NCBI RefSeq assembly: GCF_917563915.1
Contig: NZ_CAKJTI010000003.1
Span: forward strand, 62,001-126,000
Reading direction: 5' to 3'
DNA length: 64,000 nt
DNA from: Bacillus rhizoplanae
Lineage (GTDB): Bacteria; Bacillota; Bacilli; Bacillales; Bacillaceae_G
In this document: piece after piece, positions 1 through 64,000 of the stretch
Layout: each line of letters starts with the position of its first letter
Position numbering within the stretch: position 1 is the first letter of the stretch
Position numbers and translations under genes: made by a program
Notes under the pieces: model-generated
Seen by the model: only the letters and a program-made list of their open reading frames with translations
Told to the model about the DNA's origin: nothing
The model's database searches: none

Positions 1-445
1 TATTATTGGGATTAGCCTGTGAAAGTTGAATCTTTAACTGTTCATACTCAGTCCGAGCAGTTTTATTATTTTTTAAGTAATCTCTAAAACACAATTGTTC
101 AATTAAATATTTATTACCCTTTTCATACATATGAATTTGATGTGTTCTCGGTTCTCCCTTATTAAAATAATATCTTTCAGGTAAGACATCTTTTCTATAC
201 CTATAATTTAACTGTTCTAACTTAGCAATACATTTCACACCATTTTCAAAATTCTTTAATTCAATCGCAATATCAATAATAGGTTTTGCACTCAAGTGTG
301 GAATAGAAGTACTTCCAATATGGTGTATTGCCAAAATGTATTCTCCAATTTGTTTTTCAATTAATTGTTTCTCTTTTAAAAATTCGAATTCCCATTCCTC
401 AGTCCAAGGAACTAAAAAAACTTCACCACGGGGTAATCCTAACAT
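1..445 (-). CDS. GrpB family protein (UPF0157), 3' end outside window
   Basis: The gene reads leftward from ATG at 445-443, with an AGGAGG ribosome site at 456-461, and is open to base 1, so the C-terminus is missing. The translation begins MLGLPRGEVFLVPWTEEW and continues through HHIGSTSIPHLSAKPIIDI, the nucleotidyltransferase-like signature of the GrpB/UPF0157 family. The family belongs to the polymerase-beta-like nucleotidyltransferase fold; its cellular role is not established and older names tied to CoA kinase are unreliable. About 148 codons are visible, most of a usual 170-180-residue protein. Neighbours are island remnants, so it may be accessory. Confident on family, not on function. 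Confidence 0.85.
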   Translation of the reverse strand, partial: MLGLPRGEVFLVPWTEEWEFEFLKEKQLIEKQIGEYILAIHHIGSTSIPHLSAKPIIDIAIELKNFENGVKCIAKLEQLNYRYRKDVLPERYYFNKGEPRTHQIHMYEKGNKYLIEQLCFRDYLKNNKTARTEYEQLKIQLSQANPNN

Positions 446-529
446 TTGATTAATTCCTCCTGCATACAGCCCGTTTCTTAACGAACCAAATATCGAAATA
501 TTTTCTCTTTTATTATATAGCATACAAAT

Positions 530-570
530 AAAAAGATGGTGTAGAATTCCAATTCAGGCCATCTTTTTTT
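530..570 (+). terminator. Rho-independent terminator-like hairpin
   Basis: The arms aaaaagatgg and ccatcttttt enclose a loop of about 19 bases, and a run of seven T follows on the + strand. No intact + strand gene lies upstream, so it is probably left over from a lost gene. It also lies upstream of the GrpB gene. Confidence 0.6.
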
Positions 571-643
571 ATGCATATTAGAATTTATAAACTATACTTA
601 TAGATTCTAGTTTAATATGTTTATTTTATGATCTTATTTTAAG

Positions 644-846
644 GTGGTGGATATTGTGATAGTACAGGAAGCATTACTTGATGGTAGTAAGAAAAGGTAT
701 ATGCTTCTAGATGAAAGAGGAATACCTGTATGAAGTATTTGAAACATTTAGATGCAACAGGAAAGAGTGGCAATACGCAGAGGTTTATAAAAAAATCTAA
801 TGGCACTCCGGTTCCTACATGTTCAACAATCGGGCCAGATAATTGA
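644..846 (+). pseudogene. Tyrosine recombinase N-terminal fragment, frameshifted
   Basis: After an AAGGTGG-like ribosome site the frame starting around 644 reads VVDIVIVQEALLDGSKKRY then MLLDERGIPV and hits TGA at 731. The shifted frame from 730 resumes with MKYLKHLDATGKSGNTQR, the usual continuation of the N-terminal core-binding region in B. cereus-group phage-type integrases, then loses family resemblance and stops at 846. No catalytic Arg/His/Tyr segment remains. A few codons are missing at the frameshift compared with what I recall of intact relatives. The piece lies at the left side of the accessory region and may record its integration. Identification is by recognition, not alignment. 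Confidence 0.6.
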
Positions 847-1074
847 ATAAACAGGTGCACAAATCTCTACTTTTTTATGTAGCTGCTAGGTTTCTTCGTT
901 TTGTTGGCGGTACCTCTTAAATATTTGGTTGATAAACTATTAAGTTTCCCTTGAATATACTAGATACTTTTATCTACAATCCCATTATTTTACATAAATC
1001 TAAATTTTCATATTTTACAGTAAATTTACTCTAAGAAAATATAAATATAATATTTTTACATTACAATTCAAAAA

Positions 1075-1347
1075 GGGCCTATTCAAAAAGCACCATTTCA
1101 GTTTAATGAGAGCAACAGAAGGAGAAAATCAAGGTTCCAATATTGGAACCGAAAGGGGGATTTCCGTGACGAAAAATCTCCTCTCATCTCGATCGATGGG
1201 AGGATGCCTGCCATCCTTGTAAAGCGGAGCGACCTTCTCCAGCACAACGGAGTCGTCGACATGATCGATATAATCAATGAGTTCCGCATCAAAGTTTCAC
1301 TACGGCTTTGTTTTTCACTCAATTTTACAAGCTTTTTGAACAGACTC
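1075..1347. mobile_element. IS remnant with terminal inverted repeats
   Basis: The left end (gggcctattcaaaaagc, 1075-1091) and right end (gctttttgaacagactc, 1331-1347) are imperfect inverted repeats, 14 of 17 matching, like ends of insertion sequences. The 273-bp interior is too short for a transposase. On the minus strand there is a protein-like open stretch (about 53 residues, DAELIDYIDHVDDS onward) that I cannot name. Inside, 1133-1150 is a perfect 18-bp palindrome. No clear target duplication is visible. The right end lies 33 bases upstream of the start codon at 1380, so the element may carry or disrupt that gene's promoter. The rest of 847-1074 shows nothing recognisable. Confidence 0.5.
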
Positions 1348-1379
1348 TTAAAATACTTAAAATATGGAGGTTTTCTGTA

Positions 1380-4300
1380 ATGAAAAGAATATTATCCATT
1401 TCCCTCGTATTCACGATGATATTCGTTATGTTATCGACCACCGCAGACGCACTTGCAAACGAATCGGACGACAAACTCGTCAAAATCGACAATATGCAGC
1501 CAGTTTACGGTCAAACGATCACCGCCAGTGCAATCATGGGTCATGGGTCAAATGGCAAAAATCTCACATTTCAATGGCAAGTACAGGAATCACGTATAAG
1601 CGATAAATATATTAATGTCAAATCGGGTGGTACATCCAAAAGTTACACCGTAACGTTAAATGATATTGGTAAAAAATTACGCGTTGTAGTTGGTTTACCA
1701 TCAAATGGTGACAAAAAAACTTCATTACCCACGAACGCAGTATTAAATGCTAACCCCCTTATTGCATCGATTAAATTCGATAATAATTTAAAGGACGATG
1801 TAAATCAAGAGAATTTAACAAAAAATGGAAATTATAGTTATGTAGACGGTGTGTTACCAGGGACCAAAGCTCTGCACTTAGAAAGCGGAGACGGCAATTA
1901 TGTCGGTACGAAGCATAGCTTGAATTTTGGTAATGACAGTTTTACCACATCCTTCTGGTATAAGGGTGACACTAACAATAATCAGGTAATATTATCAAAC
2001 AAGGATTTTACTAAGAGCTCTAACGAAGGATGGGCGATTTATACATCAGCTAATTCGGTCAATATGAATTTAGGATTCCCGACCGCATCAGTGAAATTTG
2101 GGCGCGACACGTTTAATGCTTCCAAGTGGCGTTACGTGACATTTGTTGTAGACAGAGATAAAATGCTCGGATCGTTGTATATTGATGGTTACAAAATGAC
2201 TGAAACTTCGCTGGGGATCGGAACTTTAGATACATCGAACCCATTAAATATAGGTAGCGACGGATTGGGCAAACATGGCGGTAATTCATTCGATATAGCT
2301 GATCTGAATGTTTGGAAAGGTGCATTTAGCAGTGATGTAGTTCAAGCTAATTATAATAGTTACGCTGTAAATAAAGTAGATATGAACGCACTTAACGACA
2401 AAATATCAGAAGCAAATAAAATAATAGCAGACGGTCTCGGCAACGGCTTCAGCGAAACCGATTTTGATCATTTGAAAAAGGTCTTGAATACGACATCTAC
2501 GGTTGCAACAACGCAAAAAGAAAAATTATATACACAGGAAACCATCAATTATTACGAACGTGAACTAAACAACGCCATATTCATCTATCAAAAAAGCAAT
2601 AAAACATTAACTCCCGCCGGTTTAAATATGATTGTGGACAGCGACCCGGAAGTAAGTGCTAATCCCGCAACAATCGCGCGCATTGAAAAAGATTACAGAA
2701 CAGAACTGAGACTATTCCCACAGGCCGACGTACTCTTTATTCCTGGCGACGTTACCGGCGGTAACAACGCCAATGAATATGTGTGGATGAAAAATCTGAC
2801 AGACATATACAATAAACTTAAAGGTGAGGGTCTGTTTGACAATACGAAGCTTTATATGGTAAGAGGCAACCATGATATGGGCGGCGCCGAACAATTTATA
2901 CCTGTCGGTTCGGCGGGCGCGTGGAACGCCTCAACGAATTCATACGATAACAATTTCTTTAATAGTGCTTATAGGGTAAAGGTAAAAGGATATAATTTTG
3001 TGGGTTTTGACGGAAATTATAACAACGACAATACGGTGGGAAAAACCAAAAATTTTCTCGACCAAATTAAAAAAGAAGCGGATTACGATTCAACCAAACC
3101 CATATTTGTATCTTCTCACTACCCTATAAGCGGAACTGTATGGGGATCGGCATGGAGCAGCGCGGCAAGTAATAATGTTGGTAAATATATTGCCGACAAT
3201 AATTTTTCGCAGGTGGTATATATGTCAGGTCATACGCAATACGACCCGACCGACGAACGTTCTCACTATCAAGGTGCGGCTACGTATCTCGACAGCGGTG
3301 CGAGTTCATATTCCAGCTATATTGATAACGGTCCGTACGGCGGATATATAGAAGGCTCGTATATTAATTACAAAACCACACCTCGCATCGCGAATTTCAT
3401 AGAGGTTTACGGTTCAAAAATTATCATCAAACAGTATAATTTAAGTACAGATGAATATGTAGGCACACCTTCTGTAAAAATCGTTGGTGAAGGGAAAGAG
3501 GCCTTTACCTATAGCAGGAGCGATATAAGAGATCTCATAGCTCCGCAGTTTGAAGAGGGTATTACGGTCGATTCCTACAAAAACAACGAACTTGCTTTTA
3601 CAATTAAGCAAGCAAATGACAATGTGCGCGTTTTGGAATATAATATTCAGCTTATCAACAAGCTCACGGGGAAAGTGGACAAATCGTTTAACAGCCTTTC
3701 GCTGCCGCTAGACAAACCATTCGATGAATACAGACATTATAAGTTTACAGATTTGTCGCCGACTACTCCATATATACTCAGGGTATTCGCCGACGATTCC
3801 ATGTATAACCGTTCGTCGCAGGACATTGACATTGAGGCTCAAAGTGTTAATTTAAACAGCATCACTGCGCCTGCTGACATAACAGGGTTGACAATCGGAA
3901 CGGCGAAGACAGCGGACGCCCTTGGATTGCCAAAGACAGTATCCTTGGATACTGATACAGGCAGGGGAGAAGCCAATGTGACATGGAATGTAGATGCTTC
4001 AAAATATGATCCCACTGTAAAGGCTGCACAAACCTTCGCTGTCAATGGAACTGTAACTTTGCCAACTGGGGTGAGAAATCCCAATAACGTGCCTTTGACA
4101 ACAAGCATCAGTGTAACTGTTGATGCAGCAGCTTTTATTAAAGCAGCAAACTATACCTCTATGAACAATGTAAAGAAAGAGGACACCAATGACATTGGCG
4201 GCGGACAGCATCTTGGATATATTGGTCCGGATTCTTGGATGGAATACAGTGACATCGATATTCCGTCATCAGGAACTTATACCCTGCAATACAGGGTGGC

Positions 4301-4529
4301 TGTCAATAAGTCGGCAGGATCCGGCATCACATTTATCGTAGACGGAGTTCCGCAGAAGACAACGACATTGCCGAATACAGGAGGGTGGGCGAATTGGTCA
4401 ACAGTGTCCGATAAGGTTACACTGGCGGCCGGGAAGCATACAATAAGGCTTCAGGCAGCTTCAGACGGATTTAATATCAACTGGGTCAAAATATTGTATC
4501 CAACAAATCCTAATCCCCAGTCTAATTGA
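1380..4529 (+). CDS. Secreted multidomain calcineurin-like metallophosphoesterase
   Basis: I start the gene at ATG 1380, behind GGAGG at about 1366, giving 1049 residues; an in-frame start at 1308 would lie inside the IS remnant. A signal peptide (MKRILSISLVFTMIFVML, cut near ADALA) is followed by an Ig-like module (about 30-105), a LamG/concanavalin-like module (about 130-325) and a helical spacer. The calcineurin-type phosphoesterase domain (about 420-690) shows GDVTGG, RGNHDMGG, SSHYPISG and SGHTQY. Then come a fibronectin-like stretch, an Ig-like repeat (about 830-915) and a CBM6-like carbohydrate-binding module to the end. Likely an extracellular phosphodiesterase or phosphatase acting at a glycan surface; the substrate is unknown. 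It ends without a surface anchor, but decayed SLH sequence follows at 5641, so the ancestral protein was probably longer. Visibly higher GC than neighbours. Confidence 0.8.
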   Translation: MKRILSISLVFTMIFVMLSTTADALANESDDKLVKIDNMQPVYGQTITASAIMGHGSNGKNLTFQWQVQESRISDKYINVKSGGTSKSYTVTLNDIGKKLRVVVGLPSNGDKKTSLPTNAVLNANPLIASIKFDNNLKDDVNQENLTKNGNYSYVDGVLPGTKALHLESGDGNYVGTKHSLNFGNDSFTTSFWYKGDTNNNQVILSNKDFTKSSNEGWAIYTSANSVNMNLGFPTASVKFGRDTFNASKWRYVTFVVDRDKMLGSLYIDGYKMTETSLGIGTLDTSNPLNIGSDGLGKHGGNSFDIADLNVWKGAFSSDVVQANYNSYAVNKVDMNALNDKISEANKIIADGLGNGFSETDFDHLKKVLNTTSTVATTQKEKLYTQETINYYERELNNAIFIYQKSNKTLTPAGLNMIVDSDPEVSANPATIARIEKDYRTELRLFPQADVLFIPGDVTGGNNANEYVWMKNLTDIYNKLKGEGLFDNTKLYMVRGNHDMGGAEQFIPVGSAGAWNASTNSYDNNFFNSAYRVKVKGYNFVGFDGNYNNDNTVGKTKNFLDQIKKEADYDSTKPIFVSSHYPISGTVWGSAWSSAASNNVGKYIADNNFSQVVYMSGHTQYDPTDERSHYQGAATYLDSGASSYSSYIDNGPYGGYIEGSYINYKTTPRIANFIEVYGSKIIIKQYNLSTDEYVGTPSVKIVGEGKEAFTYSRSDIRDLIAPQFEEGITVDSYKNNELAFTIKQANDNVRVLEYNIQLINKLTGKVDKSFNSLSLPLDKPFDEYRHYKFTDLSPTTPYILRVFADDSMYNRSSQDIDIEAQSVNLNSITAPADITGLTIGTAKTADALGLPKTVSLDTDTGRGEANVTWNVDASKYDPTVKAAQTFAVNGTVTLPTGVRNPNNVPLTTSISVTVDAAAFIKAANYTSMNNVKKEDTNDIGGGQHLGYIGPDSWMEYSDIDIPSSGTYTLQYRVAVNKSAGSGITFIVDGVPQKTTTLPNTGGWANWSTVSDKVTLAAGKHTIRLQAASDGFNINWVKILYPTNPNPQSN

Positions 4530-4543
4530 CAGGCTTATAACAG

Positions 4544-5148
4544 GTGGTCCCTGATCAAGCATTCAATCTGACGATGGGATTGACCAGCGTAACAGAAACT
4601 GTAATACCGAAGACATCGTAGACTTCAAGCCGGTTGCCGTGGATACGAACATAGGCGAAATACCCGCACTTCCTGCACAAGTTGAGGCCGTATACAATGA
4701 CGGAACAACAGGGGCAGTGAATGTTGTATGGGAGGAAATCACAGCAGACATGGTTGCGAAGGCGGGCACATTTGCCGTGAACGGAACAGTGGAAGGAACA
4801 AGGTTAAAAGCGAAAGCGACTTATCGAGTAAAATTCGTTGATCAAGGTAAGACGCTCTTAAACATCCAACCACCTGCAGTAATCACCGAATTGGCCAACG
4901 GAATAGCGAAGACGGCCGCGGCTCTTGGGTTGCTGGCTACGATCGAACTGGTTACCGATACGGGAAGCTTGAATGCGAACGTGACCTGGGATGTCAATCG
5001 CGCAAGCTATGATTCGTCCGCCAAAACTGCGCAAACGTTCACGGTAACAGGAACCGTAACCTTGCCGGAAGGTGTGTCCAATCCGAACAATGTAGCCTTG
5101 GCAACAGATATCAACGTAACCGCCAATGCGTTCACGACATCGCGTTGA
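4544..5148 (+). pseudogene. Decayed Ig-like segment of the surface protein
   Basis: After the stop at 4529, coding-like sequence resumes. One frame reads VVPDQAFNLTMGLTSVTETV and stops at TAG 4618-4620; the other frame, open from about 4609, carries EDIVDFKPVAVDTN, a bacterial Ig-like domain ending near TYRVKFV, and a second Ig-like unit (NANVTWDVNRASYDSS through TVTLPEGVSNPNN) closely related to residues 860-910 of the protein encoded at 1380. It stops at 5148. Without a start codon and ribosome site of its own, I read it as the frameshifted continuation of the upstream gene. Confidence 0.65.
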
Positions 5149-5191
5149 CTGCGGTATGGTCAGGCGTTGACAGGCGATAGATTCGCATGCT

Positions 5192-5380
5192 TACCAAGGT
5201 GACACGCTTTGTCAATGGATTGATAATGCCGGGATTACCACGAGTTTGCTGTAAAAATTGGCAGACAACAATCTGAACAGCTTTGTGAATGAAGTGAAGG
5301 CTCAAAGCGGGAAGCACATCTCAAACGAAGCGGCTGAATATTTGCTGCGAGACGCTCAATATGTATTGACACAAAAGTAG
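5192..5380 (+). pseudogene. Decayed helical linker of an S-layer-type protein
   Basis: One frame reads YQGDTLCQWIDNAGITTSLL, an in-frame TAA, then KLADNNLNSFVNEVKAQSG and EAAEYLLRDAQYVLTQK with a stop at 5380. This resembles the helical module often found between Ig-like and SLH modules in Paenibacillus surface proteins. The internal stop makes it non-functional. Between here and 5640 the only clear structure is a G-rich hairpin (5466-5488, stem gggggag/ctccccc) that could be an old terminator. Confidence 0.5.
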
Positions 5381-5640
5381 AGCAATTCAAGTGTTTGAAA
5401 CCAAAAGTATACACGCAGGTGTCATCACATTAGCGACATTTAGGATGGATCGGTAATGAAACGGGGGGGGAGATCAATTTTCTCCCCCTCATTATTTGGA
5501 CGATTAATGGTACCAAAGGTGTACTAAAGCTGCATTTCCTCGCTCTGCAACGGGATACCGGCTCATATTTCATATGTAATGTGACAGTCGCTGGCGCCGT
5601 CGGTGTAGAAATTGACCTAATTGTTGTCCAGTCGGTTGTT

Positions 5641-6025
5641 GTGAAAGATATTGACAGACACTGGGGGTAAAGACGCCATTGAGAAGCTTGCTAGCGCAGG
5701 AGTGATTACCGGATATGATGACGGGACGTTCAAGCCGAACAAAACGATTAACCGTGAAAACATGGTTATTATTCTATCCCGTATTGTGGACTTAAGTAAA
5801 GTGGACAAAGATGCTTCCAAAGGCAACTTTGCGGATATAGCAAGCGCAAGCTCTTATACAGCAAATCAAATCAAGGATGCGGAAAAAGCGGGAATCATCA
5901 GCGTCAAGGGCAATGGCTTATTTGATCCGAAGGGCAACTCCACACGCGCAGAGGCGCTTACGATCGTTCTGAACGCATTGACCCTTAACCCACAAGTAAA
6001 AACACTCTTGGACAGCTTGAAATAA
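5641..6025 (+). pseudogene. Two SLH (S-layer homology) domains, frameshifted
   Basis: The frame at 5641 reads VKDIDRHWG and meets TAA; one base shifted, the sequence continues KDAIEKLASAGVITGYDDG and FKPNKTINRENMVIILSRI, an SLH domain, then a second SLH domain (FADIASASSYTANQIKDAEK to RAEALTIVLNAL) and a stop at 6025. An extra T after TGGGGG (about 5667) explains the shift. SLH domains bind pyruvylated secondary cell-wall polymer and anchor surface proteins. The third SLH domain usual in such anchors is absent. Best read as the lost C-terminal anchor of the protein at 1380. Confidence 0.7.
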
Positions 6026-6122
6026 GTCGAGCAACATGTTCAAGTTGCAGATTGAACGTTCGTAACCGGATAAACTATATTGCAGGTTGTATTACTAACA
6101 TTTCATGAAAAGGGGTTCCGCT

Positions 6123-7220
6123 ATGAAGCAGCGTTCATTTCTGTCCATGTTCATCATCATGATCTTATTATTTTTTGGGACTGCCACAACTTCACTTGCG
6201 CATTCCATAAATATGAATTACTCGGATTTAAACATTGAAGGGAACGAGATTCTCTACGATCTTTTTATTGAACAAAGAGACTTGTTTCCACAATTCGGTA
6301 CTGACTTGGATAATCTGGTGAACGATGAACTGGCCTCGCAAAAAATCGAATCCTATCTACAGAAAGGTCTTCGCATAGATGCAGATTCGAAGCCCTTAAC
6401 GATGGAATTGGTTTCGATGAACATGGCGCAAAAGGGTGCCGCAAGAGGCGTGGAATTTCAACTAAAGTTTATCGCCGATGAAGAAATCAAACAATTTAAT
6501 CTTCATTACGATCTGGTGTTTGACGATGCGCCTGCTCATACGAGTGTACTTATGGTCCATGCAGGGGAATATTTTCAGCAGGATATGATTGATAGCACTA
6601 ATAGAGATATTCTGATTAACCTTCCCCATATTGATAGCACTAAAAGTGATAATCTGAGCGACGTTCCCCAGCCTAAGATTGGCGCTGTTTTGTGGAAATA
6701 CTTTAAGCTTGGAATCGAACACATTTTGACAGGTTATGATCATTTGTTGTTTTTGTTATCCTTAGTATTAATCGCATCTCGCTTCAAGGATGCGTTGAAA
6801 ATTGTTACTGCTTTTACAATCGCCCACAGCATAACACTATTCTTGGTGGCCACCGACCGTATTCAGGTCAGTTCGCATTGGGTCGAAGCCTTGATTGCCC
6901 TGACGATCTGTTATGTGGCAGTGGAAAATATGTTTGTTCAAAAGGCGAAATGGAGGTGGATATTGACAGCCATATTTGGCCTGATTCACGGTATGGGCTT
7001 CGCCGGGGCTTTAGCTGAAACAGGACTTCCAAAAGAAAATCTGATTGGCTCACTCCTGATGTTTAATTTAGGTGTGGAAACAGGCCAACTATTGATTTTA
7101 TGCCTAGTACTGCCCCTCTTGATATGGCTGCGAAGGTTCCCATGGTATCGTAAAATGATGATCTCAACGTCTTGCCTTATTTTTGTGCTGGCATTTTATT
7201 GGTTGATTCAAAGATTGTAA
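6123..7220 (+). CDS. HupE/UreJ family membrane protein
   Basis: Start chosen at ATG 6123, seven bases after AAAAGGGG; an in-frame ATG at 6105 precedes that site. The 365-residue product has a signal peptide (MKQRSFLSMFIIMILLFF, ending near SLAHS), an extracytoplasmic domain of about 150 residues, and a C-terminal bundle of roughly six membrane segments. The family signatures EHILTGYDHLLFLLSL, FTIAHSITLFL, LIHGMGFAGAL and LFNLGVETGQL are all present. HupE/UreJ proteins are associated with nickel or cobalt uptake for hydrogenase and urease, but this extended form has no assigned substrate and no such enzymes are nearby. It is intact although both flanks are decayed surface-protein fragments, suggesting it arrived with the island. 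Confidence 0.8.
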   Translation: MKQRSFLSMFIIMILLFFGTATTSLAHSINMNYSDLNIEGNEILYDLFIEQRDLFPQFGTDLDNLVNDELASQKIESYLQKGLRIDADSKPLTMELVSMNMAQKGAARGVEFQLKFIADEEIKQFNLHYDLVFDDAPAHTSVLMVHAGEYFQQDMIDSTNRDILINLPHIDSTKSDNLSDVPQPKIGAVLWKYFKLGIEHILTGYDHLLFLLSLVLIASRFKDALKIVTAFTIAHSITLFLVATDRIQVSSHWVEALIALTICYVAVENMFVQKAKWRWILTAIFGLIHGMGFAGALAETGLPKENLIGSLLMFNLGVETGQLLILCLVLPLLIWLRRFPWYRKMMISTSCLIFVLAFYWLIQRL

Positions 7221-7244
7221 TTAGGCTATTTATTGATCAATACG

Positions 7245-7277
7245 AGAGTTAGCGGTATTTTTGCTAGCTCTTTTTTA
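7245..7277 (+). terminator. Terminator of the HupE-like gene
   Basis: Arms agagttagc and gctagctct (one G-T pair) enclose a nine-base loop and run into TTTTTT, 25 bases after the stop at 7220. Confidence 0.75.
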
Positions 7278-7375
7278 TTATTGCGTGTCTAACCAAGTCA
7301 GGCACAACTAGCTGGTATAGTCCGGTCGAGGTAAGAGCCTAGTCGCCTCGTAGCTGACAAGCAGCTCGTGAAGAC

Positions 7376-7927
7376 TATGATCCTACGGTAAAGACTGTAC
7401 AGACCTTTACTGTAAATGGAACTGTAACTTTGCCAAATGGGGTGGAAAATCCCAATAACGTCCCTTTGACAACAAGCATTAAAGTAACGATTAATAAGAT
7501 TCCTCAGTCTCAAATGACGGCAACGGCGACAAGTCAGGAAACGGTTGGTGAAAATAATTCAGCATCTATGGCGATTGACGGAAATTCACAAACTTTTTGG
7601 CATACAAAGTGGGATAAATCTGATGTACTTCCTCAATCGATTACATTAAATCTTGGAGGAACTTATCCAATCGATAAGGCCGCGTATTTACCAAGGCCAT
7701 CAGGCAGCAACGGAAATATTACAGGATATAACGTTTATGTAAGTACAGATGGAGTGACCTTTACTAAAGTTGCAAGCGGAACTTGGGCAAACGACAATGC
7801 GGAGAAAGTAGCAACTTTTGATCCGACAGATGCATCATATGTCAAGCTCGAAGCAACGGCGGGTGTTAACGGCTGGGCATCGGTTGCGGAAATTAGCGTC
7901 CTTGAAACAGAAACTGTAAAGAAGTAG
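7376..7927 (+). pseudogene. Ig-like plus discoidin (F5/8 type C) domain fragment
   Basis: The frame opens abruptly inside an Ig-like module (YDPTVKTVQTFTVNGTVTLP then PNGVENPNNVPLTTSIKVT), nearly the same at DNA level as 4010-4120. It continues into an F5/8-type-C/CBM32-like domain (SQETVGENNSASMAIDGN, FWHTKWDKSDVLPQSITLNL, DASYVKLEATAGVNGWASVA) and stops at 7927. There is no proper start: the only in-frame initiator (TTG 7430) is inside the Ig module and has no ribosome site. It is the 3' end of a second surface protein of the same modular family, its front replaced by unrelated sequence (7280-7375) after the HupE-like gene. Confidence 0.65.
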
Positions 7928-8071
7928 CTTCTAACTTAAAAGAATTTATTGTATTGAATTCTGAATTTGAAGATGTGATTGATGAGGATTAATAAACAAA
8001 ATTTTCCGATTTTAGCTTATAAAAAACTTATTAGTTATTCAATTAAAGGGCGCGATTATGAAACAAAAAGT

Positions 8072-8125
8072 AAAAGGGATGATACATATTAGTCATGTAT
8101 AATATGTATTGCCCCTTATTTTTTA
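8072..8125 (+). terminator. Possible terminator (long imperfect hairpin)
   Basis: aaaagggatgatacat pairs, with wobbles, with atgtattgcccctt around an AT-rich loop, followed by TATTTTTTATG. Upstream, a short frame (SNLKEFIVLNSEFEDVIDED, stop near 7990) could be the tail of a lost gene. Otherwise 7928-8269 has no gene I can support. Confidence 0.4.
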
Positions 8126-8185
8126 TGACTTTTTCCGATTTAGGTCTTGATAATTTTTATAACAACTTTATTATTTGTGTACAGC

Positions 8186-8230
8186 CCGCCCAATCAAATC
8201 GAGCTCTTACAGCTGCTAATACGGGATAAA
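8186..8230 (-). repeat. Degenerate bcr1 fragment
   Basis: Read on the minus strand, TTTATCCCGTATTAGCAGC and the later GATTTGATTGGGCGGGC match the ends of bcr1 with the middle missing. The ATAAA end touches the T-tail of the pssA terminator. Confidence 0.5.
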
Positions 8231-8231
8231 A

Positions 8232-8268
8232 AAGAATCCTTCCTATCATACAGGAAGGATTCTTTTTT
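8232..8268. terminator. Bidirectional terminator after pssA
   Basis: Perfect 13-base arms (aagaatccttcct / aggaaggattctt) around a seven-base loop, with T-runs on both strands. It ends pssA on the minus strand. Confidence 0.85.
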
Positions 8269-8269
8269 A

Positions 8270-8971
8270 CTATTTGTTTGACCGCTTCTTTTGTGCCGGT
8301 CGTTGTCTAAGAAATTGTGACAGCATAAACAAAATATAGAGTGGAATAGCAATGAATAGAAAAATTGAAATATTACCAAAGCTCGTTTTATACATCGTAT
8401 AAATAATCCCAATTAAAAAGAGTGTTACGATAATACTATATTTTGGAATTGGTACATCTTTCATGCTTGGAATACGAATACGACTAACCATAAGAAATGC
8501 AAATGCCACGAATACTGTAATAAGTACGATTTTTGGAATCACATGTGAAAATAACGTTAAGAAAGCAACGATACCACCTGCAGCTGTAATTGGTACACCA
8601 GTAAAGTATTTCATTGATGTTGATGATGGTGTGACATTGAAGCGAGCTAATCTGTATGCTCCAAATAGAGGGAAAAGTCCTGCTATGTATAATCCGATAA
8701 TACCGTAATTAGAGAAGGATGTGTAATACATCAATACAGCGGGTGCAGCACCAAATGTAACTACGTCTGCTAATGAATCAAGTTCTTTTCCGAGTTGTGA
8801 ATCGACACGAAGTAAGCGTGCGATTCTTCCATCAAGGCTATCTAGCATCATTCCGATTAAAACTAAAATTGCCGCTGATTTGTAGTATCCTAATGAAGCG
8901 TAGCCGATGGATAGAAATCCACTATATAAATTTCCGAGCGTAAATAAGTTTGGAATGGCTGCTCTGTACAA
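8270..8971 (-). CDS. pssA: CDP-diacylglycerol-serine O-phosphatidyltransferase
   Basis: A 233-residue integral membrane protein that makes phosphatidylserine from CDP-diacylglycerol and L-serine, the precursor of phosphatidylethanolamine. The CDP-alcohol phosphotransferase signature is complete: DSLDGRIARLL, then G and D-x3-D in GKELDSLADVVTFG. About six membrane segments follow, and the tail is basic (RQRPAQKKRSNK). The start is TTG at 8971 behind AAGGGATC; an ATG alternative would remove the conserved N-terminus. No psd gene is adjacent, unlike B. subtilis. Single-gene unit ending at the hairpin 8232-8268. Confidence 0.92.
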   Translation of the reverse strand: MYRAAIPNLFTLGNLYSGFLSIGYASLGYYKSAAILVLIGMMLDSLDGRIARLLRVDSQLGKELDSLADVVTFGAAPAVLMYYTSFSNYGIIGLYIAGLFPLFGAYRLARFNVTPSSTSMKYFTGVPITAAGGIVAFLTLFSHVIPKIVLITVFVAFAFLMVSRIRIPSMKDVPIPKYSIIVTLFLIGIIYTMYKTSFGNISIFLFIAIPLYILFMLSQFLRQRPAQKKRSNK

Positions 8972-9306
8972 AATCTGATCCCTTGCTTTCTTTTATAGAT
9001 TCTTGATTAGTTTATGGAAGTTTATCCTTTTTATCATAACATAAATTTCCTGTGCTAGTATGAAAAAATTCTTCGTTTTGGGAAAGATTTCATCGGATTT
9101 TCATTTGTTGTAAATTTGAAAGCGGTAACTGTAATCGGTCTTCAATTTATTTCTGCTAAGTAAGCGTTATATCAAGCGCCTTCTCCTAAAAATGTAAAAG
9201 ATTTCGTATGTTGTAATGAAGGAAATCCATTATGTTGTTGGAATGAATAAAGTATATAATACAACCTGCTTTTTGGAGAAATAAAGGACATATTACGTTA
9301 AAAATA
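8972..9306. other. Intergenic region without a recognised gene
   Basis: Apart from the promoter region expected for pssA on the minus strand near 9000, I see no open frame with a ribosome site, no RNA motif and no strong repeat here. The rest of the gap, 9307-9445, is covered by a terminator and a bcr1 remnant. Confidence 0.5.
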
Positions 9307-9333
9307 AACCCCGAATCGTCACAATTCGAGGTT
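9307..9333 (-). terminator. Terminator of the LTA-synthase-family gene
   Basis: aaccccgaat and attcgaggtt pair around a six-base loop with one mismatch. On the minus strand the hairpin is followed by TTTATTTT. It lies 110 bases beyond the stop at 9446, the gap being a bcr1 remnant. Confidence 0.7.
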
Positions 9334-9339
9334 AGTTCG

Positions 9340-9449
9340 TTATTCTGTATCAATAGGAAGTAAGACCTACAACCACATCAATATTTAGAGAAAACAAAGA
9401 AACTAGGTGGAGGATGGAAAACCCCTATCTGATTAAAATTTCACCTTAT
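9340..9449 (+). repeat. Degenerate bcr1 copy between ltaS-like gene and its terminator
   Basis: caataggaagtaagacc, the central actaggtggaggat and final aaatttcacctta follow the bcr1 layout with many substitutions. Its right end overlaps the LTA-synthase stop codon at 9446-9448. Confidence 0.6.
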
Positions 9450-11332
9450 TCAAACTTCGTTATCATCGTACCAGTTTTATATTTATTATGCGGATCAAAT
9501 CGTAATAAATCACCGTAAATGAGTTTATCAGAGTAATTCAATTCTGTTTTTGCCTTTTCGATATATGGTTGACAAATGTTAATATCAGTTGGCTCACCAG
9601 TTTTTTTGTTATAGCATACATTTTTTGTATACATATAATCATTTGTTACGAAACTACCGTCACGCATAACCACAAGTGGCTCATCGTTTGTTTCAAATAA
9701 ATCTGTGCCAAATTCAATAGAATTGTTTGTTTTTATACCAAGTAAATGAAGAAGCGTCGGTTTTACATCAATTTGTCCAGAAACTTTTGAAATGATTTTT
9801 CCTTTCTGACCAGGAATATGTATGATGAGCGGTACCCTTTGCAGCTGCATCGTATCAAAAGGAGTAAGTGTTTCTTTTCCAACAAATTGTGCCATAGCAG
9901 CATTATGATTTTCAGAAATACCATAATGATCTCCGTAGATAATGATAATAGAACTGTCGTATAAGCCTTCTTTTTTTAATTGTTCAATAAAATGTTTCAG
10001 TGCTTCATCTGTATAACGTACAGTTGGAAAATAACGATTTACAACGCCGCTTTCTGAATTGTATTCATCAATGGATTGATCCTCCGGTTGTAGCAAAAAA
10101 GGAAAATGATTTGTTAATGTAATGAATTTCGTATAGAACGGCTGTGGTAAAGATTTTAATTTTGAAATAGATTGTTCAAAGAATTCTTTATCTTTTAATC
10201 CCCAACCAACAGACATTTGTTCTGTACCTGTATAGTCTTGTAAATTAAAATAACGATCATATCCGAGTGCAGGATACATCAAATCACGATTCCAAAATGT
10301 TTTATCATTTGAATGAAATACAGCAGAGTAATATCCATATTTTTTGAGTTGCTCTGGTGTGGCTGTATATTCATTATTAGCATGTGTAAAGAAAACAGAG
10401 CCACGATCAAGCGGGTATAAGGAGTTTTCAATAATAAACTCGGCATCCGATGTTTTCCCTTGTCCAGTTTGATGATAAAAGTTATCGAAATAATAGCTGT
10501 CTTTAATGAAGTCATTTAAAAATGGTGTAATTTCTTTTCCATTTATTTTTTGATTGATGACAAAACTTTGTGTGGACTCCATTGAAATTAAAATAACATT
10601 TTTACCTTTTGCCACGCCGAACAATTCTTTGTTTTCTTGTCTATCTTTTGTTTTCACGTAGTTATCAATTTCAGAAAAGCTATCTCCGCTTGCAAAAACA
10701 CGTTGAGCAGAAGATTTCGATTGCAGTGCAATATCATAAACATGATAAGTATACAAACCAAGATTTTTCACAACCGTTTGGCGATCAAATGAATGTGAAA
10801 AAAGTTGTGGTTTATAAATAACTGAAACAACCATTTGCAAAGCTAATGCTGCTGTTACACCGCTAAAAAACGTTCGTTTCTCTTGCCGAGATAGAGGAGT
10901 AGTATCACAAAAATTAGGGAATTTACGAGATAAAATGGCTAAAATAATTACATCAGCAAATAAAAGAAGTGTTTTATATGTAAATAGTTCTTTAATACTT
11001 GTCCCTAAATCAGCCATGTTATTTGTTTGAAATAATACAGGGAATGTTACAAAATCATCATAAAATCCGTAAAACATAGCATTGCCAAATAAAATAAAGG
11101 ATAGCACGATACTAATACTGATAATGATTCGGTTTCGATGTTTTGTTGCTAATAAAGCGAAACCGAAAAATAATAATAATGAAGCTAATGGATTAAAGAA
11201 CAACATAATTTGTTCGAAAGCGTTATCAATTTTCATATCAAAAGCTAATTTGTATACAATATATGTTTTGATCCATAATAAGACGACAGCTACGAGAGCA
11301 AATCGTACTTTTGGAAACAAACGTTGTATCAT
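9446..11332 (-). CDS. ltaS: LTA synthase family protein (polyglycerolphosphate polymerase type)
   Basis: 628 residues: five predicted membrane segments in the first 180 residues, then an extracellular sulfatase-fold domain. It is expected to transfer glycerol phosphate from phosphatidylglycerol onto the growing lipoteichoic acid chain, or to prime it. Catalytic features are visible: E252 in ISMESTQ, the nucleophile T294 in GQGKTSDAEF, FWNRDLMY and YGDHYG. ATG 11332 follows AGGAGGAG. The B. cereus group encodes several paralogues, so I cannot say whether this is the main synthase or a primase/paralogue; the symbol marks family only. Monocistronic, with the terminator at 9307. Confidence 0.88.
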   Translation of the reverse strand: MIQRLFPKVRFALVAVVLLWIKTYIVYKLAFDMKIDNAFEQIMLFFNPLASLLLFFGFALLATKHRNRIIISISIVLSFILFGNAMFYGFYDDFVTFPVLFQTNNMADLGTSIKELFTYKTLLLFADVIILAILSRKFPNFCDTTPLSRQEKRTFFSGVTAALALQMVVSVIYKPQLFSHSFDRQTVVKNLGLYTYHVYDIALQSKSSAQRVFASGDSFSEIDNYVKTKDRQENKELFGVAKGKNVILISMESTQSFVINQKINGKEITPFLNDFIKDSYYFDNFYHQTGQGKTSDAEFIIENSLYPLDRGSVFFTHANNEYTATPEQLKKYGYYSAVFHSNDKTFWNRDLMYPALGYDRYFNLQDYTGTEQMSVGWGLKDKEFFEQSISKLKSLPQPFYTKFITLTNHFPFLLQPEDQSIDEYNSESGVVNRYFPTVRYTDEALKHFIEQLKKEGLYDSSIIIIYGDHYGISENHNAAMAQFVGKETLTPFDTMQLQRVPLIIHIPGQKGKIISKVSGQIDVKPTLLHLLGIKTNNSIEFGTDLFETNDEPLVVMRDGSFVTNDYMYTKNVCYNKKTGEPTDINICQPYIEKAKTELNYSDKLIYGDLLRFDPHNKYKTGTMITKFE

Positions 11333-11524
11333 AACGGGCTCCTCCTAGTACCTACAAGTAACCGCCTTTTTTATGTATATGACCGGCTACAGATCTATAT
11401 GATTTTTTACTATGTGTACTATTATATAAAAACATAGTGAAATTGTGGATGATTTTCTAACAATTGGATAGAAAAAGAAGAGAAGGATAAAATAAAGGCA
11501 TTGATTGAAAGATGGAGGAGTACT

Positions 11525-11920
11525 ATGAAGAAAATATGTTGTTTTATATTAAGTTGTTTCATTTTACTTGGAAATCCAGCTTCTTTCTCTGCTGAGCATG
11601 AGCCATTATTACTAGAAGATGCACTTTATTCCGTGCTGTTTCCGAGAATAAATGAAGCAATTCAAAAACATTATGGAAAACAAAAGCCGTATGAGTGCCC
11701 TAAAATTGTTAGTATGAAAAAAATGTACAGCGGTACATATTTGTTTCGGTCATCTATCGAAATGATTAAATATGAGCCAGGAACAGGTGGGAAAAAGCTT
11801 CCGCCATTTGAAAAAGTAACGATTACATTTGAAAATGATAGTGGTGAATGGACTGTGAAAAATATAGATGTAAAGCGCTTACCAGATGATACGAAAATTA
11901 ATTGTCGTAAACCGATTTGA
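11525..11920 (+). CDS. Secreted DUF3888 family protein
   Basis: 131 residues from ATG 11525, eight codons inside the longest frame and correctly spaced from GGAGG at about 11515. It has a signal peptide (MKKICCFILSCFILLG, cut near SFSAEH) and a small domain with PRINEAIQKHYGKQ, FEKVTITFENDSGEWTV and a late Cys pair (C in YECPK and INCRK). This matches what I know of DUF3888, a family of short exported Bacillus proteins without assigned function. It is flanked by the divergent ltaS-like gene and the lysA riboswitch and has no clear terminator of its own. Confidence 0.75.
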   Translation: MKKICCFILSCFILLGNPASFSAEHEPLLLEDALYSVLFPRINEAIQKHYGKQKPYECPKIVSMKKMYSGTYLFRSSIEMIKYEPGTGGKKLPPFEKVTITFENDSGEWTVKNIDVKRLPDDTKINCRKPI

Positions 11921-11929
11921 AAAAAGTGT

Positions 11930-11959
11930 TTGACAAATAAATCAGTCATTTGCTATTGT
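11930..11959 (+). promoter_or_regulatory. Sigma-A promoter of the lysA leader
   Basis: TTGACA (11930-11935), 18-base spacer, TATTGT (11954-11959) with an extended TGC just before it. It lies about 50 bases upstream of the lysine riboswitch. Confidence 0.65.
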
Positions 11960-12011
11960 TAATAGCAACAAAAAGATGCTTGAAAATTAAATAGACTTAC
12001 CTCATCTACAC

Positions 12012-12192
12012 TCGAAGGTAGAGGCTGCGGTAATCAAAAGTAAACTATGGGAAAAAAAGTGGTATTCGTGATCATAGGTTGAAAGGGGTTATCGCCGAAA
12101 TATATGAATGACCACTTCATTCATATATTGGGACTGCATTGAATAAATGTAGTACTGTCATAAGTATTTTGCTTATGGAGAGCTATTAGGAG
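12012..12192 (+). ncRNA. Lysine riboswitch (L-box)
   Basis: The conserved cores are present in order: GAAGGTAGAGGCTGCGG, GAAAGGGGTTATCGCCGAA, GACTGCATTGAATAAATGTA and the closing GGAGAGCTATT. Lysine binding should fold the aptamer and favour the downstream terminator, lowering lysA expression. Confidence 0.93.
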
Positions 12193-12203
12193 ATGTTTGA
12201 TGC

Positions 12204-12297
12204 GGTTTCTTATTTGAGAAAATAACAATACGTTTATTTTTTCGGCATATATTCTTCCAATAAGAAACGCGTGTGAACATTGTTCCGCGCGTTTTTT
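12204..12297 (+). promoter_or_regulatory. Antiterminator/terminator platform of the lysine riboswitch
   Basis: The terminator pairs aaacgcg (12265-12271) with cgcgttt (12288-12294) and ends in TTTTTT. The upstream gtttcttatt (12204-12213) is perfectly complementary to aataagaaac (12259-12268), which includes the left terminator arm, so the two structures exclude each other. Confidence 0.75.
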
Positions 12298-12374
12298 GTA
12301 TATCTAAATTAGGAATAATAGTAATAAATAAGAAATGTAATAGAGGGTTTTGCGAAAACAAGGGAGGAATTCAC

Positions 12375-13691
12375 ATGTATTTACACGGCACAAGCCGCAT
12401 TAATGAGCAAGGACACTTAGAAATTGGAGGATGCGATGCTACTGAACTTACAAGAACATATGGGACACCACTTTATGTTTACGATGAAGCAGCAATTCGT
12501 GAGAAATGTCGTGCATTTCATCGTGCTTTTAGGGAAAGTGGGTTCTCTTATCAAGTAGCATATGCAAGCAAAGCGTTCTTGTGCATGGAAATGTGCAGGT
12601 TAGCTGCCGAAGAAAATATGTCGCTAGATGTTGTGTCTAGCGGAGAACTATATACGGCGTTGCAAGCGGGATTTCCAGCAGAGCGCATCCATTTTCATGG
12701 TAATAATAAAACAGAAGAAGAAATAAGAATGGCATTAGAAGCTAACATTGGCTGCTTTGTTGTAGATAATTTTTTTGAACTAGAGGTATTGCATGATTTA
12801 GCGAAAGAATACGGGCAAGTTGTGAATATCTTGCTGCGTGTGACGCCGGGAGTAGAAGCGCATACACATGAATATATTACAACAGGTCAAGATGATTCTA
12901 AGTTTGGTTTTGGTATTTCAACAGGGCATGCATCACAAGCGATAAAAAGTGCATTAGAAAAATCAAACTATCGTGTATTAGGAATTCATTCTCATATCGG
13001 ATCGCAAATTTTTGAGACGGCAGGATTTGTTCGTGCAATTGAAGTGCTTCGCAACTTCTTGGAAACAGTGAGAAAAGAAATGAACTATGTAACTCCAGTA
13101 TTAAATGTAGGAGGCGGTTTTGGAATTCGCTATACGGAAGGGGATACACCTCTTGCCCTTGGTGAATATGTGAAAGCTGTGACAGATGCGGTGCGTGAGC
13201 AGTTTACAGTATGCGAATACCCCCTTCCAGAAATTTGGGTAGAACCAGGCCGTAGCATTGTTGGGGATGCAGGAACAACGCTGTATACAGTTGGAGCGAT
13301 TAAAGATATTCCAGGTATCCGTAAATATGTATCGGTTGATGGAGGTATGACAGATAATCTTCGCCCAGCACTTTATGGAGCTCGTTATGAAGCATTGCTA
13401 GCAAATCGAGCAAATGAATCTGCTGAAGAGATTGTGTCAATTGCAGGCAAATGTTGTGAAAGTGGGGATATGCTCATTTGGGATGTAGAGCTTCCAAAAG
13501 TTGTTTCTTGTGATCTCTTAGCTATTTCTTGTACAGGGGCATATGGTTATTCGATGGCAAATAATTATAACCGTATTCGTCGTCCAGCAGTTGTGTTTGC
13601 AAAAAACGGAAAATCACAAGTTGTTGTAGAGAGAGAATCGTATGAAAATATTATTGAGAACGATCGCATACGTGTAAAGGAACTTGTATGA
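12375..13691 (+). CDS. lysA: Diaminopimelate decarboxylase
   Basis: 438 residues from ATG 12375 behind AGGGAGG at 12361-12367; longer in-frame starts would begin inside the riboswitch terminator. This PLP enzyme decarboxylates meso-diaminopimelate to lysine, the last biosynthetic step. Visible features: PLP lysine in YASKAFLCMEM, HFHGNNKTEEEI, HSHIGSQIFE, the glycine-rich phosphate-binding VGGGFGIRY, EPGRSIVGDAG, the substrate-binding CCESGDML and GAYGYSMANNYN. Length is normal. A single gene controlled by the lysine riboswitch, with a terminator-like hairpin just after. Confidence 0.96.
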   Translation: MYLHGTSRINEQGHLEIGGCDATELTRTYGTPLYVYDEAAIREKCRAFHRAFRESGFSYQVAYASKAFLCMEMCRLAAEENMSLDVVSSGELYTALQAGFPAERIHFHGNNKTEEEIRMALEANIGCFVVDNFFELEVLHDLAKEYGQVVNILLRVTPGVEAHTHEYITTGQDDSKFGFGISTGHASQAIKSALEKSNYRVLGIHSHIGSQIFETAGFVRAIEVLRNFLETVRKEMNYVTPVLNVGGGFGIRYTEGDTPLALGEYVKAVTDAVREQFTVCEYPLPEIWVEPGRSIVGDAGTTLYTVGAIKDIPGIRKYVSVDGGMTDNLRPALYGARYEALLANRANESAEEIVSIAGKCCESGDMLIWDVELPKVVSCDLLAISCTGAYGYSMANNYNRIRRPAVVFAKNGKSQVVVERESYENIIENDRIRVKELV

Positions 13692-13714
13692 CTACGTTCT
13701 TACTTAGCTGAAGT

Positions 13715-13746
13715 GGGAGTTGTTTAGGTGAACAACTCCTTCTTTG
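13715..13746 (+). terminator. Terminator-like hairpin after lysA
   Basis: gggagttgtt and aacaactcct enclose taggtg, followed by TCTTTG. The U-run is short and interrupted. Confidence 0.55.
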
Positions 13747-13780
13747 TCAAAAAAACATAAAATTTATCGGAAAACTAGGA

Positions 13781-13808
13781 TTGAAAAAAATCAGAATTGT
13801 GATAAAAT
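13781..13808 (+). promoter_or_regulatory. Promoter of the S-box leader (sulfur operon)
   Basis: TTGAAA (13781-13786), 16-base spacer, TAAAAT (13803-13808), ending about 12 bases before the riboswitch. Confidence 0.6.
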
Positions 13809-13819
13809 ACAAATATAAT

Positions 13820-13930
13820 TCTTATCAAGAGTGGCGGAGGGAACTGGCCCGAAGAAGCCCGGCAACCTACTTTATAGGAGTAAGGTGCTACTTCCAGCAA
13901 AATGGTATCCATTTTGGAAGATAAGGTAGA
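13820..13930 (+). ncRNA. SAM-I riboswitch (S-box)
   Basis: Diagnostic stretches CTTATCAAGAGTGGCGGAGG, GAACTGGCCC, AAGCCCGGCAACC and AAGGTGCTAC are followed by the closing GGAAGATAAGG. SAM binding should trigger the terminator at 13945. Confidence 0.95.
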
Positions 13931-13944
13931 TACGTTACCGGAAC

Positions 13945-13975
13945 AGTCTTTTCGAAATGGGAAAGATTTTTTTTA
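13945..13975 (+). terminator. S-box terminator
   Basis: agtcttttc pairs (two G-T pairs) with ggaaagatt across gaaatg, and continues into a T-run. Confidence 0.7.
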
Positions 13976-13996
13976 TGAAAAAAAGGGGGGCTGTTC

Positions 13997-14140
13997 GTGG
14001 GAGTACGCGGACAATTTGAAGAAGTAGCAAGTAAGATTCAATCTATGCTTGCTGATATGAAATATGGTTCTATTACAATTGTTGTGCAAGATGGTAAAGT
14101 GATTCAACTTGAAAAAAGTGAAAAAGTACGCTTAAAATAA
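13997..14140 (+). CDS. YezD family small protein (DUF2292)
   Basis: 47 residues from GTG 13997 behind GGGGGG (13985-13990): MGVRGQFEEVASKIQSMLAD then GSITIVVQDGKVIQLEKSEK. This matches the short YezD/DUF2292 proteins often found with sulfur-assimilation genes under S-box control; the repeated pattern of hydrophobic and charged residues suggests a small beta-rich fold. No reaction is known. It is the first gene after the riboswitch, and a strong hairpin separates it from cysH, so it may be made in excess over the rest of the operon. Confidence 0.75.
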   Translation: MGVRGQFEEVASKIQSMLADMKYGSITIVVQDGKVIQLEKSEKVRLK

Positions 14141-14162
14141 GCACGCTGACTAGAAAAACTAG

Positions 14163-14205
14163 AGGCGGCCTAAATCTATTTCTATAGGTTAAGGCCGCCT
14201 TTTTG
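14163..14205 (+). terminator. Terminator between yezD-like gene and cysH
   Basis: aggcggcc pairs with ggccgcct; inside, aatctat pairs with ataggtt; then TTTTTG. Only 26 bases remain before cysH, with no room for a new promoter, so cysH expression implies read-through. Confidence 0.8.
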
Positions 14206-14231
14206 TATGGGCGTCGTGAAGGGAGAAAACG

Positions 14232-14936
14232 ATGTTAACGTATGAAACTTGGCAAGATAATTTTGTTTCATTTCAGGAAGACGACGAAACGAAAGGCGCT
14301 TTGGCAGCAGTACGCTGGGCGTATGAACATTATGAGGACGATATTGTTTATGCATGCAGCTTTGGGGTAGAAGGAATGGTTTTATTGCACGTAATTAACC
14401 AAGTAAATCCATCTGCAAAGGTTGTATTTTTAGATACAAATGTTCATTTTCAAGAAACATATGATTTGATCAAAAAAGTTCGAGAACGATTTCCTAAGTT
14501 GAATATTATTGAAAAGCAGCCGGCACTTACACTTGAGGAACAAGCCAAAGAGCATGGTGATCAATTATGGGAACATAATCCAAATCTTTGTTGTCAATTA
14601 AGGAAAATTAAGCCGTTAGAAGAAGCGCTAACAGGTAGGAAAGCATGGATATCAGGTTTAAGAAGAGAACAGTCTGAAACGCGAAAGCATACGCAGTTTG
14701 TCAATCGAGATCAGCGCTTTCAATCTGTTAAAATCTGTCCGCTTATTCATTGGACTTGGAAAGAAGTGTGGCGCTACGTATACAAGTATAATTTGCCATA
14801 CAACCCACTCCATGATATTGGGTATCCGAGCATCGGATGTGAAACATGTACCGTGCAGGTGCAAGAGGGTGGAGATTCGAGAGAGGGACGCTGGGTCGGA
14901 AAGCTGAAAACAGAGTGTGGTCTTCATTATCAATAA
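14232..14936 (+). CDS. cysH: Phosphoadenylyl/adenylyl-sulfate reductase (thioredoxin)
   Basis: 234 residues. It reduces activated sulfate (PAPS, and in Bacillus also APS) to sulfite using thioredoxin. The nucleotide-binding front has [13 protein letters not shown]. Cys pairs C120-C121 and C203-C206 form the iron-sulfur site typical of APS-type and Bacillus enzymes, and C229 in KTECGLH is the catalytic cysteine. Start ATG 14232 after GAAGGGAG. Head of the cysH-sat-cysC-sulfite reductase-siroheme operon. Its stop codon lies inside the ATAAA end of a bcr1 copy. The sulfate permease gene cysP that follows cysH in B. subtilis is absent. Confidence 0.95.
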
Positions 14937-15028
14937 AGTGAAACTTCCATCAGTGTGGTTTTTCATTATCGTCCACTGATGGAATCTCTCACCAATCGGG
15001 CTCTTACTGCACGTTAGTACGGGGTGAA
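14933..15028 (-). repeat. bcr1, internally deleted, between cysH and sat
   Basis: Minus-strand copy: ATAAAGTGAAACTTCCATCA, the small stem TCCACTGATGGA, CCAATCGGGCTCTTACTGC, then a degenerate right end. The large central hairpin is missing. It is transcribed within the operon. Confidence 0.75.
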
Positions 15029-15071
15029 GACTATTATTCGTTAATACTTGATAAAGAAGGAGAAAAAGAAA

Positions 15072-16208
15072 ATGAGTGATACAAAAATATTAGTCAATCG
15101 AATTGATGAAACATATGAAACAGCACATATTGTAAAAGAAATTGAGTTAGATGGAATCGCATTAAGTGATTTAGAACTCATTGCGATCGGTGGATATAGC
15201 CCACTTACTGGCTTTTTAGGAAAGAATGATTATGTGTCAGTAGTAGAAACAATGCGATTAGCAGATGGAGATGTATGGAGCATTCCAATTACATTACCTA
15301 TATCAGAAGAAAAAGCGAAGGAATTAGAAGTAGGAGAAGAAGTTCGGCTTGTAAAAGAAGGTGTAACTTACGGTGTGATTCAAGTTCAAGAGATTTATGC
15401 GCCTGATAAAGAAAAGGAGGCGTTACTTGTCTATAAAACGGTAGAAGAAGCACATCCGGGTGTTAAGAAATTATACGATCGTCCGGATATATATGTGGGA
15501 GGACCAATTACGCTTGTGAAACGGATTGGAAAAGAAAAATTTGCCGCTTATCATTTAGATCCAAATGAAACGCGAGCAGAGTTTGCACGGCGTGATTGGA
15601 AAACAATCGTTGGTTTTCAAACAAGAAATCCAGTTCATCGCGCACATGAATATATTCAAAAAGCAGCGCTTGAAATTGTTGACGGCCTGTTTTTAAACCC
15701 GCTTGTTGGAGAAACGAAGTCAGATGATATTCCAGCTGATGTTCGAATGGAAAGTTACGAAGTACTTCTAGAAAACTACTATCCAAAAGATCGTGTCTTT
15801 TTAGCAGTATTTCCAGCAGCGATGCGATATGCTGGGCCGCGTGAAGCGATTTTCCATGCACTTGTAAGAAGAAACTTTGGGTGTACGCATTTTATTGTTG
15901 GCCGTGATCACGCTGGTGTTGGAAATTATTATGGTACGTATGAAGCGCAGGAAATTTTTACGAACTTTACAATAGAAGAATTAGGAATTACACCCCTCTT
16001 TTTTGAACATAGTTTTTATTGTGCGAAATGTGAGGGAATGGCATCAACGAAAACATGTCCGCACGGAAAAGAAGATCATGTCATTTTATCAGGTACAAAG
16101 GTAAGAGAGCTCTTACGAAATGGAGAACTGCCACCAAGTACATTTAGCCGTAAAGAAGTCGTAGAAGTTTTAATTCGCGGCTTGCAAAAAGAAGTTGTGA
16201 CAAAGTAA
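15072..16208 (+). CDS. sat: Sulfate adenylyltransferase (ATP sulfurylase)
   Basis: 378 residues from ATG 15072, preceded by AAGGAG; a TTG eight codons earlier overlaps that site. It forms APS and pyrophosphate from ATP and sulfate. Signatures: substrate loop [25 protein letters not shown], and a zinc-binding segment with [17 protein letters not shown] (three Cys and one His, as in small prokaryotic homomeric enzymes). No APS-kinase domain is fused; that activity is encoded next by cysC, 12 bases downstream. Confidence 0.96.
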
Positions 16209-16220
16209 GGAGAGAAAAAG

Positions 16221-16820
16221 ATGGGGACAAATATTACTTGGCATACAGCATCTGTTTCAAAGGAAGAACGCCGAAAGCAAAACAAAAATTATAGCTTTGT
16301 TCTTTGGTTTACAGGGTTGTCAGCTTCTGGTAAATCAACGGTGGCAAACGCAGTAGCTCGCAAGTTATTTGATAAGAATATTGGTAATTATGTGTTAGAC
16401 GGAGATAATATTCGTCACAGTTTAAATAAAGATTTAGGATTTTCAGAAGAGGATCGTACAGAAAATATTCGTCGCATTGGTGAAGTAGCGAAATTATTTG
16501 TTGATAACGGAACAATTGTATTAACAGCGTTTATTTCACCGTTTCGTGAAGATCGTCAGCAAGTACGTGACATATTAGAACAAGGGGAGTTTATTGAAGT
16601 ATTTGTAAAGTGTCCAATTGAAGAATGTGAAAAACGTGATCCGAAAGGACTTTATAAAAAAGCAAGAAGCGGGGAGATTAAGCAATTTACGGGAATTGAT
16701 TCTCCTTATGAAGAGCCAATTCAAGCTGAAGTTATTGTGGAAACGCATCGCTATTCTATTGAACAGTGTGCGGAGCAAATTATTGCTTATTTGCAAGAAA
16801 GAAGCTTTATCCCGCATTAA
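16221..16820 (+). CDS. cysC: Adenylylsulfate kinase
   Basis: 199 residues, start ATG 16221 behind AAGGAGAG. It phosphorylates APS to PAPS with ATP. The P-loop GLSASGKST is at residues 32-40, followed by the APS-binding [17 protein letters not shown] and the lid segment [19 protein letters not shown]. The last residues (FIPH) and the stop codon are read from a short bcr1 element that begins at 16806, so the natural C-terminus was replaced. Because CysH of Bacillus can use APS directly, CysC may be only partly needed. Confidence 0.95.
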
Positions 16821-16859
16821 CGGACAGTAAGACCACCACTGATGGAAGTTTCACTTTAT
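16806..16859 (+). repeat. Short bcr1 derivative (54 bp) overlapping the cysC 3' end
   Basis: Starts TTTATCCCGCATTAACGG, jumps from CAGTAAGACC straight to CCACTGATGGAAGTTTCACT and ends TTTAT (16855-16859). Both termini are intact and the centre is deleted, as in the copies at 34291 and 40479. Confidence 0.85.
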
Positions 16860-16873
16860 CTAGGAGGAGATAC

Positions 16874-18499
16874 ATGATGAGTTATGAAAAAGTATGGGCA
16901 AACAATGAAAAGTTAAATGCAACAGAAAAAAAGAAATTAGAAAAAGACGGTTTAGAAATTTTTAAAGATATTCCGTATTATGCTGAGCATGGATTTGCGT
17001 CTATTCCGAAAGAAGAATGGGATTCTTTTAAGTGGGCAGGTTTATATTTGCAGCGCCCAAAAGAGGCGGGATATTTCATGATGCGTGTAAATATACCATC
17101 TGGAATTATAACAAACGAACAGGTGGAAACTCTTGCTTCTATCGCTGAAGATTACGGCCGTGATGTGCTTGATATTACAACGCGTCAAGCGATTCAGTTT
17201 CATTGGCTGCAAATTGAGCAAATTCCAGATATTCTGCAGCGGCTAGAGAAAGTAGGGTTATCCACAGCCGGTGCATGCGGTGATATTACACGTAATATTA
17301 CAGGGAATCCGCTTGCTGGAATTGATGAAAATGAATTGTTTGATACACAAGTAATTGTGCAGGAAGTATATGAATATTTTCAGCATAATGAAGAGTTTTC
17401 AAATTTACCTCGCAAATTTAAAATGTCGATTAGTTCGAATGTGTACAATTCAGCAAATGCTGAGATTAACTGCGTGGCATTTACACCTGCAACGAAAGAA
17501 ATTAACGGAGAAGCAGTCATTGGTTTTCATCTAAAAGTAGGTGGCGGTTTATCAGCGCGTCCATATTTAGCAGAAGAACTAGATGTATTTATTTTACCAG
17601 AGCAAGTGAAAGATGTAGCAATTGCCGTCGCAACCACTTTCCGTGATTTTGGATATCGTGAAAAGCGTCATCTTGCTCGTCTAAAATTTCTTGTTGCAGA
17701 TTGGGGACCAGAAAAATTTAAAGAACAGTTATTACAATACACAGGAGCTTTACATGATAGAGGAGAAAGTGCTCTAAAGGGTTGGAATGCTGGTTATTTT
17801 TACGGTGTTCATAAGCAAAAGCAAGATGATTTATACTATGTTGGTTTTAATGTACCAGTTGGTCGCCTGCATGCAGAAGAAATGTATGAGATTGCTAGAA
17901 TTACAAAACAGTATGGAAACGGTGAAATTCGTACATGTAATTCACAAAACTTTATTATTCCGAATGTACCACAAGAAAATATTGATGTCCTATTGCAAGA
18001 ACCACTATTGGAAGCAATCTCTGCAAAACCAAAGTCATTTATCGGCTATGCAGTTTCTTGCACAGGTATTGAATATTGTAACTTGGCATTAGTGGAGACA
18101 AAAGAAAGATTACGCAATATTGCGCATTATTTGGATACACAGCTTGTATTAGATGTGCCAGTTCGTATTCATATGGTCGGTTGTCCAAATTCTTGCGGAC
18201 AAAGACAAATTGCGGATATCGGTTTACAAGGTGTCAAAATGAAAACGAAAGAAAAAGGGATTGTTGAAGCTTTTGAAATTTATGTAGGTGGGACGTTACT
18301 AGACGGCGGTGCTTATAATGAAAAGCTAAAAGGGAAAATTGATGGTGAAGATTTGCCGCATGTTCTCGTTGCGTTTTTAACATATTTTAAAGAAAATAAA
18401 CTTCCTAGTGAAACATTTTATGAGTTTGTTGGTCGTGTTGGAATAACGGATTTACAAGCAGCATTAAATACGATTTTAGAAGAAGTGATTGCATCTTAG
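16874..18499 (+). CDS. Siroheme [4Fe-4S] nitrite/sulfite reductase, ferredoxin type
   Basis: 541 residues from ATG 16874 (ATG 16877 also fits AGGAGGAG at 16862). The two-fold nitrite/sulfite reductase architecture is complete, with siroheme-[4Fe-4S] ligands in CTGIEYC and GCPNSCGQ. Placed directly after cysHC and before siroheme synthesis genes, it most likely reduces sulfite to sulfide with ferredoxin as donor, replacing the CysJI sulfite reductase of B. subtilis. Nitrite as substrate cannot be excluded from sequence alone. Normal length, 12 bases ahead of the next gene. Confidence 0.92.
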   Translation: MMSYEKVWANNEKLNATEKKKLEKDGLEIFKDIPYYAEHGFASIPKEEWDSFKWAGLYLQRPKEAGYFMMRVNIPSGIITNEQVETLASIAEDYGRDVLDITTRQAIQFHWLQIEQIPDILQRLEKVGLSTAGACGDITRNITGNPLAGIDENELFDTQVIVQEVYEYFQHNEEFSNLPRKFKMSISSNVYNSANAEINCVAFTPATKEINGEAVIGFHLKVGGGLSARPYLAEELDVFILPEQVKDVAIAVATTFRDFGYREKRHLARLKFLVADWGPEKFKEQLLQYTGALHDRGESALKGWNAGYFYGVHKQKQDDLYYVGFNVPVGRLHAEEMYEIARITKQYGNGEIRTCNSQNFIIPNVPQENIDVLLQEPLLEAISAKPKSFIGYAVSCTGIEYCNLALVETKERLRNIAHYLDTQLVLDVPVRIHMVGCPNSCGQRQIADIGLQGVKMKTKEKGIVEAFEIYVGGTLLDGGAYNEKLKGKIDGEDLPHVLVAFLTYFKENKLPSETFYEFVGRVGITDLQAALNTILEEVIAS

Positions 18500-18511
18500 G
18501 AGGGGAATAAT

Positions 18512-18724
18512 ATGGACTTATATCGTTTTGAAGCTGTTTTAGCAAATGGTGTTGTTCCTGTAGTCGTTGTTGCACAAAGTGAAGAGCAGGCATTTCGTCT
18601 CGTTGAAATAGAACTTGAAAAATATTTTTTGCCTTTACCGGAAGTGAAAGAGATTTCTTTATATGAGAAAAAGAAAATTCGAAAGGGTGCAGCTTTTGTT
18701 CTGCATGAACAGGAAACGACTTAA
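18512..18724 (+). CDS. DUF3906 family small protein
   Basis: 70 residues, ATG 18512 behind AGGAGGGG: MDLYRFEAVLANGVVPVVVV, then EQAFRLVEIELEKYFLPLPE. It matches DUF3906, short Bacillus proteins found in this sulfur operon. Function unknown; the position between sulfite reductase and SUMT suggests a helper role in siroheme or sulfite metabolism, which is inference only. The stop codon adjoins a bcr1 left end. Confidence 0.75.
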   Translation: MDLYRFEAVLANGVVPVVVVAQSEEQAFRLVEIELEKYFLPLPEVKEISLYEKKKIRKGAAFVLHEQETT

Positions 18725-18806
18725 TACGATGCTAACAGGCAGTAAGATAAGGATTTGTGAACTTCCATTTGTAGAAAAAATTCTACAAATGGAAGTTTCA
18801 CTTTAT
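18721..18806 (+). repeat. bcr1 derivative after the DUF3906 gene
   Basis: TTAATACGATGCTAACAGGC at the left and ATGGAAGTTTCACTTTAT at the right; inside, cttccatttgtagaa pairs with ttctacaaatggaag, forming a new perfect hairpin of 15-base arms. Confidence 0.7.
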
Positions 18807-18849
18807 TACTTGGTTGATGTTAAGTGTGTCATAAAGAAAAAATGCTCAC

Positions 18850-18896
18850 AAGAGCCTGATTGGTCCGGTTAATGAAAGATGGGAGTTTCACTTTAT
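18850..18896 (+). repeat. bcr1 3' fragment before SUMT gene
   Basis: AGAGCCTGATTGGTCCGGTT and GATGGGAGTTTCACTTTAT match the right third of bcr1. The left part is missing. Confidence 0.6.
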
Positions 18897-18916
18897 AAAA
18901 GAAATGGGGAGAAAGT

Positions 18917-19693
18917 ATGGGGAAAGTGTACATTGTTGGTGCGGGACCTGGCGACCCAGATTTAATTTCTGTTAAAGGAGTAAAATGTATTCAACGAGCA
19001 GATGTCATTTTATATGATCGTCTTGTGAATAAAGAATTACTTTCTTATGCAAAGCCAGAAGCGGATTTAATTTACTGCGGGAAACTTCCAAACTACCACA
19101 CAATGAAGCAAGAAACGATTCATGCTTTTCTAGTGAAATATGCAAAGAAAGGCAAGATTGTGACGCGTCTAAAAGGCGGAGATCCTTTTGTGTTTGGAAG
19201 AGGCGGAGAAGAAGCGGAAGCATTGGTGAAACATGGTATTCCGTTTGAAGTTGTTCCAGGCATTACAGCTGGTATTGCAGCTTCTGCGTATGCGGGAATT
19301 CCTGTTACACACCGAGAAGCTAGTACAAGTTTTGCGGTTGTAACAGGGCACCGGAAAGAAGGTGCAGAAGAAGAGGTGAAGTGGGAAAACTTAGCGAAAG
19401 GTGTGGATACGCTTGCTGTTTATATGGGTGTAAGTAACCTTTCTTATATATGTGAACAGCTTTTAAAACATGGAAAAAGTGAACATACGCCGGTGGCAAT
19501 GATAGAGTGGGGAACAACAGTATCTCAACGTACAATTACAGGAACATTAGGAACAATTGTATCTGTGGCAGAAAATGAACAAATTCAAAATCCAAGTATG
19601 ATTGTAATTGGTGAAGTCGTACGCTTCCGTGAGAAAATTCATTGGTTTGAACAAACGTTTGAACATTCGCATCCACTTAGCGGAGCACTTTAA
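18917..19693 (+). CDS. cobA: Uroporphyrinogen-III C-methyltransferase
   Basis: 258 residues, start ATG 18917 behind GGGGAG. It methylates uroporphyrinogen III twice with SAM to give precorrin-2, the first step of siroheme synthesis. Signatures: the N-terminal VGAGPGDPDLISVKG, RLKGGDPFVFGRGGEEAE and the SAM-site VPGITAGIAASAYAGIP. It is a single-domain SUMT (ylnD type in B. subtilis), not fused to the later steps, which are encoded by the next two genes. One base separates its stop from sirB. Confidence 0.94.
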   Translation: MGKVYIVGAGPGDPDLISVKGVKCIQRADVILYDRLVNKELLSYAKPEADLIYCGKLPNYHTMKQETIHAFLVKYAKKGKIVTRLKGGDPFVFGRGGEEAEALVKHGIPFEVVPGITAGIAASAYAGIPVTHREASTSFAVVTGHRKEGAEEEVKWENLAKGVDTLAVYMGVSNLSYICEQLLKHGKSEHTPVAMIEWGTTVSQRTITGTLGTIVSVAENEQIQNPSMIVIGEVVRFREKIHWFEQTFEHSHPLSGAL

Positions 19694-19694
19694 T

Positions 19695-20453
19695 ATGAAA
19701 GCAGTATTATATATTTGTCATGGCAGTCGTTTACAGAAAGCATGTGAAGAAGCAGCTGCTTTTGTTACATCTTGTATGGAGCGTATCTCAGCTCCTATTC
19801 AAGAAGTATCCTTTTTAGAATTAGCGTCCCCCTCGATTGCCGAGGGGGTTACAACTTGTATCCAAAAGGGAGCAACTGAAATTGTGATTGTCCCTGTCTT
19901 TTTATTAGCGGCAGTTCATGTCAAAAAGGATATTCCTGAGGAGTTAGAGCGGTTACAAAGTCAGTATCCTCATGTGTCATTTTTATATGGAAATCCATTT
20001 GGTGTTTCTCGCGAACTTGTTACTGCAGTTCTAGATGGTAGCGGAATTAAAACGATTGGCAAACGAGTTACCCTTTTACTTGTAGCAAGGGGGAGTAGTG
20101 ATGAAGAAACGTTAAGAGATGTCAGGGACATTGCGACATTGTTTGAAACAGCGGATGAAGTAGCAGAGGTAGAAGTATGTTATTTAGCAGCGGCCAAGCC
20201 ACAATTTGAAGAGAAGTTACATGAACTTGTCCAAACAACGAACGCCCCTATTGTTATCCTTCCGTATCTTTTGTTCACAGGATTGTTAATGAAGAGAATT
20301 GAAAAAGCAGTTCGGAAAAACAACCATTCTCACATTGTATTATGTCCGTATTTAAGCAAAAACCAGGCTTTTCAAGACATGCTAATAAAATGTACAGAAG
20401 AAATGATAAGGGAGGATGTATATGTACCCATTAACAGTGCGAATAAAGAATAA
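19695..20453 (+). CDS. sirB: Sirohydrochlorin ferrochelatase
   Basis: 252 residues from ATG 19695, one base after the previous stop; the open frame extends upstream but would overlap cobA by 29 codons. It inserts iron into sirohydrochlorin to make siroheme. Two CbiX-like halves are visible: the metal-site ICHGSR near the start and VPVFLLAAVHVKKDIPEEL, then LLVARGSSDEETLRDV and VILPYLLFTGLLMKRI. Corresponds to B. subtilis YlnE. Its 3' end overlaps sirC by 32 bases, a sign of translational coupling. Confidence 0.9.
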   Translation: MKAVLYICHGSRLQKACEEAAAFVTSCMERISAPIQEVSFLELASPSIAEGVTTCIQKGATEIVIVPVFLLAAVHVKKDIPEELERLQSQYPHVSFLYGNPFGVSRELVTAVLDGSGIKTIGKRVTLLLVARGSSDEETLRDVRDIATLFETADEVAEVEVCYLAAAKPQFEEKLHELVQTTNAPIVILPYLLFTGLLMKRIEKAVRKNNHSHIVLCPYLSKNQAFQDMLIKCTEEMIREDVYVPINSANKE

Positions 20454-21033
20454 ACGTGTTGTTTTCATTGGCGGCGGACGAGTCGCGGCATTTAAGATTG
20501 CACCTTTATTGCAAAAAGAAGCTAGTATTATTGTGATTAGTAGAAAACTTGATAAAAGTTTAGTTCAGCTTGTAGAAGAAGAGAAAATTCGCTGGTTTCA
20601 AAAAGAATATGAAACAAGTGATCTTGAAGGTGCGTTTTTAGTCGTAGCTGCAACGAGTGATGCACTGTTAAATGAGAGAATTGCAAATGACGCAGCACCG
20701 AATCAACTTGTAAATGTAATTACAAATCCTGAGAGCGGTAATGTTCATTTTCCGGCAGCTATTCATCGCGGGAAATTGAATATTGCTGTATCTACTGGCG
20801 GGGCAAGCCCAAAGCTTGCGAAAAAAATTCGTGATGAAATTGCAGGTAAATATGATGATAGTTATGAGGAATATGTAAATTTCTTATATGATGTACGTAT
20901 GAAAGTGAAGCAGTTACAAGTAGATAAGAAGACGCAGAATGTTGTGTTACAGGAAGTGCTTAAGTCTGTTTATGTACAAAATGCACAGCAACGAGAAAAA
21001 TTTTTGTATTCATTAAATGAAAACAAAACTTAG
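20422..21033 (+). CDS. sirC: Precorrin-2 dehydrogenase
   Basis: 203 residues. ATG 20422 is spaced properly from GGGAGG (20410-20415), unlike ATG 20416. NAD-dependent oxidation of precorrin-2 to sirohydrochlorin; Rossmann motif FIGGGRVAAFKIAPLL, then VVAATSDALLNERIA and AVSTGGASPKLAKKIRDEI. Corresponds to YlnF and the dehydrogenase half of CysG. Last gene of the siroheme block. No strong terminator is visible before the Nudix gene. Confidence 0.9.
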   Translation: MYPLTVRIKNKRVVFIGGGRVAAFKIAPLLQKEASIIVISRKLDKSLVQLVEEEKIRWFQKEYETSDLEGAFLVVAATSDALLNERIANDAAPNQLVNVITNPESGNVHFPAAIHRGKLNIAVSTGGASPKLAKKIRDEIAGKYDDSYEEYVNFLYDVRMKVKQLQVDKKTQNVVLQEVLKSVYVQNAQQREKFLYSLNENKT

Positions 21034-21108
21034 TATTTTGATAGTTTGTAATATTCTCCTCCTTTTAATAAAATAAAGAATGCATTGCTGAAAAGGGGGA
21101 GAAGAGAT

Positions 21109-21573
21109 ATGAAAATCAGAAATTCAGTAAAAGCATTAATTGTACGGGATGATCATTTTTTAGCAATTAAAAAGCGTGACCAAGATGGGGAGTACTATAC
21201 ACTGGCTGGCGGTGGTCAAGAACCAGGAGAAACATTTATAGAGACGGTAAAACGAGAGTGTTTAGAAGAAATTGGTGCAGCAGTGAAACCGAATGAGCTA
21301 TTATTTATTAGAGAATATATTGGTAAAAATCATGAACATGCTGCGTTTGATTTTGATGTTCATCAAATTGAATATATGTTCTCATGTACACTTCTTAGTG
21401 AACCGAATATAGAACGCGCAACAGAGCTAGATACAGATCAAATTGGAGTAGAGTGGTTGCCGTTACGTAACATTGAGCAGTATCGCTTATATCCGCAAAC
21501 ACTACGTGTCTACTTGCAACGACATTTTATTCATCATGAAAAGACAGAAGTATATTTAGGAGATGTAAATTAA
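21109..21573 (+). CDS. Nudix hydrolase
   Basis: 154 residues from ATG 21109 behind AAGGGGGAG. The Nudix box is complete: GGQEPGETFIETVKREC followed by LEEIG (G-x5-E-x7-REUxEExGU). Such enzymes cleave nucleoside diphosphates linked to another moiety; the substrate cannot be read from the sequence. It lies 75 bases after sirC on the same strand and 8 bases before the T-box promoter, so it could be the distal gene of the sulfur operon or independent. Confidence 0.88.
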   Translation: MKIRNSVKALIVRDDHFLAIKKRDQDGEYYTLAGGGQEPGETFIETVKRECLEEIGAAVKPNELLFIREYIGKNHEHAAFDFDVHQIEYMFSCTLLSEPNIERATELDTDQIGVEWLPLRNIEQYRLYPQTLRVYLQRHFIHHEKTEVYLGDVN

Positions 21574-21580
21574 TTTGTTC

Positions 21581-21609
21581 TTTACAAATGCAATAATCTC
21601 CTCTATAAT
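21581..21609 (+). promoter_or_regulatory. Sigma-A promoter of the T-box leader
   Basis: TTTACA (21581-21586), 17-base spacer, TATAAT (21604-21609): near-consensus and ideally placed before the T-box RNA. Confidence 0.75.
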
Positions 21610-21614
21610 CACAA

Positions 21615-21906
21615 TGAACTTCAATACATGAAATCAATGAGCAAGAAGAGTACGTATATTTGAAGCGTTCAGAGAGCTGGGAGAAGGTGCGAGCCCGGTA
21701 CGATAAAATATACAGAATGGGCTTGCGAGAGGTATGTTGAACTAATAGTAGGCAACCCGGGTTCCGCCGTTACAAGGATAAGGTATCGGAAGCATTCCTG
21801 TACCTGAAAAGTGGGATAATTATATCCAATTGAGGTGGTACCACGGTATTATATTACATATATCGTCCTCTACATGCATCATAGCGTGTAGGGGACTTTT
21901 TTATTT
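21615..21906 (+). ncRNA. T-box leader with apparent UGG (Trp) specifier
   Basis: The invariant AGGTGGTACCACGG is at 21833-21846, followed by the terminator GTCCTCTACATGC/GCGTGTAGGGGAC and a T-run (to 21905). In Stem I, gcaag (21641) pairs with cttgc (21722) and gtatattt with aaatatac. The loop between them holds AAGAGTA on the left and AGAATGGG on the right, putting UGG at 21718-21720 in the specifier position. Uncharged tRNA-Trp should therefore switch on the transporter downstream. Family certain, specifier by manual folding. Confidence 0.9.
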
Positions 21907-21984
21907 TCTAAAGGAGGTGGGCGAGTATGAACTGAAAGTATATGAATGAAAAAAATGGAAATATTCAGATCAGGAGAAGTGAAA

Positions 21985-23328
21985 ATGAAAGAAACACAGC
22001 AATGGACGTCGAAAATTGGTTTTGTACTCGCAGCAGCCGGGGCAGCAGTTGGACTTGGGGCAATTTGGAAGTTTCCGTATGTTGCCGGAAATAGTGGAGG
22101 AGGAGCCTTTTTCCTTGTCTTTTTATTCATGACAGTATTTATCGGTCTGCCGCTTTTAGTGGCGGAATTTGTTATCGGTCGTAGTACGCAAAAAGAAGCA
22201 GTGACAGCATATAAAGTATTAGTACCAAATAATAAATTATATCCATGGATTGGCCGCATGGGAGTTGTAACATGTTTTTGTGTTTTAGCATTTTATAGTG
22301 TTGTTGGAGGCTGGATTTTACTTTATTTGTTTTATAGTGTAACGGGTGGATTATGGGGGGATGCTGTTGATTACGCAAAGTTGTTTGGAGAAACAATCTC
22401 AAATCCAGTAAGTGCAATTGGCGCACAATTCCTTTTCATGCTTTGCACAATTTTTATAGTAAGTAAAGGTGTAGAAAAAGGAATTGAAAAAGCAAGTAAG
22501 TATATGATGCCGCTATTATTTGTTCTGTTTCTTGCAATTATTGTTCGTTCTCTTACATTAGACGGAGCGTGGGAAGGCGTTAAATTTTTCTTAAAACCGG
22601 ATTTCTCGAAATTGACAGCAAAAACAATTTTATATGCGATGGGGCAATCGTTCTTTTCATTAACAGTTGGAGCGTCTGTTATGGTCACATATAGTTCTTA
22701 TTTGAAAAAAGAAGAACATTTAGCAAAATCAGCAATATCGATTACAAGCTTAACGGTTTTTATTACTGTACTTGCAGGGCTAGCGATTTTTCCAGCGATT
22801 TTTGCGTTAGGTGTTAGTCCAACAGAAGGGCCAGGGTTACTATTTGTCGTTCTTCCCGCTGTGTTTGGAACAATTCCTTTCGGGCATTTTTTCTTTATTT
22901 TATTCTTAATTCTATTTTTCTTTGCAACGCTTACATCGGCAATTTCTATGCTCGAAATTGTTGTTGCTTCCGTAGCGAAAGAGGATGAAAAGAAGCGTCC
23001 ATCAGCATCGCTCTTAATTGGATTACTTATTTTCGTAGTTGGAATTCCAGCAGCATTATCATTTGGAATCATGAGCGATGTGAAATTATTCGGAAAGACA
23101 GTTTTTGATTTATTGGATTTTTCGGTGAGTAACGTATTACTTCCACTTGGTGTACTAGCAATTTCGCTTTTTGTACCAAATAAAATGAAGAAAGAGTTGT
23201 TAATACAAGAATTAGAAGTCAAAGACACAAGAGGGAAGATATTATTTAACGTATGGTTTTTCTTGCTTCGTTACGTTATTCCGATTACGGTTCTTCTTGT
23301 CTTTTTAAACGTTATTGGTGTACTTTAG
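21985..23328 (+). CDS. Neurotransmitter:sodium symporter family transporter (predicted Trp uptake)
   Basis: 447 residues, about 12 membrane segments. Start ATG 21985 behind AGGAGA; an earlier in-frame start at 21946 lacks a ribosome site. NSS hallmarks: KIGFVLAAAGAAVGLGAIWK with the unwound TM1 that binds sodium, and FPYVAGNSGGGAFFLVFL. Bacterial NSS members (LeuT, TnaT, MhsT) import amino acids with Na+. The UGG T-box upstream suggests tryptophan as substrate, as earlier T-box surveys proposed for YocR-like transporters; this is inference from regulation. Ends at the hairpin 23336-23362. Confidence 0.88.
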   Translation: MKETQQWTSKIGFVLAAAGAAVGLGAIWKFPYVAGNSGGGAFFLVFLFMTVFIGLPLLVAEFVIGRSTQKEAVTAYKVLVPNNKLYPWIGRMGVVTCFCVLAFYSVVGGWILLYLFYSVTGGLWGDAVDYAKLFGETISNPVSAIGAQFLFMLCTIFIVSKGVEKGIEKASKYMMPLLFVLFLAIIVRSLTLDGAWEGVKFFLKPDFSKLTAKTILYAMGQSFFSLTVGASVMVTYSSYLKKEEHLAKSAISITSLTVFITVLAGLAIFPAIFALGVSPTEGPGLLFVVLPAVFGTIPFGHFFFILFLILFFFATLTSAISMLEIVVASVAKEDEKKRPSASLLIGLLIFVVGIPAALSFGIMSDVKLFGKTVFDLLDFSVSNVLLPLGVLAISLFVPNKMKKELLIQELEVKDTRGKILFNVWFFLLRYVIPITVLLVFLNVIGVL

Positions 23329-23335
23329 TTAATAA

Positions 23336-23362
23336 AAAACGGAGAATATTCTCCGTTTTTTA
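23336..23362 (+). terminator. Terminator of the NSS transporter gene
   Basis: aaacggagaa and ttctccgttt form a nearly loopless hairpin followed by TTTTTTAT. The last TTTAT is the left end of a bcr1 element. Confidence 0.8.
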
Positions 23363-23505
23363 TCCCGCATTAACGGGCAGTAAGACCCCACCTCAAGATT
23401 CAGAAAAAACAAAGAAGATAGGTGGGGGATAACTGCCCGTAAAAGCCCGATTGGCTCAACTAACCATCAGTGAGAAAAGCGTCACTGATGGAAGTTTCAC
23501 TTTAT
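23359..23505 (+). repeat. bcr1 element, near full length (147 bp)
   Basis: TTTAT at both ends; TATCCCGCATTAACGGGC left arm, the central hairpin GACCCCACCTC to GATAGGTGGGGGATAACTGC, AGCCCGATTGGCTCAACTA, and the terminal small stem ending GATGGAAGTTTCACTTTAT. Confidence 0.92.
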
Positions 23506-23672
23506 TATGATGTAGAAGTTTGTAATAGACGAGTATATGTTTTAAAACCTACAACGGCTGCGATGAAGGCACCAATAAAAAAGATACCGGATCCAACTAA
23601 TGAAAATAATCGGCCTATAAATGTCTCTTTGGCTTCTTGTAATTCTGCAATTGCTTGTGATTCTTGATTCAT
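23505..23672 (-). CDS. Small membrane protein, 55 residues
   Basis: Reads leftward from ATG 23672 behind GAGGAGG. Translation starts MNQESQAIAELQEAKETFIG and contains one hydrophobic helix (LFSLVGSGIFFIGAFIAAVV), then a short polar tail. A strong ribosome site, a signal-anchor layout and correct codon use support a real gene. I do not recognise the family. The stop codon shares a base with the TTTAT end of the neighbouring bcr1 element. Confidence 0.6.
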   Translation of the reverse strand: MNQESQAIAELQEAKETFIGRLFSLVGSGIFFIGAFIAAVVGFKTYTRLLQTSTS

Positions 23673-23796
23673 GTGTAGACCTCCTCAAAAAGCTTTTATG
23701 TTATTATATGTGTAATGCCTAGAAGGTGTTAAAAATCATAAAATATATATAAGAAGTACATGTGAAAGATGGGATTCACTTGTTTTCCATAAATAA

Positions 23797-23824
23797 AAAA
23801 ACTCGGCAATTGCCGAGTTTTTTT
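23797..23824. terminator. Terminator of the M23 peptidase gene
   Basis: The palindrome aaactcggcaattgccgagttt has A/T runs on both sides, so it can act in either direction. It touches the stop of the minus-strand gene at 23823. Confidence 0.8.
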
Positions 23825-25148
23825 ATTTAATATAAGGAGCTGGATCTACAGCATTTGATTTTGCTTGATTCCACTCGCCGATGTGCAGTTCGAAGTGCAA
23901 GTGTTGTCCTTCTGAATCACCTGTATTTCCCATAAAACCGAGTTGTTGGCCTTGTGTTACTTTTTGTCCAACTGAAACAGAGCGGCTACTCATATGAGCA
24001 TAAACAGTTGTATATGTTTGACCGTTCATACGGTGCGATAAGTATACAACATTTCCGTAGCTACTAGAGAAATCGGAGCGAATAACAACTCCATCGGCTG
24101 CAGCGACAATTGGTACGGTTCCAGGAGCTGCAATATCAAGTCCTTTATGACGATCACGTGATGGATCATTAAATCCAGAAGAAAATCTACCAGCTGCTGG
24201 TTTAATAAAACCGCCAGTATTTTTCACTTGAGATGTAGGTTGGGCTTGCGCTTGCGCTGAAGGAGCGGCTTGCTGAGATTGTTTTTGTTCTTGAGATTGT
24301 TTTTGTTCTTGAGATTGTTTTTGTTCTTGAGATTGTTTTTGTTCCTGAGCTCTTTTTGCTTCTTCAGCTTTTTTTGCTTCTGCTGCACGTTTTTCCTCTT
24401 CAACTGCATTTTGAACAGCTTGACGTTGGTTTTCTAAAATAGTCTTTGATTCATCTAAACTTTCCATCTCAGAATCTATCTTTGAAGCTTTTTTGTGTAA
24501 ATCGGTAATTAATGCTTGCTGTTGTTGCTGATTTGCTTGTAGTTCTTGCTGTTGTTTCTGTAATGTTTGTTCAGATTCCTTAAGTTGTGATTCCTTTTTC
24601 TCAATCGCTTCTTTTTCTTTTTTAACAGTTTCTTGATCTTGTGTTTGCTGTTTTACGATATCTGTATCATTATTTAAAATTACACTTACAGAATACATAT
24701 TTTCTATTAGTTCAGCGATATTGTTCGTGTTAATTAATACTTCTGTAATTAAATTTGTACGTGGCTGCTCTTGCATGGACTGTAATCTCTGCTTAATTAC
24801 TTCTTGACGTGTATCAATTTTTTTCTGTAGTTCTTCAATATGTTTCTTTTTCTCATCAATACTGTTTTGTGTTTTTTCGATTTCAGCTTTTGTTGCGTTT
24901 AAATCTGCTTCATTTTTATTAATAGAAGCAGTTAATTCATCGATTTTTTTCTGTAAATCTTGTATTTCTTTTTCGATTTGTTGTTTTTCAGCTGATTTCG
25001 TATGTATTTCTTGTTGTTTACCTTCTAATTGTGATTGGATATTAGATAATTTATCTTGACTCGTCTCCGCATATACTGGTGAAAGCAATGGAGAAACGAA
25101 AATAGAGCCGGCTGTCAGTAAACTAAACGCTGTTATTTTTTTGTTCAT
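23823..25148 (-). CDS. Secreted coiled-coil M23 peptidoglycan endopeptidase (EnvC-like)
   Basis: 441 residues, ATG 25148. Signal peptide (MNKKITAFSLLTAGSIFVSP, cut near VYAET), then a long coiled coil (about 30-255) rich in K/E/Q, a Gln-rich linker with four copies of QEQKQS-like hexapeptides, and a C-terminal M23 domain. The zinc site is complete: HKGLDIAAPG (H and D) and HLHFELHIGEW. It probably cleaves peptide cross-links during growth or daughter-cell separation, with the coiled coil controlling access; partners such as FtsEX are not in the window. Monocistronic. Confidence 0.88.
   Translation of the reverse strand: MNKKITAFSLLTAGSIFVSPLLSPVYAETSQDKLSNIQSQLEGKQQEIHTKSAEKQQIEKEIQDLQKKIDELTASINKNEADLNATKAEIEKTQNSIDEKKKHIEELQKKIDTRQEVIKQRLQSMQEQPRTNLITEVLINTNNIAELIENMYSVSVILNNDTDIVKQQTQDQETVKKEKEAIEKKESQLKESEQTLQKQQQELQANQQQQQALITDLHKKASKIDSEMESLDESKTILENQRQAVQNAVEEEKRAAEAKKAEEAKRAQEQKQSQEQKQSQEQKQSQEQKQSQQAAPSAQAQAQPTSQVKNTGGFIKPAAGRFSSGFNDPSRDRHKGLDIAAPGTVPIVAAADGVVIRSDFSSSYGNVVYLSHRMNGQTYTTVYAHMSSRSVSVGQKVTQGQQLGFMGNTGDSEGQHLHFELHIGEWNQAKSNAVDPAPYIK
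24275..24346 (-). repeat. Four tandem 18-bp repeats in the M23 peptidase gene
   Basis: Unit gagattgtttttgttctt occurs three times exactly and once with one change, encoding a QEQKQS-type hexapeptide ladder. In-frame, so copy number changes would alter only linker length. Confidence 0.9.
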
Positions 25149-25577
25149 CTGTCTATCCCCTTTCCCTATTCTATATAATCACAGAAAGGAGAAAAATGTC
25201 TATGTTGTAATGATAATGTAAAAAAATATTTAAGTAATTGTTATTAAATGTCGGAAATTACAAGAAAATCATGTATAAATTGTTCGTCTCTACTATGAAA
25301 ATTTATTGATGTTACGAACTAACATATATCGAGAAATAAGAGAAGAAGGAATCGTTCTCATGTGAGGTCTTCTGACATCAGGTTTATTTTTGTCAAGAAA
25401 AATATTTGCACAGAGGAAAATTTATTTAGTTGTCAGATTTCTATTTTTGCCTTATCATTTTAATAGGGGCGAAAGTATTGAATAGTCTCATAATATTTAA
25501 TACTGCGATTTTTATATTTTAGTAGAAAAATAGAATATAAAAAATTAGGAACATCTAAGAAGGGGGTTGCAGCAAGT
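25149..25577. other. Intergenic region between divergent genes
   Basis: It must hold the divergent promoters of the M23 peptidase and gltP genes. I see no riboswitch-like cores, no open frame with a ribosome site and no bcr1 copy. Confidence 0.5.
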
Positions 25578-26849
25578 ATGAAAAGAATTGGACTTGCATG
25601 GCAAATTTTAATAGGTCTTGCTCTCGGTATTGCCGTAGGAGCAATTTTTTATGGTGATCCGATGGTTGGTAAGATTTTACAACCGATTGGTGATATTTTT
25701 ATCCGCTTAATTAAAATGATCGTCGTACCGATCGTTGTTGCCAGTCTTATTATTGGGGTGGCAGGCGTTGGTGATATCAAAAAGCTTGGCCGATTAGGCG
25801 GGAAAACAATCCTTTATTTTGAAATCATTACAACAATTGCGATTATTGTTGGTTTATTAGTAGCAAATATATTCCAGCCAGGAAAAGGCGTGGATATGTC
25901 AGAATTACAAAAAACAGATATTTCTAAGTATACAGCTACAACAGAGCAAGTACAGCACCACTCATTTGCAGACACATTTGTAAATATCGTTCCAACGAAT
26001 ATTATGGACTCGTTAGCAAAAGGTGATATGCTTCCAATTATTTTCTTCTCTGTATTATTTGGTTTAGGAGTAGCTGCAATTGGAGAAAGAGGGAAGCCAG
26101 TTCTGAATTTCTTCCAAGGTGTAGCAGATGCAATGTTTTGGGTGACAAATCAAGTAATGAAATTTGCGCCGTTTGGTGTATTTGCGTTAATTGGCGTAAC
26201 GGTTTCTAAGTTTGGTGTAGCATCATTAATTCCGCTAGGTAAGTTAGTTATTGTTGTTTATGGAGCAATGATTTTCTTCGTTGTTGTTGTATTAGGTCTT
26301 ACGGCAAAAATATTTGGAATTAATATTTTTCAGTTCTTTAAGATTTTAAAAGACGAGCTTATTTTAGCTTATTCTACAGCGAGCTCAGAGACGGTTCTAC
26401 CAAAGATTATGGAAAAGATGGAGCGTTTTGGTTGCCCGAAAGCCATTACATCTTTTGTTATTCCGACAGGTTATTCATTTAACTTAGATGGTTCAACATT
26501 ATATCAAGCAATTGCCGCTCTTTTCTTAGCGCAAATGTATGGTATTCATTTATCAATTTCAGAGCAAATTACATTGCTTCTCGTATTAATGGTTACTTCA
26601 AAAGGTATTGCAGGTGTACCAGGCGTATCATTCGTTGTATTATTAGCAACGCTTCATACAGTAGGTATTCCGGCTGAAGGTTTAGCGTTTATCGCTGGTA
26701 TTGACCGTATTTTAGATATGGCACGTACAGCAGTAAACGTAGTAGGTAACTCATTAGCTGCAGTTGTTATGTCTAAATGGGAAGGACAGTACGACGCAGA
26801 AAAAGGACAAGCTTATTTGAAAGAGATTTCAGAGAAGCAAGCAGCTTAA
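25578..26849 (+). CDS. gltP: Dicarboxylate/amino acid:cation symporter (glutamate/aspartate type)
   Basis: 423 residues; start ATG 25578 after AAGAAGGGGG. Member of the DAACS family with eight membrane helices and two re-entrant loops: IKMIVVPIVVASLIIGV, the serine-rich YSTASSETVLPKIMEKM, the Na+/substrate segment YSFNLDGSTLYQAIAALFLA, and TSKGIAGVPGVSFVVLLA. It imports glutamate or aspartate coupled to protons or sodium. GltP versus GltT cannot be decided from sequence. Single gene with its own terminator. Confidence 0.9.
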   Translation: MKRIGLAWQILIGLALGIAVGAIFYGDPMVGKILQPIGDIFIRLIKMIVVPIVVASLIIGVAGVGDIKKLGRLGGKTILYFEIITTIAIIVGLLVANIFQPGKGVDMSELQKTDISKYTATTEQVQHHSFADTFVNIVPTNIMDSLAKGDMLPIIFFSVLFGLGVAAIGERGKPVLNFFQGVADAMFWVTNQVMKFAPFGVFALIGVTVSKFGVASLIPLGKLVIVVYGAMIFFVVVVLGLTAKIFGINIFQFFKILKDELILAYSTASSETVLPKIMEKMERFGCPKAITSFVIPTGYSFNLDGSTLYQAIAALFLAQMYGIHLSISEQITLLLVLMVTSKGIAGVPGVSFVVLLATLHTVGIPAEGLAFIAGIDRILDMARTAVNVVGNSLAAVVMSKWEGQYDAEKGQAYLKEISEKQAA

Positions 26850-26858
26850 ATTCTAACA

Positions 26859-26886
26859 AAACCCTCACGTTATACGTGAGGGTTTT
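26859..26886 (+). terminator. Terminator of gltP
   Basis: aaccctcacgt and acgtgagggtt around ata, then TTTTC. Confidence 0.88.
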
Positions 26887-26964
26887 TCTGTATGAAAGGA
26901 GTAATTCATTCGTAATTTTGTATAAATATCAAAAAAATACCAACTATTTTGATAGAAATAATGT

Positions 26965-26993
26965 TTGACATTTTCTTCTGCAGTGAGTAAAGT
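26965..26993 (+). promoter_or_regulatory. Promoter of the second S-box leader
   Basis: TTGACA (26965-26970), 17-base spacer, TAAAGT (26988-26993). Confidence 0.65.
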
Positions 26994-27030
26994 AAGAAGA
27001 GATTGATTCAAGCAAAATATAATATGAAAC

Positions 27031-27140
27031 CTTCTTATCAAGAGAGGCGGAGGGACTGGCCCTACGATGCCTCGGCAGCGGACTCATTTAGAGTGCTGTG
27101 CCAAATCCAGCAAGCGACATGCTTGGTAGATGAGAAGAGT
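27031..27140 (+). ncRNA. SAM-I riboswitch (S-box), second copy
   Basis: CTTCTTATCAAGAGAGGCGG, AGGGACTGGCCCTACGATGC, CTCGGCAGC and the closing GGTAGATGAGAAGAG match the S-box consensus. Its terminator follows at 27160. Confidence 0.95.
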
Positions 27141-27159
27141 GTTTCTTATATGATATATA

Positions 27160-27189
27160 AGACCTCTTCTCTTTAGAAGAGGTCTTTTT
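27160..27189 (+). terminator. S-box terminator before the NhaC-type gene
   Basis: agacctcttct and agaagaggtct around cttt, then TTTTC. The left arm can compete with the riboswitch strand gatgagaagag for an antiterminator. Confidence 0.88.
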
Positions 27190-27233
27190 CGCTCTTGTGA
27201 AGGAAAGGTTTAGAAATAGGAGAGGATATTACT

Positions 27234-28544
27234 TTGGAACAAACAAAAGGAAATGGATGGGCATTATTGCCACTTGGTATATTTTTAGCACTATTTATTG
27301 GTTCTGGTGTGATTACAGGAGATTTTTATAAGTTACCAATCGTAGTTGCTATTTTAATTGCAGTTGCTGTTGCATTAGTAATGAACAGAAAAGAAAACTT
27401 TACGACAAAGGTTGAACGTTTTGCTAAAGGGGCTGGCAATCCAGATATCATGATTATGGTATTAATCTTTGTATTAGCAGGTGCATTTTCTGAAACAGCA
27501 AAAGGTATGGGCGCTGTTGAAGCAACGGTAAACTTAGCCCTTTCTATTTTGCCACCAGGTTTCTTAATTGCTGGACTGTTTATTATAGGTGCATTTATTT
27601 CATTAGCGATGGGAACGTCAATGGGTACAATTGCAGCATTGGCGCCAATTGCAGTAGGAATTAGTGGACAAACGGATATTTCTATGGCACTTGCTATGGC
27701 GACAGTTGTTGGTGGAGCGATGTTTGGTGACAATTTATCTTTTATTTCAGATACGACGATTGCTGCGGTGCGTACACAAGGAACGGAAATGAAAGATAAA
27801 TTTAAAACAAACTTCTTGATTGTATTACCAGCTGCTATTATTACGAGTATACTTTTAATCGTTCTTACGTTAGGAACTCATACAAATATGACAGCACATG
27901 CGTTTAACTGGGTGAAAATTTTACCGTATGCAGGGGTGTTAATTACAGCGCTGCTCGGATGTAACGTACTAGTTGTATTAACTGGAGGAACAGTGTTATC
28001 TGGTATCATTGGCATGTTAGATGGAAGCTACACATTAGCAAGTTTCTTTAAAAGTGTCACAGTAGGAATTAATGGTATGATGGAGATGGTATTATTAGCG
28101 ATTTTAATCGGTGGAATGGTTGAAATTATTCAATATAACGGCGGCATTCATTATTTAATGAATGTACTAACGCGTAATATTCGCTCGAAAAAAGGTGCTG
28201 AATTTGGAATTGCTGGTCTTGTAAGTATGACAAATATGTGCACAGCAAATAATACGATTTCTATTATTTTCACAGGTCCACTCGCAAAGAATATTGCAGA
28301 TCAATACAATATTGATCCGAAAAAATCTGCGAGCTTGTTAGATTTATTTTCTTGTAGCGTACAAGGACTAATCCCATACGGTGCGCAAATGTTAACAGCA
28401 GCAGGATTTGCTTCACTTTCACCAGTTGAGTTATTACCGTATTCATTTTATCCAATGTTAGTTGCGGTTTGCGGTATTGTTTCAATTGTAATTAATTTTC
28501 CGCGTCTTTCGCCTAAGAAAAAGAAATATGAAAAAACAGCATAA
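27234..28544 (+). CDS. NhaC family transporter, predicted methionine permease (MetT-like)
   Basis: 436 residues, about 11-12 membrane segments, starting at TTG 27234 behind AGGAGAGGA (27219-27225). Family features include AFISLAMGTSMGTIAALAP, GGAMFGDNLSFISDTTIAAV and TGGTVLSGIIGML. Automatic annotation would say Na+/H+ antiporter, but it is alone under a SAM-I riboswitch, and comparative work on Gram-positive methionine regulons proposed such S-box-controlled NhaC-superfamily proteins (MetT) as methionine transporters. Substrate is inferred from regulation. Ends at a hairpin at 28548. Confidence 0.85.
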   Translation: MEQTKGNGWALLPLGIFLALFIGSGVITGDFYKLPIVVAILIAVAVALVMNRKENFTTKVERFAKGAGNPDIMIMVLIFVLAGAFSETAKGMGAVEATVNLALSILPPGFLIAGLFIIGAFISLAMGTSMGTIAALAPIAVGISGQTDISMALAMATVVGGAMFGDNLSFISDTTIAAVRTQGTEMKDKFKTNFLIVLPAAIITSILLIVLTLGTHTNMTAHAFNWVKILPYAGVLITALLGCNVLVVLTGGTVLSGIIGMLDGSYTLASFFKSVTVGINGMMEMVLLAILIGGMVEIIQYNGGIHYLMNVLTRNIRSKKGAEFGIAGLVSMTNMCTANNTISIIFTGPLAKNIADQYNIDPKKSASLLDLFSCSVQGLIPYGAQMLTAAGFASLSPVELLPYSFYPMLVAVCGIVSIVINFPRLSPKKKKYEKTA

Positions 28545-28547
28545 TGA

Positions 28548-28582
28548 AAAAGAGGATGTCTTGTAGAAGGCATCCTCTTTTG
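28548..28582 (+). terminator. Terminator of the MetT-like gene
   Basis: aaaagaggatg and catcctctttt around a 12-base loop, followed by TGTTTTG. Confidence 0.8.
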
Positions 28583-28639
28583 TTTTGGGTATAACGACTA
28601 ATTTCAGATCACTTTAAATATAGGTCTGATGATGAATAG

Positions 28640-28649
28640 GACTTAAGTC
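28640..28649. promoter_or_regulatory. Palindrome upstream of the lia-type operon (possible LiaR site)
   Basis: GACTTAAGTC is a perfect 10-base palindrome 89 bases upstream of the first lia-type gene, inside an AGTCT/AGACT-like context (ggtctgat ... gtctgag). The role as LiaR operator is inference from position and symmetry. Confidence 0.35.
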
Positions 28650-28737
28650 TGAGAAGAAAACGGTTCTTAAGCTCGTTATAGAAAAATGAAAAAATAGTTA
28701 AGATAAGAGTATCAAATCGAAGGGAGGCAAGCACAAG

Positions 28738-29094
28738 ATGAAACAGTTTTTAGCGTTTATCGCAGCTGGTATTTTGGCTTTAATTGCTCTTGGAAGTCTT
28801 GCTGGTATTGTAGGATTAGCAATTGGAGCAGGGATTGTGTGTTGGAGCTATAAATCATTTGTGCGAGCACGATCATTTTTTGGAAAGCTAGCTTGGGGTA
28901 TTGTCGGTTTAGTCGGCTTGTCAATTGGCCTTTCTAATTCACCAGCATTAATCGGTATCGTAGCATTAGTTGTTCTATATTATGGATACCGCGAATGGAA
29001 AAAAGAAAAAGCTGTAGTAGAGTCTGCTTCAGAAGGTTCTAAACCATATAGCAATTTTGAAGATGAATGGAACAAGTTAATGAAAAATAACTAA
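28738..29094 (+). CDS. Small membrane protein of the lia-type operon (lmo0954 family)
   Basis: 118 residues, ATG 28738 behind AAGGGAGG. Three hydrophobic segments: a glycine-rich N-terminal pair (FLAFIAAGILALIALGSLAG, IVGLAIGAGIVCW) and LIGIVALVVLYYGY, then a charged cytoplasmic tail (EWKKEKAVVES, NFEDEWNKLMK). It takes the place held by LiaI in B. subtilis, a membrane anchor that recruits the PspA-like LiaH to the membrane; the charged tail could bind the PspA protein encoded next. Family name from recognition; anchor role inferred. Confidence 0.75.
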   Translation: MKQFLAFIAAGILALIALGSLAGIVGLAIGAGIVCWSYKSFVRARSFFGKLAWGIVGLVGLSIGLSNSPALIGIVALVVLYYGYREWKKEKAVVESASEGSKPYSNFEDEWNKLMKNN

Positions 29095-29139
29095 TATTAA
29101 ACAATTAAAGTAATAAAGTAGAAGAGAGGAAGATTTAAA

Positions 29140-29802
29140 ATGAAACAATCATTATTCGGACGTGTACGCGAGGCAATACTTGCAGATTTTCATAATGTTT
29201 TAGACGAAAAGGAAAGAAAAAATCCAATTGCGATGTTAAATCAATATTTACGTGATAGTGAGCGTGAAGTAACAAAAATTGAAAAGTTAATTGAGCGTCA
29301 TAAAACATTAAAATCTAATTTTTCTCGTGAACTTGAAGGGGCTCGTTATCTCGTAAATAAAAGAGCAAAACAAGCGGAAATTGCAAAAGAAGCAGGCGTC
29401 CTAGAGTTGCACGAACGTGCTTTAGAAGAAGTAGCATATTATGAGGGGCAAGTTGCTCGCTTAGAAGAAATGTATGCGGGAGTTGTAGAACAAATTGATG
29501 AATTAGAACAGCGTCTATCTCAAATGAAAAATAAATTAAAAGAAATGCATGCAAAGCGTATGGAATTAATGGCGCGTGAAAATATGGCACATGCAAACCG
29601 TCGTATGAATTCCGCGCTTCATAAGATGGAGGAAAATAATCCGTTTTTACGATTTGAAGAAATTGAAGATCATATTCGTAATTTAGAGCTGCACATCAAT
29701 GATGAATATGCTCGGGATACATTTGATCTGAAAATCGCTAAACTTGAGCGTGAAATGAAGGAAAAGGATGAAGTATCTTTAACAAAAGAATCAGCAAAAT
29801 AA
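29140..29802 (+). CDS. liaH: PspA/IM30 family protein (LiaH-like)
   Basis: 220 residues, almost entirely coiled coil, starting MKQSLFGRVREAILADFHNV. The pattern NPIAMLNQYLRDSEREVTK and long runs of K/E/R with leucine spacing are typical of PspA/ESCRT-III-like proteins that coat and stabilise stressed membranes. Position directly after a small membrane protein and before LiaF-LiaS-LiaR matches the B. subtilis liaIH-GFSR order (LiaG missing). A hairpin at 29841-29878 after the stop would make liaH transcripts more abundant than the downstream genes. Confidence 0.85.
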   Translation: MKQSLFGRVREAILADFHNVLDEKERKNPIAMLNQYLRDSEREVTKIEKLIERHKTLKSNFSRELEGARYLVNKRAKQAEIAKEAGVLELHERALEEVAYYEGQVARLEEMYAGVVEQIDELEQRLSQMKNKLKEMHAKRMELMARENMAHANRRMNSALHKMEENNPFLRFEEIEDHIRNLELHINDEYARDTFDLKIAKLEREMKEKDEVSLTKESAK

Positions 29803-29840
29803 TTGTAGTACATTATAAAACAAGCTTATGATATAGTGAT

Positions 29841-29878
29841 AGAAGAAAAGGTGTTGGAATGCAATACCTTTTTCTTCT
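29841..29878 (+). terminator. Leaky terminator-like hairpin between liaH and liaF
   Basis: agaagaaaaggt pairs with acctttttcttct around a 13-base loop. The T-run lies in the right arm rather than after it, so it may act as an attenuator or 3' end stabiliser. Confidence 0.55.
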
Positions 29879-29879
29879 G

Positions 29880-30035
29880 TTTATCCCGTATTAACGGGCA
29901 GTAAACCCCCACTCCAAGATTCAAAGAGAGACGAGGAAGATAGGTGGGGGATAACTGCCCGTAAAAGCCCGATTGGTTCAACTAACTATCAGTGGGGGAT
30001 GAAAAAAACCCCCACTGATAGAAGTTTCACTTTAT
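29880..30035 (+). repeat. bcr1 element, full length (156 bp), inside the lia-type operon
   Basis: TTTAT at both ends; complete left arm TATCCCGTATTAACGGGC, central hairpin (ACCCCCACTCC to GGTGGGGGATAACTGC), AGCCCGATTGGTTCAACTA and terminal stem ATCAGTGGGGG/CCCCCACTGAT. Confidence 0.95.
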
Positions 30036-30060
30036 ATACGACAAAGAAAGGGGAGCTGAG

Positions 30061-30801
30061 ATGAAGAAACAATTTTCGAAAACACAATTTGTAGGAATGC
30101 TCCTCATTATATTTGGATTTGGTCTTGTTCTTGATATGATTCTCGGACATTTTGAACCGGGTGCCCTTATTTTTGCTTTTATTATGATTATGTTTGGAAG
30201 GCATTATCGAAAAAAGAATCGGTATGTGAGAGGGAATTTGTTTTTATTTGTCGGAGGGCTCATTTTTGTATTATTCCTGTTTTCATCAGCAGCCTTCGTG
30301 CTCGTTCTATTTGCTTGTTTAGCTTTCGTTGGTTATCAGCTTATACAAGGTCAGCAGAAGTCAAAAATGGTACAGGTCGAAATTAAGGAAAAAGGATATA
30401 TAAATGAAGAAAAACAAATCTATCGAACAGAACCGTATCTTAAGAATATAATGGTTGGTAACGTACGAATAATGGATCATATTTATGAGTTAGAAGATAT
30501 TAATGTCCAGTATGGAATCGGTGATATTGAAATTGATTTAACAACAGCTATGATTCCAGAAGGAGAAACCGTCATTGTTATTCGTGGTGTTATTGGTAAT
30601 ATCCGTTTGTATGTTCCATACGATATTGAACTATCTTTAAATCATTCTGTTGTTATTGGAAAAGTTTTGCTTCCTAATCATGAAGAAACAGGTTTTAATC
30701 GCAATGTAACATTCAAAACAGAACACTATAAAGAAGCTCCTAGGCGTATTAAAATTATTTCTTCGCTTATCGTAGGCGATACGGAAGTGAGGAAAATATA
30801 A
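30061..30801 (+). CDS. liaF: Cell wall-active antibiotics response protein LiaF
   Basis: 246 residues, ATG 30061 behind AAGGGGAG. N-terminal half has about four membrane segments; the C-terminal half is the DUF2154/LiaF domain with repeated short beta strands (NVQYGIGDIEIDLTTAMIPE, VIVIRGVIGNIRLYVPYDIE). LiaF keeps the LiaS kinase quiet until cell-wall antibiotics or envelope damage relieve inhibition. Its stop and the liaS start overlap as TAATG at 30799-30803. Confidence 0.9.
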   Translation: MKKQFSKTQFVGMLLIIFGFGLVLDMILGHFEPGALIFAFIMIMFGRHYRKKNRYVRGNLFLFVGGLIFVLFLFSSAAFVLVLFACLAFVGYQLIQGQQKSKMVQVEIKEKGYINEEKQIYRTEPYLKNIMVGNVRIMDHIYELEDINVQYGIGDIEIDLTTAMIPEGETVIVIRGVIGNIRLYVPYDIELSLNHSVVIGKVLLPNHEETGFNRNVTFKTEHYKEAPRRIKIISSLIVGDTEVRKI

Positions 30802-31862
30802 TGAAAAGGCAAAAGAATATTTCATGGATGTATATTCGCTACTCTATGTTATCTTCTAGTAGTATTGCATTCATTTGTACCATTGTATATGTATGGAAAA
30901 GTGGGCAATCTGTATATGATTTATTATGGAAAGAATCCATTGCTTCTGTTCCAATTGGATTGTTTCTTATCTGTACGAGTCTTCTCATTGGTGGAGTTGT
31001 TGGGTATGCAATTGGTTATTATATGCAGCAGCGTATTCAAGGTTTAACGACTTTTTTATTTGAAGTAGAACGAGGAAATTTTCCAAAGGATGCTTCGTTT
31101 ACTGCAGAAGATGAATTTCATGAAGTAGAGCGAAAAGTAATTGCACTTGCTAGGAGATTAGAGGAGCAAGCGGGATTATTTCAAAAAGTAACGAATGAAC
31201 GGGCGCATTGGAATGAAGAAATGAGACAAAAAGTTATTTCAGAAGAGAGGCATCGTTTAGCTAGGGAGCTTCATGATTCTGTAAGTCAACAACTCTTTGC
31301 TATGTCGATGATGATAGCGGCAATTAACGAGCAAACCGCTAATATATCAGAAGCTACTCAAAAACAATTACAACTTGTTGAAAATATGGTTGTAAATGCA
31401 CAATCAGAAATGAGAGCATTGCTTCTTCATTTACGTCCTGTTCAATTAGAAGGTAAAAAATTAACAGAAGGTATTGAAGAATTATTAACGGAGCTTTCAA
31501 GAAAACAACATATGAAGATTGAATGGTGGATTGAGCCAATTCAATTGAAAAAAGGTGTAGAAGATCACTTATTCCGTATTGTACAAGAAGCGTTGTCAAA
31601 TACATTGCGACATGCACAAGCAAAGAAAACAGAAGTAAGGCTGCGTCAAATTGATGAATATGCAATTTTAAAAATTATTGATGACGGCGTAGGTTTTGAA
31701 GTAGGCGTCAATAAAGCTGGATCATACGGTCTTCGTTCCATGCAAGAACGTGTCCATGAAATTGGCGGAACTTTAAAGGTATTAAGCTTCCCGAATAAAG
31801 GAACGCAAATTGAGGTGAAAGTGCCGATTCTTATAGATAGAGAGGAGGAACAGCATGATTAA
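30801..31862 (+). CDS. liaS: Sensor histidine kinase LiaS
   Basis: 353 residues. Two membrane segments near residues 13-29 and 47-72 bracket a very short extracytoplasmic loop (an intramembrane-sensing layout), followed by HAMP and a HisKA_3 domain with phospho-acceptor H158 in [19 protein letters not shown], then an HATPase domain ([37 protein letters not shown]). It signals envelope stress to LiaR, gated by LiaF. Overlaps liaR by eight bases. Confidence 0.92.
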
Positions 31863-32487
31863 AGTATTGCTCGTTGATGATCATGAAATGGTTCGTATGG
31901 GTGTATCTGCTTATTTATCAACTCAGCCGGACATTGAAGTTGTAGGAGAAGCAGAAAACGGAAGAAAAGGTTCGGAATTAGCATTATCATTAAAACCAGA
32001 TATTATTTTAATGGATCTTGTTATGGATGAAATGGATGGTGTCGAGGCAACGCGTGCGATTATTCAAGAATGGCCGGAAGCGAAAATTGTTGTTGTAACA
32101 AGTTTTTTAGACGATGAAAAACTGTATCCAGTCATTGAAGCCGGTGCAACTAGTTATTTATTAAAAACATCAAGAGCAAGTGATATAGCAGATGCAGTGC
32201 GGGCAACGTACGATGGAGAAACAGTGCTTGAACCGAAAGTTACTGGGAAAATGATGTCACGTATGCGTCAAAAGAAAGAACAGCCGCTACACGAAGAATT
32301 AACAGAGAGAGAGTTTGAAATCTTATTATTAATTGCACAAGGAAAGAGTAATCAAGAAATTGCAGATGAGCTATTCATTGCTTTAAAAACAGTAAAGACG
32401 CATGTAAGTAATATTTTAAATAAGTTAAATGTAAGTGATCGTACGCAAGCGGTTATTTATGCGTTTCGCCACCAGCTTACAAAATAA
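31855..32487 (+). CDS. liaR: NarL/LuxR-type response regulator LiaR
   Basis: 210 residues: receiver domain with D54 in [13 protein letters not shown] as phosphorylation site, acidic pair VDDHE, conserved T (VVVTSF) and K (YLLKTS), then a LuxR-type helix-turn-helix ([38 protein letters not shown]). Partner of the overlapping LiaS. Expected to activate its own operon at 28738, perhaps through the palindrome at 28640. Terminator follows immediately. Confidence 0.92.
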
Positions 32488-32512
32488 AAAAGGCCGTAAA
32501 AACGCCTTTTTA
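32488..32512 (+). terminator. Terminator of the lia-type operon
   Basis: aaaaggc and gcctttt around cgtaaaaac, followed by TATTTTG. Confidence 0.75.
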
Positions 32513-32647
32513 TTTTGCATTGTTTTGTGTTATGTTTACTTGTTTAAAAGGTTGTAGTTCTGTAAAAAGAATATCCGATATATGGTAAAGGTCATTCGAT
32601 TCTTTCTGTATATAAAGGTAAATATTTTTAACATGTTTTTCATGATG

Positions 32648-34189
32648 TTAATCCAATTTTTGAATATGATTGGCTTGGATGCTTTCTAAAGATGGAGTAG
32701 AACGAATGAAATTTGCGAATGCTTCTTGATCTGTCGGGCCTTCAACGCGATTTCGTCCCTTTTGGAAAATTGTAAATTTATCTCCTCCGTTTGCCAGAAA
32801 AGAATTTACTACGACAGAGTATGTTGCATCATCTTCGAGTAGTTCACCATTTTCTAGTGTAATTGATATTAACTTATTTTCTTTCCATGTGTAACGAATT
32901 CCAGATACTTGTAACATACGTATTTCATCAGTCCATTGTTCATACAGTGCACTTCGAATTTCTCTACCCGTTAGATCCATTTTAATGAGTTTATTTTCAA
33001 AAGGTTGGATGAGAAAGGTATTTTCCCATGTAATGGAACCAGCTGGTAAATCATGGCGGATACTACCTGGATTGACGAATGCAATGTCAGCCTGCATAGC
33101 TTGACGTTGAGATGCAGCAAGAAGAGCACCAAGGTCGCTTTCCCCATTTCTATTTTGATCTCGTGTCAGCTCGTGTACACTTTTTCCAAGTATTTGCTCA
33201 GTTAATGGAGCTATCTTTGTTTGATATCTTTGTAGCCATGCTTGGATGATTGGATTAGGTTGTATTTGATTATGATAAGTAGGAATAATCTTTGCTGTTT
33301 TTTTTGTAATATCTTTCGTTTTGCGATCGATTGTGAGCTGCACATTTGCAAGAGCCCTTCCGTAAGAATACGCTTCAACGAGTAGTTTTCCATTGACATA
33401 CCCATTCATATAAGAATGATTATGCCCACCAAATAATACATCTACATCATCGTCAAGTTTGCTTGCTAAATCAGCAAGTGGCCCGTAGGTAATTCCGCCT
33501 GTTGTCTTACCAGCTAGATGAGCAAGAACGATAATTGCATGGATGCCTTTTTGCTGTAATTCTCGTACGTATGTTTGAACAGCAGTAGCTTCATCTAAAA
33601 AAGTGACCGCTGAAACATCATTGTGCATAGTAAGAAAAGGTGTATCTTTTGTAACGATGCCAATAAAAGCAATCGGAATACCATTGATCCACTTAATCGC
33701 ATATGGTGGAAATAGAGGTTCATTTGTGTTAGTAGCTACTACATTTGCACAAACATAAGGAAAAGAGCTACCTGGAAACATACCTGTTTTTGGATGAAAA
33801 CCACCATCAATTAGTCGCTTTAGTTCGTCTATACCTTCGTCAAATTCATGATTACCAACTGTTCCGACATCAAATTTCAGCATATTTAAAAATTCTATTG
33901 TTGGCTCATCTTGAAAGAGAGCAGAAATGGGAGGACTTCCACCAATCATATCACCGGCATGAACAAGTAAGGTATGGGGAAATTTTTCTCTATATGATTT
34001 GATATAGGTGGCTATATAGTCAGCGCGGCCAGCAGGTTGGCCGTGTAGCATTGTAGTTGTATTGATTTGTCCGTGCAAATCATTTAATCCGATTATTTGC
34101 ACCTGTAGTTCGGAAGGTTCTGAAGTAGGAAAAAATGAAGAAAGAGTTATAGAAATGAGAAAAGGGATACATAAAATAAAGTTAATCAT
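32648..34189 (-). CDS. Secreted 5'-nucleotidase/2',3'-cyclic phosphodiesterase family protein
   Basis: 513 residues, ATG 34189 behind AAAGGAG. A signal peptide (MINFILCIPFLISITLSSFF) precedes a calcineurin-type metallophosphoesterase domain (LNDLHGQI, HAGDMIGGSPP, GNHEFDEG, LAHLAGKT, GGHNHSY) and a C-terminal 5'-nucleotidase substrate domain (NPGSIRHDLPAGSITW, FLANGGDKF). It probably removes phosphate from extracellular nucleotides for scavenging. No lipobox, LPXTG or SLH anchor is visible, so it is likely released or held in the wall by charge. Monocistronic. Confidence 0.9.
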   Translation of the reverse strand: MINFILCIPFLISITLSSFFPTSEPSELQVQIIGLNDLHGQINTTTMLHGQPAGRADYIATYIKSYREKFPHTLLVHAGDMIGGSPPISALFQDEPTIEFLNMLKFDVGTVGNHEFDEGIDELKRLIDGGFHPKTGMFPGSSFPYVCANVVATNTNEPLFPPYAIKWINGIPIAFIGIVTKDTPFLTMHNDVSAVTFLDEATAVQTYVRELQQKGIHAIIVLAHLAGKTTGGITYGPLADLASKLDDDVDVLFGGHNHSYMNGYVNGKLLVEAYSYGRALANVQLTIDRKTKDITKKTAKIIPTYHNQIQPNPIIQAWLQRYQTKIAPLTEQILGKSVHELTRDQNRNGESDLGALLAASQRQAMQADIAFVNPGSIRHDLPAGSITWENTFLIQPFENKLIKMDLTGREIRSALYEQWTDEIRMLQVSGIRYTWKENKLISITLENGELLEDDATYSVVVNSFLANGGDKFTIFQKGRNRVEGPTDQEAFANFIRSTPSLESIQANHIQKLD

Positions 34190-34290
34190 GTTGTCACTCC
34201 TTTACATATACTGGTATTTTTATTGTAATAGAAGGACAACTTTTTATTTTATTAAAAAATCGTAAATTTTTTGTGGGAATTGTAAGATTT

Positions 34291-34344
34291 TTTATCCCGC
34301 ATTAATGGGCAGTAAGACCCCCACTGAGGGAAGTTTCACTTTAT
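34291..34344 (+). repeat. Short bcr1 derivative (54 bp)
   Basis: TTTATCCCGCATTAATGGGC at the left, CCCCCACTGAGGG then AAGTTTCACTTTAT at the right, with the central hairpin removed. Same deletion layout as 16806-16859. The rest of 34190-34491 shows nothing else. Confidence 0.85.
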
Positions 34345-34491
34345 CAAAATAGGAGAAAATCTTTCACTGTAAGATTAGAGGGAGGTAAGTGTCGGGAGTT
34401 TTCATGAGAAAAAGAAGGATTTATTGTGTAGTGTAGAGAATAATGTAATCATCCACTTGCTGGAAAGAACAACAAAGTAGAGGTGACGAAG

Positions 34492-34701
34492 ATGCTTGTA
34501 ATGGGTGTATTGATATGTATTACTGCAATTTGTGGTTTTATATGGTTATATTATTCTCGTTCGTTTAAACAAGCAGGAGTGTTACTTTTTGATAAAGGTA
34601 GTTTGTTTGGAAATCAATCCAGATTTTTAGTATGTTCGAAGTGTGGTAGAGCACAAGCAAGAAGCGGTGGATATCAAGAGTGTTGCCGAACAAGGTTATG
34701 A
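34492..34701 (+). CDS. Small membrane protein with CxxC motif, 69 residues
   Basis: Start ATG 34492, eight bases after GTAGAGG; an in-frame GTG at 34483 overlaps that site. The product is one hydrophobic segment (MLVMGVLICITAICGFIWLY) followed by a short cytoplasmic part with CSKCGRAQ and a CC pair near the end, which could bind zinc. I do not recognise the family. The strong hairpin at its stop and a good ribosome site support it being real. Confidence 0.55.
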   Translation: MLVMGVLICITAICGFIWLYYSRSFKQAGVLLFDKGSLFGNQSRFLVCSKCGRAQARSGGYQECCRTRL

Positions 34702-34743
34702 AAGAGTAGCAAGCCTCACACATTGTGAGGCTTGCTACTCTTT
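34701..34743. terminator. Bidirectional terminator
   Basis: Perfect 20-base arms from aaagagtagcaagcctcaca to its complement around a two-base loop, A/T-rich on both flanks. It serves the convergent genes on both sides. Confidence 0.9.
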
Positions 34744-35511
34744 CACGGCTGTCCAAATAGTCCAACGATCCTGTTCTATAATAGGAGATTTGTTATGAAG
34801 TTTAGAGTGAATATGCTCTAATAATTGAGAGAGCTCATCGTCCGATAATTCATGTAAAATAGAACGACCTGTCCGAGGTGATAAATCTTGAAGTAAATTT
34901 TCAATTGAAGGATGGACTTTACGAACTTCCCAAAGAGTTTCAATAGGATTTGTATGGAAGCCGCTGTTGTGTAACCAATGTAGTATTTGATTTGTTTTAG
35001 GTCTTCGTTTAGCTTCTGTATGGAGTAATTTTGGATAGCAAGAAAAGAAATAGCCGCGAATATGTTCTGAACTTCCTGGAATCGTGCAATCTTCAATTGT
35101 TCGATCTTGGAGAATAAGTATACCGTTTCGCTTTAAAATGCGATATGCTTCTTGTGAAAATTGTGGAATATGTTCTAGATGATGAATAACAGCTCGTGAT
35201 ATAACGATATCAAAGGTTGCATCTGCAAAAGGAAGATTATGAGCGTCACCTTGTACAAATGAAACGTGTTGTATGTGAGCGCAATTTTCCTTGGCAGCTT
35301 CGAGCATCTCATTTGAAAAATCAAAACCAACTGCTTCAGCTGCCCCCATCATAGCGAGTTGTTTTGTATAAATACCACCACCACATCCAATATCAATCAC
35401 TCTCTTTTCTTTGACGTTTATAATATTTTGAATCATAAATGTCCATGAATCTGTTGCTTGACGATTTGTATACGTATATTTATTGTTTGGACTGTGAAAA
35501 TCTATTGGCAT
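34735..35511 (-). CDS. Class I SAM-dependent methyltransferase
   Basis: 258 residues, ATG 35511 behind GAAAGGGGG. Methyltransferase motif I VIDIGCGGGIYTKQLAMMGA, the acidic loop GFDFSNEMLE, motif II-like VSFVQGDAHNLPFADATFD and IVISRAVIHHLEHIP follow the UbiE/Methyltransf_11 pattern. The substrate is not predictable: neighbours are unrelated and there is no pathway partner. Ends within the shared terminator hairpin. Confidence 0.85.
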   Translation of the reverse strand: MPIDFHSPNNKYTYTNRQATDSWTFMIQNIINVKEKRVIDIGCGGGIYTKQLAMMGAAEAVGFDFSNEMLEAAKENCAHIQHVSFVQGDAHNLPFADATFDIVISRAVIHHLEHIPQFSQEAYRILKRNGILILQDRTIEDCTIPGSSEHIRGYFFSCYPKLLHTEAKRRPKTNQILHWLHNSGFHTNPIETLWEVRKVHPSIENLLQDLSPRTGRSILHELSDDELSQLLEHIHSKLHNKSPIIEQDRWTIWTAVKE

Positions 35512-35622
35512 GCTGTAAACCCCCTTTCATGTATATAATATCCGATTTTGTTTGTTAGGTTGATTTTGTTTTCTTTTGAGAACAATAAGCTTTTCTTATT
35601 TTGAGAAATGAGGATGGGAGCT

Positions 35623-36489
35623 ATGCGAAAAAAATGGTTATTCATGTTTGTTCTTTTCTTATTAGTTGCATGTAACCAAATGGATAAGAAAATAGAACAA
35701 GGTGAGAAATCAGCAAAAGAAGCGGGGAGTGTTATGGAAGAGAGCATACAAATAATTGTATCCCAAACAGGACAAGAGGAAAAAATATTGAAGGACGAGA
35801 AAGCAAAAATTGTTGCAAATATTATAAATAAAGCGGAGAAACAAAACGTAATAGGTGAATTAGGTGAACCGGAATATGTAATTAAAATTAAGAAAAATGG
35901 ACAAGAAGAAAAGTATAAAGCTTGGCTTCGTACAGAAGCGAGAACAGGTTGGTTACAAAAAGAAACCGATACAAAAAATTTCTACCTTATATCAAAGGCG
36001 GATACAGAAAAGCTGCTTTCTTTGTTTCCAACAGCACCCTCAACACAAAATGAGGATGAACAACAATCAACTATAACTGAAATTACGAAAAAGGATTTAC
36101 AAATTACGCGTTTTCACATTAAAACAAAGGAAAATACAGTTCATTATACGGTGTATTACACGATTTCAGATGCATTATATAAAAAGTTAGAAAAAGAAAA
36201 AAATTATTATTTTCAATTACATTTTCCTCCGAAAGTACAAAAGATAATAAATAAAGAAAAAAGTGATCCAATTCAAGGTGAAATAGTGAAAGAAGGATAT
36301 AAACAATATGAAGTGAACTTTTTTGTTCCGGCTAACAATTTATCATCGTCTCAACTAAAAATGTTAGAAGCGTATTATGATCAATATGATTTAAAAATGT
36401 TTAATCATAAAAAAGAAGAGATTGGTGCGTTTCAAAATATTATTCAAATAGTGAAAGAATATGGAGAAAAGATGGAGTTAGAAAGATGA
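35623..36489 (+). CDS. Putative lipoprotein of unknown function
   Basis: 288 residues from ATG 35623 (behind AGGATGGGAG); an ATG five codons earlier lacks a ribosome site. The N-terminus MRKKWLFMFVLFLLVACNQ is a lipoprotein signal with lipobox LVAC. The mature part is highly charged: an acidic/basic helical stretch, a beta-rich segment (EYVIKIKKNGQEEKYKAWLR), an acidic Gln-rich linker and a second domain (TVHYTVYYTISDALYKKLEK). I do not recognise a family. Divergent from the methyltransferase gene. Confidence 0.7.
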   Translation: MRKKWLFMFVLFLLVACNQMDKKIEQGEKSAKEAGSVMEESIQIIVSQTGQEEKILKDEKAKIVANIINKAEKQNVIGELGEPEYVIKIKKNGQEEKYKAWLRTEARTGWLQKETDTKNFYLISKADTEKLLSLFPTAPSTQNEDEQQSTITEITKKDLQITRFHIKTKENTVHYTVYYTISDALYKKLEKEKNYYFQLHFPPKVQKIINKEKSDPIQGEIVKEGYKQYEVNFFVPANNLSSSQLKMLEAYYDQYDLKMFNHKKEEIGAFQNIIQIVKEYGEKMELER

Positions 36490-36513
36490 AGAGGCTTTCT
36501 TCTAGGAAATGAG

Positions 36514-36553
36514 AAAAAGAGTGATGGATAAGATATCATCACTCTTTTATTTT
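36514..36553. terminator. Terminator shared by convergent genes
   Basis: aaaagagtgatg and catcactctttt around a short loop, with A-run upstream and TATTTTG downstream. The minus-strand gene stops inside it. Confidence 0.85.
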
Positions 36554-36744
36554 GTTTTTGTTGACGGTTCACTCATAGATTTTCGCGTAATAAAATAAGC
36601 GATAATAAGTGCAGAAAGGATAATGGAGCTAATGAAAATATTGTTTGGCAGCCAATCTAATAGTAATACGTATCCAACAGTATAAAAAATAAGCATAGAA
36701 GCTAGAAAAGATAAGGCACCGATCATAACAGATTGTAATGTCAC
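36547..36744 (-). CDS. Small two-helix membrane protein
   Basis: 65 residues from GTG 36744, eight bases after AAGGAGG; a GTG three codons earlier overlaps that site and is unlikely. Two hydrophobic helices (SVMIGALSFLASMLIFYTVG and FISSIILSALIIAYFI) are joined by LLLDWLPNN, ending in a short polar tail (RKSMSEPSTKTK). No recognised family. The strong ribosome site argues for a real gene. Confidence 0.6.
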   Translation of the reverse strand: MTLQSVMIGALSFLASMLIFYTVGYVLLLDWLPNNIFISSIILSALIIAYFITRKSMSEPSTKTK

Positions 36745-36865
36745 CGTTTTCACCTCCTTGCATGTATAGTATTGGCCAAAAATGGATCAATTAAACAGTG
36801 ATTTCCAATAAACTTAAAATATATGGCATAATAAAAAGAAAAAGATTATTGGTAATGAGAGGAAT

Positions 36866-37122
36866 ATGAAACAAAATACAAAATGATTATGGAGAATACT
36901 TGCAGCAGTTGGTGTTTTTCTGCTGTCTAAATTAAAGTGGGTATTTGCTATTGTGAAACTAGCAAAATTTTCTACTGTATTTAGTATGTTGCTATCTCTC
37001 GGTACTTATGCAGTGATATAGATATGTTAATTTTGTATGTGTTATTACTTGCAGTACTCGGATATGCTACATATCAAGGCAATACTATCTTGCAAGAGCA
37101 ACCTCCGACACGTAATTTGTAG
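36866..37122 (+). pseudogene. Remnant of a site-2 (M50) protease gene
   Basis: After GAGAGGA, ATG 36866 opens MKQNTK, then TGA, then LWRILAAVGVFLLSKLKWVF and AKFSTVFSMLLSLGTYAVI before a stop at 37021. This matches what I recall of the N-terminal segment of a B. cereus-group M50 metalloprotease. A second frame (37024-37122) reads LILYVLLLAVLGYATYQGN, like that protein's C-terminal anchor. The whole catalytic middle (HExxH) is gone. Identification is by recognition. Confidence 0.55.
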
Positions 37123-37246
37123 AAAAATGTTGTCGAAATGGTAAGAACAATTTATACAGGAATCCTTACTTCTTTATAGAAAATTACAAATATTACACTT
37201 TATAGAAATGAATGTAATATTTACATAAGGAAAAGGAGTAGGGTGT

Positions 37247-37765
37247 ATGAAAAAGATGTGGAGTATACTTGGAATTCTTTTTGTGATGGGAATCATGAGT
37301 TACGGCTTAACCAAGTTTTTTGTACACTATGCGAGTAAGCCAGTTGGTGTAGCAACAATGCCGAAAGTAGAAGAGGTCGATGAGACGAAAGAAGTGTTAC
37401 AATTTATTCGTACGACACACGAAAGCTATAACGGCTTTTTAAATTATGGAAAAGCAGAAAAATATACAGATGGAGATTGGAATCATTTAATTAAATGGTC
37501 TCAAGAGCAGGAGCAATCTTTAAAAGATTTTGAGACAAAAGTAAAAAACAAGCAAATAAAACGAGATGTGAAACGAAGTTATGAAATTTTGAAAAAAGGG
37601 ATAGCAGATCGTAATATTGAATATATCATTTATGCACATCGTGTATATCATGACCTTGATATTCTTATAAACAAATATACAGGTGAAACGAATATTTGGG
37701 GGTATACAGAGTTTGGAAATGGGAAAGATGTAAAAGTAATAGAACAGGCATTACAAGCACAGTAA
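37247..37765 (+). CDS. Conserved hypothetical membrane-anchored protein
   Basis: 172 residues, ATG 37247 behind AAAGGAG. One N-terminal membrane anchor (SILGILFVMGIMSYGLTKFF), then an extracytoplasmic, mostly helical domain rich in charged residues (TKEVLQFIRTTHESYNGFLN, KDFETKVKNKQIKRDVKRSY, YIIYAHRVYHDLDILINKYT). The domain resembles a helical bundle, but I do not recognise a named family. Single gene with its own hairpin. Confidence 0.65.
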   Translation: MKKMWSILGILFVMGIMSYGLTKFFVHYASKPVGVATMPKVEEVDETKEVLQFIRTTHESYNGFLNYGKAEKYTDGDWNHLIKWSQEQEQSLKDFETKVKNKQIKRDVKRSYEILKKGIADRNIEYIIYAHRVYHDLDILINKYTGETNIWGYTEFGNGKDVKVIEQALQAQ

Positions 37766-37793
37766 AAAAGGCATACTTAGTATGTCTTTTTAT
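37765..37793 (+). terminator. Terminator
   Basis: aaaaaggcatac and gtatgtcttttt around tta, followed by ATTATTG, directly at the stop of the preceding gene. Confidence 0.8.
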
Positions 37794-38006
37794 TATTGAT
37801 GTTACTTTAATATACAGTAACATTCTTCTCGATCTCACGAGAAATTTCTTAACGAAGATAGGGGGACACTGATTAAAGTTTCACTTAATGACGTTTTTCA
37901 CAAAACCATCATGTTTATAGTGATTAAAATCACAACTTATATCTTTGATATCGTATACAATGAAAATAGTTAAGGAAATAGCTAAGGAAATAGAGGAGTG
38001 GATAGT

Positions 38007-39215
38007 ATGTTAAGTCCAAAAACAATTGAAATTGTAAAATCAACTGTACCGTTATTACAAGAAAAAGGTGTGGAGATTACAACACGTTTTTATCAAATTA
38101 TGTTTTCTGAGCATCCGGAACTATTAAATATTTTTAACCATACAAATCAAAAACAAGGAAGACAGCAACAAGCATTAGCAAATGCAGTATACGCAGCTGC
38201 TAATTATATTGATAACTTAGCGGTGATCATTCCAGTTGTGAAACAAATTGGACACAAACATCGTAGCTTAGGTATTAAAGCAGAACATTACCCGATTGTT
38301 GGTAAATGCTTGTTGCAAGCTATTAAAGAAGTAGCTCATGCTCCGCAAGAAGTATTAGATGCTTGGGGAGAAGCTTATGGTGTGATAGCTGATGCATTTA
38401 TTAGTATAGAAGCAGAGATGTATGAAGAAGCTGCAGTAAAAACGGGTGGCTGGAAAGATTTCCGTAATTTTATCGTTGTGAAAAAAGAAAAAGAGAGTGA
38501 TGTGATTACATCCTTTTATTTAAAACCAGAAGATGGGGGAGCGCTATCTTCATTCTTACCAGGACAATATGTAAGTGTACAGTTAAATATTGAAGGAGAA
38601 ACATATACACATAATCGTCAGTATAGTTTATCAGATGCACCTGGAAAGGATTACTATCGCATTAGTGTAAAACGCGAGAAAAATGCAGAAGGTCTAGATG
38701 GAATGGTATCGAATTATTTACATGATCATGTAAATGAAGGAGATATTTTACCGTTAAGCGCACCAGCAGGAGATTTTGTGCTGAATATGGATTCACAGTT
38801 ACCGGTTGTATTGATTAGTGGTGGTGTAGGAATTACACCAATGATGAGTATGTTAAATACATTAATTGAGCTATCGCCAAACCGTAATGTATACTTTATT
38901 CACGGCGCGTTAAACAGTGATGTACACGCAATGAAAGACTATGTTACAAATGTAGCAAAAGAGCATGAACAAGTAGAAGTATATACTTGCTACTCTAATC
39001 CAACTGAGCAAGATATGAAAGTAAAAAATTATGATAAAGAAGGCTTCATTGATTTAGCGTGGTTACAGACTATTATTCCTTCCAGTGAAGCGGATTTCTA
39101 CTTCTGTGGACCGATACCATTTATGAAGCATATTCATGCATCTTTGACAGAATGGGGCGTGACACCAGAGAATATTCATTTTGAATTCTTTGGGCCAGCA
39201 GCTAGCTTACAATAA
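38007..39215 (+). CDS. hmp: Flavohemoglobin (nitric oxide dioxygenase)
   Basis: 402 residues from ATG 38007, eight bases after AGAGGAG. Globin domain (about 1-135, with KHRSLGIKAEHYPIVG around the heme-binding His), an FAD-binding domain with RQYSLSDAP, and an NAD-binding domain with SGGVGITPMMSML and FYFCGPIPFMKH. It oxidises NO to nitrate with O2 and NAD(P)H, the main aerobic NO detoxification route. In B. subtilis, hmp is controlled by NsrR and ResDE; I see no confident operator here. Convergent with a Crp/Fnr-type regulator. Confidence 0.95.
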   Translation: MLSPKTIEIVKSTVPLLQEKGVEITTRFYQIMFSEHPELLNIFNHTNQKQGRQQQALANAVYAAANYIDNLAVIIPVVKQIGHKHRSLGIKAEHYPIVGKCLLQAIKEVAHAPQEVLDAWGEAYGVIADAFISIEAEMYEEAAVKTGGWKDFRNFIVVKKEKESDVITSFYLKPEDGGALSSFLPGQYVSVQLNIEGETYTHNRQYSLSDAPGKDYYRISVKREKNAEGLDGMVSNYLHDHVNEGDILPLSAPAGDFVLNMDSQLPVVLISGGVGITPMMSMLNTLIELSPNRNVYFIHGALNSDVHAMKDYVTNVAKEHEQVEVYTCYSNPTEQDMKVKNYDKEGFIDLAWLQTIIPSSEADFYFCGPIPFMKHIHASLTEWGVTPENIHFEFFGPAASLQ

Positions 39216-39221
39216 TTAAAA

Positions 39222-39252
39222 AAAAACGAGGTGTTAACTCACCTCGTTTTTT
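39222..39252. terminator. Bidirectional terminator between hmp and the Crp/Fnr gene
   Basis: aaaacgaggtg and cacctcgtttt with a short loop; A-run and T-run on either side. The regulator's stop codon lies in the loop. Confidence 0.88.
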
Positions 39253-39746
39253 GTTTGTTCTCGAAGTAGACGATTTACAGTTTCACGGCGGATACCAATG
39301 AGTTGACCAATTTCTGTTTGGTTTAAAATTTCATAGATCGGAATGTCTCCTAAATATGTTGTAAACCATTTTTGTAAACGAAGTAGCCTCTCTTTTGGAG
39401 AAACGGTTGTAAGCTGATCAATACGCTCTTGCATCATTCGTAATTTTGTTTGCAGCTGAAGGGCGATATCGGCATAAGATTCGGGATTTGCATGTAATTG
39501 TTCATACCATGCGTTGCATAAAATTGGCTCTACTTCTGTCTTAATTAAAGCGATTGCAGTTCCATGATATTCTTTTGGAGAGATTAAAGAGTGGTGAGGA
39601 ATCGTTTCACCTGGAACAATAATATTAAATAAAAAAGACGTGCCGTCCTCTTGGAGGCGAACTACTTTTAATAGACCGCTTTTTACAAAATATAGAGGGC
39701 CTTCCTCTCCTTGACGAAATAGTATTTCTCCTTTATGTAAAATCAA
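39234..39746 (-). CDS. Crp/Fnr family transcriptional regulator
   Basis: 170 residues from TTG 39746, spaced eight bases from AGAGG; the GTG at 39755 overlaps it. A short cyclic-nucleotide-binding-like domain (HKGEILFRQGEEGPLYFVKS, GLLKVVRLQEDGTSFLFNI) is followed by a Crp-type winged helix (LNQTEIGQLIGIRRETVNRL). No Fnr-type N-terminal cysteine cluster is present; one Cys occurs mid-domain (ILCNAWY). The effector is unknown. Its place beside hmp hints at nitrosative or redox control, but they do not share a promoter. Confidence 0.85.
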   Translation of the reverse strand: MILHKGEILFRQGEEGPLYFVKSGLLKVVRLQEDGTSFLFNIIVPGETIPHHSLISPKEYHGTAIALIKTEVEPILCNAWYEQLHANPESYADIALQLQTKLRMMQERIDQLTTVSPKERLLRLQKWFTTYLGDIPIYEILNQTEIGQLIGIRRETVNRLLREQTKNEVS

Positions 39747-39869
39747 TGTAAGCACCTCTTTATATATTGCTTCTCATTTTATTATAGAGGAATTGTTTGC
39801 ATAAGACTATACTTGTGAAATGCAGAAGAAACCTTATGGATGTATTCTGCAATTTAGTAATCTCCTGCT

Positions 39870-39950
39870 AAAGATTGCTATCTCAAGATTCAGAGGAAAT
39901 AAAGAAGATAGATGAGGACGAAAATCATGTTAATGTAAGTTTCACTTTAT
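39870..39950 (+). repeat. Degenerate bcr1 copy, tandem with the next
   Basis: CTATCTCAAGATTCAGAGG, AAGAAGATAGATGAGGA and TAAGTTTCACTTTAT follow bcr1 order with the left arm missing. It shares its TTTAT (39946-39950) with the following element. Confidence 0.6.
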
Positions 39951-40050
39951 CCCGCATTAGCGGGCAGTAAGACCCCCACCTCAAGATTGAGAGAAGCCAA
40001 GAAGATAGGTGGGGGATGAAGAACCCCCACTGAGGGAAGTTTCACTTTAT
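39946..40050 (+). repeat. bcr1 element, internally deleted (105 bp)
   Basis: TTTATCCCGCATTAGCGGGC, the central hairpin ACCCCCACCTC to GATAGGTGGGGGATGAAG, then CCCCCACTGAGGG and AAGTTTCACTTTAT. The AACTGCCCG...GATTGG segment is missing. Confidence 0.9.
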
Positions 40051-40180
40051 ATAAAAGGTGTACACTTTACATAAAGTTCATCAATTTTATTGACGAAATA
40101 TATCATATTACAGTAGTATACTGTTTAGTGTGTATGTGTAAGGACGGTGCTAGAAAGGAATATTTTTTAGGAGGCATACC

Positions 40181-40405
40181 ATGTTAGATGAAAAAATGAC
40201 TGATGTGAAGATTTCAGCAGATGCAGTGATACATGTGGAAGAAATGAAGGGCGGAGTTGTTCTATCGGTCGAAATAGATGGAAAAATCATTTATACGATG
40301 GCTTATGATGAAGAAACAGATAGTTATGCAGAATTATATGATAGAAACGATAAACGGGCAAGACAAGTCCATGAAGATTTTATGGGATGGTCGCTTGTAC
40401 ACTAA
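40181..40405 (+). CDS. Conserved hypothetical protein, 74 residues
   Basis: ATG 40181 is well placed behind TTAGGAGGC. A soluble, acidic product: MLDEKMTDVKISADAVIHVE, EIDGKIIYTMAYDEETDSYA, then RARQVHEDFMGWSLVH. Alternating hydrophobic residues suggest a small beta-rich fold. No family recognised. A strong, long terminator hairpin directly follows the stop. Confidence 0.65.
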   Translation: MLDEKMTDVKISADAVIHVEEMKGGVVLSVEIDGKIIYTMAYDEETDSYAELYDRNDKRARQVHEDFMGWSLVH

Positions 40406-40414
40406 TGGAAAGCT

Positions 40415-40474
40415 TAACAAGCCGAGAAATGCTCCTCTCTTAAATAAAGAGAAGTATTTCTCGGCTTGTTTTTT
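40415..40474 (+). terminator. Terminator with long stem
   Basis: aacaagccgagaaat pairs with atttctcggcttgtt; a second inner pairing (ctctctt/aaagagaag) closes the loop; then TTTTTTG. Confidence 0.88.
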
Positions 40475-40478
40475 GTTT

Positions 40479-40531
40479 ATAAAGTGAAACTTCCATCAGT
40501 GTGGGCTTACTGCCTGTTAATGCGGGATAAA
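40479..40531 (-). repeat. Short bcr1 derivative (53 bp)
   Basis: ATAAAGTGAAACTTCCATCA then GTGTGGGCTTACTGCCTG and TTAATGCGGGATAAA: both ends kept, centre deleted. Further right, 40650-40700 (gatgattagttgaaccaagt) is a much-decayed piece of another copy. Confidence 0.85.
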
Positions 40532-40787
40532 GATTGTATATATAATGTAATAATTACATATGATTTGTAACACTCAATTTTATATTGTTAGGGCATTGTA
40601 AATGTATATGTTGCTTTTTTTCGGTATGATAAAGTCAATGGGAATTCTTCATCTTCTACAGATGATTAGTTGAACCAAGTAAGCTCTTATGGAAGTCTTA
40701 TGTTTACCTATTGAATTTAGGAAAGCCTTACTACAAGTAAGAGTAGAATGAAATACCAAAAATGTAATAAACATAGGAGTGATTATC

Positions 40788-40880
40788 TTGAGGAATTTCC
40801 ATATTTCAAACCTTCTCTTATTATGTATCTGCTCATTATTATGTATTATTTTAGGAGTATTTTTTTACACGTGTATATAA
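40788..40880 (+). CDS. Possible 30-residue membrane peptide
   Basis: TTG 40788 lies eight bases after AGGAG. The product is MRNFHISNLLLLCICSLLCI then ILGVFFYTCI: one hydrophobic helix with four cysteines. It is followed at once by the hairpin at 40882. The good ribosome spacing and clean stop are suggestive, but length and an uncommon start make it tentative. Confidence 0.35.
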   Translation: MRNFHISNLLLLCICSLLCIILGVFFYTCI

Positions 40881-40881
40881 A

Positions 40882-40908
40882 GTAACGCATTCTAAAAGAA
40901 TGCGTTAC
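40882..40908. terminator. Hairpin between the short peptide and the TauE/SafE gene
   Basis: gtaacgcattc and gaatgcgttac around taaaa, perfect. Both strands lack a long T-run. The TauE/SafE stop codon lies in it. Confidence 0.6.
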
Positions 40909-41705
40909 AAAATAGAACTAATAATCATACGTGTACCGAGAATAATTAAAGTAATGCGTAATACATTGATCATAGCGTTACTACTTAGTTTTGTATTAAT
41001 ATAAGCTCCAATTTTCCCGCCAATCCATGCTCCGGGGATTAAAACAAGGGCATAGAGCCAGCTTACATTACCAAGTGAAATATGAGTTGCTGAATTTACA
41101 ATTGCGGATAAAAAAACGATAAACATTGATGTAGCGACAGCGATTTGTGCTGGAAAAGCGAAAAGAATCATCATTGCTGGAACTAATAAGACACCCCCGC
41201 CAATTCCGAATAAACCAGAAATAAAACCTACACCAAATGAAATAATGATAGCAAGAAAAGGTGAGAACTGATAGGTTATTATTTCTCCTTCAGAAGTTGT
41301 AAAGGAACGTTTAATAATAGAACCGGTCGAAAGCGATAGAGGTTTCATTTTATTTCGTATCATGAGTAAAATGGATACCAAAATGAGAAAAACCCCGAAA
41401 TATAAAGAGAAAGAATCTTGATTTAAAAATTTATTTGCCCACGATCCGATAATTCCTCCAGGACCACTCCCAATAAATAAAATAAGGCCACTTTTGTAAT
41501 CAATCCGCTTATGCTTCATGTATGTGAGGGTAGAAGCTAAACCTGTAAATACGACAGTAACAATTGAAGTACCAACAGCCAATTGGGGAGAAAGGCTATG
41601 TAAGTTAATCAGTAACGGAACGATAATGATTCCCCCGCCAAGACCAACTAGACTTCCAATTGTACCTGCTAATAATCCAACAAGTAATAGCATAATATAT
41701 TCCAA
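40905..41705 (-). CDS. TauE/SafE family sulfite/organosulfonate exporter
   Basis: 266 residues from TTG 41705, nine bases after AAGAGGAG. Longer in-frame starts (to 41780) would add a 25-residue polar leader unlike the family. About eight membrane segments in two halves, each with the glycine-rich signature: LVGLLAGTIGSLVGLGGGII and FGVGFISGLFGIGGGVLLVP. Members move sulfur anions or related compounds outward; the substrate is unknown. It is not near the sulfur operon. Single gene upstream of the pit operon terminator. Confidence 0.88.
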   Translation of the reverse strand: MEYIMLLLVGLLAGTIGSLVGLGGGIIIVPLLINLHSLSPQLAVGTSIVTVVFTGLASTLTYMKHKRIDYKSGLILFIGSGPGGIIGSWANKFLNQDSFSLYFGVFLILVSILLMIRNKMKPLSLSTGSIIKRSFTTSEGEIITYQFSPFLAIIISFGVGFISGLFGIGGGVLLVPAMMILFAFPAQIAVATSMFIVFLSAIVNSATHISLGNVSWLYALVLIPGAWIGGKIGAYINTKLSSNAMINVLRITLIILGTRMIISSIL

Positions 41706-41781
41706 CTGTAACATCTCCTCTTTTGTAACAAATACATCATTTATTATACAATGTTTTGAATCAGAATGATGTGTGTTCACA

Positions 41782-41816
41782 AAAAAGTCGTCTTCTACAT
41801 AAGAAGACGACTTTTC
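41782..41816. terminator. Terminator after the pit-DUF47 operon
   Basis: aaaagtcgtcttct and agaagacgactttt around acata, nearly touching the pit stop at 41818. Confidence 0.88.
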
Positions 41817-41817
41817 T

Positions 41818-42816
41818 TTAGAGAATAAGATCTAATACGTAATAGCATAAAGCAGCTAATGAAGCTGAAATAGGGAGTGTGATAACCCATGTAATTAACA
41901 TGCGTTTTGCTGTTCCCCACTTTACTCCTTTTACGCGATGTGAAGCACCAACACCTAAAATAGAAGATGAAATAACGTGTGTTGTACTTACTGGTAAATG
42001 AATGAAAGTTGCACCGAAAATAACAATTGATGATGATAAATCAGCAGCTACACCATTTACAGGACGGATTTTCATAATTTGTCCACCGACGGTTTTGATA
42101 ATTTTCCATCCACCGATAGAAGTACCAAGACCCATTGCGGTTGCACACGCCAATTGTACCCAAAAAGGGATATCTGTTGAAGTATGATAATTATTTGCGA
42201 TAAGGGCCATTGTGATAATACCCATCGCTTTTTGAGCATCGTTTGTGCCATGTGTATAAGATTGCAATGCAGCTGTGAACACTTGGAATAAACGGAAATT
42301 TTTATTTGTTTTCGTCAGATTAAAATTTTTAAAGGCAATTTTAAAAATACTATATACGATAAAACCAATGACGAAAGCGATAATCGGTGAAATAACTAAA
42401 GCTTCAAGAATTTTAATGAAGCCTTTATAATTTAATGAATGTACCCCAGCAGCAGCGATAGCTGCCCCAGCAATAGCACCGATAATTGCATGAGATGAAC
42501 TACTTGGAATTGCATAGTACCAAGTAATTAAGTTCCATGCGATAGCAGCAAGCAGCGCTGCTAAAATAACGACACTACCATTTGGTAATGTAAATGGATC
42601 GACAATATCTTTTGTAATAGTTTGTGCCACACCCGTAAATGTCATTGCACCTAAAAAGTTCATAATAGATGCCAAAAGAATGGCTTGTCTTGGCTTTAAA
42701 GCCTTTGTTGAAACAGCTGTTGCGATAGCATTTGCTGTATCATGGAATCCGTTAATAAAGTCGAAAGCTAAAGCACAAATGACAACTAAAACGGTTAAAA
42801 TCAAGAGTGTATCCAT
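41818..42816 (-). CDS. pit: Low-affinity inorganic phosphate transporter (PiT family)
   Basis: 332 residues from ATG 42816 behind AAGGAG; a TTG two codons earlier is less well placed. The duplicated PiT signature is clear: FDFINGFHDTANAIATAVS near the N-terminus and DLSSSIVIFGATF with PVSTTHVISSSILGVG in the second half; about ten membrane segments. It takes up phosphate as a metal-phosphate complex with protons. Eleven bases downstream of the DUF47 partner, the usual pair in Bacillus (pit-ykaA in B. subtilis). Confidence 0.92.
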   Translation of the reverse strand: MDTLLILTVLVVICALAFDFINGFHDTANAIATAVSTKALKPRQAILLASIMNFLGAMTFTGVAQTITKDIVDPFTLPNGSVVILAALLAAIAWNLITWYYAIPSSSSHAIIGAIAGAAIAAAGVHSLNYKGFIKILEALVISPIIAFVIGFIVYSIFKIAFKNFNLTKTNKNFRLFQVFTAALQSYTHGTNDAQKAMGIITMALIANNYHTSTDIPFWVQLACATAMGLGTSIGGWKIIKTVGGQIMKIRPVNGVAADLSSSIVIFGATFIHLPVSTTHVISSSILGVGASHRVKGVKWGTAKRMLITWVITLPISASLAALCYYVLDLIL

Positions 42817-42827
42817 GATCAAACTCC

Positions 42828-43448
42828 TTATGCGTTCTTCATAATAATTGTTTCTAAAACATTTGCTACGCTTTGACAGCTGTCAGCAACTTCTTCTAAT
42901 TCTTCGTAAATTTCTTTGTATTGAATAATCTTAATAGGATCTTTCTCACGAGAGAATAGATGCTTAATAGCATGTCTACGAATATCATCACATTTTGATT
43001 CGTAGTCTTTAATTTTGATTGCATTTGTACGAATATCGAGTAGCTTTTTATTGGACATCAATTCAATAGACGACGCAATTTCAATCGCACACTGATTAAT
43101 TGCATCAACGAATTTAATCATGTATTCGTCTGCTTCTGTAATAGAATACATTTCAAATAGACCAGCACTATGATCTAATCCGTCTAATACATCATCCATA
43201 CTCATTGCAAGTTGCAAAATGTCTTCACGTTCAATTGGAGTGATAAATGCTTTGTTTAATTCCATAATGATTTCGTGAATAAATGAATCACCCTTTGACT
43301 CATATTCTTTCATGCGCATGGAGAATTCTTTTAAATCACTTGCGTTTTTAATTTTATACTCCACAAAAAATTGTGCGCCTTCTTTTAAATTTTCAGAAAT
43401 ATTCGTTAGCATTTCTGAAAATTTATCTTTCTTCGATTTGAAAACCAT
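42828..43448 (-). CDS. DUF47 family PhoU-like protein, Pit accessory factor
   Basis: 206 residues, ATG 43448 behind GTGGGGG. All-helical, PhoU-like: MVFKSKKDKFSEMLTNISEN, the repeated acidic metal-binding elements EYESKGDSFIHEI and KDYESKCDDIRRHAIKHLF. DUF47 proteins are encoded with Pit transporters and are thought to regulate phosphate flux. First gene of the two-gene minus-strand operon with pit; translationally close. Confidence 0.9.
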   Translation of the reverse strand: MVFKSKKDKFSEMLTNISENLKEGAQFFVEYKIKNASDLKEFSMRMKEYESKGDSFIHEIIMELNKAFITPIEREDILQLAMSMDDVLDGLDHSAGLFEMYSITEADEYMIKFVDAINQCAIEIASSIELMSNKKLLDIRTNAIKIKDYESKCDDIRRHAIKHLFSREKDPIKIIQYKEIYEELEEVADSCQSVANVLETIIMKNA

Positions 43449-43754
43449 ATTGTTACCCCCACCAAAAAATAGTTATGTAAAGCATATTGGCTAGTTCATT
43501 CTACCAAAAAGCTGTCGGTTTTTAAAACATTTTATCGAAAAGTTTACAAAAACTTAACATTAGACAAGTTGAAAAATTAGTAATGTTAACAATTTTTTAG
43601 TAATACTCGTACTTATAGAATGTCCTTTTCATACAAAAAGTATGAAAAAGGTAGCTTAGACTTGACGAATTATAACGATATCATAGAAAATTTGTAAAGA
43701 TAAAGATGTTACCCATATATATACATTTGAAAGTAAGGTAGAGGAAGTGAATGA
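43449..43754. other. Intergenic region between divergent DUF47 and PBP genes
   Basis: AT-rich, must hold both promoters. I see no convincing Pho box, riboswitch, bcr1 copy or small gene. Confidence 0.45.
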
Positions 43755-45794
43755 ATGAAGTGGAACAGCACTCAATTACAAAGTATAAGAGAGTGGTTCA
43801 AAACAAGAAAAAAATTGCGGATGTTTTTGTTAATTTTAGGAGGTTTTGGCTTATCTTTGTTTATCTTTGTGAACATTATGATTACAATCCAAGATATATC
43901 GGCATTAAAACATGCAGTACCTCAGCCAACAGTGATTTACGATGCAAATAAGCAGGTAGTAGCAAAATTGTCTTCTTCGAAAATAGAGGGAATTAAGCGT
44001 AAAGATATTCCAGACGTTATGATTCAAGCTGTTGTTGCAGTAGAAGACCAAAAATTTTATGAGCATCGCGGCATATCTTATAGTGGAATTTTTAATGCTA
44101 TCATTAAAAATATAACAGCAGGAGAAGTTGTTGCCGGGGGAAGTACAATTACACAACAGCTTGCTAAAAACGTATTTTTAACACAAGATCGTACGTTTAC
44201 AAGAAAATTCAAAGAGTATTTTATTACAAAGAAAATTGAACGCACATATACAAAAGATGAAATTATAGAAATGTATTTGAATCAAATTTATTTTGGTGAA
44301 GGAGCTTGGGGAATTAAAAATGCTGCAAAGACGTATTTTGATAAAGAAGTCAAAGAACTGACGATTCCTGAAGCTGCCACTTTAGCTGGATTAATTAAAG
44401 CGCCTTCTACGTATTCACCGTTTAAAGACTTTAATAAATCGATCACAAGAAGAAATGTTGTTCTTTCTTTAATGAAGGAACAAGGCTATATTACAGACAA
44501 ACAATTTCAAATAGCGAAAGATGAAGGGCTTTCACTTCACCATGGTGTCGAAAATCAATATGAGGGGAAATATCCTTACTATGTTGATTATGTTGTTCGT
44601 GAGGCAATGAATAAATACGACTTGACACAAAATGAAATTTTATCAGGTGGTTATCATATTTACACAGAATTAGATCCAAAGATGCAACAAGCGGTAGAAG
44701 ATGTTGTGAATAATGATCATTATTTTCCAAAGCCTACTTCTGATCAAATTATGCAAACAGGTGTTGTACTCATGAATCCCAAAACGGGTGGTGTTCCGGC
44801 TCTTGTAGGAGGAAGAGGGCCGTATCAATTTTTACAGTTTAATCATGCATCGCAATTAAAACGCCAGCCAGGTTCAACATTAAAACCATTAGCAGTGTAT
44901 ACACCAGCATTAGAACAAGGATATGAGGTATATGATGTATTAAAAGATGAACCACTAGACATTAATGGATATACACCGAAAAATAGCGGGAATGTATACC
45001 ATGGTGATGTAACGATGTATGAAGCACTTGCTAATTCCTATAATGTATCAGCCGTTTGGCTACTGGAGCAAATTGGTCTGGAAAAGGGTTTGAAGTCTTT
45101 AGAACGTTTTGGTATTCCGCTTCAAGATAATGATCAATCTTATGCGTTAGCGCTAGGAGGGATGAGTGAAGGAACGTCTCCACTTGTCATGGCACAAGCG
45201 TATGCGACCTTTGCGAATGATGGTGTACAAATGGAAGCACATGCGATTCGGGAACTGCAAGATAGTGAAGGGAATATAGTAGGGAAATGGTATAAAAAAG
45301 AAACTCGTGTTACGGATGAAAAAACGGCACAAAAGATGACGTATTTATTACAAGGGGTTGTAGAGAAAGGAACGGGAGAAAAAGCAAAACTTAAATCTGT
45401 AGAGACTGCTGGGAAAACAGGTACAACACAACTTGTAGATGGACCGAGCAGCGGTGCAAAAGATTCATGGTTTGTTGGCTATACACCAGAATTGGTTGCA
45501 TCCATTTGGGTTGGCTACGATAAAACAGATAGCGAACATTTTGTTCCTGGTGGTAGTCAAATAACGACAACGATGTTTCAAGATATTATGAAAAAAGCAG
45601 TTGGGCAGCCAAGTCAAAAAAACTTTGATTTGTCGCTTATACCAGAAGCTGAGTATACAAAACATTTACAAACCATTGAAGAGGAAAAAAAGCGAAAAGA
45701 AGAAGAGAAAAAACGACAAGAGGAAGAAAAGCAGAGAAAAGAACAGCAAGAAAATTGGATGAATAAAATAAAAGAATGGATTCCATTCTTTTAA
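43755..45794 (+). CDS. Class A penicillin-binding protein (1A family)
   Basis: 679 residues with a short cytoplasmic tail and one membrane anchor (about 25-45). The transglycosylase domain shows VAVEDQKFYEHRGISYSG, GGSTITQQLAKNVFL, KKIERTYTKDEIIEMYLNQI and YFGEGAWGI; the transpeptidase domain shows the active-site PGSTLKPL (SxxK), SYNVSAVW (SxN) and ETAGKTGTTQ (KTG). It polymerises and cross-links peptidoglycan. The C-terminus is a highly charged K/E/R/Q stretch. It resembles the PbpF/PBP1A-like group; paralogue identity is not assignable here. Ends in a strong hairpin. Confidence 0.92.
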   Translation: MKWNSTQLQSIREWFKTRKKLRMFLLILGGFGLSLFIFVNIMITIQDISALKHAVPQPTVIYDANKQVVAKLSSSKIEGIKRKDIPDVMIQAVVAVEDQKFYEHRGISYSGIFNAIIKNITAGEVVAGGSTITQQLAKNVFLTQDRTFTRKFKEYFITKKIERTYTKDEIIEMYLNQIYFGEGAWGIKNAAKTYFDKEVKELTIPEAATLAGLIKAPSTYSPFKDFNKSITRRNVVLSLMKEQGYITDKQFQIAKDEGLSLHHGVENQYEGKYPYYVDYVVREAMNKYDLTQNEILSGGYHIYTELDPKMQQAVEDVVNNDHYFPKPTSDQIMQTGVVLMNPKTGGVPALVGGRGPYQFLQFNHASQLKRQPGSTLKPLAVYTPALEQGYEVYDVLKDEPLDINGYTPKNSGNVYHGDVTMYEALANSYNVSAVWLLEQIGLEKGLKSLERFGIPLQDNDQSYALALGGMSEGTSPLVMAQAYATFANDGVQMEAHAIRELQDSEGNIVGKWYKKETRVTDEKTAQKMTYLLQGVVEKGTGEKAKLKSVETAGKTGTTQLVDGPSSGAKDSWFVGYTPELVASIWVGYDKTDSEHFVPGGSQITTTMFQDIMKKAVGQPSQKNFDLSLIPEAEYTKHLQTIEEEKKRKEEEKKRQEEEKQRKEQQENWMNKIKEWIPFF

Positions 45795-45795
45795 G

Positions 45796-45838
45796 AAGTA
45801 AATCCCAGATTATGAAATGAGTAATCTGGGATTTACTT
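45796..45838 (+). terminator. Terminator of the PBP gene
   Basis: aagtaaatcccagatt and aatctgggatttactt around an 11-base loop, followed by ATGTTTTTATTTTC. Confidence 0.8.
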
Positions 45839-45874
45839 ATGTTTTTATTTTCTAGTACATGAGCCGTTATCGTC

Positions 45875-46504
45875 TTAACGGCGTTTTTTGCAACGTTTGC
45901 ATTTCTTTTTTTCGCTGTTAGCGTTATTACGTGTTTCGTTATCTTCATTGTTATTATTGTTGTTATCGTTATTGTTATTATCATTATCATTGTTATCATT
46001 ATTATTGTCGTTATTATAGTTCCAACGCATACTTTGAACATGGTACGTTGGTACATACGTAACCTGACCATCAACCTCAAGTAGAATATGATCTCTAGTA
46101 CGGCCTACAACAGTTCCTTCTATTTTTTTCGGACCTTGGTTTAATTGAATAGTTTCTCCTTTTAGACGGTTAATAACACTTGCAAAACGTGTTCCGCTTA
46201 CAATGATAGGGTCTTCATTTTGGTTATTTTGATTGTTGTTTTGATTGTTGTTTTGTTCATTATCATCTGATTCTTGGGAATCATCTTCATATTGCTCAGC
46301 AAAGCCATTAATATGATGTAACGGATAGTAAACAACACTATCGTCAGATTGTACGACACAAAAATCACTTTGAACTTTTAATAATGTTCCCTCTGCTTTT
46401 TCTGGGCCCCCTAAATTAACCTGAACGTTTGTGCCAATTAAATTTTTGAAATTTCTTCTAGCATTTTGAGCAGAATAATACGACTGATTGTATGGATACA
46501 TCAT
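45875..46504 (-). CDS. Spore coat protein, CotB-like
   Basis: 209 residues, ATG 46504 eight bases after AAGGAGG. Two related Sm-like/CotB modules: FKNLIGTNVQVNLGGPEKAE with VVYYPLHHINGF, and RLKGETIQLNQGPKKIEG with VTYVPTYHVQSM. They are joined by an Asn/Gln-rich linker (EQNNNQNNNQNNQNEDP) and end in an Asn/Asp-rich tract plus a basic tail (KKKCKRCKKRR). The module pair and tail match spore coat protein B of the B. cereus group. Expected in the mother cell late in sporulation; I see no confident sigma-K promoter. Confidence 0.82.
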   Translation of the reverse strand: MMYPYNQSYYSAQNARRNFKNLIGTNVQVNLGGPEKAEGTLLKVQSDFCVVQSDDSVVYYPLHHINGFAEQYEDDSQESDDNEQNNNQNNNQNNQNEDPIIVSGTRFASVINRLKGETIQLNQGPKKIEGTVVGRTRDHILLEVDGQVTYVPTYHVQSMRWNYNNDNNNDNNDNDNNNNDNNNNNNEDNETRNNANSEKKKCKRCKKRR

Positions 46505-46629
46505 ACATAATTCCTCCTTAATGTAAGTTCTCTCTTTTTAAATCATTTGTCGATATATGATATTCATCTTTGCAGGACAAGACCTAGGATACTTGACTAA
46601 TTTATAAAAAATGTGCGTATACATAGAAA

Positions 46630-46660
46630 CAAGCACCCTTTTAGATTAAGGGTGCTTGTT
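46630..46660 (-). terminator. Terminator of the small exported protein gene
   Basis: caagcaccctt and aagggtgcttg around ttagatt; on the minus strand TTTC follows. The stop codon at 46646-46648 is in the hairpin. Confidence 0.6.
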
Positions 46661-47101
46661 GAGTTGAATATTTATATTTGTATTCATACTGTGCGCGGTT
46701 TTAGTTACCGGTGTATAGGAGATGACAATGTTTCCTTTAGCGGTTGGTTCATAAGCAAGATCATCATAATATTGGCCATTATTTTTATTATGGATTGTAA
46801 GTTCAATTGAATCGAGTTTTGCATGTGCATATTTTTCTTTGATTTGTTTAGCAATTATTTCTAATTGTTTATACGAAGTAGCGTCGGTTATCACCATCCC
46901 CTTCAGAACAACCTTTTCTTTTTGCGCATCATGCACCAGGGGTATATGATTTTGTTTTGTATATAGGATGTCATAGGGTATGGTACCTTCGTTTGAGGCT
47001 GCTTTTGGTTTATTGTATTCTCCAATTACAAAGAGTGCAAAACATAACGTTATACATGACATGAAAATAATCCAAAAGCGGATAGATGATAATACTTTCA
47101 T
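46646..47101 (-). CDS. Membrane-anchored protein of unknown function
   Basis: 151 residues from ATG 47101; the ATG two codons earlier is too close to GAGGGTG. One N-terminal hydrophobic helix (FWIIFMSCITLCFALFVIG), then an extracytoplasmic domain with EKVVLKGMVITDATSYKQLE, IAKQIKEKYAHAKLDSIELT, YDDLAYEPTAKGNIVISYTP. The alternating helix/strand pattern hints at a small alpha/beta fold. No recognised family; single gene. Confidence 0.65.
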   Translation of the reverse strand: MKVLSSIRFWIIFMSCITLCFALFVIGEYNKPKAASNEGTIPYDILYTKQNHIPLVHDAQKEKVVLKGMVITDATSYKQLEIIAKQIKEKYAHAKLDSIELTIHNKNNGQYYDDLAYEPTAKGNIVISYTPVTKTAHSMNTNINIQLNKHP

Positions 47102-47180
47102 CTGCATTCACCCTCGTTTCGTATAAGTTCTTTCACTATGAATTATACAAAATAAGCGTTAAATTAACGTTAAGCTGAGG

Positions 47181-47219
47181 TAAAGAAAAGTAAAGAAAAG
47201 TAAAGAAAAGTAAAGAAAG
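47181..47219. repeat. Tandem 10-bp repeat, four copies
   Basis: taaagaaaag is repeated three times plus a nearly complete fourth unit (taaagaaag). It is 80 bases upstream of the minus-strand gene start at 47101, in its promoter region. Confidence 0.9.
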
Positions 47220-47331
47220 AGAGTTTTTTGTATAGCAAAACTTTTTTTCGGTTTGTTATAGTAGATTAAGAAGCCATAGGATAACAATGGAATAGAAATT
47301 GTTAAGATTGTAACTGTGTGATGAATTATTT

Positions 47332-47387
47332 ATAAAGTGAAACTTACATCAGTATGTGTGTGGGACTGCCCGTTAATGTGAGACAAT
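47332..47387 (-). repeat. Short bcr1 derivative (about 56 bp)
   Basis: ATAAAGTGAAACTTACATCA, then GGGACTGCCCGTTAATGTG with a degenerate end (agacaat). Nothing else is seen in 47102-47469 apart from this and the tandem repeat. Confidence 0.75.
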
Positions 47388-47469
47388 TAAATGAATCTGT
47401 AATTTGGATTTTTTCCATATATCATAATATGTTTTTGAGATTTAGAGGTGGATAGGAGATGGTGTTCGG

Positions 47470-48315
47470 ATGATTTCTATTGGGTTAACAGGATGGGGAG
47501 ATCATAACGCTTTATATAAGGATGCATATGAAATGAAGCATAAACTACAAACATATAGTGAGTATTTTCCAATCGTAGAAGTAGATAGTTCTTTTTATGC
47601 CATGCAGCCTGCAAGAAATTATGAGAAATGGGTTTTAGAAACACCGCCAAATTTTTCATTTATTGTGAAAGCTTATCAAGGAATGACAGGGCATATGCGC
47701 GAAGAGACACCTTTTGCAAATATGGAAGATATGTTTCAGGCATTTAAAGAGTCGATAGTTCCTCTCCAAAAAGCAAATAAGTTAAAAATGGTTTTATTCC
47801 AGTACCCACCTTGGTTCGACTGTCAAAAGAAAAATGTGGATCTATTACGCTATACGAAAGAAAAGATGAGAGATATACCATGTTCATTAGAGTTTCGTAA
47901 TCAAACTTGGTTTTATCCACAATTTCGTAATCAAACATTGCAATTTATGAAACAAGAAGGTTGGATTCATACTATTTGTGATGAACCACAAGCAGGAATT
48001 GGTTCTATTCCAATTGTACTAGAAGCAACGCATGAACAGATGACCTTAGTTCGATTTCACGGGCGCAATGTACATGGGTGGCTGAATACGGGAGAGAATT
48101 GGAGGGCAGTTCGCTGTTTATATCGCTATAACAAACAGGAATTAGAAGAATGGATAGAGAGATTACAAGAATTAAAATCAAAAACAAAGGAAATTTACCT
48201 TTTATTTAACAATAACTCTGGCGGAGATGCGGCAGATAATGCAAAACAAATGATGGATATGCTTGGTATTACGTATGGGGAACCTAGGCCTGAACAACTA
48301 AATTTATTTGAATGA
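47470..48315 (+). CDS. DUF72 domain-containing protein (YunF-like)
   Basis: 281 residues; ATG 47470 with AGGAG eleven bases upstream. Starts MISIGLTGWGDHNALYKDAY, and shows YFPIVEVDSSFYAMQPARNY, FSFIVKAYQGMTGH, SLEFRNQTWFYPQF and LFNNNSGGDAADNAKQMMDM. DUF72 proteins have a TIM-barrel-like fold and no assigned reaction. Monocistronic. No clear terminator, though a weak G/C hairpin (aactggcc-type, 48375-48410) lies after it. Confidence 0.88.
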   Translation: MISIGLTGWGDHNALYKDAYEMKHKLQTYSEYFPIVEVDSSFYAMQPARNYEKWVLETPPNFSFIVKAYQGMTGHMREETPFANMEDMFQAFKESIVPLQKANKLKMVLFQYPPWFDCQKKNVDLLRYTKEKMRDIPCSLEFRNQTWFYPQFRNQTLQFMKQEGWIHTICDEPQAGIGSIPIVLEATHEQMTLVRFHGRNVHGWLNTGENWRAVRCLYRYNKQELEEWIERLQELKSKTKEIYLLFNNNSGGDAADNAKQMMDMLGITYGEPRPEQLNLFE

Positions 48316-48528
48316 CGTGAAATATATAAATACAAATTGAAAAACCGACATAAAACCATTTTTTAGGTAAGAGAGAGCAGCTGGCCAGGCATAGAAGCGG
48401 TCAGGGCCTTTTTCTGCTACATGCGAAGTTAAAACAAAGAGAGAAAGTGAGTGTAGGTTCCTTTTTTCTGCATAGCAGCGACTTATATGTTGAAAAATCA
48501 AAATGGATTTATAATAAGATAAAGTGAC

Positions 48529-48585
48529 ATTTCCATCAGGGGGCTTCATCTTCAATTGATTGAAATCCTCATGAATTGGGATAAA
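48529..48585 (-). repeat. Degenerate short bcr1 copy
   Basis: ATAAAGTGACATTTCCATCA and GAATTGGGATAAA mark the two ends with an altered centre. The A-run at its right end joins the terminator at 48587. Confidence 0.65.
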
Positions 48586-48586
48586 A

Positions 48587-48632
48587 AGAAAAACACTGTA
48601 CAAACAGGGGGGAATGTACAGTGTTTTTCTTT
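48587..48632 (+). terminator. Strong hairpin upstream of the Fur-controlled pair
   Basis: agaaaaacactgtaca and tgtacagtgtttttct around a 14-base loop. It probably shields the downstream operon from incoming transcription. Confidence 0.75.
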
Positions 48633-48701
48633 ATGAAAAAAGAGGGGTAACAATGTTACTGAGCGTTTGGTTGATTCATCAATTGTTGGCTTCGTAATAA
48701 A

Positions 48702-48716
48702 TGATAATGGTTATCA
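48702..48716. promoter_or_regulatory. Fur box 1 (one mismatch)
   Basis: TGATAATGGTTATCA, a 7-1-7 inverted repeat with one deviation from TGATAATnATTATCA. Extra ATCATTATCATTG directly to the right extends it into an overlapping array to about 48727. Confidence 0.8.
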
Positions 48717-48764
48717 TTATCATTGTCAATAGTTTTTGTATTTTTTATTTTAAAAAAATTAAAG

Positions 48765-48793
48765 TTTACAAAAGAGTGATTTAATAATATAAT
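48765..48793 (+). promoter_or_regulatory. Sigma-A promoter of the lipoprotein pair
   Basis: TTTACA (48765-48770), exactly 17 bases, TATAAT (48788-48793). The second Fur box starts 14 bases after the -10, covering the expected start site. Confidence 0.8.
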
Positions 48794-48806
48794 AACAGCG
48801 TTTACA

Positions 48807-48821
48807 TGATAATAATTATCA
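48807..48821. promoter_or_regulatory. Fur box 2 (perfect 7-1-7)
   Basis: TGATAATAATTATCA is an exact match to the Bacillus Fur consensus core and is perfectly symmetric. Bound Fur-Fe would block transcription start from the promoter just upstream. PerR and Zur boxes share the 7-1-7 format but differ in core bases. Confidence 0.9.
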
Positions 48822-48846
48822 GTATCGTTAAAAGGGGCGGGAATAG

Positions 48847-50910
48847 ATGAAAAAGCCATGGAAAGTGATGACAACAGTTGCTGTTGTTTCCTCACTGTTA
48901 CTTTCAGTAGGGTGTACAGGTAAAAAGGAAGAGACGACGGCAAAAGAAAAAAGTACATATGTTGTACCAGTAACGGACTATACATTTGATACAGCTGCAA
49001 ACATGTTTGCATATGCAGAATTTGAATTAGCTGGGGAACCGTTAGCAGAAAGCTTAGGATTAGATTTAGATCTTTTAGATGCACAAAAACAAAATAAACC
49101 AACGAAATTTGATTATATGGCTGGAATCGAGTCTTATGAGTACTCAGAAGAAGGAATGTATGAGGTAGTAGAAAAATCAGGACTTGGCTTCCATTTACTT
49201 CATGCACCAATTGTACAGAAGATGACAAAAGAAACAAATAAAGAAGCGCCGTCTTGGCTAGAAGAGCGATTTTATACACTAGCAGATAGTGTAGGATATC
49301 CACATAAAGAAATTTTTGCAAATATGTATCCGACATTTATGGAATATGCCGGCGGTGATCCTCATTATACGCAAAAAGTAGATACGTCTATATATGCAGA
49401 AAATGATGATAAGACGTATGTACCAGCCTTCCAAATGGATTTTAAAACATTGCGCTGGGATCGTTCGAAAATGAATAAAACGTTAACACCAGCCGCATAT
49501 GGTTCAGCATTCTTAAAGCAAGCATTATGGGCGGGAGATTTTTTAGGTGGTTTCCATACAGTAGATAAGGACGAAGAATTAGAAGCTACATCAAATACGC
49601 AAGATCAAGATCCGAATATTCGCCTTGGAGTAAGTAGTGCTGATGGTATGCAAGGTGTTATTTTAACAGAAGAAATTTGGAATAAACTTTCATATATTCG
49701 CGATGGTCTATTCTATGATGCAAATACAAAACAATTAACGAATGGGGCAGGAAGCAAGTATAGTCCTGAGAGTGGTCTTGTTTACTTACCTCATGAGATT
49801 AAAGTAAATGAAGATGAAAAGAATGGCATTGCTAAAGCTGGTCAATTAGAAGTAAAAGATGCACGTAGTATGCTTCGCGATCAATGGATGATGTTATGGC
49901 CAACTGCTGAATTTTTCGGAATGACAGATCAGCGTCCAGATAATAAAAATGTGAATCCAGCGTTCCAAGCAACATTTGACGGTGCGCCTTTTGCAAAAGC
50001 AGTAGCAGAAAATACAGACTCTGATGCAGCGAATGATGTAAAAGCAGACGACCCTTACTCTTTAAATCGTGATGTCATGTTACAAGTCTTTAAAAATATT
50101 GAAGCAATGCATTATAATAAAGAAACAGGTGCATTTGTTACAGAGCATAGCGGAACAGAACAAGGCAAACGTATTGATACGTTTGATGCAGGTTATATGG
50201 TAGAAGCACTTCGTATATTCCAGCGTGCCATTGATGGTATGCCGGTTGGATATGCAAGCGGGGCAGAGGCACAAGGCTTACAAACAGAAGAAGGAAAACG
50301 TGCTCTTAATATGATTAAAACGCAAGCAGATTTCTTATTAAAGAATATGAAAACAAAAGATGGTTTTATGGCAAATAGCTATACAATTGGAAAAGGGCAA
50401 GATACTGAACCTGTGACATTAGAAGCACAGCTTGGAGCAATCCGAGGATTAACAGCGGCCTTTTTAGCAACGAAAGATGAAACGTATCGCGAAGAAGCGC
50501 GTAAACTATATGATTTAGTAGATCGTAAAATGTGGAACAAAGAAGCACATGCATATGAAACGAAAAAAGGTGAAATGAAATATACGCCTTATACAGCTGG
50601 AAGTGTATCAGCAGTGTTGCGTGTTGCATTGCAAAATTTAAGTAATACAGATGCGGATAAAACGAAATATGATTCATTAGAACAAAAAACGATTACTTCT
50701 CGTTATGTTGATTTTTATGATCAAGTAATCAATGGGCCTTCATTAAAAGAAGGGATGCAAACAAGTGAGTTCTGGGATACAGGCGATGTTTATATAAAAG
50801 GGAAGCTTGGAAATGCAGATAAGGATAATGTACCGCAAATTCAATCAGGTCATGGTAAGTATGGTATTGCGCCAGTTCTCGTAAATGTTGAAGTGAAGAA
50901 AGAAAAATAA
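48847..50910 (+). CDS. Large lipoprotein with alpha-toroid-like C-terminal half, Fur-controlled
   Basis: 687 residues, ATG 48847 after AAAGGGGCGGG. Lipoprotein signal MKKPWKVMTTVAVVSSLLLS with the lipobox-like SVGC. The mature part is acidic. The C-terminal half has helix pairs reminiscent of alpha/alpha toroids: DTFDAGYMVEALRIFQRAID, ALNMIKTQADFLLKNMKTK, LEAQLGAIRGLTAAFLATKD. The N-terminal half (about 60-380) I cannot assign. No heme or obvious enzyme motif. Iron-starvation expression is strongly implied by the promoter/Fur boxes, and the gene is followed, after a hairpin, by a di-heme cytochrome lipoprotein. A role in surface iron handling, or as partner or substrate of the cytochrome, is inference. 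Confidence 0.75.
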   Translation: MKKPWKVMTTVAVVSSLLLSVGCTGKKEETTAKEKSTYVVPVTDYTFDTAANMFAYAEFELAGEPLAESLGLDLDLLDAQKQNKPTKFDYMAGIESYEYSEEGMYEVVEKSGLGFHLLHAPIVQKMTKETNKEAPSWLEERFYTLADSVGYPHKEIFANMYPTFMEYAGGDPHYTQKVDTSIYAENDDKTYVPAFQMDFKTLRWDRSKMNKTLTPAAYGSAFLKQALWAGDFLGGFHTVDKDEELEATSNTQDQDPNIRLGVSSADGMQGVILTEEIWNKLSYIRDGLFYDANTKQLTNGAGSKYSPESGLVYLPHEIKVNEDEKNGIAKAGQLEVKDARSMLRDQWMMLWPTAEFFGMTDQRPDNKNVNPAFQATFDGAPFAKAVAENTDSDAANDVKADDPYSLNRDVMLQVFKNIEAMHYNKETGAFVTEHSGTEQGKRIDTFDAGYMVEALRIFQRAIDGMPVGYASGAEAQGLQTEEGKRALNMIKTQADFLLKNMKTKDGFMANSYTIGKGQDTEPVTLEAQLGAIRGLTAAFLATKDETYREEARKLYDLVDRKMWNKEAHAYETKKGEMKYTPYTAGSVSAVLRVALQNLSNTDADKTKYDSLEQKTITSRYVDFYDQVINGPSLKEGMQTSEFWDTGDVYIKGKLGNADKDNVPQIQSGHGKYGIAPVLVNVEVKKEK

Positions 50911-50925
50911 GTTTATGATATTAAT

Positions 50926-50959
50926 AAACCGAACAAGTTGATAAACTTGTTCGGTTTTT
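50926..50959 (+). terminator. Terminator between the two lipoprotein genes
   Basis: aaaccgaacaagtt and aacttgttcggttt around gata, then TTG. Very strong stem, so the second gene depends on read-through or on its own promoter in the 92 bases that follow, where I see no clear one. Confidence 0.88.
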
Positions 50960-51051
50960 GTGAAAAAAGGGTGTAACAAAGTCAATTTTCCATCAGTAGA
51001 AGATATAGATAACATGGAATGCTCGGATGAGTGAGAAAGAAGGGTTAGATA

Positions 51052-53010
51052 ATGAAGCGATTGTTTATGGCGGTTGTATTACTCCTATGTATAGGGATTT
51101 TTGCTAGTTGTGGGGTAAAAACATTAGGAAAAGAAGAGAAGCGCAATACTGCTGTTCATAGTAATAACATTGTAACGAGTGCTGATGGGAAATGGATTTA
51201 TACAGCAAATATTGATATTAATACAGTAACAGTTATGGATGCAAAAAGTAGAAAAGTAGTGTCAGAGATTCCAGTTGGTAAAGAACCGAGACAATTAACA
51301 ATCAGTCCGGATGGAACGAAATTATATGTTTCTTGTATGTACGATAATAAAGTTGATGTTGTTTCACTTGATAAGAAGAAAGTCATTGATCGAATTCCAA
51401 CTGAAATTGAACCATTTGGTGTTGTTACAAATCCAAATGGAACGAAGTTATATGTATCGAATTTTCGCTCCGGTAATGTATCAGTTATTGATCTTGAGAA
51501 GAAGAAAACAGTGCAAAAGATTGAAATTGGTGATCGCCCACGTACGCTTGCAATGACAAAAGACGGAAAGAAATTGTATGTACCGCACTATTTAGAGGGG
51601 AAAATTAGTGTTGTAGATACAGAGAGTAATAAAGTGAAGAAAGTGATTACACTTGCATCTTCACCGGATAAAGAAGACCGTAAAAAGAGTCAAGGAATTC
51701 CAAATACATTAGAGCAATTTGTTATTGCACCAGATGGAAAAACAGCTTGGGTTCCACATTTGCTTACAAATGTAGATACACCTATTCAGTTTGAAGAAAC
51801 AGTTTTCCCAGCTGTGTCGATTATTGATTTAGAAAAAGATGAGGAAATTATAGAGCAGCGGAAACAATTATTCGAAGCGATGAATGTGAAAGATACAAAA
51901 AATCAAACGATGATTGTATCAAATCCATATGACGTAGTTTTTAATGAAAAAGGCACAAAGGCATTTGTAGTTATGTCTGGTAGTGAAGATCTTATGATGT
52001 TTGATTTAACACGTGGAGGAAATGCAACGCAAATTGTAAGGCGCATTCCAGGAAGTAACCCACGCGGTATTACGTTGCTTCCAAAAGAAAATACATTAGT
52101 GGTTCATAATGCGATGAGTCATGATCTTGCTTTCCTAGAAACAGGGGGAGATGATTCATATGCAAAAGTGAAAGCTGATAAGAAGACAGTTAAATTAATT
52201 GAAAAAGATTCCTTATCAAAACTTGTGCGTGAAGGAAAAGAAATTTTCTACAGTGCAAATAGCGATAAATATGCAGCAGGGATTACAGGAAACAACTGGA
52301 TGAGCTGTGCAACGTGTCATAGTGATGGAGAAATTAATGGTTTATCATTAATGACACCAAAAGGGAAGCGAAATGTACCAAGTAACGTTTTAACAACAAA
52401 AACAGGTTTATTTATGTGGGATGGGTCACGTGATGATTTTACAGATTATATCCATACCGTACAAGGTGAAATGGGCGGTATGATGGAACTAGATCCTGGA
52501 AAAGAACTTCCAAAAGATGTGCAACATATGTATGATGCTTTGCAAGCCTTTTTAGATGATCCGAATTCGTACCCTATTCCAAAAAGTCCGTATCGTCAAG
52601 GAAATGGGGAATTAACACCTACTGCGAAAGACGGAGAGAAATTATTTAAAGGAAAGGCAAATTGTTTAACGTGTCATGGCGGTGATAATTTCACAAATAG
52701 CACAAAAGCTGTTGATGAAAATGGTAAATTAACGACGAACAATACAAACTTTCTTTATAACATCGGAACTGCCAATGAAACGGATACAGGTTATGATGGG
52801 GATGCACGTGGTGCTTTCCAAAATAAAAGGCAAAAAGGATACTTTGATCCTCCAACACTTCGCGGTGTATGGGCGACAGCACCGTACTTACATGATGGTA
52901 GTGCGAAAAACGTTGAAGAGGCAGTAGAAAAGCATCAATATGAAGAAAAGCCACAGCTATCAAAGCAGGAAGTTCATGCAATTGCGGAATATGTAAAGTC
53001 AATTCAATAG
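51052..53010 (+). CDS. Lipoprotein: YVTN beta-propeller fused to di-heme cytochrome c peroxidase/MauG-like domain
   Basis: 652 residues, ATG 51052 behind AAGAAGGG. Lipobox FASC after MKRLFMAVVLLLCIGI. Residues about 40-370 form a seven-bladed-type propeller with repeated YVTN-like blades (SPDGTKLYVSCMYDNKVDVV, NPNGTKLYVSNFRSGNVSVI). Residues about 395-650 carry two c-type heme sites, C419-A-T-C-H and C538-L-T-C-H, plus LRGVWATAPYLHDGSAKNVE, a signature of bacterial di-heme peroxidases and MauG. Heme is attached outside the membrane, so the protein acts on the cell surface. The substrate may be H2O2, a redox metal, or residues of a partner protein; not known. Placed after the Fur-controlled lipoprotein. 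Confidence 0.85.
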   Translation: MKRLFMAVVLLLCIGIFASCGVKTLGKEEKRNTAVHSNNIVTSADGKWIYTANIDINTVTVMDAKSRKVVSEIPVGKEPRQLTISPDGTKLYVSCMYDNKVDVVSLDKKKVIDRIPTEIEPFGVVTNPNGTKLYVSNFRSGNVSVIDLEKKKTVQKIEIGDRPRTLAMTKDGKKLYVPHYLEGKISVVDTESNKVKKVITLASSPDKEDRKKSQGIPNTLEQFVIAPDGKTAWVPHLLTNVDTPIQFEETVFPAVSIIDLEKDEEIIEQRKQLFEAMNVKDTKNQTMIVSNPYDVVFNEKGTKAFVVMSGSEDLMMFDLTRGGNATQIVRRIPGSNPRGITLLPKENTLVVHNAMSHDLAFLETGGDDSYAKVKADKKTVKLIEKDSLSKLVREGKEIFYSANSDKYAAGITGNNWMSCATCHSDGEINGLSLMTPKGKRNVPSNVLTTKTGLFMWDGSRDDFTDYIHTVQGEMGGMMELDPGKELPKDVQHMYDALQAFLDDPNSYPIPKSPYRQGNGELTPTAKDGEKLFKGKANCLTCHGGDNFTNSTKAVDENGKLTTNNTNFLYNIGTANETDTGYDGDARGAFQNKRQKGYFDPPTLRGVWATAPYLHDGSAKNVEEAVEKHQYEEKPQLSKQEVHAIAEYVKSIQ

Positions 53011-53022
53011 AAAATAGCGGTG

Positions 53023-53157
53023 TTTATCCCGCTATTTTCGAACAGTAAGACTCCCACCATCAAGAAGAGAGGTGGGAGTCTTACTGCCTATAATGGCAAG
53101 TTTGATTCAACTAATAATCAGTGGAGAAAACGCTTACTAATCAAAGTTGAACTTTAT
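53023..53157 (+). repeat. bcr1 element (135 bp)
   Basis: TTTATCCCGCTATTTTCG left, central hairpin GACTCCCACCATC/GAGGTGGGAGTCTTACTGCC, TTTGATTCAACTAATAATCA, right end AAGTTGAACTTTAT. It overlaps the stop codon of the next minus-strand gene by one base. Confidence 0.9.
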
Positions 53158-53348
53158 CACTGTTCTTTTTGTTGTACATATTTCTGTAAATCAAACGGTG
53201 TAATTTCTTGAATAAATTCTCTTGATATAAGAGATTGAATGAGTGTGCTTTCGGTAACGACAGCACCTGTTTTCTGTTTGTGAGCTTGTTGTAATAATTG
53301 CAGTTTTTCCAATGTTTCTTTAGGTAATTCAATTGTTAATGTGTTCAT
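53157..53348 (-). CDS. Small ribbon-helix-helix-like protein
   Basis: 63 residues from ATG 53348 behind GGGGGGAG; sixteen codons of upstream frame lack a ribosome site. MNTLTIELPKETLEKLQLLQ has the strand-helix start of ribbon-helix-helix DNA-binding proteins; ESTLIQSLISREFIQEITPF could be the second helix. Similar proteins act as small repressors or antitoxins, but no toxin gene is adjacent. Family assignment tentative. Confidence 0.55.
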   Translation of the reverse strand: MNTLTIELPKETLEKLQLLQQAHKQKTGAVVTESTLIQSLISREFIQEITPFDLQKYVQQKEQ

Positions 53349-53450
53349 ATTTCTCCCCCCTACTACTAGAGTATCACTAGAAGATAGGAGAAACAAGAAA
53401 AGAGAAAGATATATTAAGATGGTAAAGAAAACAATAGAGTTTATTGGATT

Positions 53451-53487
53451 AAAAAAGGTAACTATTTACAAAATAGTTACCTTTTTT
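53451..53487. terminator. Perfect hairpin between recombinase and RHH-like genes
   Basis: aaaaaaggtaactattt and its exact complement around aca; A-run and T-run allow both directions. It ends the recombinase gene on the minus strand. Confidence 0.88.
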
Positions 53488-53511
53488 AAAATCTATTTAC
53501 AGTAATTATGA

Positions 53512-54042
53512 CTAAGCAATACCGATGTATTTTAAAGTTTTGGATGGGGTGTTATGATCAAAAAAGTGTTGTAAAAATGCAATATCTACACCAGATTTGT
53601 AAGCACAATATCCCCATGTCTTGCGAAGTGTATGTGAGCTAATCCCTTCTAAACCAACTTCTTTTGCCGCTTTATTTAAAATGTACCAAGCGTGTTGTCT
53701 TGTAATAGACTTTGTTCCCTTTTGAGATTTTAATAATGGTTCATTTCGTTTCCATACTTTTCGCTCTTTCATGTATTGTTCGATAGTATGTTGCAATTCT
53801 TCATTTACAGCGAACCATTTATGTTTTTTCATTTTGTCATTATAGAACAAAATAGAATGACGAACATGTTCATTTTCATCAATAACATCGCCAACTTTTA
53901 ATTGTAAAATCTCGCTTACTTTTAATCCTGAATTCACAGCTAACACGAATAATAAAGCATCACGCTTCGATGATTGTAATAGTATATCTTTGATTTTTTC
54001 TAATTGTTTTTCATTTTGAATTGGTTGTCCTACTTGTTTCAT
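53512..54042 (-). CDS. Solitary tyrosine recombinase/integrase
   Basis: 176 residues from ATG 54042; a GTG three codons earlier is too close to AGAGGAG. Only the catalytic domain is present, lacking the N-terminal DNA-binding arm. Catalytic residues: the first Arg is replaced by Lys in NSGLKVSEILQL; HTLRKTWGYCAY gives His-x-x-Arg; HFFDHNTPSKTLKYIGIA gives His and the tyrosine nucleophile. Short stand-alone recombinases of this type recur in the B. cereus group chromosome. No prophage genes or att repeats nearby, so it is probably a domesticated or relic enzyme. Confidence 0.8.
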   Translation of the reverse strand: MKQVGQPIQNEKQLEKIKDILLQSSKRDALLFVLAVNSGLKVSEILQLKVGDVIDENEHVRHSILFYNDKMKKHKWFAVNEELQHTIEQYMKERKVWKRNEPLLKSQKGTKSITRQHAWYILNKAAKEVGLEGISSHTLRKTWGYCAYKSGVDIAFLQHFFDHNTPSKTLKYIGIA

Positions 54043-54148
54043 TTCACGCACTCTCCTCTTTTATATGTGTAAAGGAAAGGATTAACTAGTTATTACTATA
54101 AAGGGAGTATGTGAATTTCATGTGAACTCCTCGTGAAATTAGAACAAA

Positions 54149-55966
54149 TTATTTGACTTCTTTTGCTTTTTGTAAGTCGAAATAAAAGGCAACACCATTT
54201 TCTTTATTATACACACCGTAATCGGCATGATGAAGTTCTAAAATATTTTTTACAATGGATAAGCCTAGGCCTGTTCCACCTGTATGACGGCTACGGGATG
54301 CGTCTAATCGATAGAAACGGTCCCATATTTTATCTAAGCTTTCTTCAGGAATCGGCGTACCGTTATTTTCAATTTCTACTTTTACCGTTTCTTCATACTC
54401 AATGACAGATAGCTTTACTTGTTTCCCAGCTGGTGTGTAACGAATTGCATTACTTAATAGATTGACGACAACTTGTTCAATGCGATTGCGATTTGCTTGT
54501 ACATAAATAGTTGGATCTAATGCAAGCTCTACGTGTAAATTTTTTTCTTCGATACTAAATAATAGCTTTGTATAAACTTGTTGGATTAATTCTCCGATTG
54601 AAAAAGCTTCAATTTCTAATTTATATGTGCCAGATTCAAGTTTTGCAAGTTCTAGCATTTCGACAATAAGGCGGTTCATATTATCAGTTTCTTCTAAAAT
54701 AACGTCGGTATAATACGTAGTATCTTTACTTACACCATCTTTAATGCCTTCAGCGAAACTACGGATTACACTTAGCGGTGTTTTTAATTCATGGGATACG
54801 CCAGAGATAAATTCTTTTCTTGTTTTCTCTAGCTGTCTTTCTATTTCAATATCTTGCTGTAGTTTTGTATTTGCTACATGCAATTTGTCAATTCGATCTT
54901 TTAAATTTACAGAAAGGCTGTTAATACTACTTGATAAGCTTCCAATTTCATCGTCTGTTGATATAGGAAGCTTTTCAGAAAAATCAAAGTTCGCCATTTT
55001 CTTTGTAACACGGTTCATTTTAATAAGCGGCTTTGCAATGATTTTTGAGTAATAGAATGACAATAAAATAATGACAATAAAGACGATAATTAATGCGTAA
55101 ACGTAATAATCTTTCAAAACAAGCATAGCTTCATCAACGGGCTGCAGTGATGTCATTGCAAATGCAAATTCTTTTATTTCACCATTTTTATAAACGGGTT
55201 TAACAAAAACCTGATTTTTCACTTCATTTTCCCCGCCCATTGTATACGTCGTCATTTCATTTGTATTTGTTTTTCCTAATGCGACAGAAAGCTCCCAGTG
55301 CTGAATGCCTTGGATTAATGTATCTTTATTTGCAAGACGAATATCAGTTGAGGTAGGAATGTGCAGTTTTGAAATAGTACCTTCAAATTTGCTAACACCA
55401 ACACCGTAATCCTGTGTATATAAAGTTCTTTTCACATCTTGAAGTTGTATACCAAATTGTTTCAAGTCTGAAATGATATTATCATTTTGCCATATTCTAT
55501 TGTCGGCAGTAGTAATTGTAATAGGAATAATCATATCTTGTTTTAAGATACCTTGTACACTGATTGGATCATTAATGTTTAATCCTAATTTTATAAACGA
55601 AGAATATTCATCGTTTGTGAAAATATTATTGAGTGGAATGAAAAATGTTTTATTAGACTTATCAACAAGTTCAATGTGATAATTTTTATCATCCTGAATA
55701 ATGCCATTACGATCTAGTAAGACGAGTTCAGCATTTGTTTTTTCATAAAATTCTTGTCTTAGCTTTGAAAGATCTTCAAATGTCTGATCGCTTTTTTCGT
55801 ATTTACTTACAAATTTTTCAAAAGATGTTTGGACCGTATGAATTTTTTTCTTTATATAAAATTTTTCTAAAAACAGTGATTGTCCAAGGAAAAAGAGTAA
55901 AAATGTAGCAGTAAACAATGCTGATGTTAATAGAAAAAGCTTAAACACAATGCTTCTTTTTTTCAC
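54149..55966 (-). CDS. Sensor histidine kinase without adjacent response regulator
   Basis: 605 residues, GTG 55966 after GAGGTGAAG. A membrane segment at about 10-30, an extracytoplasmic sensor domain of about 250 residues, a second membrane segment (YYVYALIIVFIVIILLSFYY), HAMP, HisKA with SGVSHELKTPLSVIRSF, and HATPase (NLLSNAIRYT, FYRLDASRSRHTGGTGLGLS). Such kinases normally follow their response regulator; here the upstream space holds only bcr1 and deoD. The signal is unknown; the sensor domain shows no cysteine or metal motif. Confidence 0.88.
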   Translation of the reverse strand: MKKRSIVFKLFLLTSALFTATFLLFFLGQSLFLEKFYIKKKIHTVQTSFEKFVSKYEKSDQTFEDLSKLRQEFYEKTNAELVLLDRNGIIQDDKNYHIELVDKSNKTFFIPLNNIFTNDEYSSFIKLGLNINDPISVQGILKQDMIIPITITTADNRIWQNDNIISDLKQFGIQLQDVKRTLYTQDYGVGVSKFEGTISKLHIPTSTDIRLANKDTLIQGIQHWELSVALGKTNTNEMTTYTMGGENEVKNQVFVKPVYKNGEIKEFAFAMTSLQPVDEAMLVLKDYYVYALIIVFIVIILLSFYYSKIIAKPLIKMNRVTKKMANFDFSEKLPISTDDEIGSLSSSINSLSVNLKDRIDKLHVANTKLQQDIEIERQLEKTRKEFISGVSHELKTPLSVIRSFAEGIKDGVSKDTTYYTDVILEETDNMNRLIVEMLELAKLESGTYKLEIEAFSIGELIQQVYTKLLFSIEEKNLHVELALDPTIYVQANRNRIEQVVVNLLSNAIRYTPAGKQVKLSVIEYEETVKVEIENNGTPIPEESLDKIWDRFYRLDASRSRHTGGTGLGLSIVKNILELHHADYGVYNKENGVAFYFDLQKAKEVK

Positions 55967-56084
55967 TTCTTCACCTCATAAATTGTAAATTCCATAATAG
56001 TAGTCTTCTTATTATAGCAAACGAATAAAGAGAGTAGGAGAGGAAATCTGTCGCTTGTTGAGACAGTTTTTTTCAAAAAGTCAT

Positions 56085-56240
56085 ATAAAGTGAAACTTTA
56101 ATCAGTGGGAGTTTTCTTCATTCCCCACTGATTATTAGTTGAACCAATCGGGCTTTTACGGGCAGTTATCCCCCACCTATCTTACTTGCTTCTCTCTGAA
56201 TCTTGAGGTGGGGTCTTACTGCCCGTTAATGCGAGATAAA
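56085..56240 (-). repeat. bcr1 element, full length (156 bp)
   Basis: ATAAAGTGAAACTTTAATCA, the terminal stem AGTGGGAG/CCCCACT, AGTTGAACCAATCGGGCTTT, ACGGGCAGTTATCCCCCACC, and TTAATGCGAGATAAA. Inserted in the T-tail of the deoD terminator. Confidence 0.95.
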
Positions 56241-56273
56241 AAAGAACTCGCCAGACGTATGACAAGTTCTTTT
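56239..56273 (-). terminator. Terminator of deoD
   Basis: aaaagaact and agttctttt around a 14-base loop; on the minus strand TTTTTTATC follows, the last bases being the bcr1 end. Confidence 0.75.
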
Positions 56274-56278
56274 GAAAA

Positions 56279-56986
56279 TTACGATTGAATTGCTGCATCT
56301 AATGCAATTTCAATCATCTCGTTAAATGTCGTTTGACGCTCTTCAGCTGTAGTTTCTTCACCGGTAAAGATATGGTCACTTACTGTTAAAACAGATAATG
56401 CATTTACACCGTATTTTGCTGCTAATGTATATAGTGCAGTTGTTTCCATTTCAACAGCTAAAACACCGTAATCGCCAAGTTTTTTCACCATGTCCATACT
56501 TTCACGGTAAAATACATCAGCTGTTAGTATGTTACCAACGCGAATATGTAAACCTTTTTCTACACCAGCATCATATGCTTTCTTTAATAACTCAAAGTCT
56601 GCACACGGCGCAAAATCAAATCCAGGGAATGTTAAACGATTTATGTTAGAATCTGTACAAGTAGTCATTGCAATAATAATATCACGTACTTTTACGTCTT
56701 TTTGAATCGCACCGCATGTTCCCACACGAATCAAGTTTTTTACACCATAACTTTGAATCAATTCGTTTACATAAATGGAAATGGAAGGAACCCCCATACC
56801 TGTTCCTTGAACAGAGACACGTTTGCCTTTATATGTTCCTGTAAATCCTAGCATACCTCGTACATTGTTGTAGCATGTTACATCTTCTAAAAAATTTTCT
56901 GCAATATACTTTGCACGTAAAGGGTCTCCGGGTAATAAAATAGATTCAGCAATTTCGCCTTCTTTAGCTCCGATATGAACGCTCAT
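56279..56986 (-). CDS. deoD: Purine nucleoside phosphorylase DeoD-type
   Basis: 235 residues from ATG 56986 behind GAGGAGG; five more upstream codons overlap that site. Phosphorolysis of purine (deoxy)nucleosides to base and pentose-1-phosphate. Signatures: [79 protein letters not shown] and VSDHIFTGE, as in hexameric high-molecular-mass enzymes. Single gene with terminator. Confidence 0.96.
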
Positions 56987-57119
56987 AAATATCCTCCTCA
57001 TTATGTAGCAATCGATATAAATTATAATATCGATTAAGCAGTTTTCTCTTTGTAGTATACACGAAGTAGAGCGTTTTCAATAGTGTGTTTTCAATCGTGT
57101 ATTTCTATTTATATTGCTA

Positions 57120-57185
57120 TTTATGGGCGGCAAAATCCACCTCAAGATTATGAAAAGACAAGGAAGATAGGTGGAGAGAGTGTAA
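57120..57185 (+). repeat. bcr1 5' fragment
   Basis: TTTATGGGCGGCAAAATCCACCTC (read in two parts) through GGAAGATAGGTGGAGAG matches the left part and central hairpin; the right half is missing. Nothing else in 56987-57286. Confidence 0.6.
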
Positions 57186-57286
57186 GATAAAATAATTGCA
57201 CAAAAAAAGAATATAGGTTAGATATTTTTATATATAAAATAGTCTGAATTATGTTACAATTTATCAAAAAGTAGATAGGTGATTTC

Positions 57287-58057
57287 GTGAAAAATCTTAT
57301 AATAGGAATTATCGCTTTGCTTCTTATTGTTCTTGGCGGATTTTATATGAAAAAATACAAAAGCAGCGAAGAAACAACCGGACAAGTACAACAAGTGAAG
57401 TGGCAACTTGATGATATCGATGTAAATAAAACTGCACATATTACATTTCAATTACAAGATAAAAAAGGGAATGAGATTCGTGGTGTAAACGACCACATTC
57501 GGATATTTATTGTGGACAAGCAGTTAGCGCAGTCGTATCAGATGAGACCAACGTTTGCTGGTAATGGTTCATATAAAACCACGTATCAATTTAAAAAAGA
57601 AGGGGAATATACAATTTTTTTATATGAAGAAATAGGAAATACAACAAAACAGTTTGCTGAAAAAAATATTATAGTAGGCAATAAAGAAGAAAAAAAACAA
57701 AGGCCAATCGCTGTAGATAGTGTATTAACAAAAAACATTGGTACTTACAAAGCATCGCTTTTATTTCGTACGTTACATCCGAATGAAGAGGAAACATTAA
57801 CGTTTCAATTTCAAATGGAAAAAGGACAAAAACTAAAATTTCGCTCAAATACAGGAGAACGTGCTGCACTGCGCATAGTAGATGAAAAAAAACAACATTT
57901 CTTGTACGTTGTTCCTGTTAATGATGAAGGACAATTGCAATTTCGCGTTACGTTTCCGAGTGAAGGGATTTATAAAATATGGGGTACTTTTTATATAAAC
58001 GGAGAGAAATATGAGGAGCAGTTTGTATTACAAGTTCAGAAACGAAAAGACAGCTAA
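57287..58057 (+). CDS. Membrane-anchored protein with two FixH/YtkA-like Ig-type domains
   Basis: 256 residues from GTG 57287 behind TAGGTGAT. One N-terminal anchor (MKNLIIGIIALLLIVLGGFY), then two beta-sandwich-like repeats: AHITFQLQDKKGNEIRGVND to YQFKKEGEYTIFLYEE, and LTFQFQMEKGQKLKFRSNTG to GIYKIWGTFYINGEKYEEQF. The pattern resembles YtkA/FixH-type extracytoplasmic domains, some of which help copper delivery, but no Met/His metal motif is visible. Function unknown. Convergent with mprF through a shared hairpin. Confidence 0.65.
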   Translation: MKNLIIGIIALLLIVLGGFYMKKYKSSEETTGQVQQVKWQLDDIDVNKTAHITFQLQDKKGNEIRGVNDHIRIFIVDKQLAQSYQMRPTFAGNGSYKTTYQFKKEGEYTIFLYEEIGNTTKQFAEKNIIVGNKEEKKQRPIAVDSVLTKNIGTYKASLLFRTLHPNEEETLTFQFQMEKGQKLKFRSNTGERAALRIVDEKKQHFLYVVPVNDEGQLQFRVTFPSEGIYKIWGTFYINGEKYEEQFVLQVQKRKDS

Positions 58058-58078
58058 GAAGTTTTAGCTGTCTTTTCG
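58043..58078. terminator. Shared terminator of convergent genes
   Basis: cgaaaagacagct and agctgtcttttcg around ten bases. It overlaps both stop codons. Confidence 0.85.
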
Positions 58079-60640
58079 TTTTCCGATTAATTTTGTTACA
58101 GCGAGCATTGTAATTGGCAATGAATGATTTTTCCGAAATGCTAAATACTTCCCGCTCCATGCTGGTTTATATTTCTCTTTGAAATGTCTCAGGCCGCTAA
58201 AGCTATATGTATAGCGAACATTGTTGAAAATGGCTGCTGCGACGCGCTCTGACCAAAATGATTGTGCCGATAACCCAACGTTAGAAAGGGGAGCCATTCC
58301 GATATTAAAGCAGTGATATCCATTTTCTTTTGCCCATTGGAATAAATGAATGAAAATAGCATCCATAATTCCACCTGGTGCATTAGGGTAATAACGCATT
58401 AAATCAACAGATAACTCACCATTTTGGTATACAGGCATCAATGTTGTGAAGGCAATGATTTGACCATCAGCATCAGAAAGTGTTGCAACCGGCGCACGGT
58501 TCACATAATCACGATCTAAATAGCCAAGAGAGAAGCCTTTTTCCTTTTTTCCACCAAGCCATGCATCTGATACTTTTTTGAGTTCATCATACAATTCATC
58601 TGCAAATGGAGGTTCGTGAATCGCAAAGGTATAACCTTCTCGTTCGAAACGATTAAAAGTTGCACGCAATCCAGCTCTTTTTTTTCCGGATATTGTAAAA
58701 GTGTTTAAATCGACAACCGCTTCTTCCCCCAGTTTGAAGAAGTTGTAACCGAAATCATGATATAAACTCATCCATTTACTTTCAATTTGATAAAATACAC
58801 AAATATATCCGAAACGATCCGCTTCTGTTAGAAACTCTTCTAATACTTTACGAAAAGAAGATTGCTGTCCGATTGGATCCCCGAGTACAATAAGACGTTT
58901 ACCTGTAGGAGAAAACTGAATCATCGCTTTGCCATCGCTACTGAAAAAGAACTGCTTATCTCCTAAAAAGCCAAGATGGCTTAACACGTTCCCACCATGT
59001 TCATCTAAAAAATGTTGCAGCCGTTTCGGATTGAAAGGTTGCCCGGGAAATTTACTTCGATAGCGATTTGCGATAATGGAACCAATTAGTAAAAAGCTTG
59101 GTACAAAAAAGGCTGCAGCAAATGCACTTCGTTGTACTTGTTTAATATTACGAACAACAAAATCAGGTTTAAACACTTCCTTTGCTTCCGCAAATAGTAC
59201 CCCTAGGTTTTTGTAGAGATACAATGTAATAAGTAAAAAGAGGAATACTTTTACTACATCTGAGAATAAAACCTCCACTTTTTCACGTGTAAATCGTTTA
59301 CGAATCATATATAGTACAGCGAGTACAATGAGTAAGATAAAGGTTTCTTCTAAATCAATTCCTTTTAATGTATTAAAAATCGCGGCTCCGATTAGGGATA
59401 CAATCGTCATATAGTAGGAGCGCTTCGTTCCATGATAAATGCCGCTTGATAAAATAACGAGCAAAATACCAAATGTTAGCGATAAACTAAAAGAAATCTG
59501 TACTAGGTATTTAGGGACTAAAATATGAAGTACATGGGCGCGTTCAATACTTGTTGGAAAGATAGTGGAGAAAATCACCATGATTCCTGCAAAGCTTGTT
59601 AACGCAGCAGATGCCCAAGAACCGAGCTTTCTTAGAAAATCACGTTGTAACGTCCAAATGACTCCAGTTGTTTCGAGGGCAGGTGCAATAAACGGTTTAT
59701 CTTCAAATTTCTTTAAAGCAGCTCCTGTCATTTCAAACGCTGCAAAAACCAAACCGAGTCCAAATGGTAAAATATAATATACAAGGCGATATAATAACAT
59801 AGCAGGAAGCAATACACTCGTATCGAATCCATACTGTTCTAGTCCTGCTAAGAAAACAAGATCAAAGGAGCCAAGTCCTCCTGGCACAAGGCTAATAACG
59901 CCAGCCAGAGCTGCAATGACATATACACCGAGAAATTGACGGAAATCTACTTCAATTCCAAATAGAAGTAAGATGACATACATAACAATACCCGCCGATA
60001 CCCATTCTATTAATGAAACAAGTGAATAGAGGACAGTTGGATTTTGTTCTACTTGTTCTGCTTCTTCTGTATTTCGTTTGCGATTTTTTATTTTTGAAAC
60101 ACCTATGTATAATGGGACAAAAAGAGCAAAAAAGATGAGAACCGGCCATAGCCAAGGTTTTTCTTGTAAAACAAATCTTGTATCTATTACGCCGATGAGG
60201 CCAAGAAAGGATAATAATGCTAATCCATTAATAAAAGCCGTTGTCATCCAAGCGATACTTTTAAGAAGTTTACCGTTCTCCTGTACATAAGGACGATATA
60301 ACATTGTACGTATACCTGCCCCCATAAGACCACCAAATCCAATAAATCCATTTAATGTATTAGCAATCCAAGAAATGCGGAAAACCTTTTTAACTGGTAT
60401 ATCTGCTTGCAAATGCCGCAGCATAACAAAGTCATAAAAGAACATTGTAGCAACAGCAAATAAACCAAGTGTAACGGCTAAGAAAAAACCACCAGATGGA
60501 ATGTTTTTAATCGTTTCAACTGCTTCTCGAAATGAGATGTTTGATAGTTCTTTTCGTGCTTGAAAAAACACAACTGTTAGTACAACAAAGGGGAAAATAA
60601 ATTTTCCGACTTGTAACATACGTTTCCATGAAAACGACAT
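58064..60640 (-). CDS. mprF: Bifunctional lysylphosphatidylglycerol flippase/synthetase
   Basis: 858 residues from ATG 60640, behind AAGGAGAG. The N-terminal two-thirds has about 14 membrane segments (flippase), with VSLVPGGLGSFDLVFLAGLE in the conserved core. The C-terminal cytosolic domain (about 530-858) is a GNAT-like lysyl-transferase: GDPIGQQSSFRKVLEEFL, FYQIESKWMSLYHDFGYNFF, KRAGLRATFNRFEREGYTF, DLMRYYPNAPGGIMDAIFIH. It adds lysine from Lys-tRNA to phosphatidylglycerol and flips the product, lowering surface negative charge and giving resistance to cationic peptides. Full length, intact. Confidence 0.95.
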   Translation of the reverse strand: MSFSWKRMLQVGKFIFPFVVLTVVFFQARKELSNISFREAVETIKNIPSGGFFLAVTLGLFAVATMFFYDFVMLRHLQADIPVKKVFRISWIANTLNGFIGFGGLMGAGIRTMLYRPYVQENGKLLKSIAWMTTAFINGLALLSFLGLIGVIDTRFVLQEKPWLWPVLIFFALFVPLYIGVSKIKNRKRNTEEAEQVEQNPTVLYSLVSLIEWVSAGIVMYVILLLFGIEVDFRQFLGVYVIAALAGVISLVPGGLGSFDLVFLAGLEQYGFDTSVLLPAMLLYRLVYYILPFGLGLVFAAFEMTGAALKKFEDKPFIAPALETTGVIWTLQRDFLRKLGSWASAALTSFAGIMVIFSTIFPTSIERAHVLHILVPKYLVQISFSLSLTFGILLVILSSGIYHGTKRSYYMTIVSLIGAAIFNTLKGIDLEETFILLIVLAVLYMIRKRFTREKVEVLFSDVVKVFLFLLITLYLYKNLGVLFAEAKEVFKPDFVVRNIKQVQRSAFAAAFFVPSFLLIGSIIANRYRSKFPGQPFNPKRLQHFLDEHGGNVLSHLGFLGDKQFFFSSDGKAMIQFSPTGKRLIVLGDPIGQQSSFRKVLEEFLTEADRFGYICVFYQIESKWMSLYHDFGYNFFKLGEEAVVDLNTFTISGKKRAGLRATFNRFEREGYTFAIHEPPFADELYDELKKVSDAWLGGKKEKGFSLGYLDRDYVNRAPVATLSDADGQIIAFTTLMPVYQNGELSVDLMRYYPNAPGGIMDAIFIHLFQWAKENGYHCFNIGMAPLSNVGLSAQSFWSERVAAAIFNNVRYTYSFSGLRHFKEKYKPAWSGKYLAFRKNHSLPITMLAVTKLIGKRKDS

Positions 60641-60771
60641 AAAGACAACTCTCCTTGTATAAGAAAACTGAGGCAATATTTTTATTATGACAAACTTCAG
60701 TAAAAATAAAAAGGAAAATTCAGTTACAAAAGCTATAAACTAAAAAATGTAATTTAGCATATTAAAAAAAT

Positions 60772-60805
60772 TTTTCTATTCTAACATACAAGTTAGAATA
60801 GAAAA
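60772..60805. repeat. Perfect 14-bp inverted repeat
   Basis: ttttctattctaac and gttagaatagaaaa around atacaa. It ends eight bases before a possible start codon at 60814. On the minus strand it is followed by a T-run, so it may be a terminator; on the + strand it could be an operator or 5' hairpin. Confidence 0.65.
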
Positions 60806-60813
60806 GGCGTTTC

Positions 60814-61157
60814 ATGTTTTATTTTGAAGAAATTTTGCAAGAATTTATTCTTTTTGAAGGAAATCTGCTTTTTAAAATCGAAAATCAAAACATATATGTT
60901 GCGCTAGCTTATGTGATAAAGTGAAACTTCCATCAGTGGGGGTTTTCTTCATCCCACACTGATGGTTAGTTGAACCAATCGGGCTCTAACGGGCAGTTAT
61001 CCCCCACCTAGCTTCTTCGCTTTCTCTACATCTTGAGGTGGGTGTCTTACTGCCCGTTAGTGCGGGATAAAAACAGAAACAGCTAGAGCGTTTTCATATT
61101 AATACGCTAGAAGAATATCGCGTATATTTTGATGAAGAAACAATAATAGCAGCATAA
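60814..61157 (+). pseudogene. Small ORF split by a bcr1 insertion
   Basis: ATG 60814 opens MFYFEEILQEFILFEGNLLF, then KIENQNIYVALAYV and runs into bcr1 at 60916. After the element a frame continues QKQLERFHINTLEEYRVYFD then EETIIAA and stops at 61157. Removing bcr1 with one ATAAA copy leaves the halves one base out of frame, in an A-run. Together they would encode about 64 residues. I do not recognise the product. Confidence 0.5.
60916..61071 (-). repeat. bcr1 element, full length (156 bp)
   Basis: ATAAAGTGAAACTTCCATCA, stem AGTGGGGG with CCCACACTGATGG, AGTTGAACCAATCGGGCTCT, AACGGGCAGTTATCCCCCAC, and TTAGTGCGGGATAAA. ATAAA at both ends is the apparent target duplication. Confidence 0.95.
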
Positions 61158-61201
61158 GCAATTTTCGAAAATCCGTTAAAATGGTGAGGGGAGAAACTAG
61201 C

Positions 61202-61693
61202 ATGTCGAATTTAATGGTTGAAAATCAAACGCGGCAAGTAACTGTTTTTTTGGAAGAAGTAATTGAAGTGATCACAAAATATGTAAATAATCATACATTA
61301 CCTTTATTATTAGAAGAAACACCTGAAGGCGATGAACAGTATTTTGCTGGATTGTTAGCTTCAATTCGACGTTTACTTGTATTTTGTGAAGAAGGGTTAG
61401 ATGCTTGCTGCGTAGTAATGAATAATGAGCCGTTTCGAAAAAATGCAGCGCAAAGAACGTTATATAAAATCTATCATCAAGTGATTGCAGAGTTTTTTTC
61501 ACCGAAAAATGATTATTGGTATGAAAATAGCCGATCAGCTTATACAGGGAAGAATTCAATTGCCTTTCAAAAACAACCTCCTTTTTCTATTGAACGAATG
61601 ATGCAAGAGTTAGAAGGGAAATTTCAAATGTTGCGCGAAGAATTAGAATATTATGAGACAGACTATCAAACGAAAATGATACAAAAATATTAA
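61202..61693 (+). CDS. DUF3907 family protein (YpuI-like)
   Basis: 163 residues from ATG 61202, ten bases after GAGGGGAG; the ATG at 61181 precedes that site. All-helical, soluble: NQTRQVTVFLEEVIEVITKY, GLLASIRRLLVFCEEGLDAC, KIYHQVIAEFFSPKNDYWYE, RMMQELEGKFQMLREELEYY. It matches DUF3907; the B. subtilis member YpuI lies next to dacB, and here dacB is two genes downstream. No biochemical role is known. Confidence 0.82.
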   Translation: MSNLMVENQTRQVTVFLEEVIEVITKYVNNHTLPLLLEETPEGDEQYFAGLLASIRRLLVFCEEGLDACCVVMNNEPFRKNAAQRTLYKIYHQVIAEFFSPKNDYWYENSRSAYTGKNSIAFQKQPPFSIERMMQELEGKFQMLREELEYYETDYQTKMIQKY

Positions 61694-61700
61694 CTACTGT

Positions 61701-61729
61701 AAGAAGCTAGGTGATTCCTAGCTTCTTTT
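61701..61729 (+). terminator. Terminator of the DUF3907 gene
   Basis: aagaagctagg and cctagcttctt around tgatt, followed by TTG. Confidence 0.85.
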
Positions 61730-61801
61730 GCTTTTTGAAACGTCATATACGCTCATACTTTCGAATATATTTAAAAAGGATAGCATTGATGGAGGTGACA
61801 T

Positions 61802-62716
61802 ATGAGTCAGCAAGAAGTGTTTACCGATTACTTTCATGAAGTTGAAAGTTGGTGCGAAAGTGTTCTCCACGTATTAGATAACCGGGCAACGGAAGTGTAT
61901 GATGTCCATATGCTTGCATATAAAATTCAAATGTTATTAGATCGTATTAAAGAAAATGAATATGATTATGATGCGGAGTTTGTTTATGAAATTAGTGATG
62001 ATGTTGAACATATTCAACATTACTTACAAGAGGCGTTAATGTCTGATTCAGAACAATATGTATTATACGAAAGAAATTATGTAGAAGCTTCTGTACCGAT
62101 TGGGGGACATACTCTTCCGCCACTTCCATATCCGTATAATGCACTTGAACCGTATATTTCAAGGGAAATTATGATGCTTCATCATGATAAGCATCATCGT
62201 AGTTATGTAGAAGGATTGAATAAAGCAGAGAAAATGATGGCAGAAGCACGAAAAACAAATCAATTTGATTTAATAAAGCATTGGGAGAGAGAAGCTGCTT
62301 TCCATGGTTCCGGACATTACTTACACACTATTTTTTGGAACAATATGAAAAAAGATGGTGGTGGTAGCCCACATGGAGACTTATCGAGGCAAATTGAAAA
62401 AGATTTTGGGAGCTTTTTACGTTTTCAAAAACATTTTACAGAAGCAGCAGCAAAGGTGGAAGGTTCTGGATGGGCAATTCTCGTTTGGGCACCTCGTTCC
62501 GGGCGATTAGAGATTTTACAAAGTACACTTCATCAATTATTTACGCAATGGGATACACTCCCTCTGTTAGTACTTGATGTATGGGAGCATGCATATTATT
62601 TACAATATCAAAACCGAAAGGAAGAATATATTAAGAATTGGTGGGATATTGTCAACTGGGGTGATGTAGAGAAAAGATTTGAAAGTGTAAAAGAACTTCA
62701 GTGGATACCATATTAG
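61802..62716 (+). CDS. Fe/Mn superoxide dismutase with N-terminal extension
   Basis: 304 residues, ATG 61802 behind GGAGGTG. The first 95 or so residues are an acidic helical extension (VFTDYFHEVESWCESVLHVL, DYDAEFVYEISDDVEHIQHY) absent from ordinary SodA. The dismutase domain has all four ligands: LHHDKHHRSY, the second His of GSGHYLHTIFW, and D/H in LDVWEHAYYLQY. The usual GGGH before the second ligand is GSGH. It corresponds to B. subtilis SodF and, I believe, to Sod15 of B. anthracis. Metal preference and activity are uncertain. Own terminator. Confidence 0.88.
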   Translation: MSQQEVFTDYFHEVESWCESVLHVLDNRATEVYDVHMLAYKIQMLLDRIKENEYDYDAEFVYEISDDVEHIQHYLQEALMSDSEQYVLYERNYVEASVPIGGHTLPPLPYPYNALEPYISREIMMLHHDKHHRSYVEGLNKAEKMMAEARKTNQFDLIKHWEREAAFHGSGHYLHTIFWNNMKKDGGGSPHGDLSRQIEKDFGSFLRFQKHFTEAAAKVEGSGWAILVWAPRSGRLEILQSTLHQLFTQWDTLPLLVLDVWEHAYYLQYQNRKEEYIKNWWDIVNWGDVEKRFESVKELQWIPY

Positions 62717-62739
62717 ACGCATCGTGATGCGTCTTTTTG
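62715..62739 (+). terminator. Terminator of the superoxide dismutase gene
   Basis: agacgcat and atgcgtct around cgtg, then TTTTG; overlaps the stop codon. Confidence 0.85.
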
Positions 62740-62743
62740 TCTC

Positions 62744-62843
62744 GTTATTTGTGGGCAGTAAGACCCCCACCTCAAGATTTAGAGAGAAGCGAGGAAGATA
62801 GGTAGGGGATAAAAAAATCTCCCTGATGGAGTTTTCACTTTAT
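62744..62843 (+). repeat. bcr1 element, internally deleted (100 bp)
   Basis: Degenerate left end GTTATTTGTGGGCAGTAAG, central hairpin ACCCCCACCTC to GATAGGTAGGGGATAAAA, right end TGATGGAGTTTTCACTTTAT. It shares TTTAT (62839-62843) with the next copy. Confidence 0.8.
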
Positions 62844-62882
62844 CCCGCTGTTTGCGGGCAGTAAGTCCTCTACCTCAACTTC
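62839..62882 (+). repeat. bcr1 left fragment, tandem
   Basis: TTTATCCCGCTGTTTGCGGG, CAGTAAGTCCTCTACCTCAA; then the similarity stops just before the dacB promoter. Confidence 0.75.
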
Positions 62883-62885
62883 CAT

Positions 62886-62913
62886 TCATATTTTAAATGT
62901 CCAAGCATACACT
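62886..62913 (+). promoter_or_regulatory. Sigma-E-like sporulation promoter of dacB
   Basis: TCATATT (62886-62892), 13-base spacer, CATACACT (62906-62913), matching the sigma-E -10 CATACAnT and an ATATT-type -35, 32 bases before the start codon. B. subtilis dacB is sigma-E dependent. Confidence 0.6.
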
Positions 62914-62945
62914 TGTACAAAAAGTGCCAAAAAGGACGTGAATAT

Positions 62946-64000
62946 ATGCGAGGAAGATGGATTGTGATAGCACTTATTATGATATGTGCAAGTATGTTAC
63001 CCAATGATACATATGCACAAATGAATAATGTTAGTGCTCGTAATGCCGTGTTGATAGAGCAGCATTCGGGGCGTGTACTATATGGAAAGTTAGAGCATGA
63101 ATCTGAAAAAATTGCAAGCATTACAAAAATTATGACCGCACTTTTGGCAGTCGAATCAGGAAAAATGAAAGAAAAGGTATCAATTAGCAATACGGCTGTT
63201 CGTGTAGAAGGATCGGCTATTTATTTAAAGCCAGGACAGAAAGTACCGCTAGAAGATTTAGTATACGGTTTAATGCTACGTTCTGGAAATGATGCAGCTC
63301 AGGCAATTGCAGAATATGTTGGCGGAAGTACGGATGGGTTCGTCTATTTAATGAATGAAAAGGCCGCACAAATTGGAATGAAGGATACACATTTTTCTAA
63401 CCCGCACGGTTTAGATGGGGATGGGACACATTATTCTTCAGCATATGATATGGCACAGTTAACACGGTACGCCATGAAAAATGAGACATTTCGTAAAATT
63501 TTTGGAACGAAAACTTATCAGTCACAAGCGTGGGATTATCCATGGAAAAATAAACATAAGCTTGTTACCTCTATGTACGAGTATGCAACAGGAGGAAAAA
63601 CTGGGTTTACGAAAAAGGCAGGTCGAACACTTGTAACAACTGCATCAAAAGATGGGCTAGATTTGATTGTTGTAACATTGCAGGCTTCGAGTGATTGGGA
63701 TGATCATAAGTATTTATTTAATGAAGGTTTTAAACAGTATATACCAACTACAGTACTAAAAAAGGGAGTACTTTCGGAAATTCAAGACAAAAAGTATACA
63801 AATCATATATATACGAAAAATGATTTGTTAGTGCCGCTAACAAAAGAGGAGTTTAAAAAGGTCACATTAAAAATTGAATTTGATAAAACAGCCAAGATAA
63901 CAGATGGAGAGAAAGTAGGACGCGCTGTTGCTTATCTAAATGGAGAAGAAATTGGAGAGCGTAATTTATTTTATAGTAAACGAAAGCTTATTGCGACAAC
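62946..64000 (+). CDS. dacB: D-alanyl-D-alanine carboxypeptidase (sporulation type), 3' end outside window
   Basis: At least 351 residues, open to the window edge; ATG 62946 behind AAAGGACG. Signal peptide MRGRWIVIALIMICASMLPN (cut near TYAQM), then a low-molecular-mass PBP domain with ASITKIMTALLA (SxxK), LMLRSGNDAAQAIAEYVGG (SxN) and GGKTGFTKKAGRTLV (KTG). It removes terminal D-Ala from peptidoglycan stems; DacB/PBP5* tunes spore-cortex cross-linking. The sigma-E-like promoter and the nearby DUF3907 gene support DacB over vegetative DacA. If order is conserved, spmA and spmB should follow beyond the window. Confidence 0.88.
   Translation, partial: MRGRWIVIALIMICASMLPNDTYAQMNNVSARNAVLIEQHSGRVLYGKLEHESEKIASITKIMTALLAVESGKMKEKVSISNTAVRVEGSAIYLKPGQKVPLEDLVYGLMLRSGNDAAQAIAEYVGGSTDGFVYLMNEKAAQIGMKDTHFSNPHGLDGDGTHYSSAYDMAQLTRYAMKNETFRKIFGTKTYQSQAWDYPWKNKHKLVTSMYEYATGGKTGFTKKAGRTLVTTASKDGLDLIVVTLQASSDWDDHKYLFNEGFKQYIPTTVLKKGVLSEIQDKKYTNHIYTKNDLLVPLTKEEFKKVTLKIEFDKTAKITDGEKVGRAVAYLNGEEIGERNLFYSKRKLIAT

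Follow-up and report, generated by a model that had tools for sequence, protein, structure and literature searches.

What would a Bacillus cell that runs short of iron gain from two large lipoproteins, one of which carries two hemes? This question is raised by two consecutive plus-strand reading frames, P1 and P2 (Table 1), in the 64-kb stretch of DNA analysed here (the window). A first-pass annotation, made from the letters alone, had described them as lipoproteins under the control of Fur. Both frames were found at the positions claimed, and each contains a lipobox. The signal-peptide cysteine is kept in 47/47 aligned P1 sequences (C23) and in 45/46 aligned P2 sequences (C20), and both proteins would sit on the outer face of the membrane. 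The genomes nearest to the locus of the window, among those found, are Ectobacillus and its family. On the evidence described below, we consider it quite probable that P1 and P2 contribute to the acquisition of iron in one way or another.

Table 1. Features of the P1–P2 locus. Positions are those of the window unless residues are given.
Feature	Position	Strand	Remarks
Upstream Fur-type box TGATAATGGTTATCA	48702..48716	+	One mismatch; probable relic, promoter of DoxX/MauE-like gene
Sigma-A-like promoter TTTACA-17-TATAAT	48765..48793	+	-35 TTTACA at 48765, -10 TATAAT at 48788, spacer 17 bases; read directly from sequence
Perfect 7-1-7 Fur box TGATAATAATTATCA	48807..48821	+	Immediately 3' of -10 element
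P1 ORF	48847-50910	+	687 aa, predicted lipoprotein; lipobox C23
P2 ORF	51052-53010	+	652 aa, predicted lipoprotein; lipobox C20
P2 YVTN propeller	residues ~40-375		
P2 two-heme CCP/MauG-like domain	residues ~385-652		
P2 CxxCH motifs	residues 419-423 and 538-542		

The promoter upstream of P1 and the perfect Fur box next to it are as the first-pass annotation had described them. The second box of that description is also present, with one mismatch; its assignment to P1–P2 did not hold, because this box probably belonged to an upstream gene that has been lost. The evidence comes from genome G020, the P1 of which is 74% identical to that of the window, with neighbouring genes shared. There, a short gene with its own perfect-type box lies between a DUF72-type gene and P1. 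This gene looks frame-broken; its relative in G351 has an open frame with weak MauE and DoxX matches, below the Pfam cut-offs. Such a DoxX/MauE-like gene precedes P1 in these two of 47 loci and in no other. Positions 48583-48738 of the window align (73.7% over 156 nt) with the G020 stretch around the box of this gene, and positions 48764-48821 align with the G020 stretch directly before P1. Since the region ahead of P1 in the window aligns with this box region, we read the upstream box as a relic: the window has probably lost the DoxX/MauE-like gene and kept its promoter box.

Sites that match TGATAATNATTATCA with at most one mismatch occur three times in the 64-kb window (48702, 48807 and 55677), the last of them inside ORF 54149-55966. 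With up to three mismatches allowed, the window contains 19 sites of the TGATAATNATTATCA type, compared to a mean of 12.75 in shuffled sequence, and 9 of 100 shuffles reach 19. Because this loose count is not above that of the shuffles, the argument for Fur control rests on the position of the box and on its conservation.

Conservation was read from 53 loci, from which seven duplicates were dropped to leave 46 unique relatives, the window excluded. Of these 46, 37 have ahead of P1 a box that departs from TGATAATNATTATCA or TGAGAATNATTCTCA at two positions or fewer. The same test found a box before 41 of 630 other ORFs in the loci of the relatives and the window (some of the 41 have an intergenic region in common with P1 or precede a same-strand upstream gene), before P2 in 0/47 cases and in about 1% of shuffled upstream regions. 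Among the nine loci without a good P1 box, two (L069 and L082) have a box farther from P1, ahead of a different upstream gene and with no more than one mismatch, and the remaining seven have no good box within 3 kb. Since the box is kept in most relatives and rare in the controls, iron regulation of P1–P2 is very likely. The Fur-type control that had been predicted for the pair therefore finds support in its relatives, and Fur itself would bind at the P1 box. PerR and Zur were rejected as main regulators: the Fur consensus fits better than that of PerR in 15/16 Bacillota upstream regions, with one tie, and better than that of Zur in 16/16.

Do P1 and P2 belong together outside the window? The gene-neighbour survey that the annotation had proposed identified them as a unit. 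P2 follows P1 on the same strand, about 9-120 nt apart as measured between alignment ends, in 46/46 unique Bacillota loci. Two further loci in the Brevibacillus order show the same arrangement, and each of the 14 loci identified in named genomes carries the pair, as does an Anoxybacillus plasmid. In genome searches that score only the best few candidates per genome, P1 was detected in 36 of 397 Bacillales genomes, which are also the 36 that contain P2, and a phylum-wide sample yielded P1 in 2/398 genomes, both already known. Rare co-occurrence had been named as counter-evidence; the two genes were never apart in the Bacillota genomes searched. The distances among P1 sequences also follow those among P2 sequences, with r = 0.92 for 46 sequences and 0.75 after removal of the UvrC distance (19 genomes). 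No third gene is constant at these loci, and the next most frequent neighbour family is present in 12 of 47. A zinc-binding-protein family lies near P1–P2 in 10/47 loci and a GTPase family in 7/47.

Outside Bacillota, a plasmid collection contained P1 homologues in four Aeromonas records only, at 43% identity. The two Aeromonas stretches compared (L002 and L003) contain no P2 and no good box directly upstream of P1 (5 mismatches). In the parent record of L003, which is 4.9 Mb long and chromosome-like, a P2-like match lies ~80 kb off (30.9% identity over 76% of P2). The L003 homologue, from Aeromonas caviae, lies near genes for the synthesis of a 2,3-dihydroxybenzoate siderophore, in front of which stands a perfect box (at 8943). 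None of the titles and abstracts listed by literature searches describes such a pair, which is no proof of absence. The word "cytochrome" does not occur in the main texts of PMC2742718 (iron-starvation arrays of B. anthracis) and PMC4896950 (B. cereus); the locus tags in these papers could not be mapped, and we draw no inference from them.

What kind of protein is P1? The annotation could name no family for it, and we found none in Pfam or NCBIfam; among 12 members compared with Pfam, no match was significant (best E 0.016). At the top of the sub-threshold PDB-profile matches stand cellobiose 2-epimerase (E 0.021) and, at about 0.1, unsaturated glucuronyl hydrolases. Six of the eight PDB sequences and three of the six Pfam families matched in this way are what we take to be (alpha/alpha) barrel enzymes. 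These matches would fit the earlier guess of an alpha-toroid, yet they are not significant. We also rejected P1 as an imelysin: 12 members gave no match to PF09375 at E values up to 1, and the comparison with five imelysins returned an hhalign probability of 14.7% over 34 columns at the N terminus, which indicates no relationship. The invariant residues of P1 include W204, W228, W278, W351, W643, H173, H237, H316, H422 and many Asp/Glu, with the five Trp present in 47/47 aligned sequences. P1 would represent a new, strongly conserved protein family that is absent from both collections.

P2 is more readily placed. As the annotation had proposed, a YVTN propeller is joined to a two-heme CCP/MauG-like domain: the protein matches propeller families and CCP_MauG (PF03150, 31.8 bits, cut-off 25.6), and the Cys and His of both CxxCH motifs (C419 and C538) are invariant in 46/46 sequences. 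Two CxxCH motifs in a CCP_MauG-type domain make P2 a member of the di-heme CCP/MauG superfamily. The nearest relatives of this domain are hydrazine synthase gamma, enzymes of the MbnH type and bacterial CCPs. H628, present in 42/46, aligns with the Met of the solved CCPs 3o5c and 1iqc, both 12 residues after HDG. This Met is presumably the ligand of the C-terminal heme. With His628 in its place, a His/His-ligated C-terminal heme is likely in P2, as judged by alignment. Among the four P2 without His628, three (L015, L016 and L090) have an HG-containing tail like that of hydrazine synthase gamma, and L069 has neither. W456 and E473 are invariant in 46/46. Judged by alignments and passages of PMC12758564, they may be the Trp between the hemes and the catalytic Glu of CCP/MauG proteins.

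A match to a known enzyme family over the full length had also been named as counter-evidence, and neither P1 nor P2 gave one. P2 is not a classical cytochrome c peroxidase, as the Met of the C-terminal heme is replaced by H628 in most members. Nor is it MauG proper (TIGR03791: 42.5 bits, cut-off 443.85), as no Tyr stands at the ligand position in 46/46, nor a member of the MbnH family (TIGR04039: 71 bits, cut-off 362.85). The hydrazine synthase models were also missed (beta: 99.7 vs 560, gamma: 48.3 vs 625, fusion: 104.9 vs 1250).

A simple role for such a protein, and one that the annotation had offered, is the removal of peroxide. P2 would be a cytochrome c peroxidase that clears peroxide during iron stress, with P1 as a scaffold, and both the CCP_MauG match and the conserved di-heme core of P2 agree with this idea. 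We consider it very unlikely nonetheless, because the boxes are of the Fur type and not of the PerR type, the aligned Met ligand is absent from P2, two hemes are unlikely to be spent on detoxification during iron shortage, and the fixed partner P1 is left unexplained.

A different use of peroxide is suggested by the invariant Trp of P1. In a maturation of the MauG type, P2 and peroxide would oxidise Trp/Tyr residues of P1, for example to kynurenine, and thereby complete a high-affinity iron site. P1–P2 would then correspond, on the iron side, to the CorA/CorB and MopE/SACCP pairs, which copper represses. The fixed pairing and co-divergence of P1 and P2 are consistent with this possibility, as are the five Trp and the presence of MbnH-type enzymes among the closest di-heme relatives of P2. 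P1 is presumably much longer than the CorA/MopE/MbnP-type partners, which counts against maturation. The same is true for the lack of a family match for P1, for the absence of Tyr from the aligned axial position in P2 (His in 42/46) and for the two Aeromonas stretches in which no P2 adjoins the P1 homologue. A precedent is CorA: according to passages of PMC3912023, this surface protein is repressed by copper, is co-transcribed with a di-heme protein and has a kynurenine near the metal. On balance, we regard maturation of P1 by P2 as unlikely.

The iron-uptake setting proposed in the annotation is supported by siderophore-transport genes near the pair in 2/47 loci and by an association with the FTR1 permease family (PF03239). 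In a sample of 36 P1-positive and 36 P1-negative genomes drawn from the 397 Bacillales genomes, PF03239 was present in 36/36 of the former and 14/36 of the latter. Seven of these 14 also contain imelysin, which occurred in one of the 36 P1-positive genomes, as a weak match. EfeU and EfeO are a known pairing; the recovery of FTR1 together with imelysin shows that the method is able to find real partners. A profile of a short FTR1 type matched 98 genomes at E 1e-30. With five genomes below 400 bits not counted, the short type is present in 93/397 Bacillales, namely in 36/36 P1-positive and 57/361 P1-negative genomes. The seven P1-negative genomes of the sample that have FTR1 without the short type are exactly the seven that have imelysin/EfeO. 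Nine of nine further P1-positive genomes, including Aneurinibacillus, Seinonella and two Brevibacillus, also contain the short type.

In the Brevibacillus order, P1 is present in 4/39 genomes and short FTR1 in 5/39, including the same four (at E 1e-20, 28 of the 39 gave a match, of which 23 fell below 100 bits and were left out). The short type thus occurs in 4/4 P1-positive and 1/35 P1-negative genomes of this order (Fisher P 6e-5, kinship ignored). This result is the best guard against an effect of kinship, though not a full one. In total, one type of the FTR1/EfeU family is present in 47/47 P1-positive genomes tested, with the genome of the window outside the sample. The 64-kb window itself contains no FTR1 gene.

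The short FTR1 permease, which scores below the NCBIfam cut-off for EfeU (193.2 vs 255), has an arrangement of its own. FTR1 loci were taken from 28 genomes (21 P1-positive and 7 P1-negative), with four more scanned, and in 28/28 the gene comes after one for an exported protein, which is itself preceded by a box with no more than one mismatch. Two of four scanned members of this exported protein gave imelysin matches, all sub-threshold. FTR1 was found linked to P1 in G003 only, about 11 kb apart. The distances of P1 and FTR1 show a partial r of 0.14 once UvrC is allowed for (19 genomes: those of the 21 P1-positive pairs with UvrC found). P1 and FTR1 therefore do not co-diverge beyond the species signal, and direct contact between them is unsupported. 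The 57 P1-negative Bacillales genomes with short FTR1 also show that the permease does not need P1–P2.

Other genes of iron metabolism lie next to the pair in a few loci. Siderophore-type binding protein and permease genes were found in two of 47 (G257 and G030), and the remaining 45 gave no match to those binding proteins or permeases; FhuF-like genes are present in G030 and G020. In G257, the ORFs downstream of P1–P2 on the same strand encode two FecCD-type permeases (one identified by a Pfam scan, the other by its similarity to the first), an ABC ATPase, a binding protein like SstD and a member of the ABM family. This transporter set has its own perfect box at L078:12437 and is therefore not simply part of the P1–P2 operon. 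In G030, the pair has as neighbours the FhuF-like gene and genes for a siderophore-type binding protein and for a permease that resembles the one in G257.

Together with the DoxX/MauE-like gene before P1 in two loci and the siderophore synthesis genes near the Aeromonas caviae homologue, these neighbours would suit a surface ferric reductase, or a system for iron release from siderophores. In such a system, a low-potential His/His heme of P2 would donate electrons to ferric iron or to a ferric catecholate on P1, and the iron would enter through ABC importers or by other routes. The probable His/His heme of P2 has a parallel in heme gamma-II of hydrazine synthase, reported as His/His in passages of PMC12758564. 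We find this reading quite unlikely: the strongest association is that with FTR1, no electron-donor gene is conserved in the neighbourhoods of the 47 loci, and the invariant W456 and E473 point to peroxide chemistry.

How does the pair compare with known systems? It would seem to work most like EfeO/EfeB, imelysin/DUF1111, CorA/CorB and MopE/SACCP, and belongs to none of them by the features tested. EfeUOB/EfeUOBM combines an FTR1 permease with the imelysin-domain proteins EfeO/M and the DyP-type EfeB. P1–P2 shares with this system Fur-type control, an FTR1-family permease in the genome and an exported heme protein with a non-heme partner. In contrast, neither Pfam nor profile comparison identifies P1 as an imelysin, P2 combines two c-type hemes with a propeller (no DyP among the 25 of 29 Pfam matches listed), and P1–P2 is encoded outside the permease operon. 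In MbnP/MbnH, a surface protein under metal repression shares its transcript with a MauG/CCP-like di-heme protein, and we know of no propeller fusion among CorA/CorB, MopE/SACCP and MbnP/MbnH. The CorA, MopE and MbnP systems differ from ours in that the metal is copper and not iron and in that P1 has no Pfam or NCBIfam family. For CorA/CorB and MopE/SACCP, passages of PMC3912023 describe a metal-repressed surface protein whose gene is transcribed together with that of a di-heme protein of the MauG/CCP type, and a role in copper uptake.

Imelysin with DUF1111 and EfeO with EfeB act in iron uptake, according to passages of PMC3143127 and PMC9174327. The former source also describes Pseudomonas aeruginosa PA4370-4373, an operon of the imelysin plus DUF1111 kind in which Fur regulates exported metal-handling proteins together with a di-heme peroxidase; it includes no permease. 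This layout, an exported metal-handling protein with a di-heme peroxidase and no permease in the operon, resembles that of P1–P2. The differences are that P1 has no imelysin match, that P2 shows no DUF1111 among the 25 of 29 Pfam matches listed, and that P1 and P2 are Gram-positive lipoproteins. Finally, hydrazine synthase beta/gamma also combines a propeller with a di-heme module, is the top-ranked di-heme relative of P2 in the PDB, and has in its gamma subunit the HG-containing tail noted above; P2 scores far too low for the fusion model, and none of the NCBIfam models recognises P1.

We favour, at slightly less than even confidence, the reading that P1–P2 is an iron-repressed surface redox and iron-receiving module, in which Fe(II) would be oxidised by P2 and captured by P1 ahead of FTR1. 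Its starting points are kept Fur boxes, fixed pairing, the domain make-up, and the confinement of P1 to sampled genomes with one FTR1 type; from these we infer that P2 acts as a ferroxidase and that P1 binds iron and passes it on to FTR1. When iron is plentiful, Fur would occupy the box 3' of the -10 element and block transcription. Under iron shortage, P1 and P2 would be made and anchored as lipoproteins on the membrane's outer face. P2 would be the redox enzyme, with the propeller as a docking platform and the two c-type hemes as a MauG/CCP-like reactor, and P1 its dedicated partner and iron-receiving protein. Most likely, P2 would oxidise ferrous iron with peroxide or oxygen, at or beside P1, and the resulting ferric iron would go from P1 to an FTR1-type permease whose gene lies elsewhere, together with that of an exported helper. 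Besides the near-independent distances of P1 and FTR1, the genomes with short FTR1 but no P1–P2 and the single case of linkage, three observations count against this module. The His in place of Met at the C-terminal heme of P2 hints at a low potential, which fits ferroxidation less well; 45/47 loci have no siderophore-transport gene nearby; and no P2 adjoins two of the Aeromonas P1 homologues.

A more far-reaching version, which we think rather unlikely as a whole, would make P1–P2, short FTR1 and the exported helper a four-component, Fur-controlled importer of Bacilli that replaces EfeO and EfeB and was moved as a set into relatives of Brevibacillus. P2 would oxidise iron and perhaps mature P1, a surface iron receiver of a new family.

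If the module exists as proposed, Gram-positive bacteria would possess a heme-c-based system to match EfeO/EfeB and imelysin/DUF1111 in iron uptake, and the copper-repressed pairs of a surface protein and a MauG-like enzyme would have an equivalent for iron. The module would also hint at the way in which an FTR1 permease operates where EfeO is missing from the genome. Finally, whether a di-heme peroxidase acts on iron or on its partner protein would become testable in environmental Bacilli that are easily grown.

The short FTR1 permease, an FTR1/EfeU-family iron permease, forms a Fur-box operon with an exported protein of ~250 amino acids at locus L116 and at 27 further loci. This exported helper, which is encoded before the permease, carries a hydrophobic stretch at its C terminus, and a Pfam scan of four such helpers returned no family above the cut-off. 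The 400-aa lipoprotein encoded ahead of the helper gene in the FTR1 locus of genome G003 matches an FEA1-related lipoprotein model with a score below the cut-off of that model. Loci L105, L109, L124 and L131 also contain a family of ~400-aa lipoproteins, five ORFs ahead of FTR1.

Coordinates of the features discussed here
Feature	Position	Setting
Short FTR1 operon	L116:6373-8069	
400-aa lipoprotein gene	L145:1322-2521	upstream of helper gene, FTR1 locus of G003
DoxX/MauE-like membrane protein gene	L069:11090-11620	upstream of P1
Fur-type site, one mismatch	window 55677-55691	within sensor-kinase-like ORF 54149-55966
P1 homologue region, Aeromonas caviae	L003:1947-13268	

At two of the 47 loci (L069 and L088) the DoxX/MauE-like gene sits between a perfect Fur box and the gene for P1, the predicted lipoprotein of 687 residues in the window; the L088 copy is apparently frame-broken. 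The additional Fur-type site in the window is probably a chance match.

The P1 homologue of A. caviae, which has no obvious lipobox, lies near genes for isochorismate synthase, DHB-AMP ligase, isochorismatase and NRPS to one side, with a glgC-like ORF to the other. Plasmid copies of the P1 homologue in L002 and L022 also adjoin glgC, and a 258-kb plasmid of Anoxybacillus amylolyticus (L001) carries P1 and its cytochrome-like partner P2 together with menaquinone and glycogen genes.
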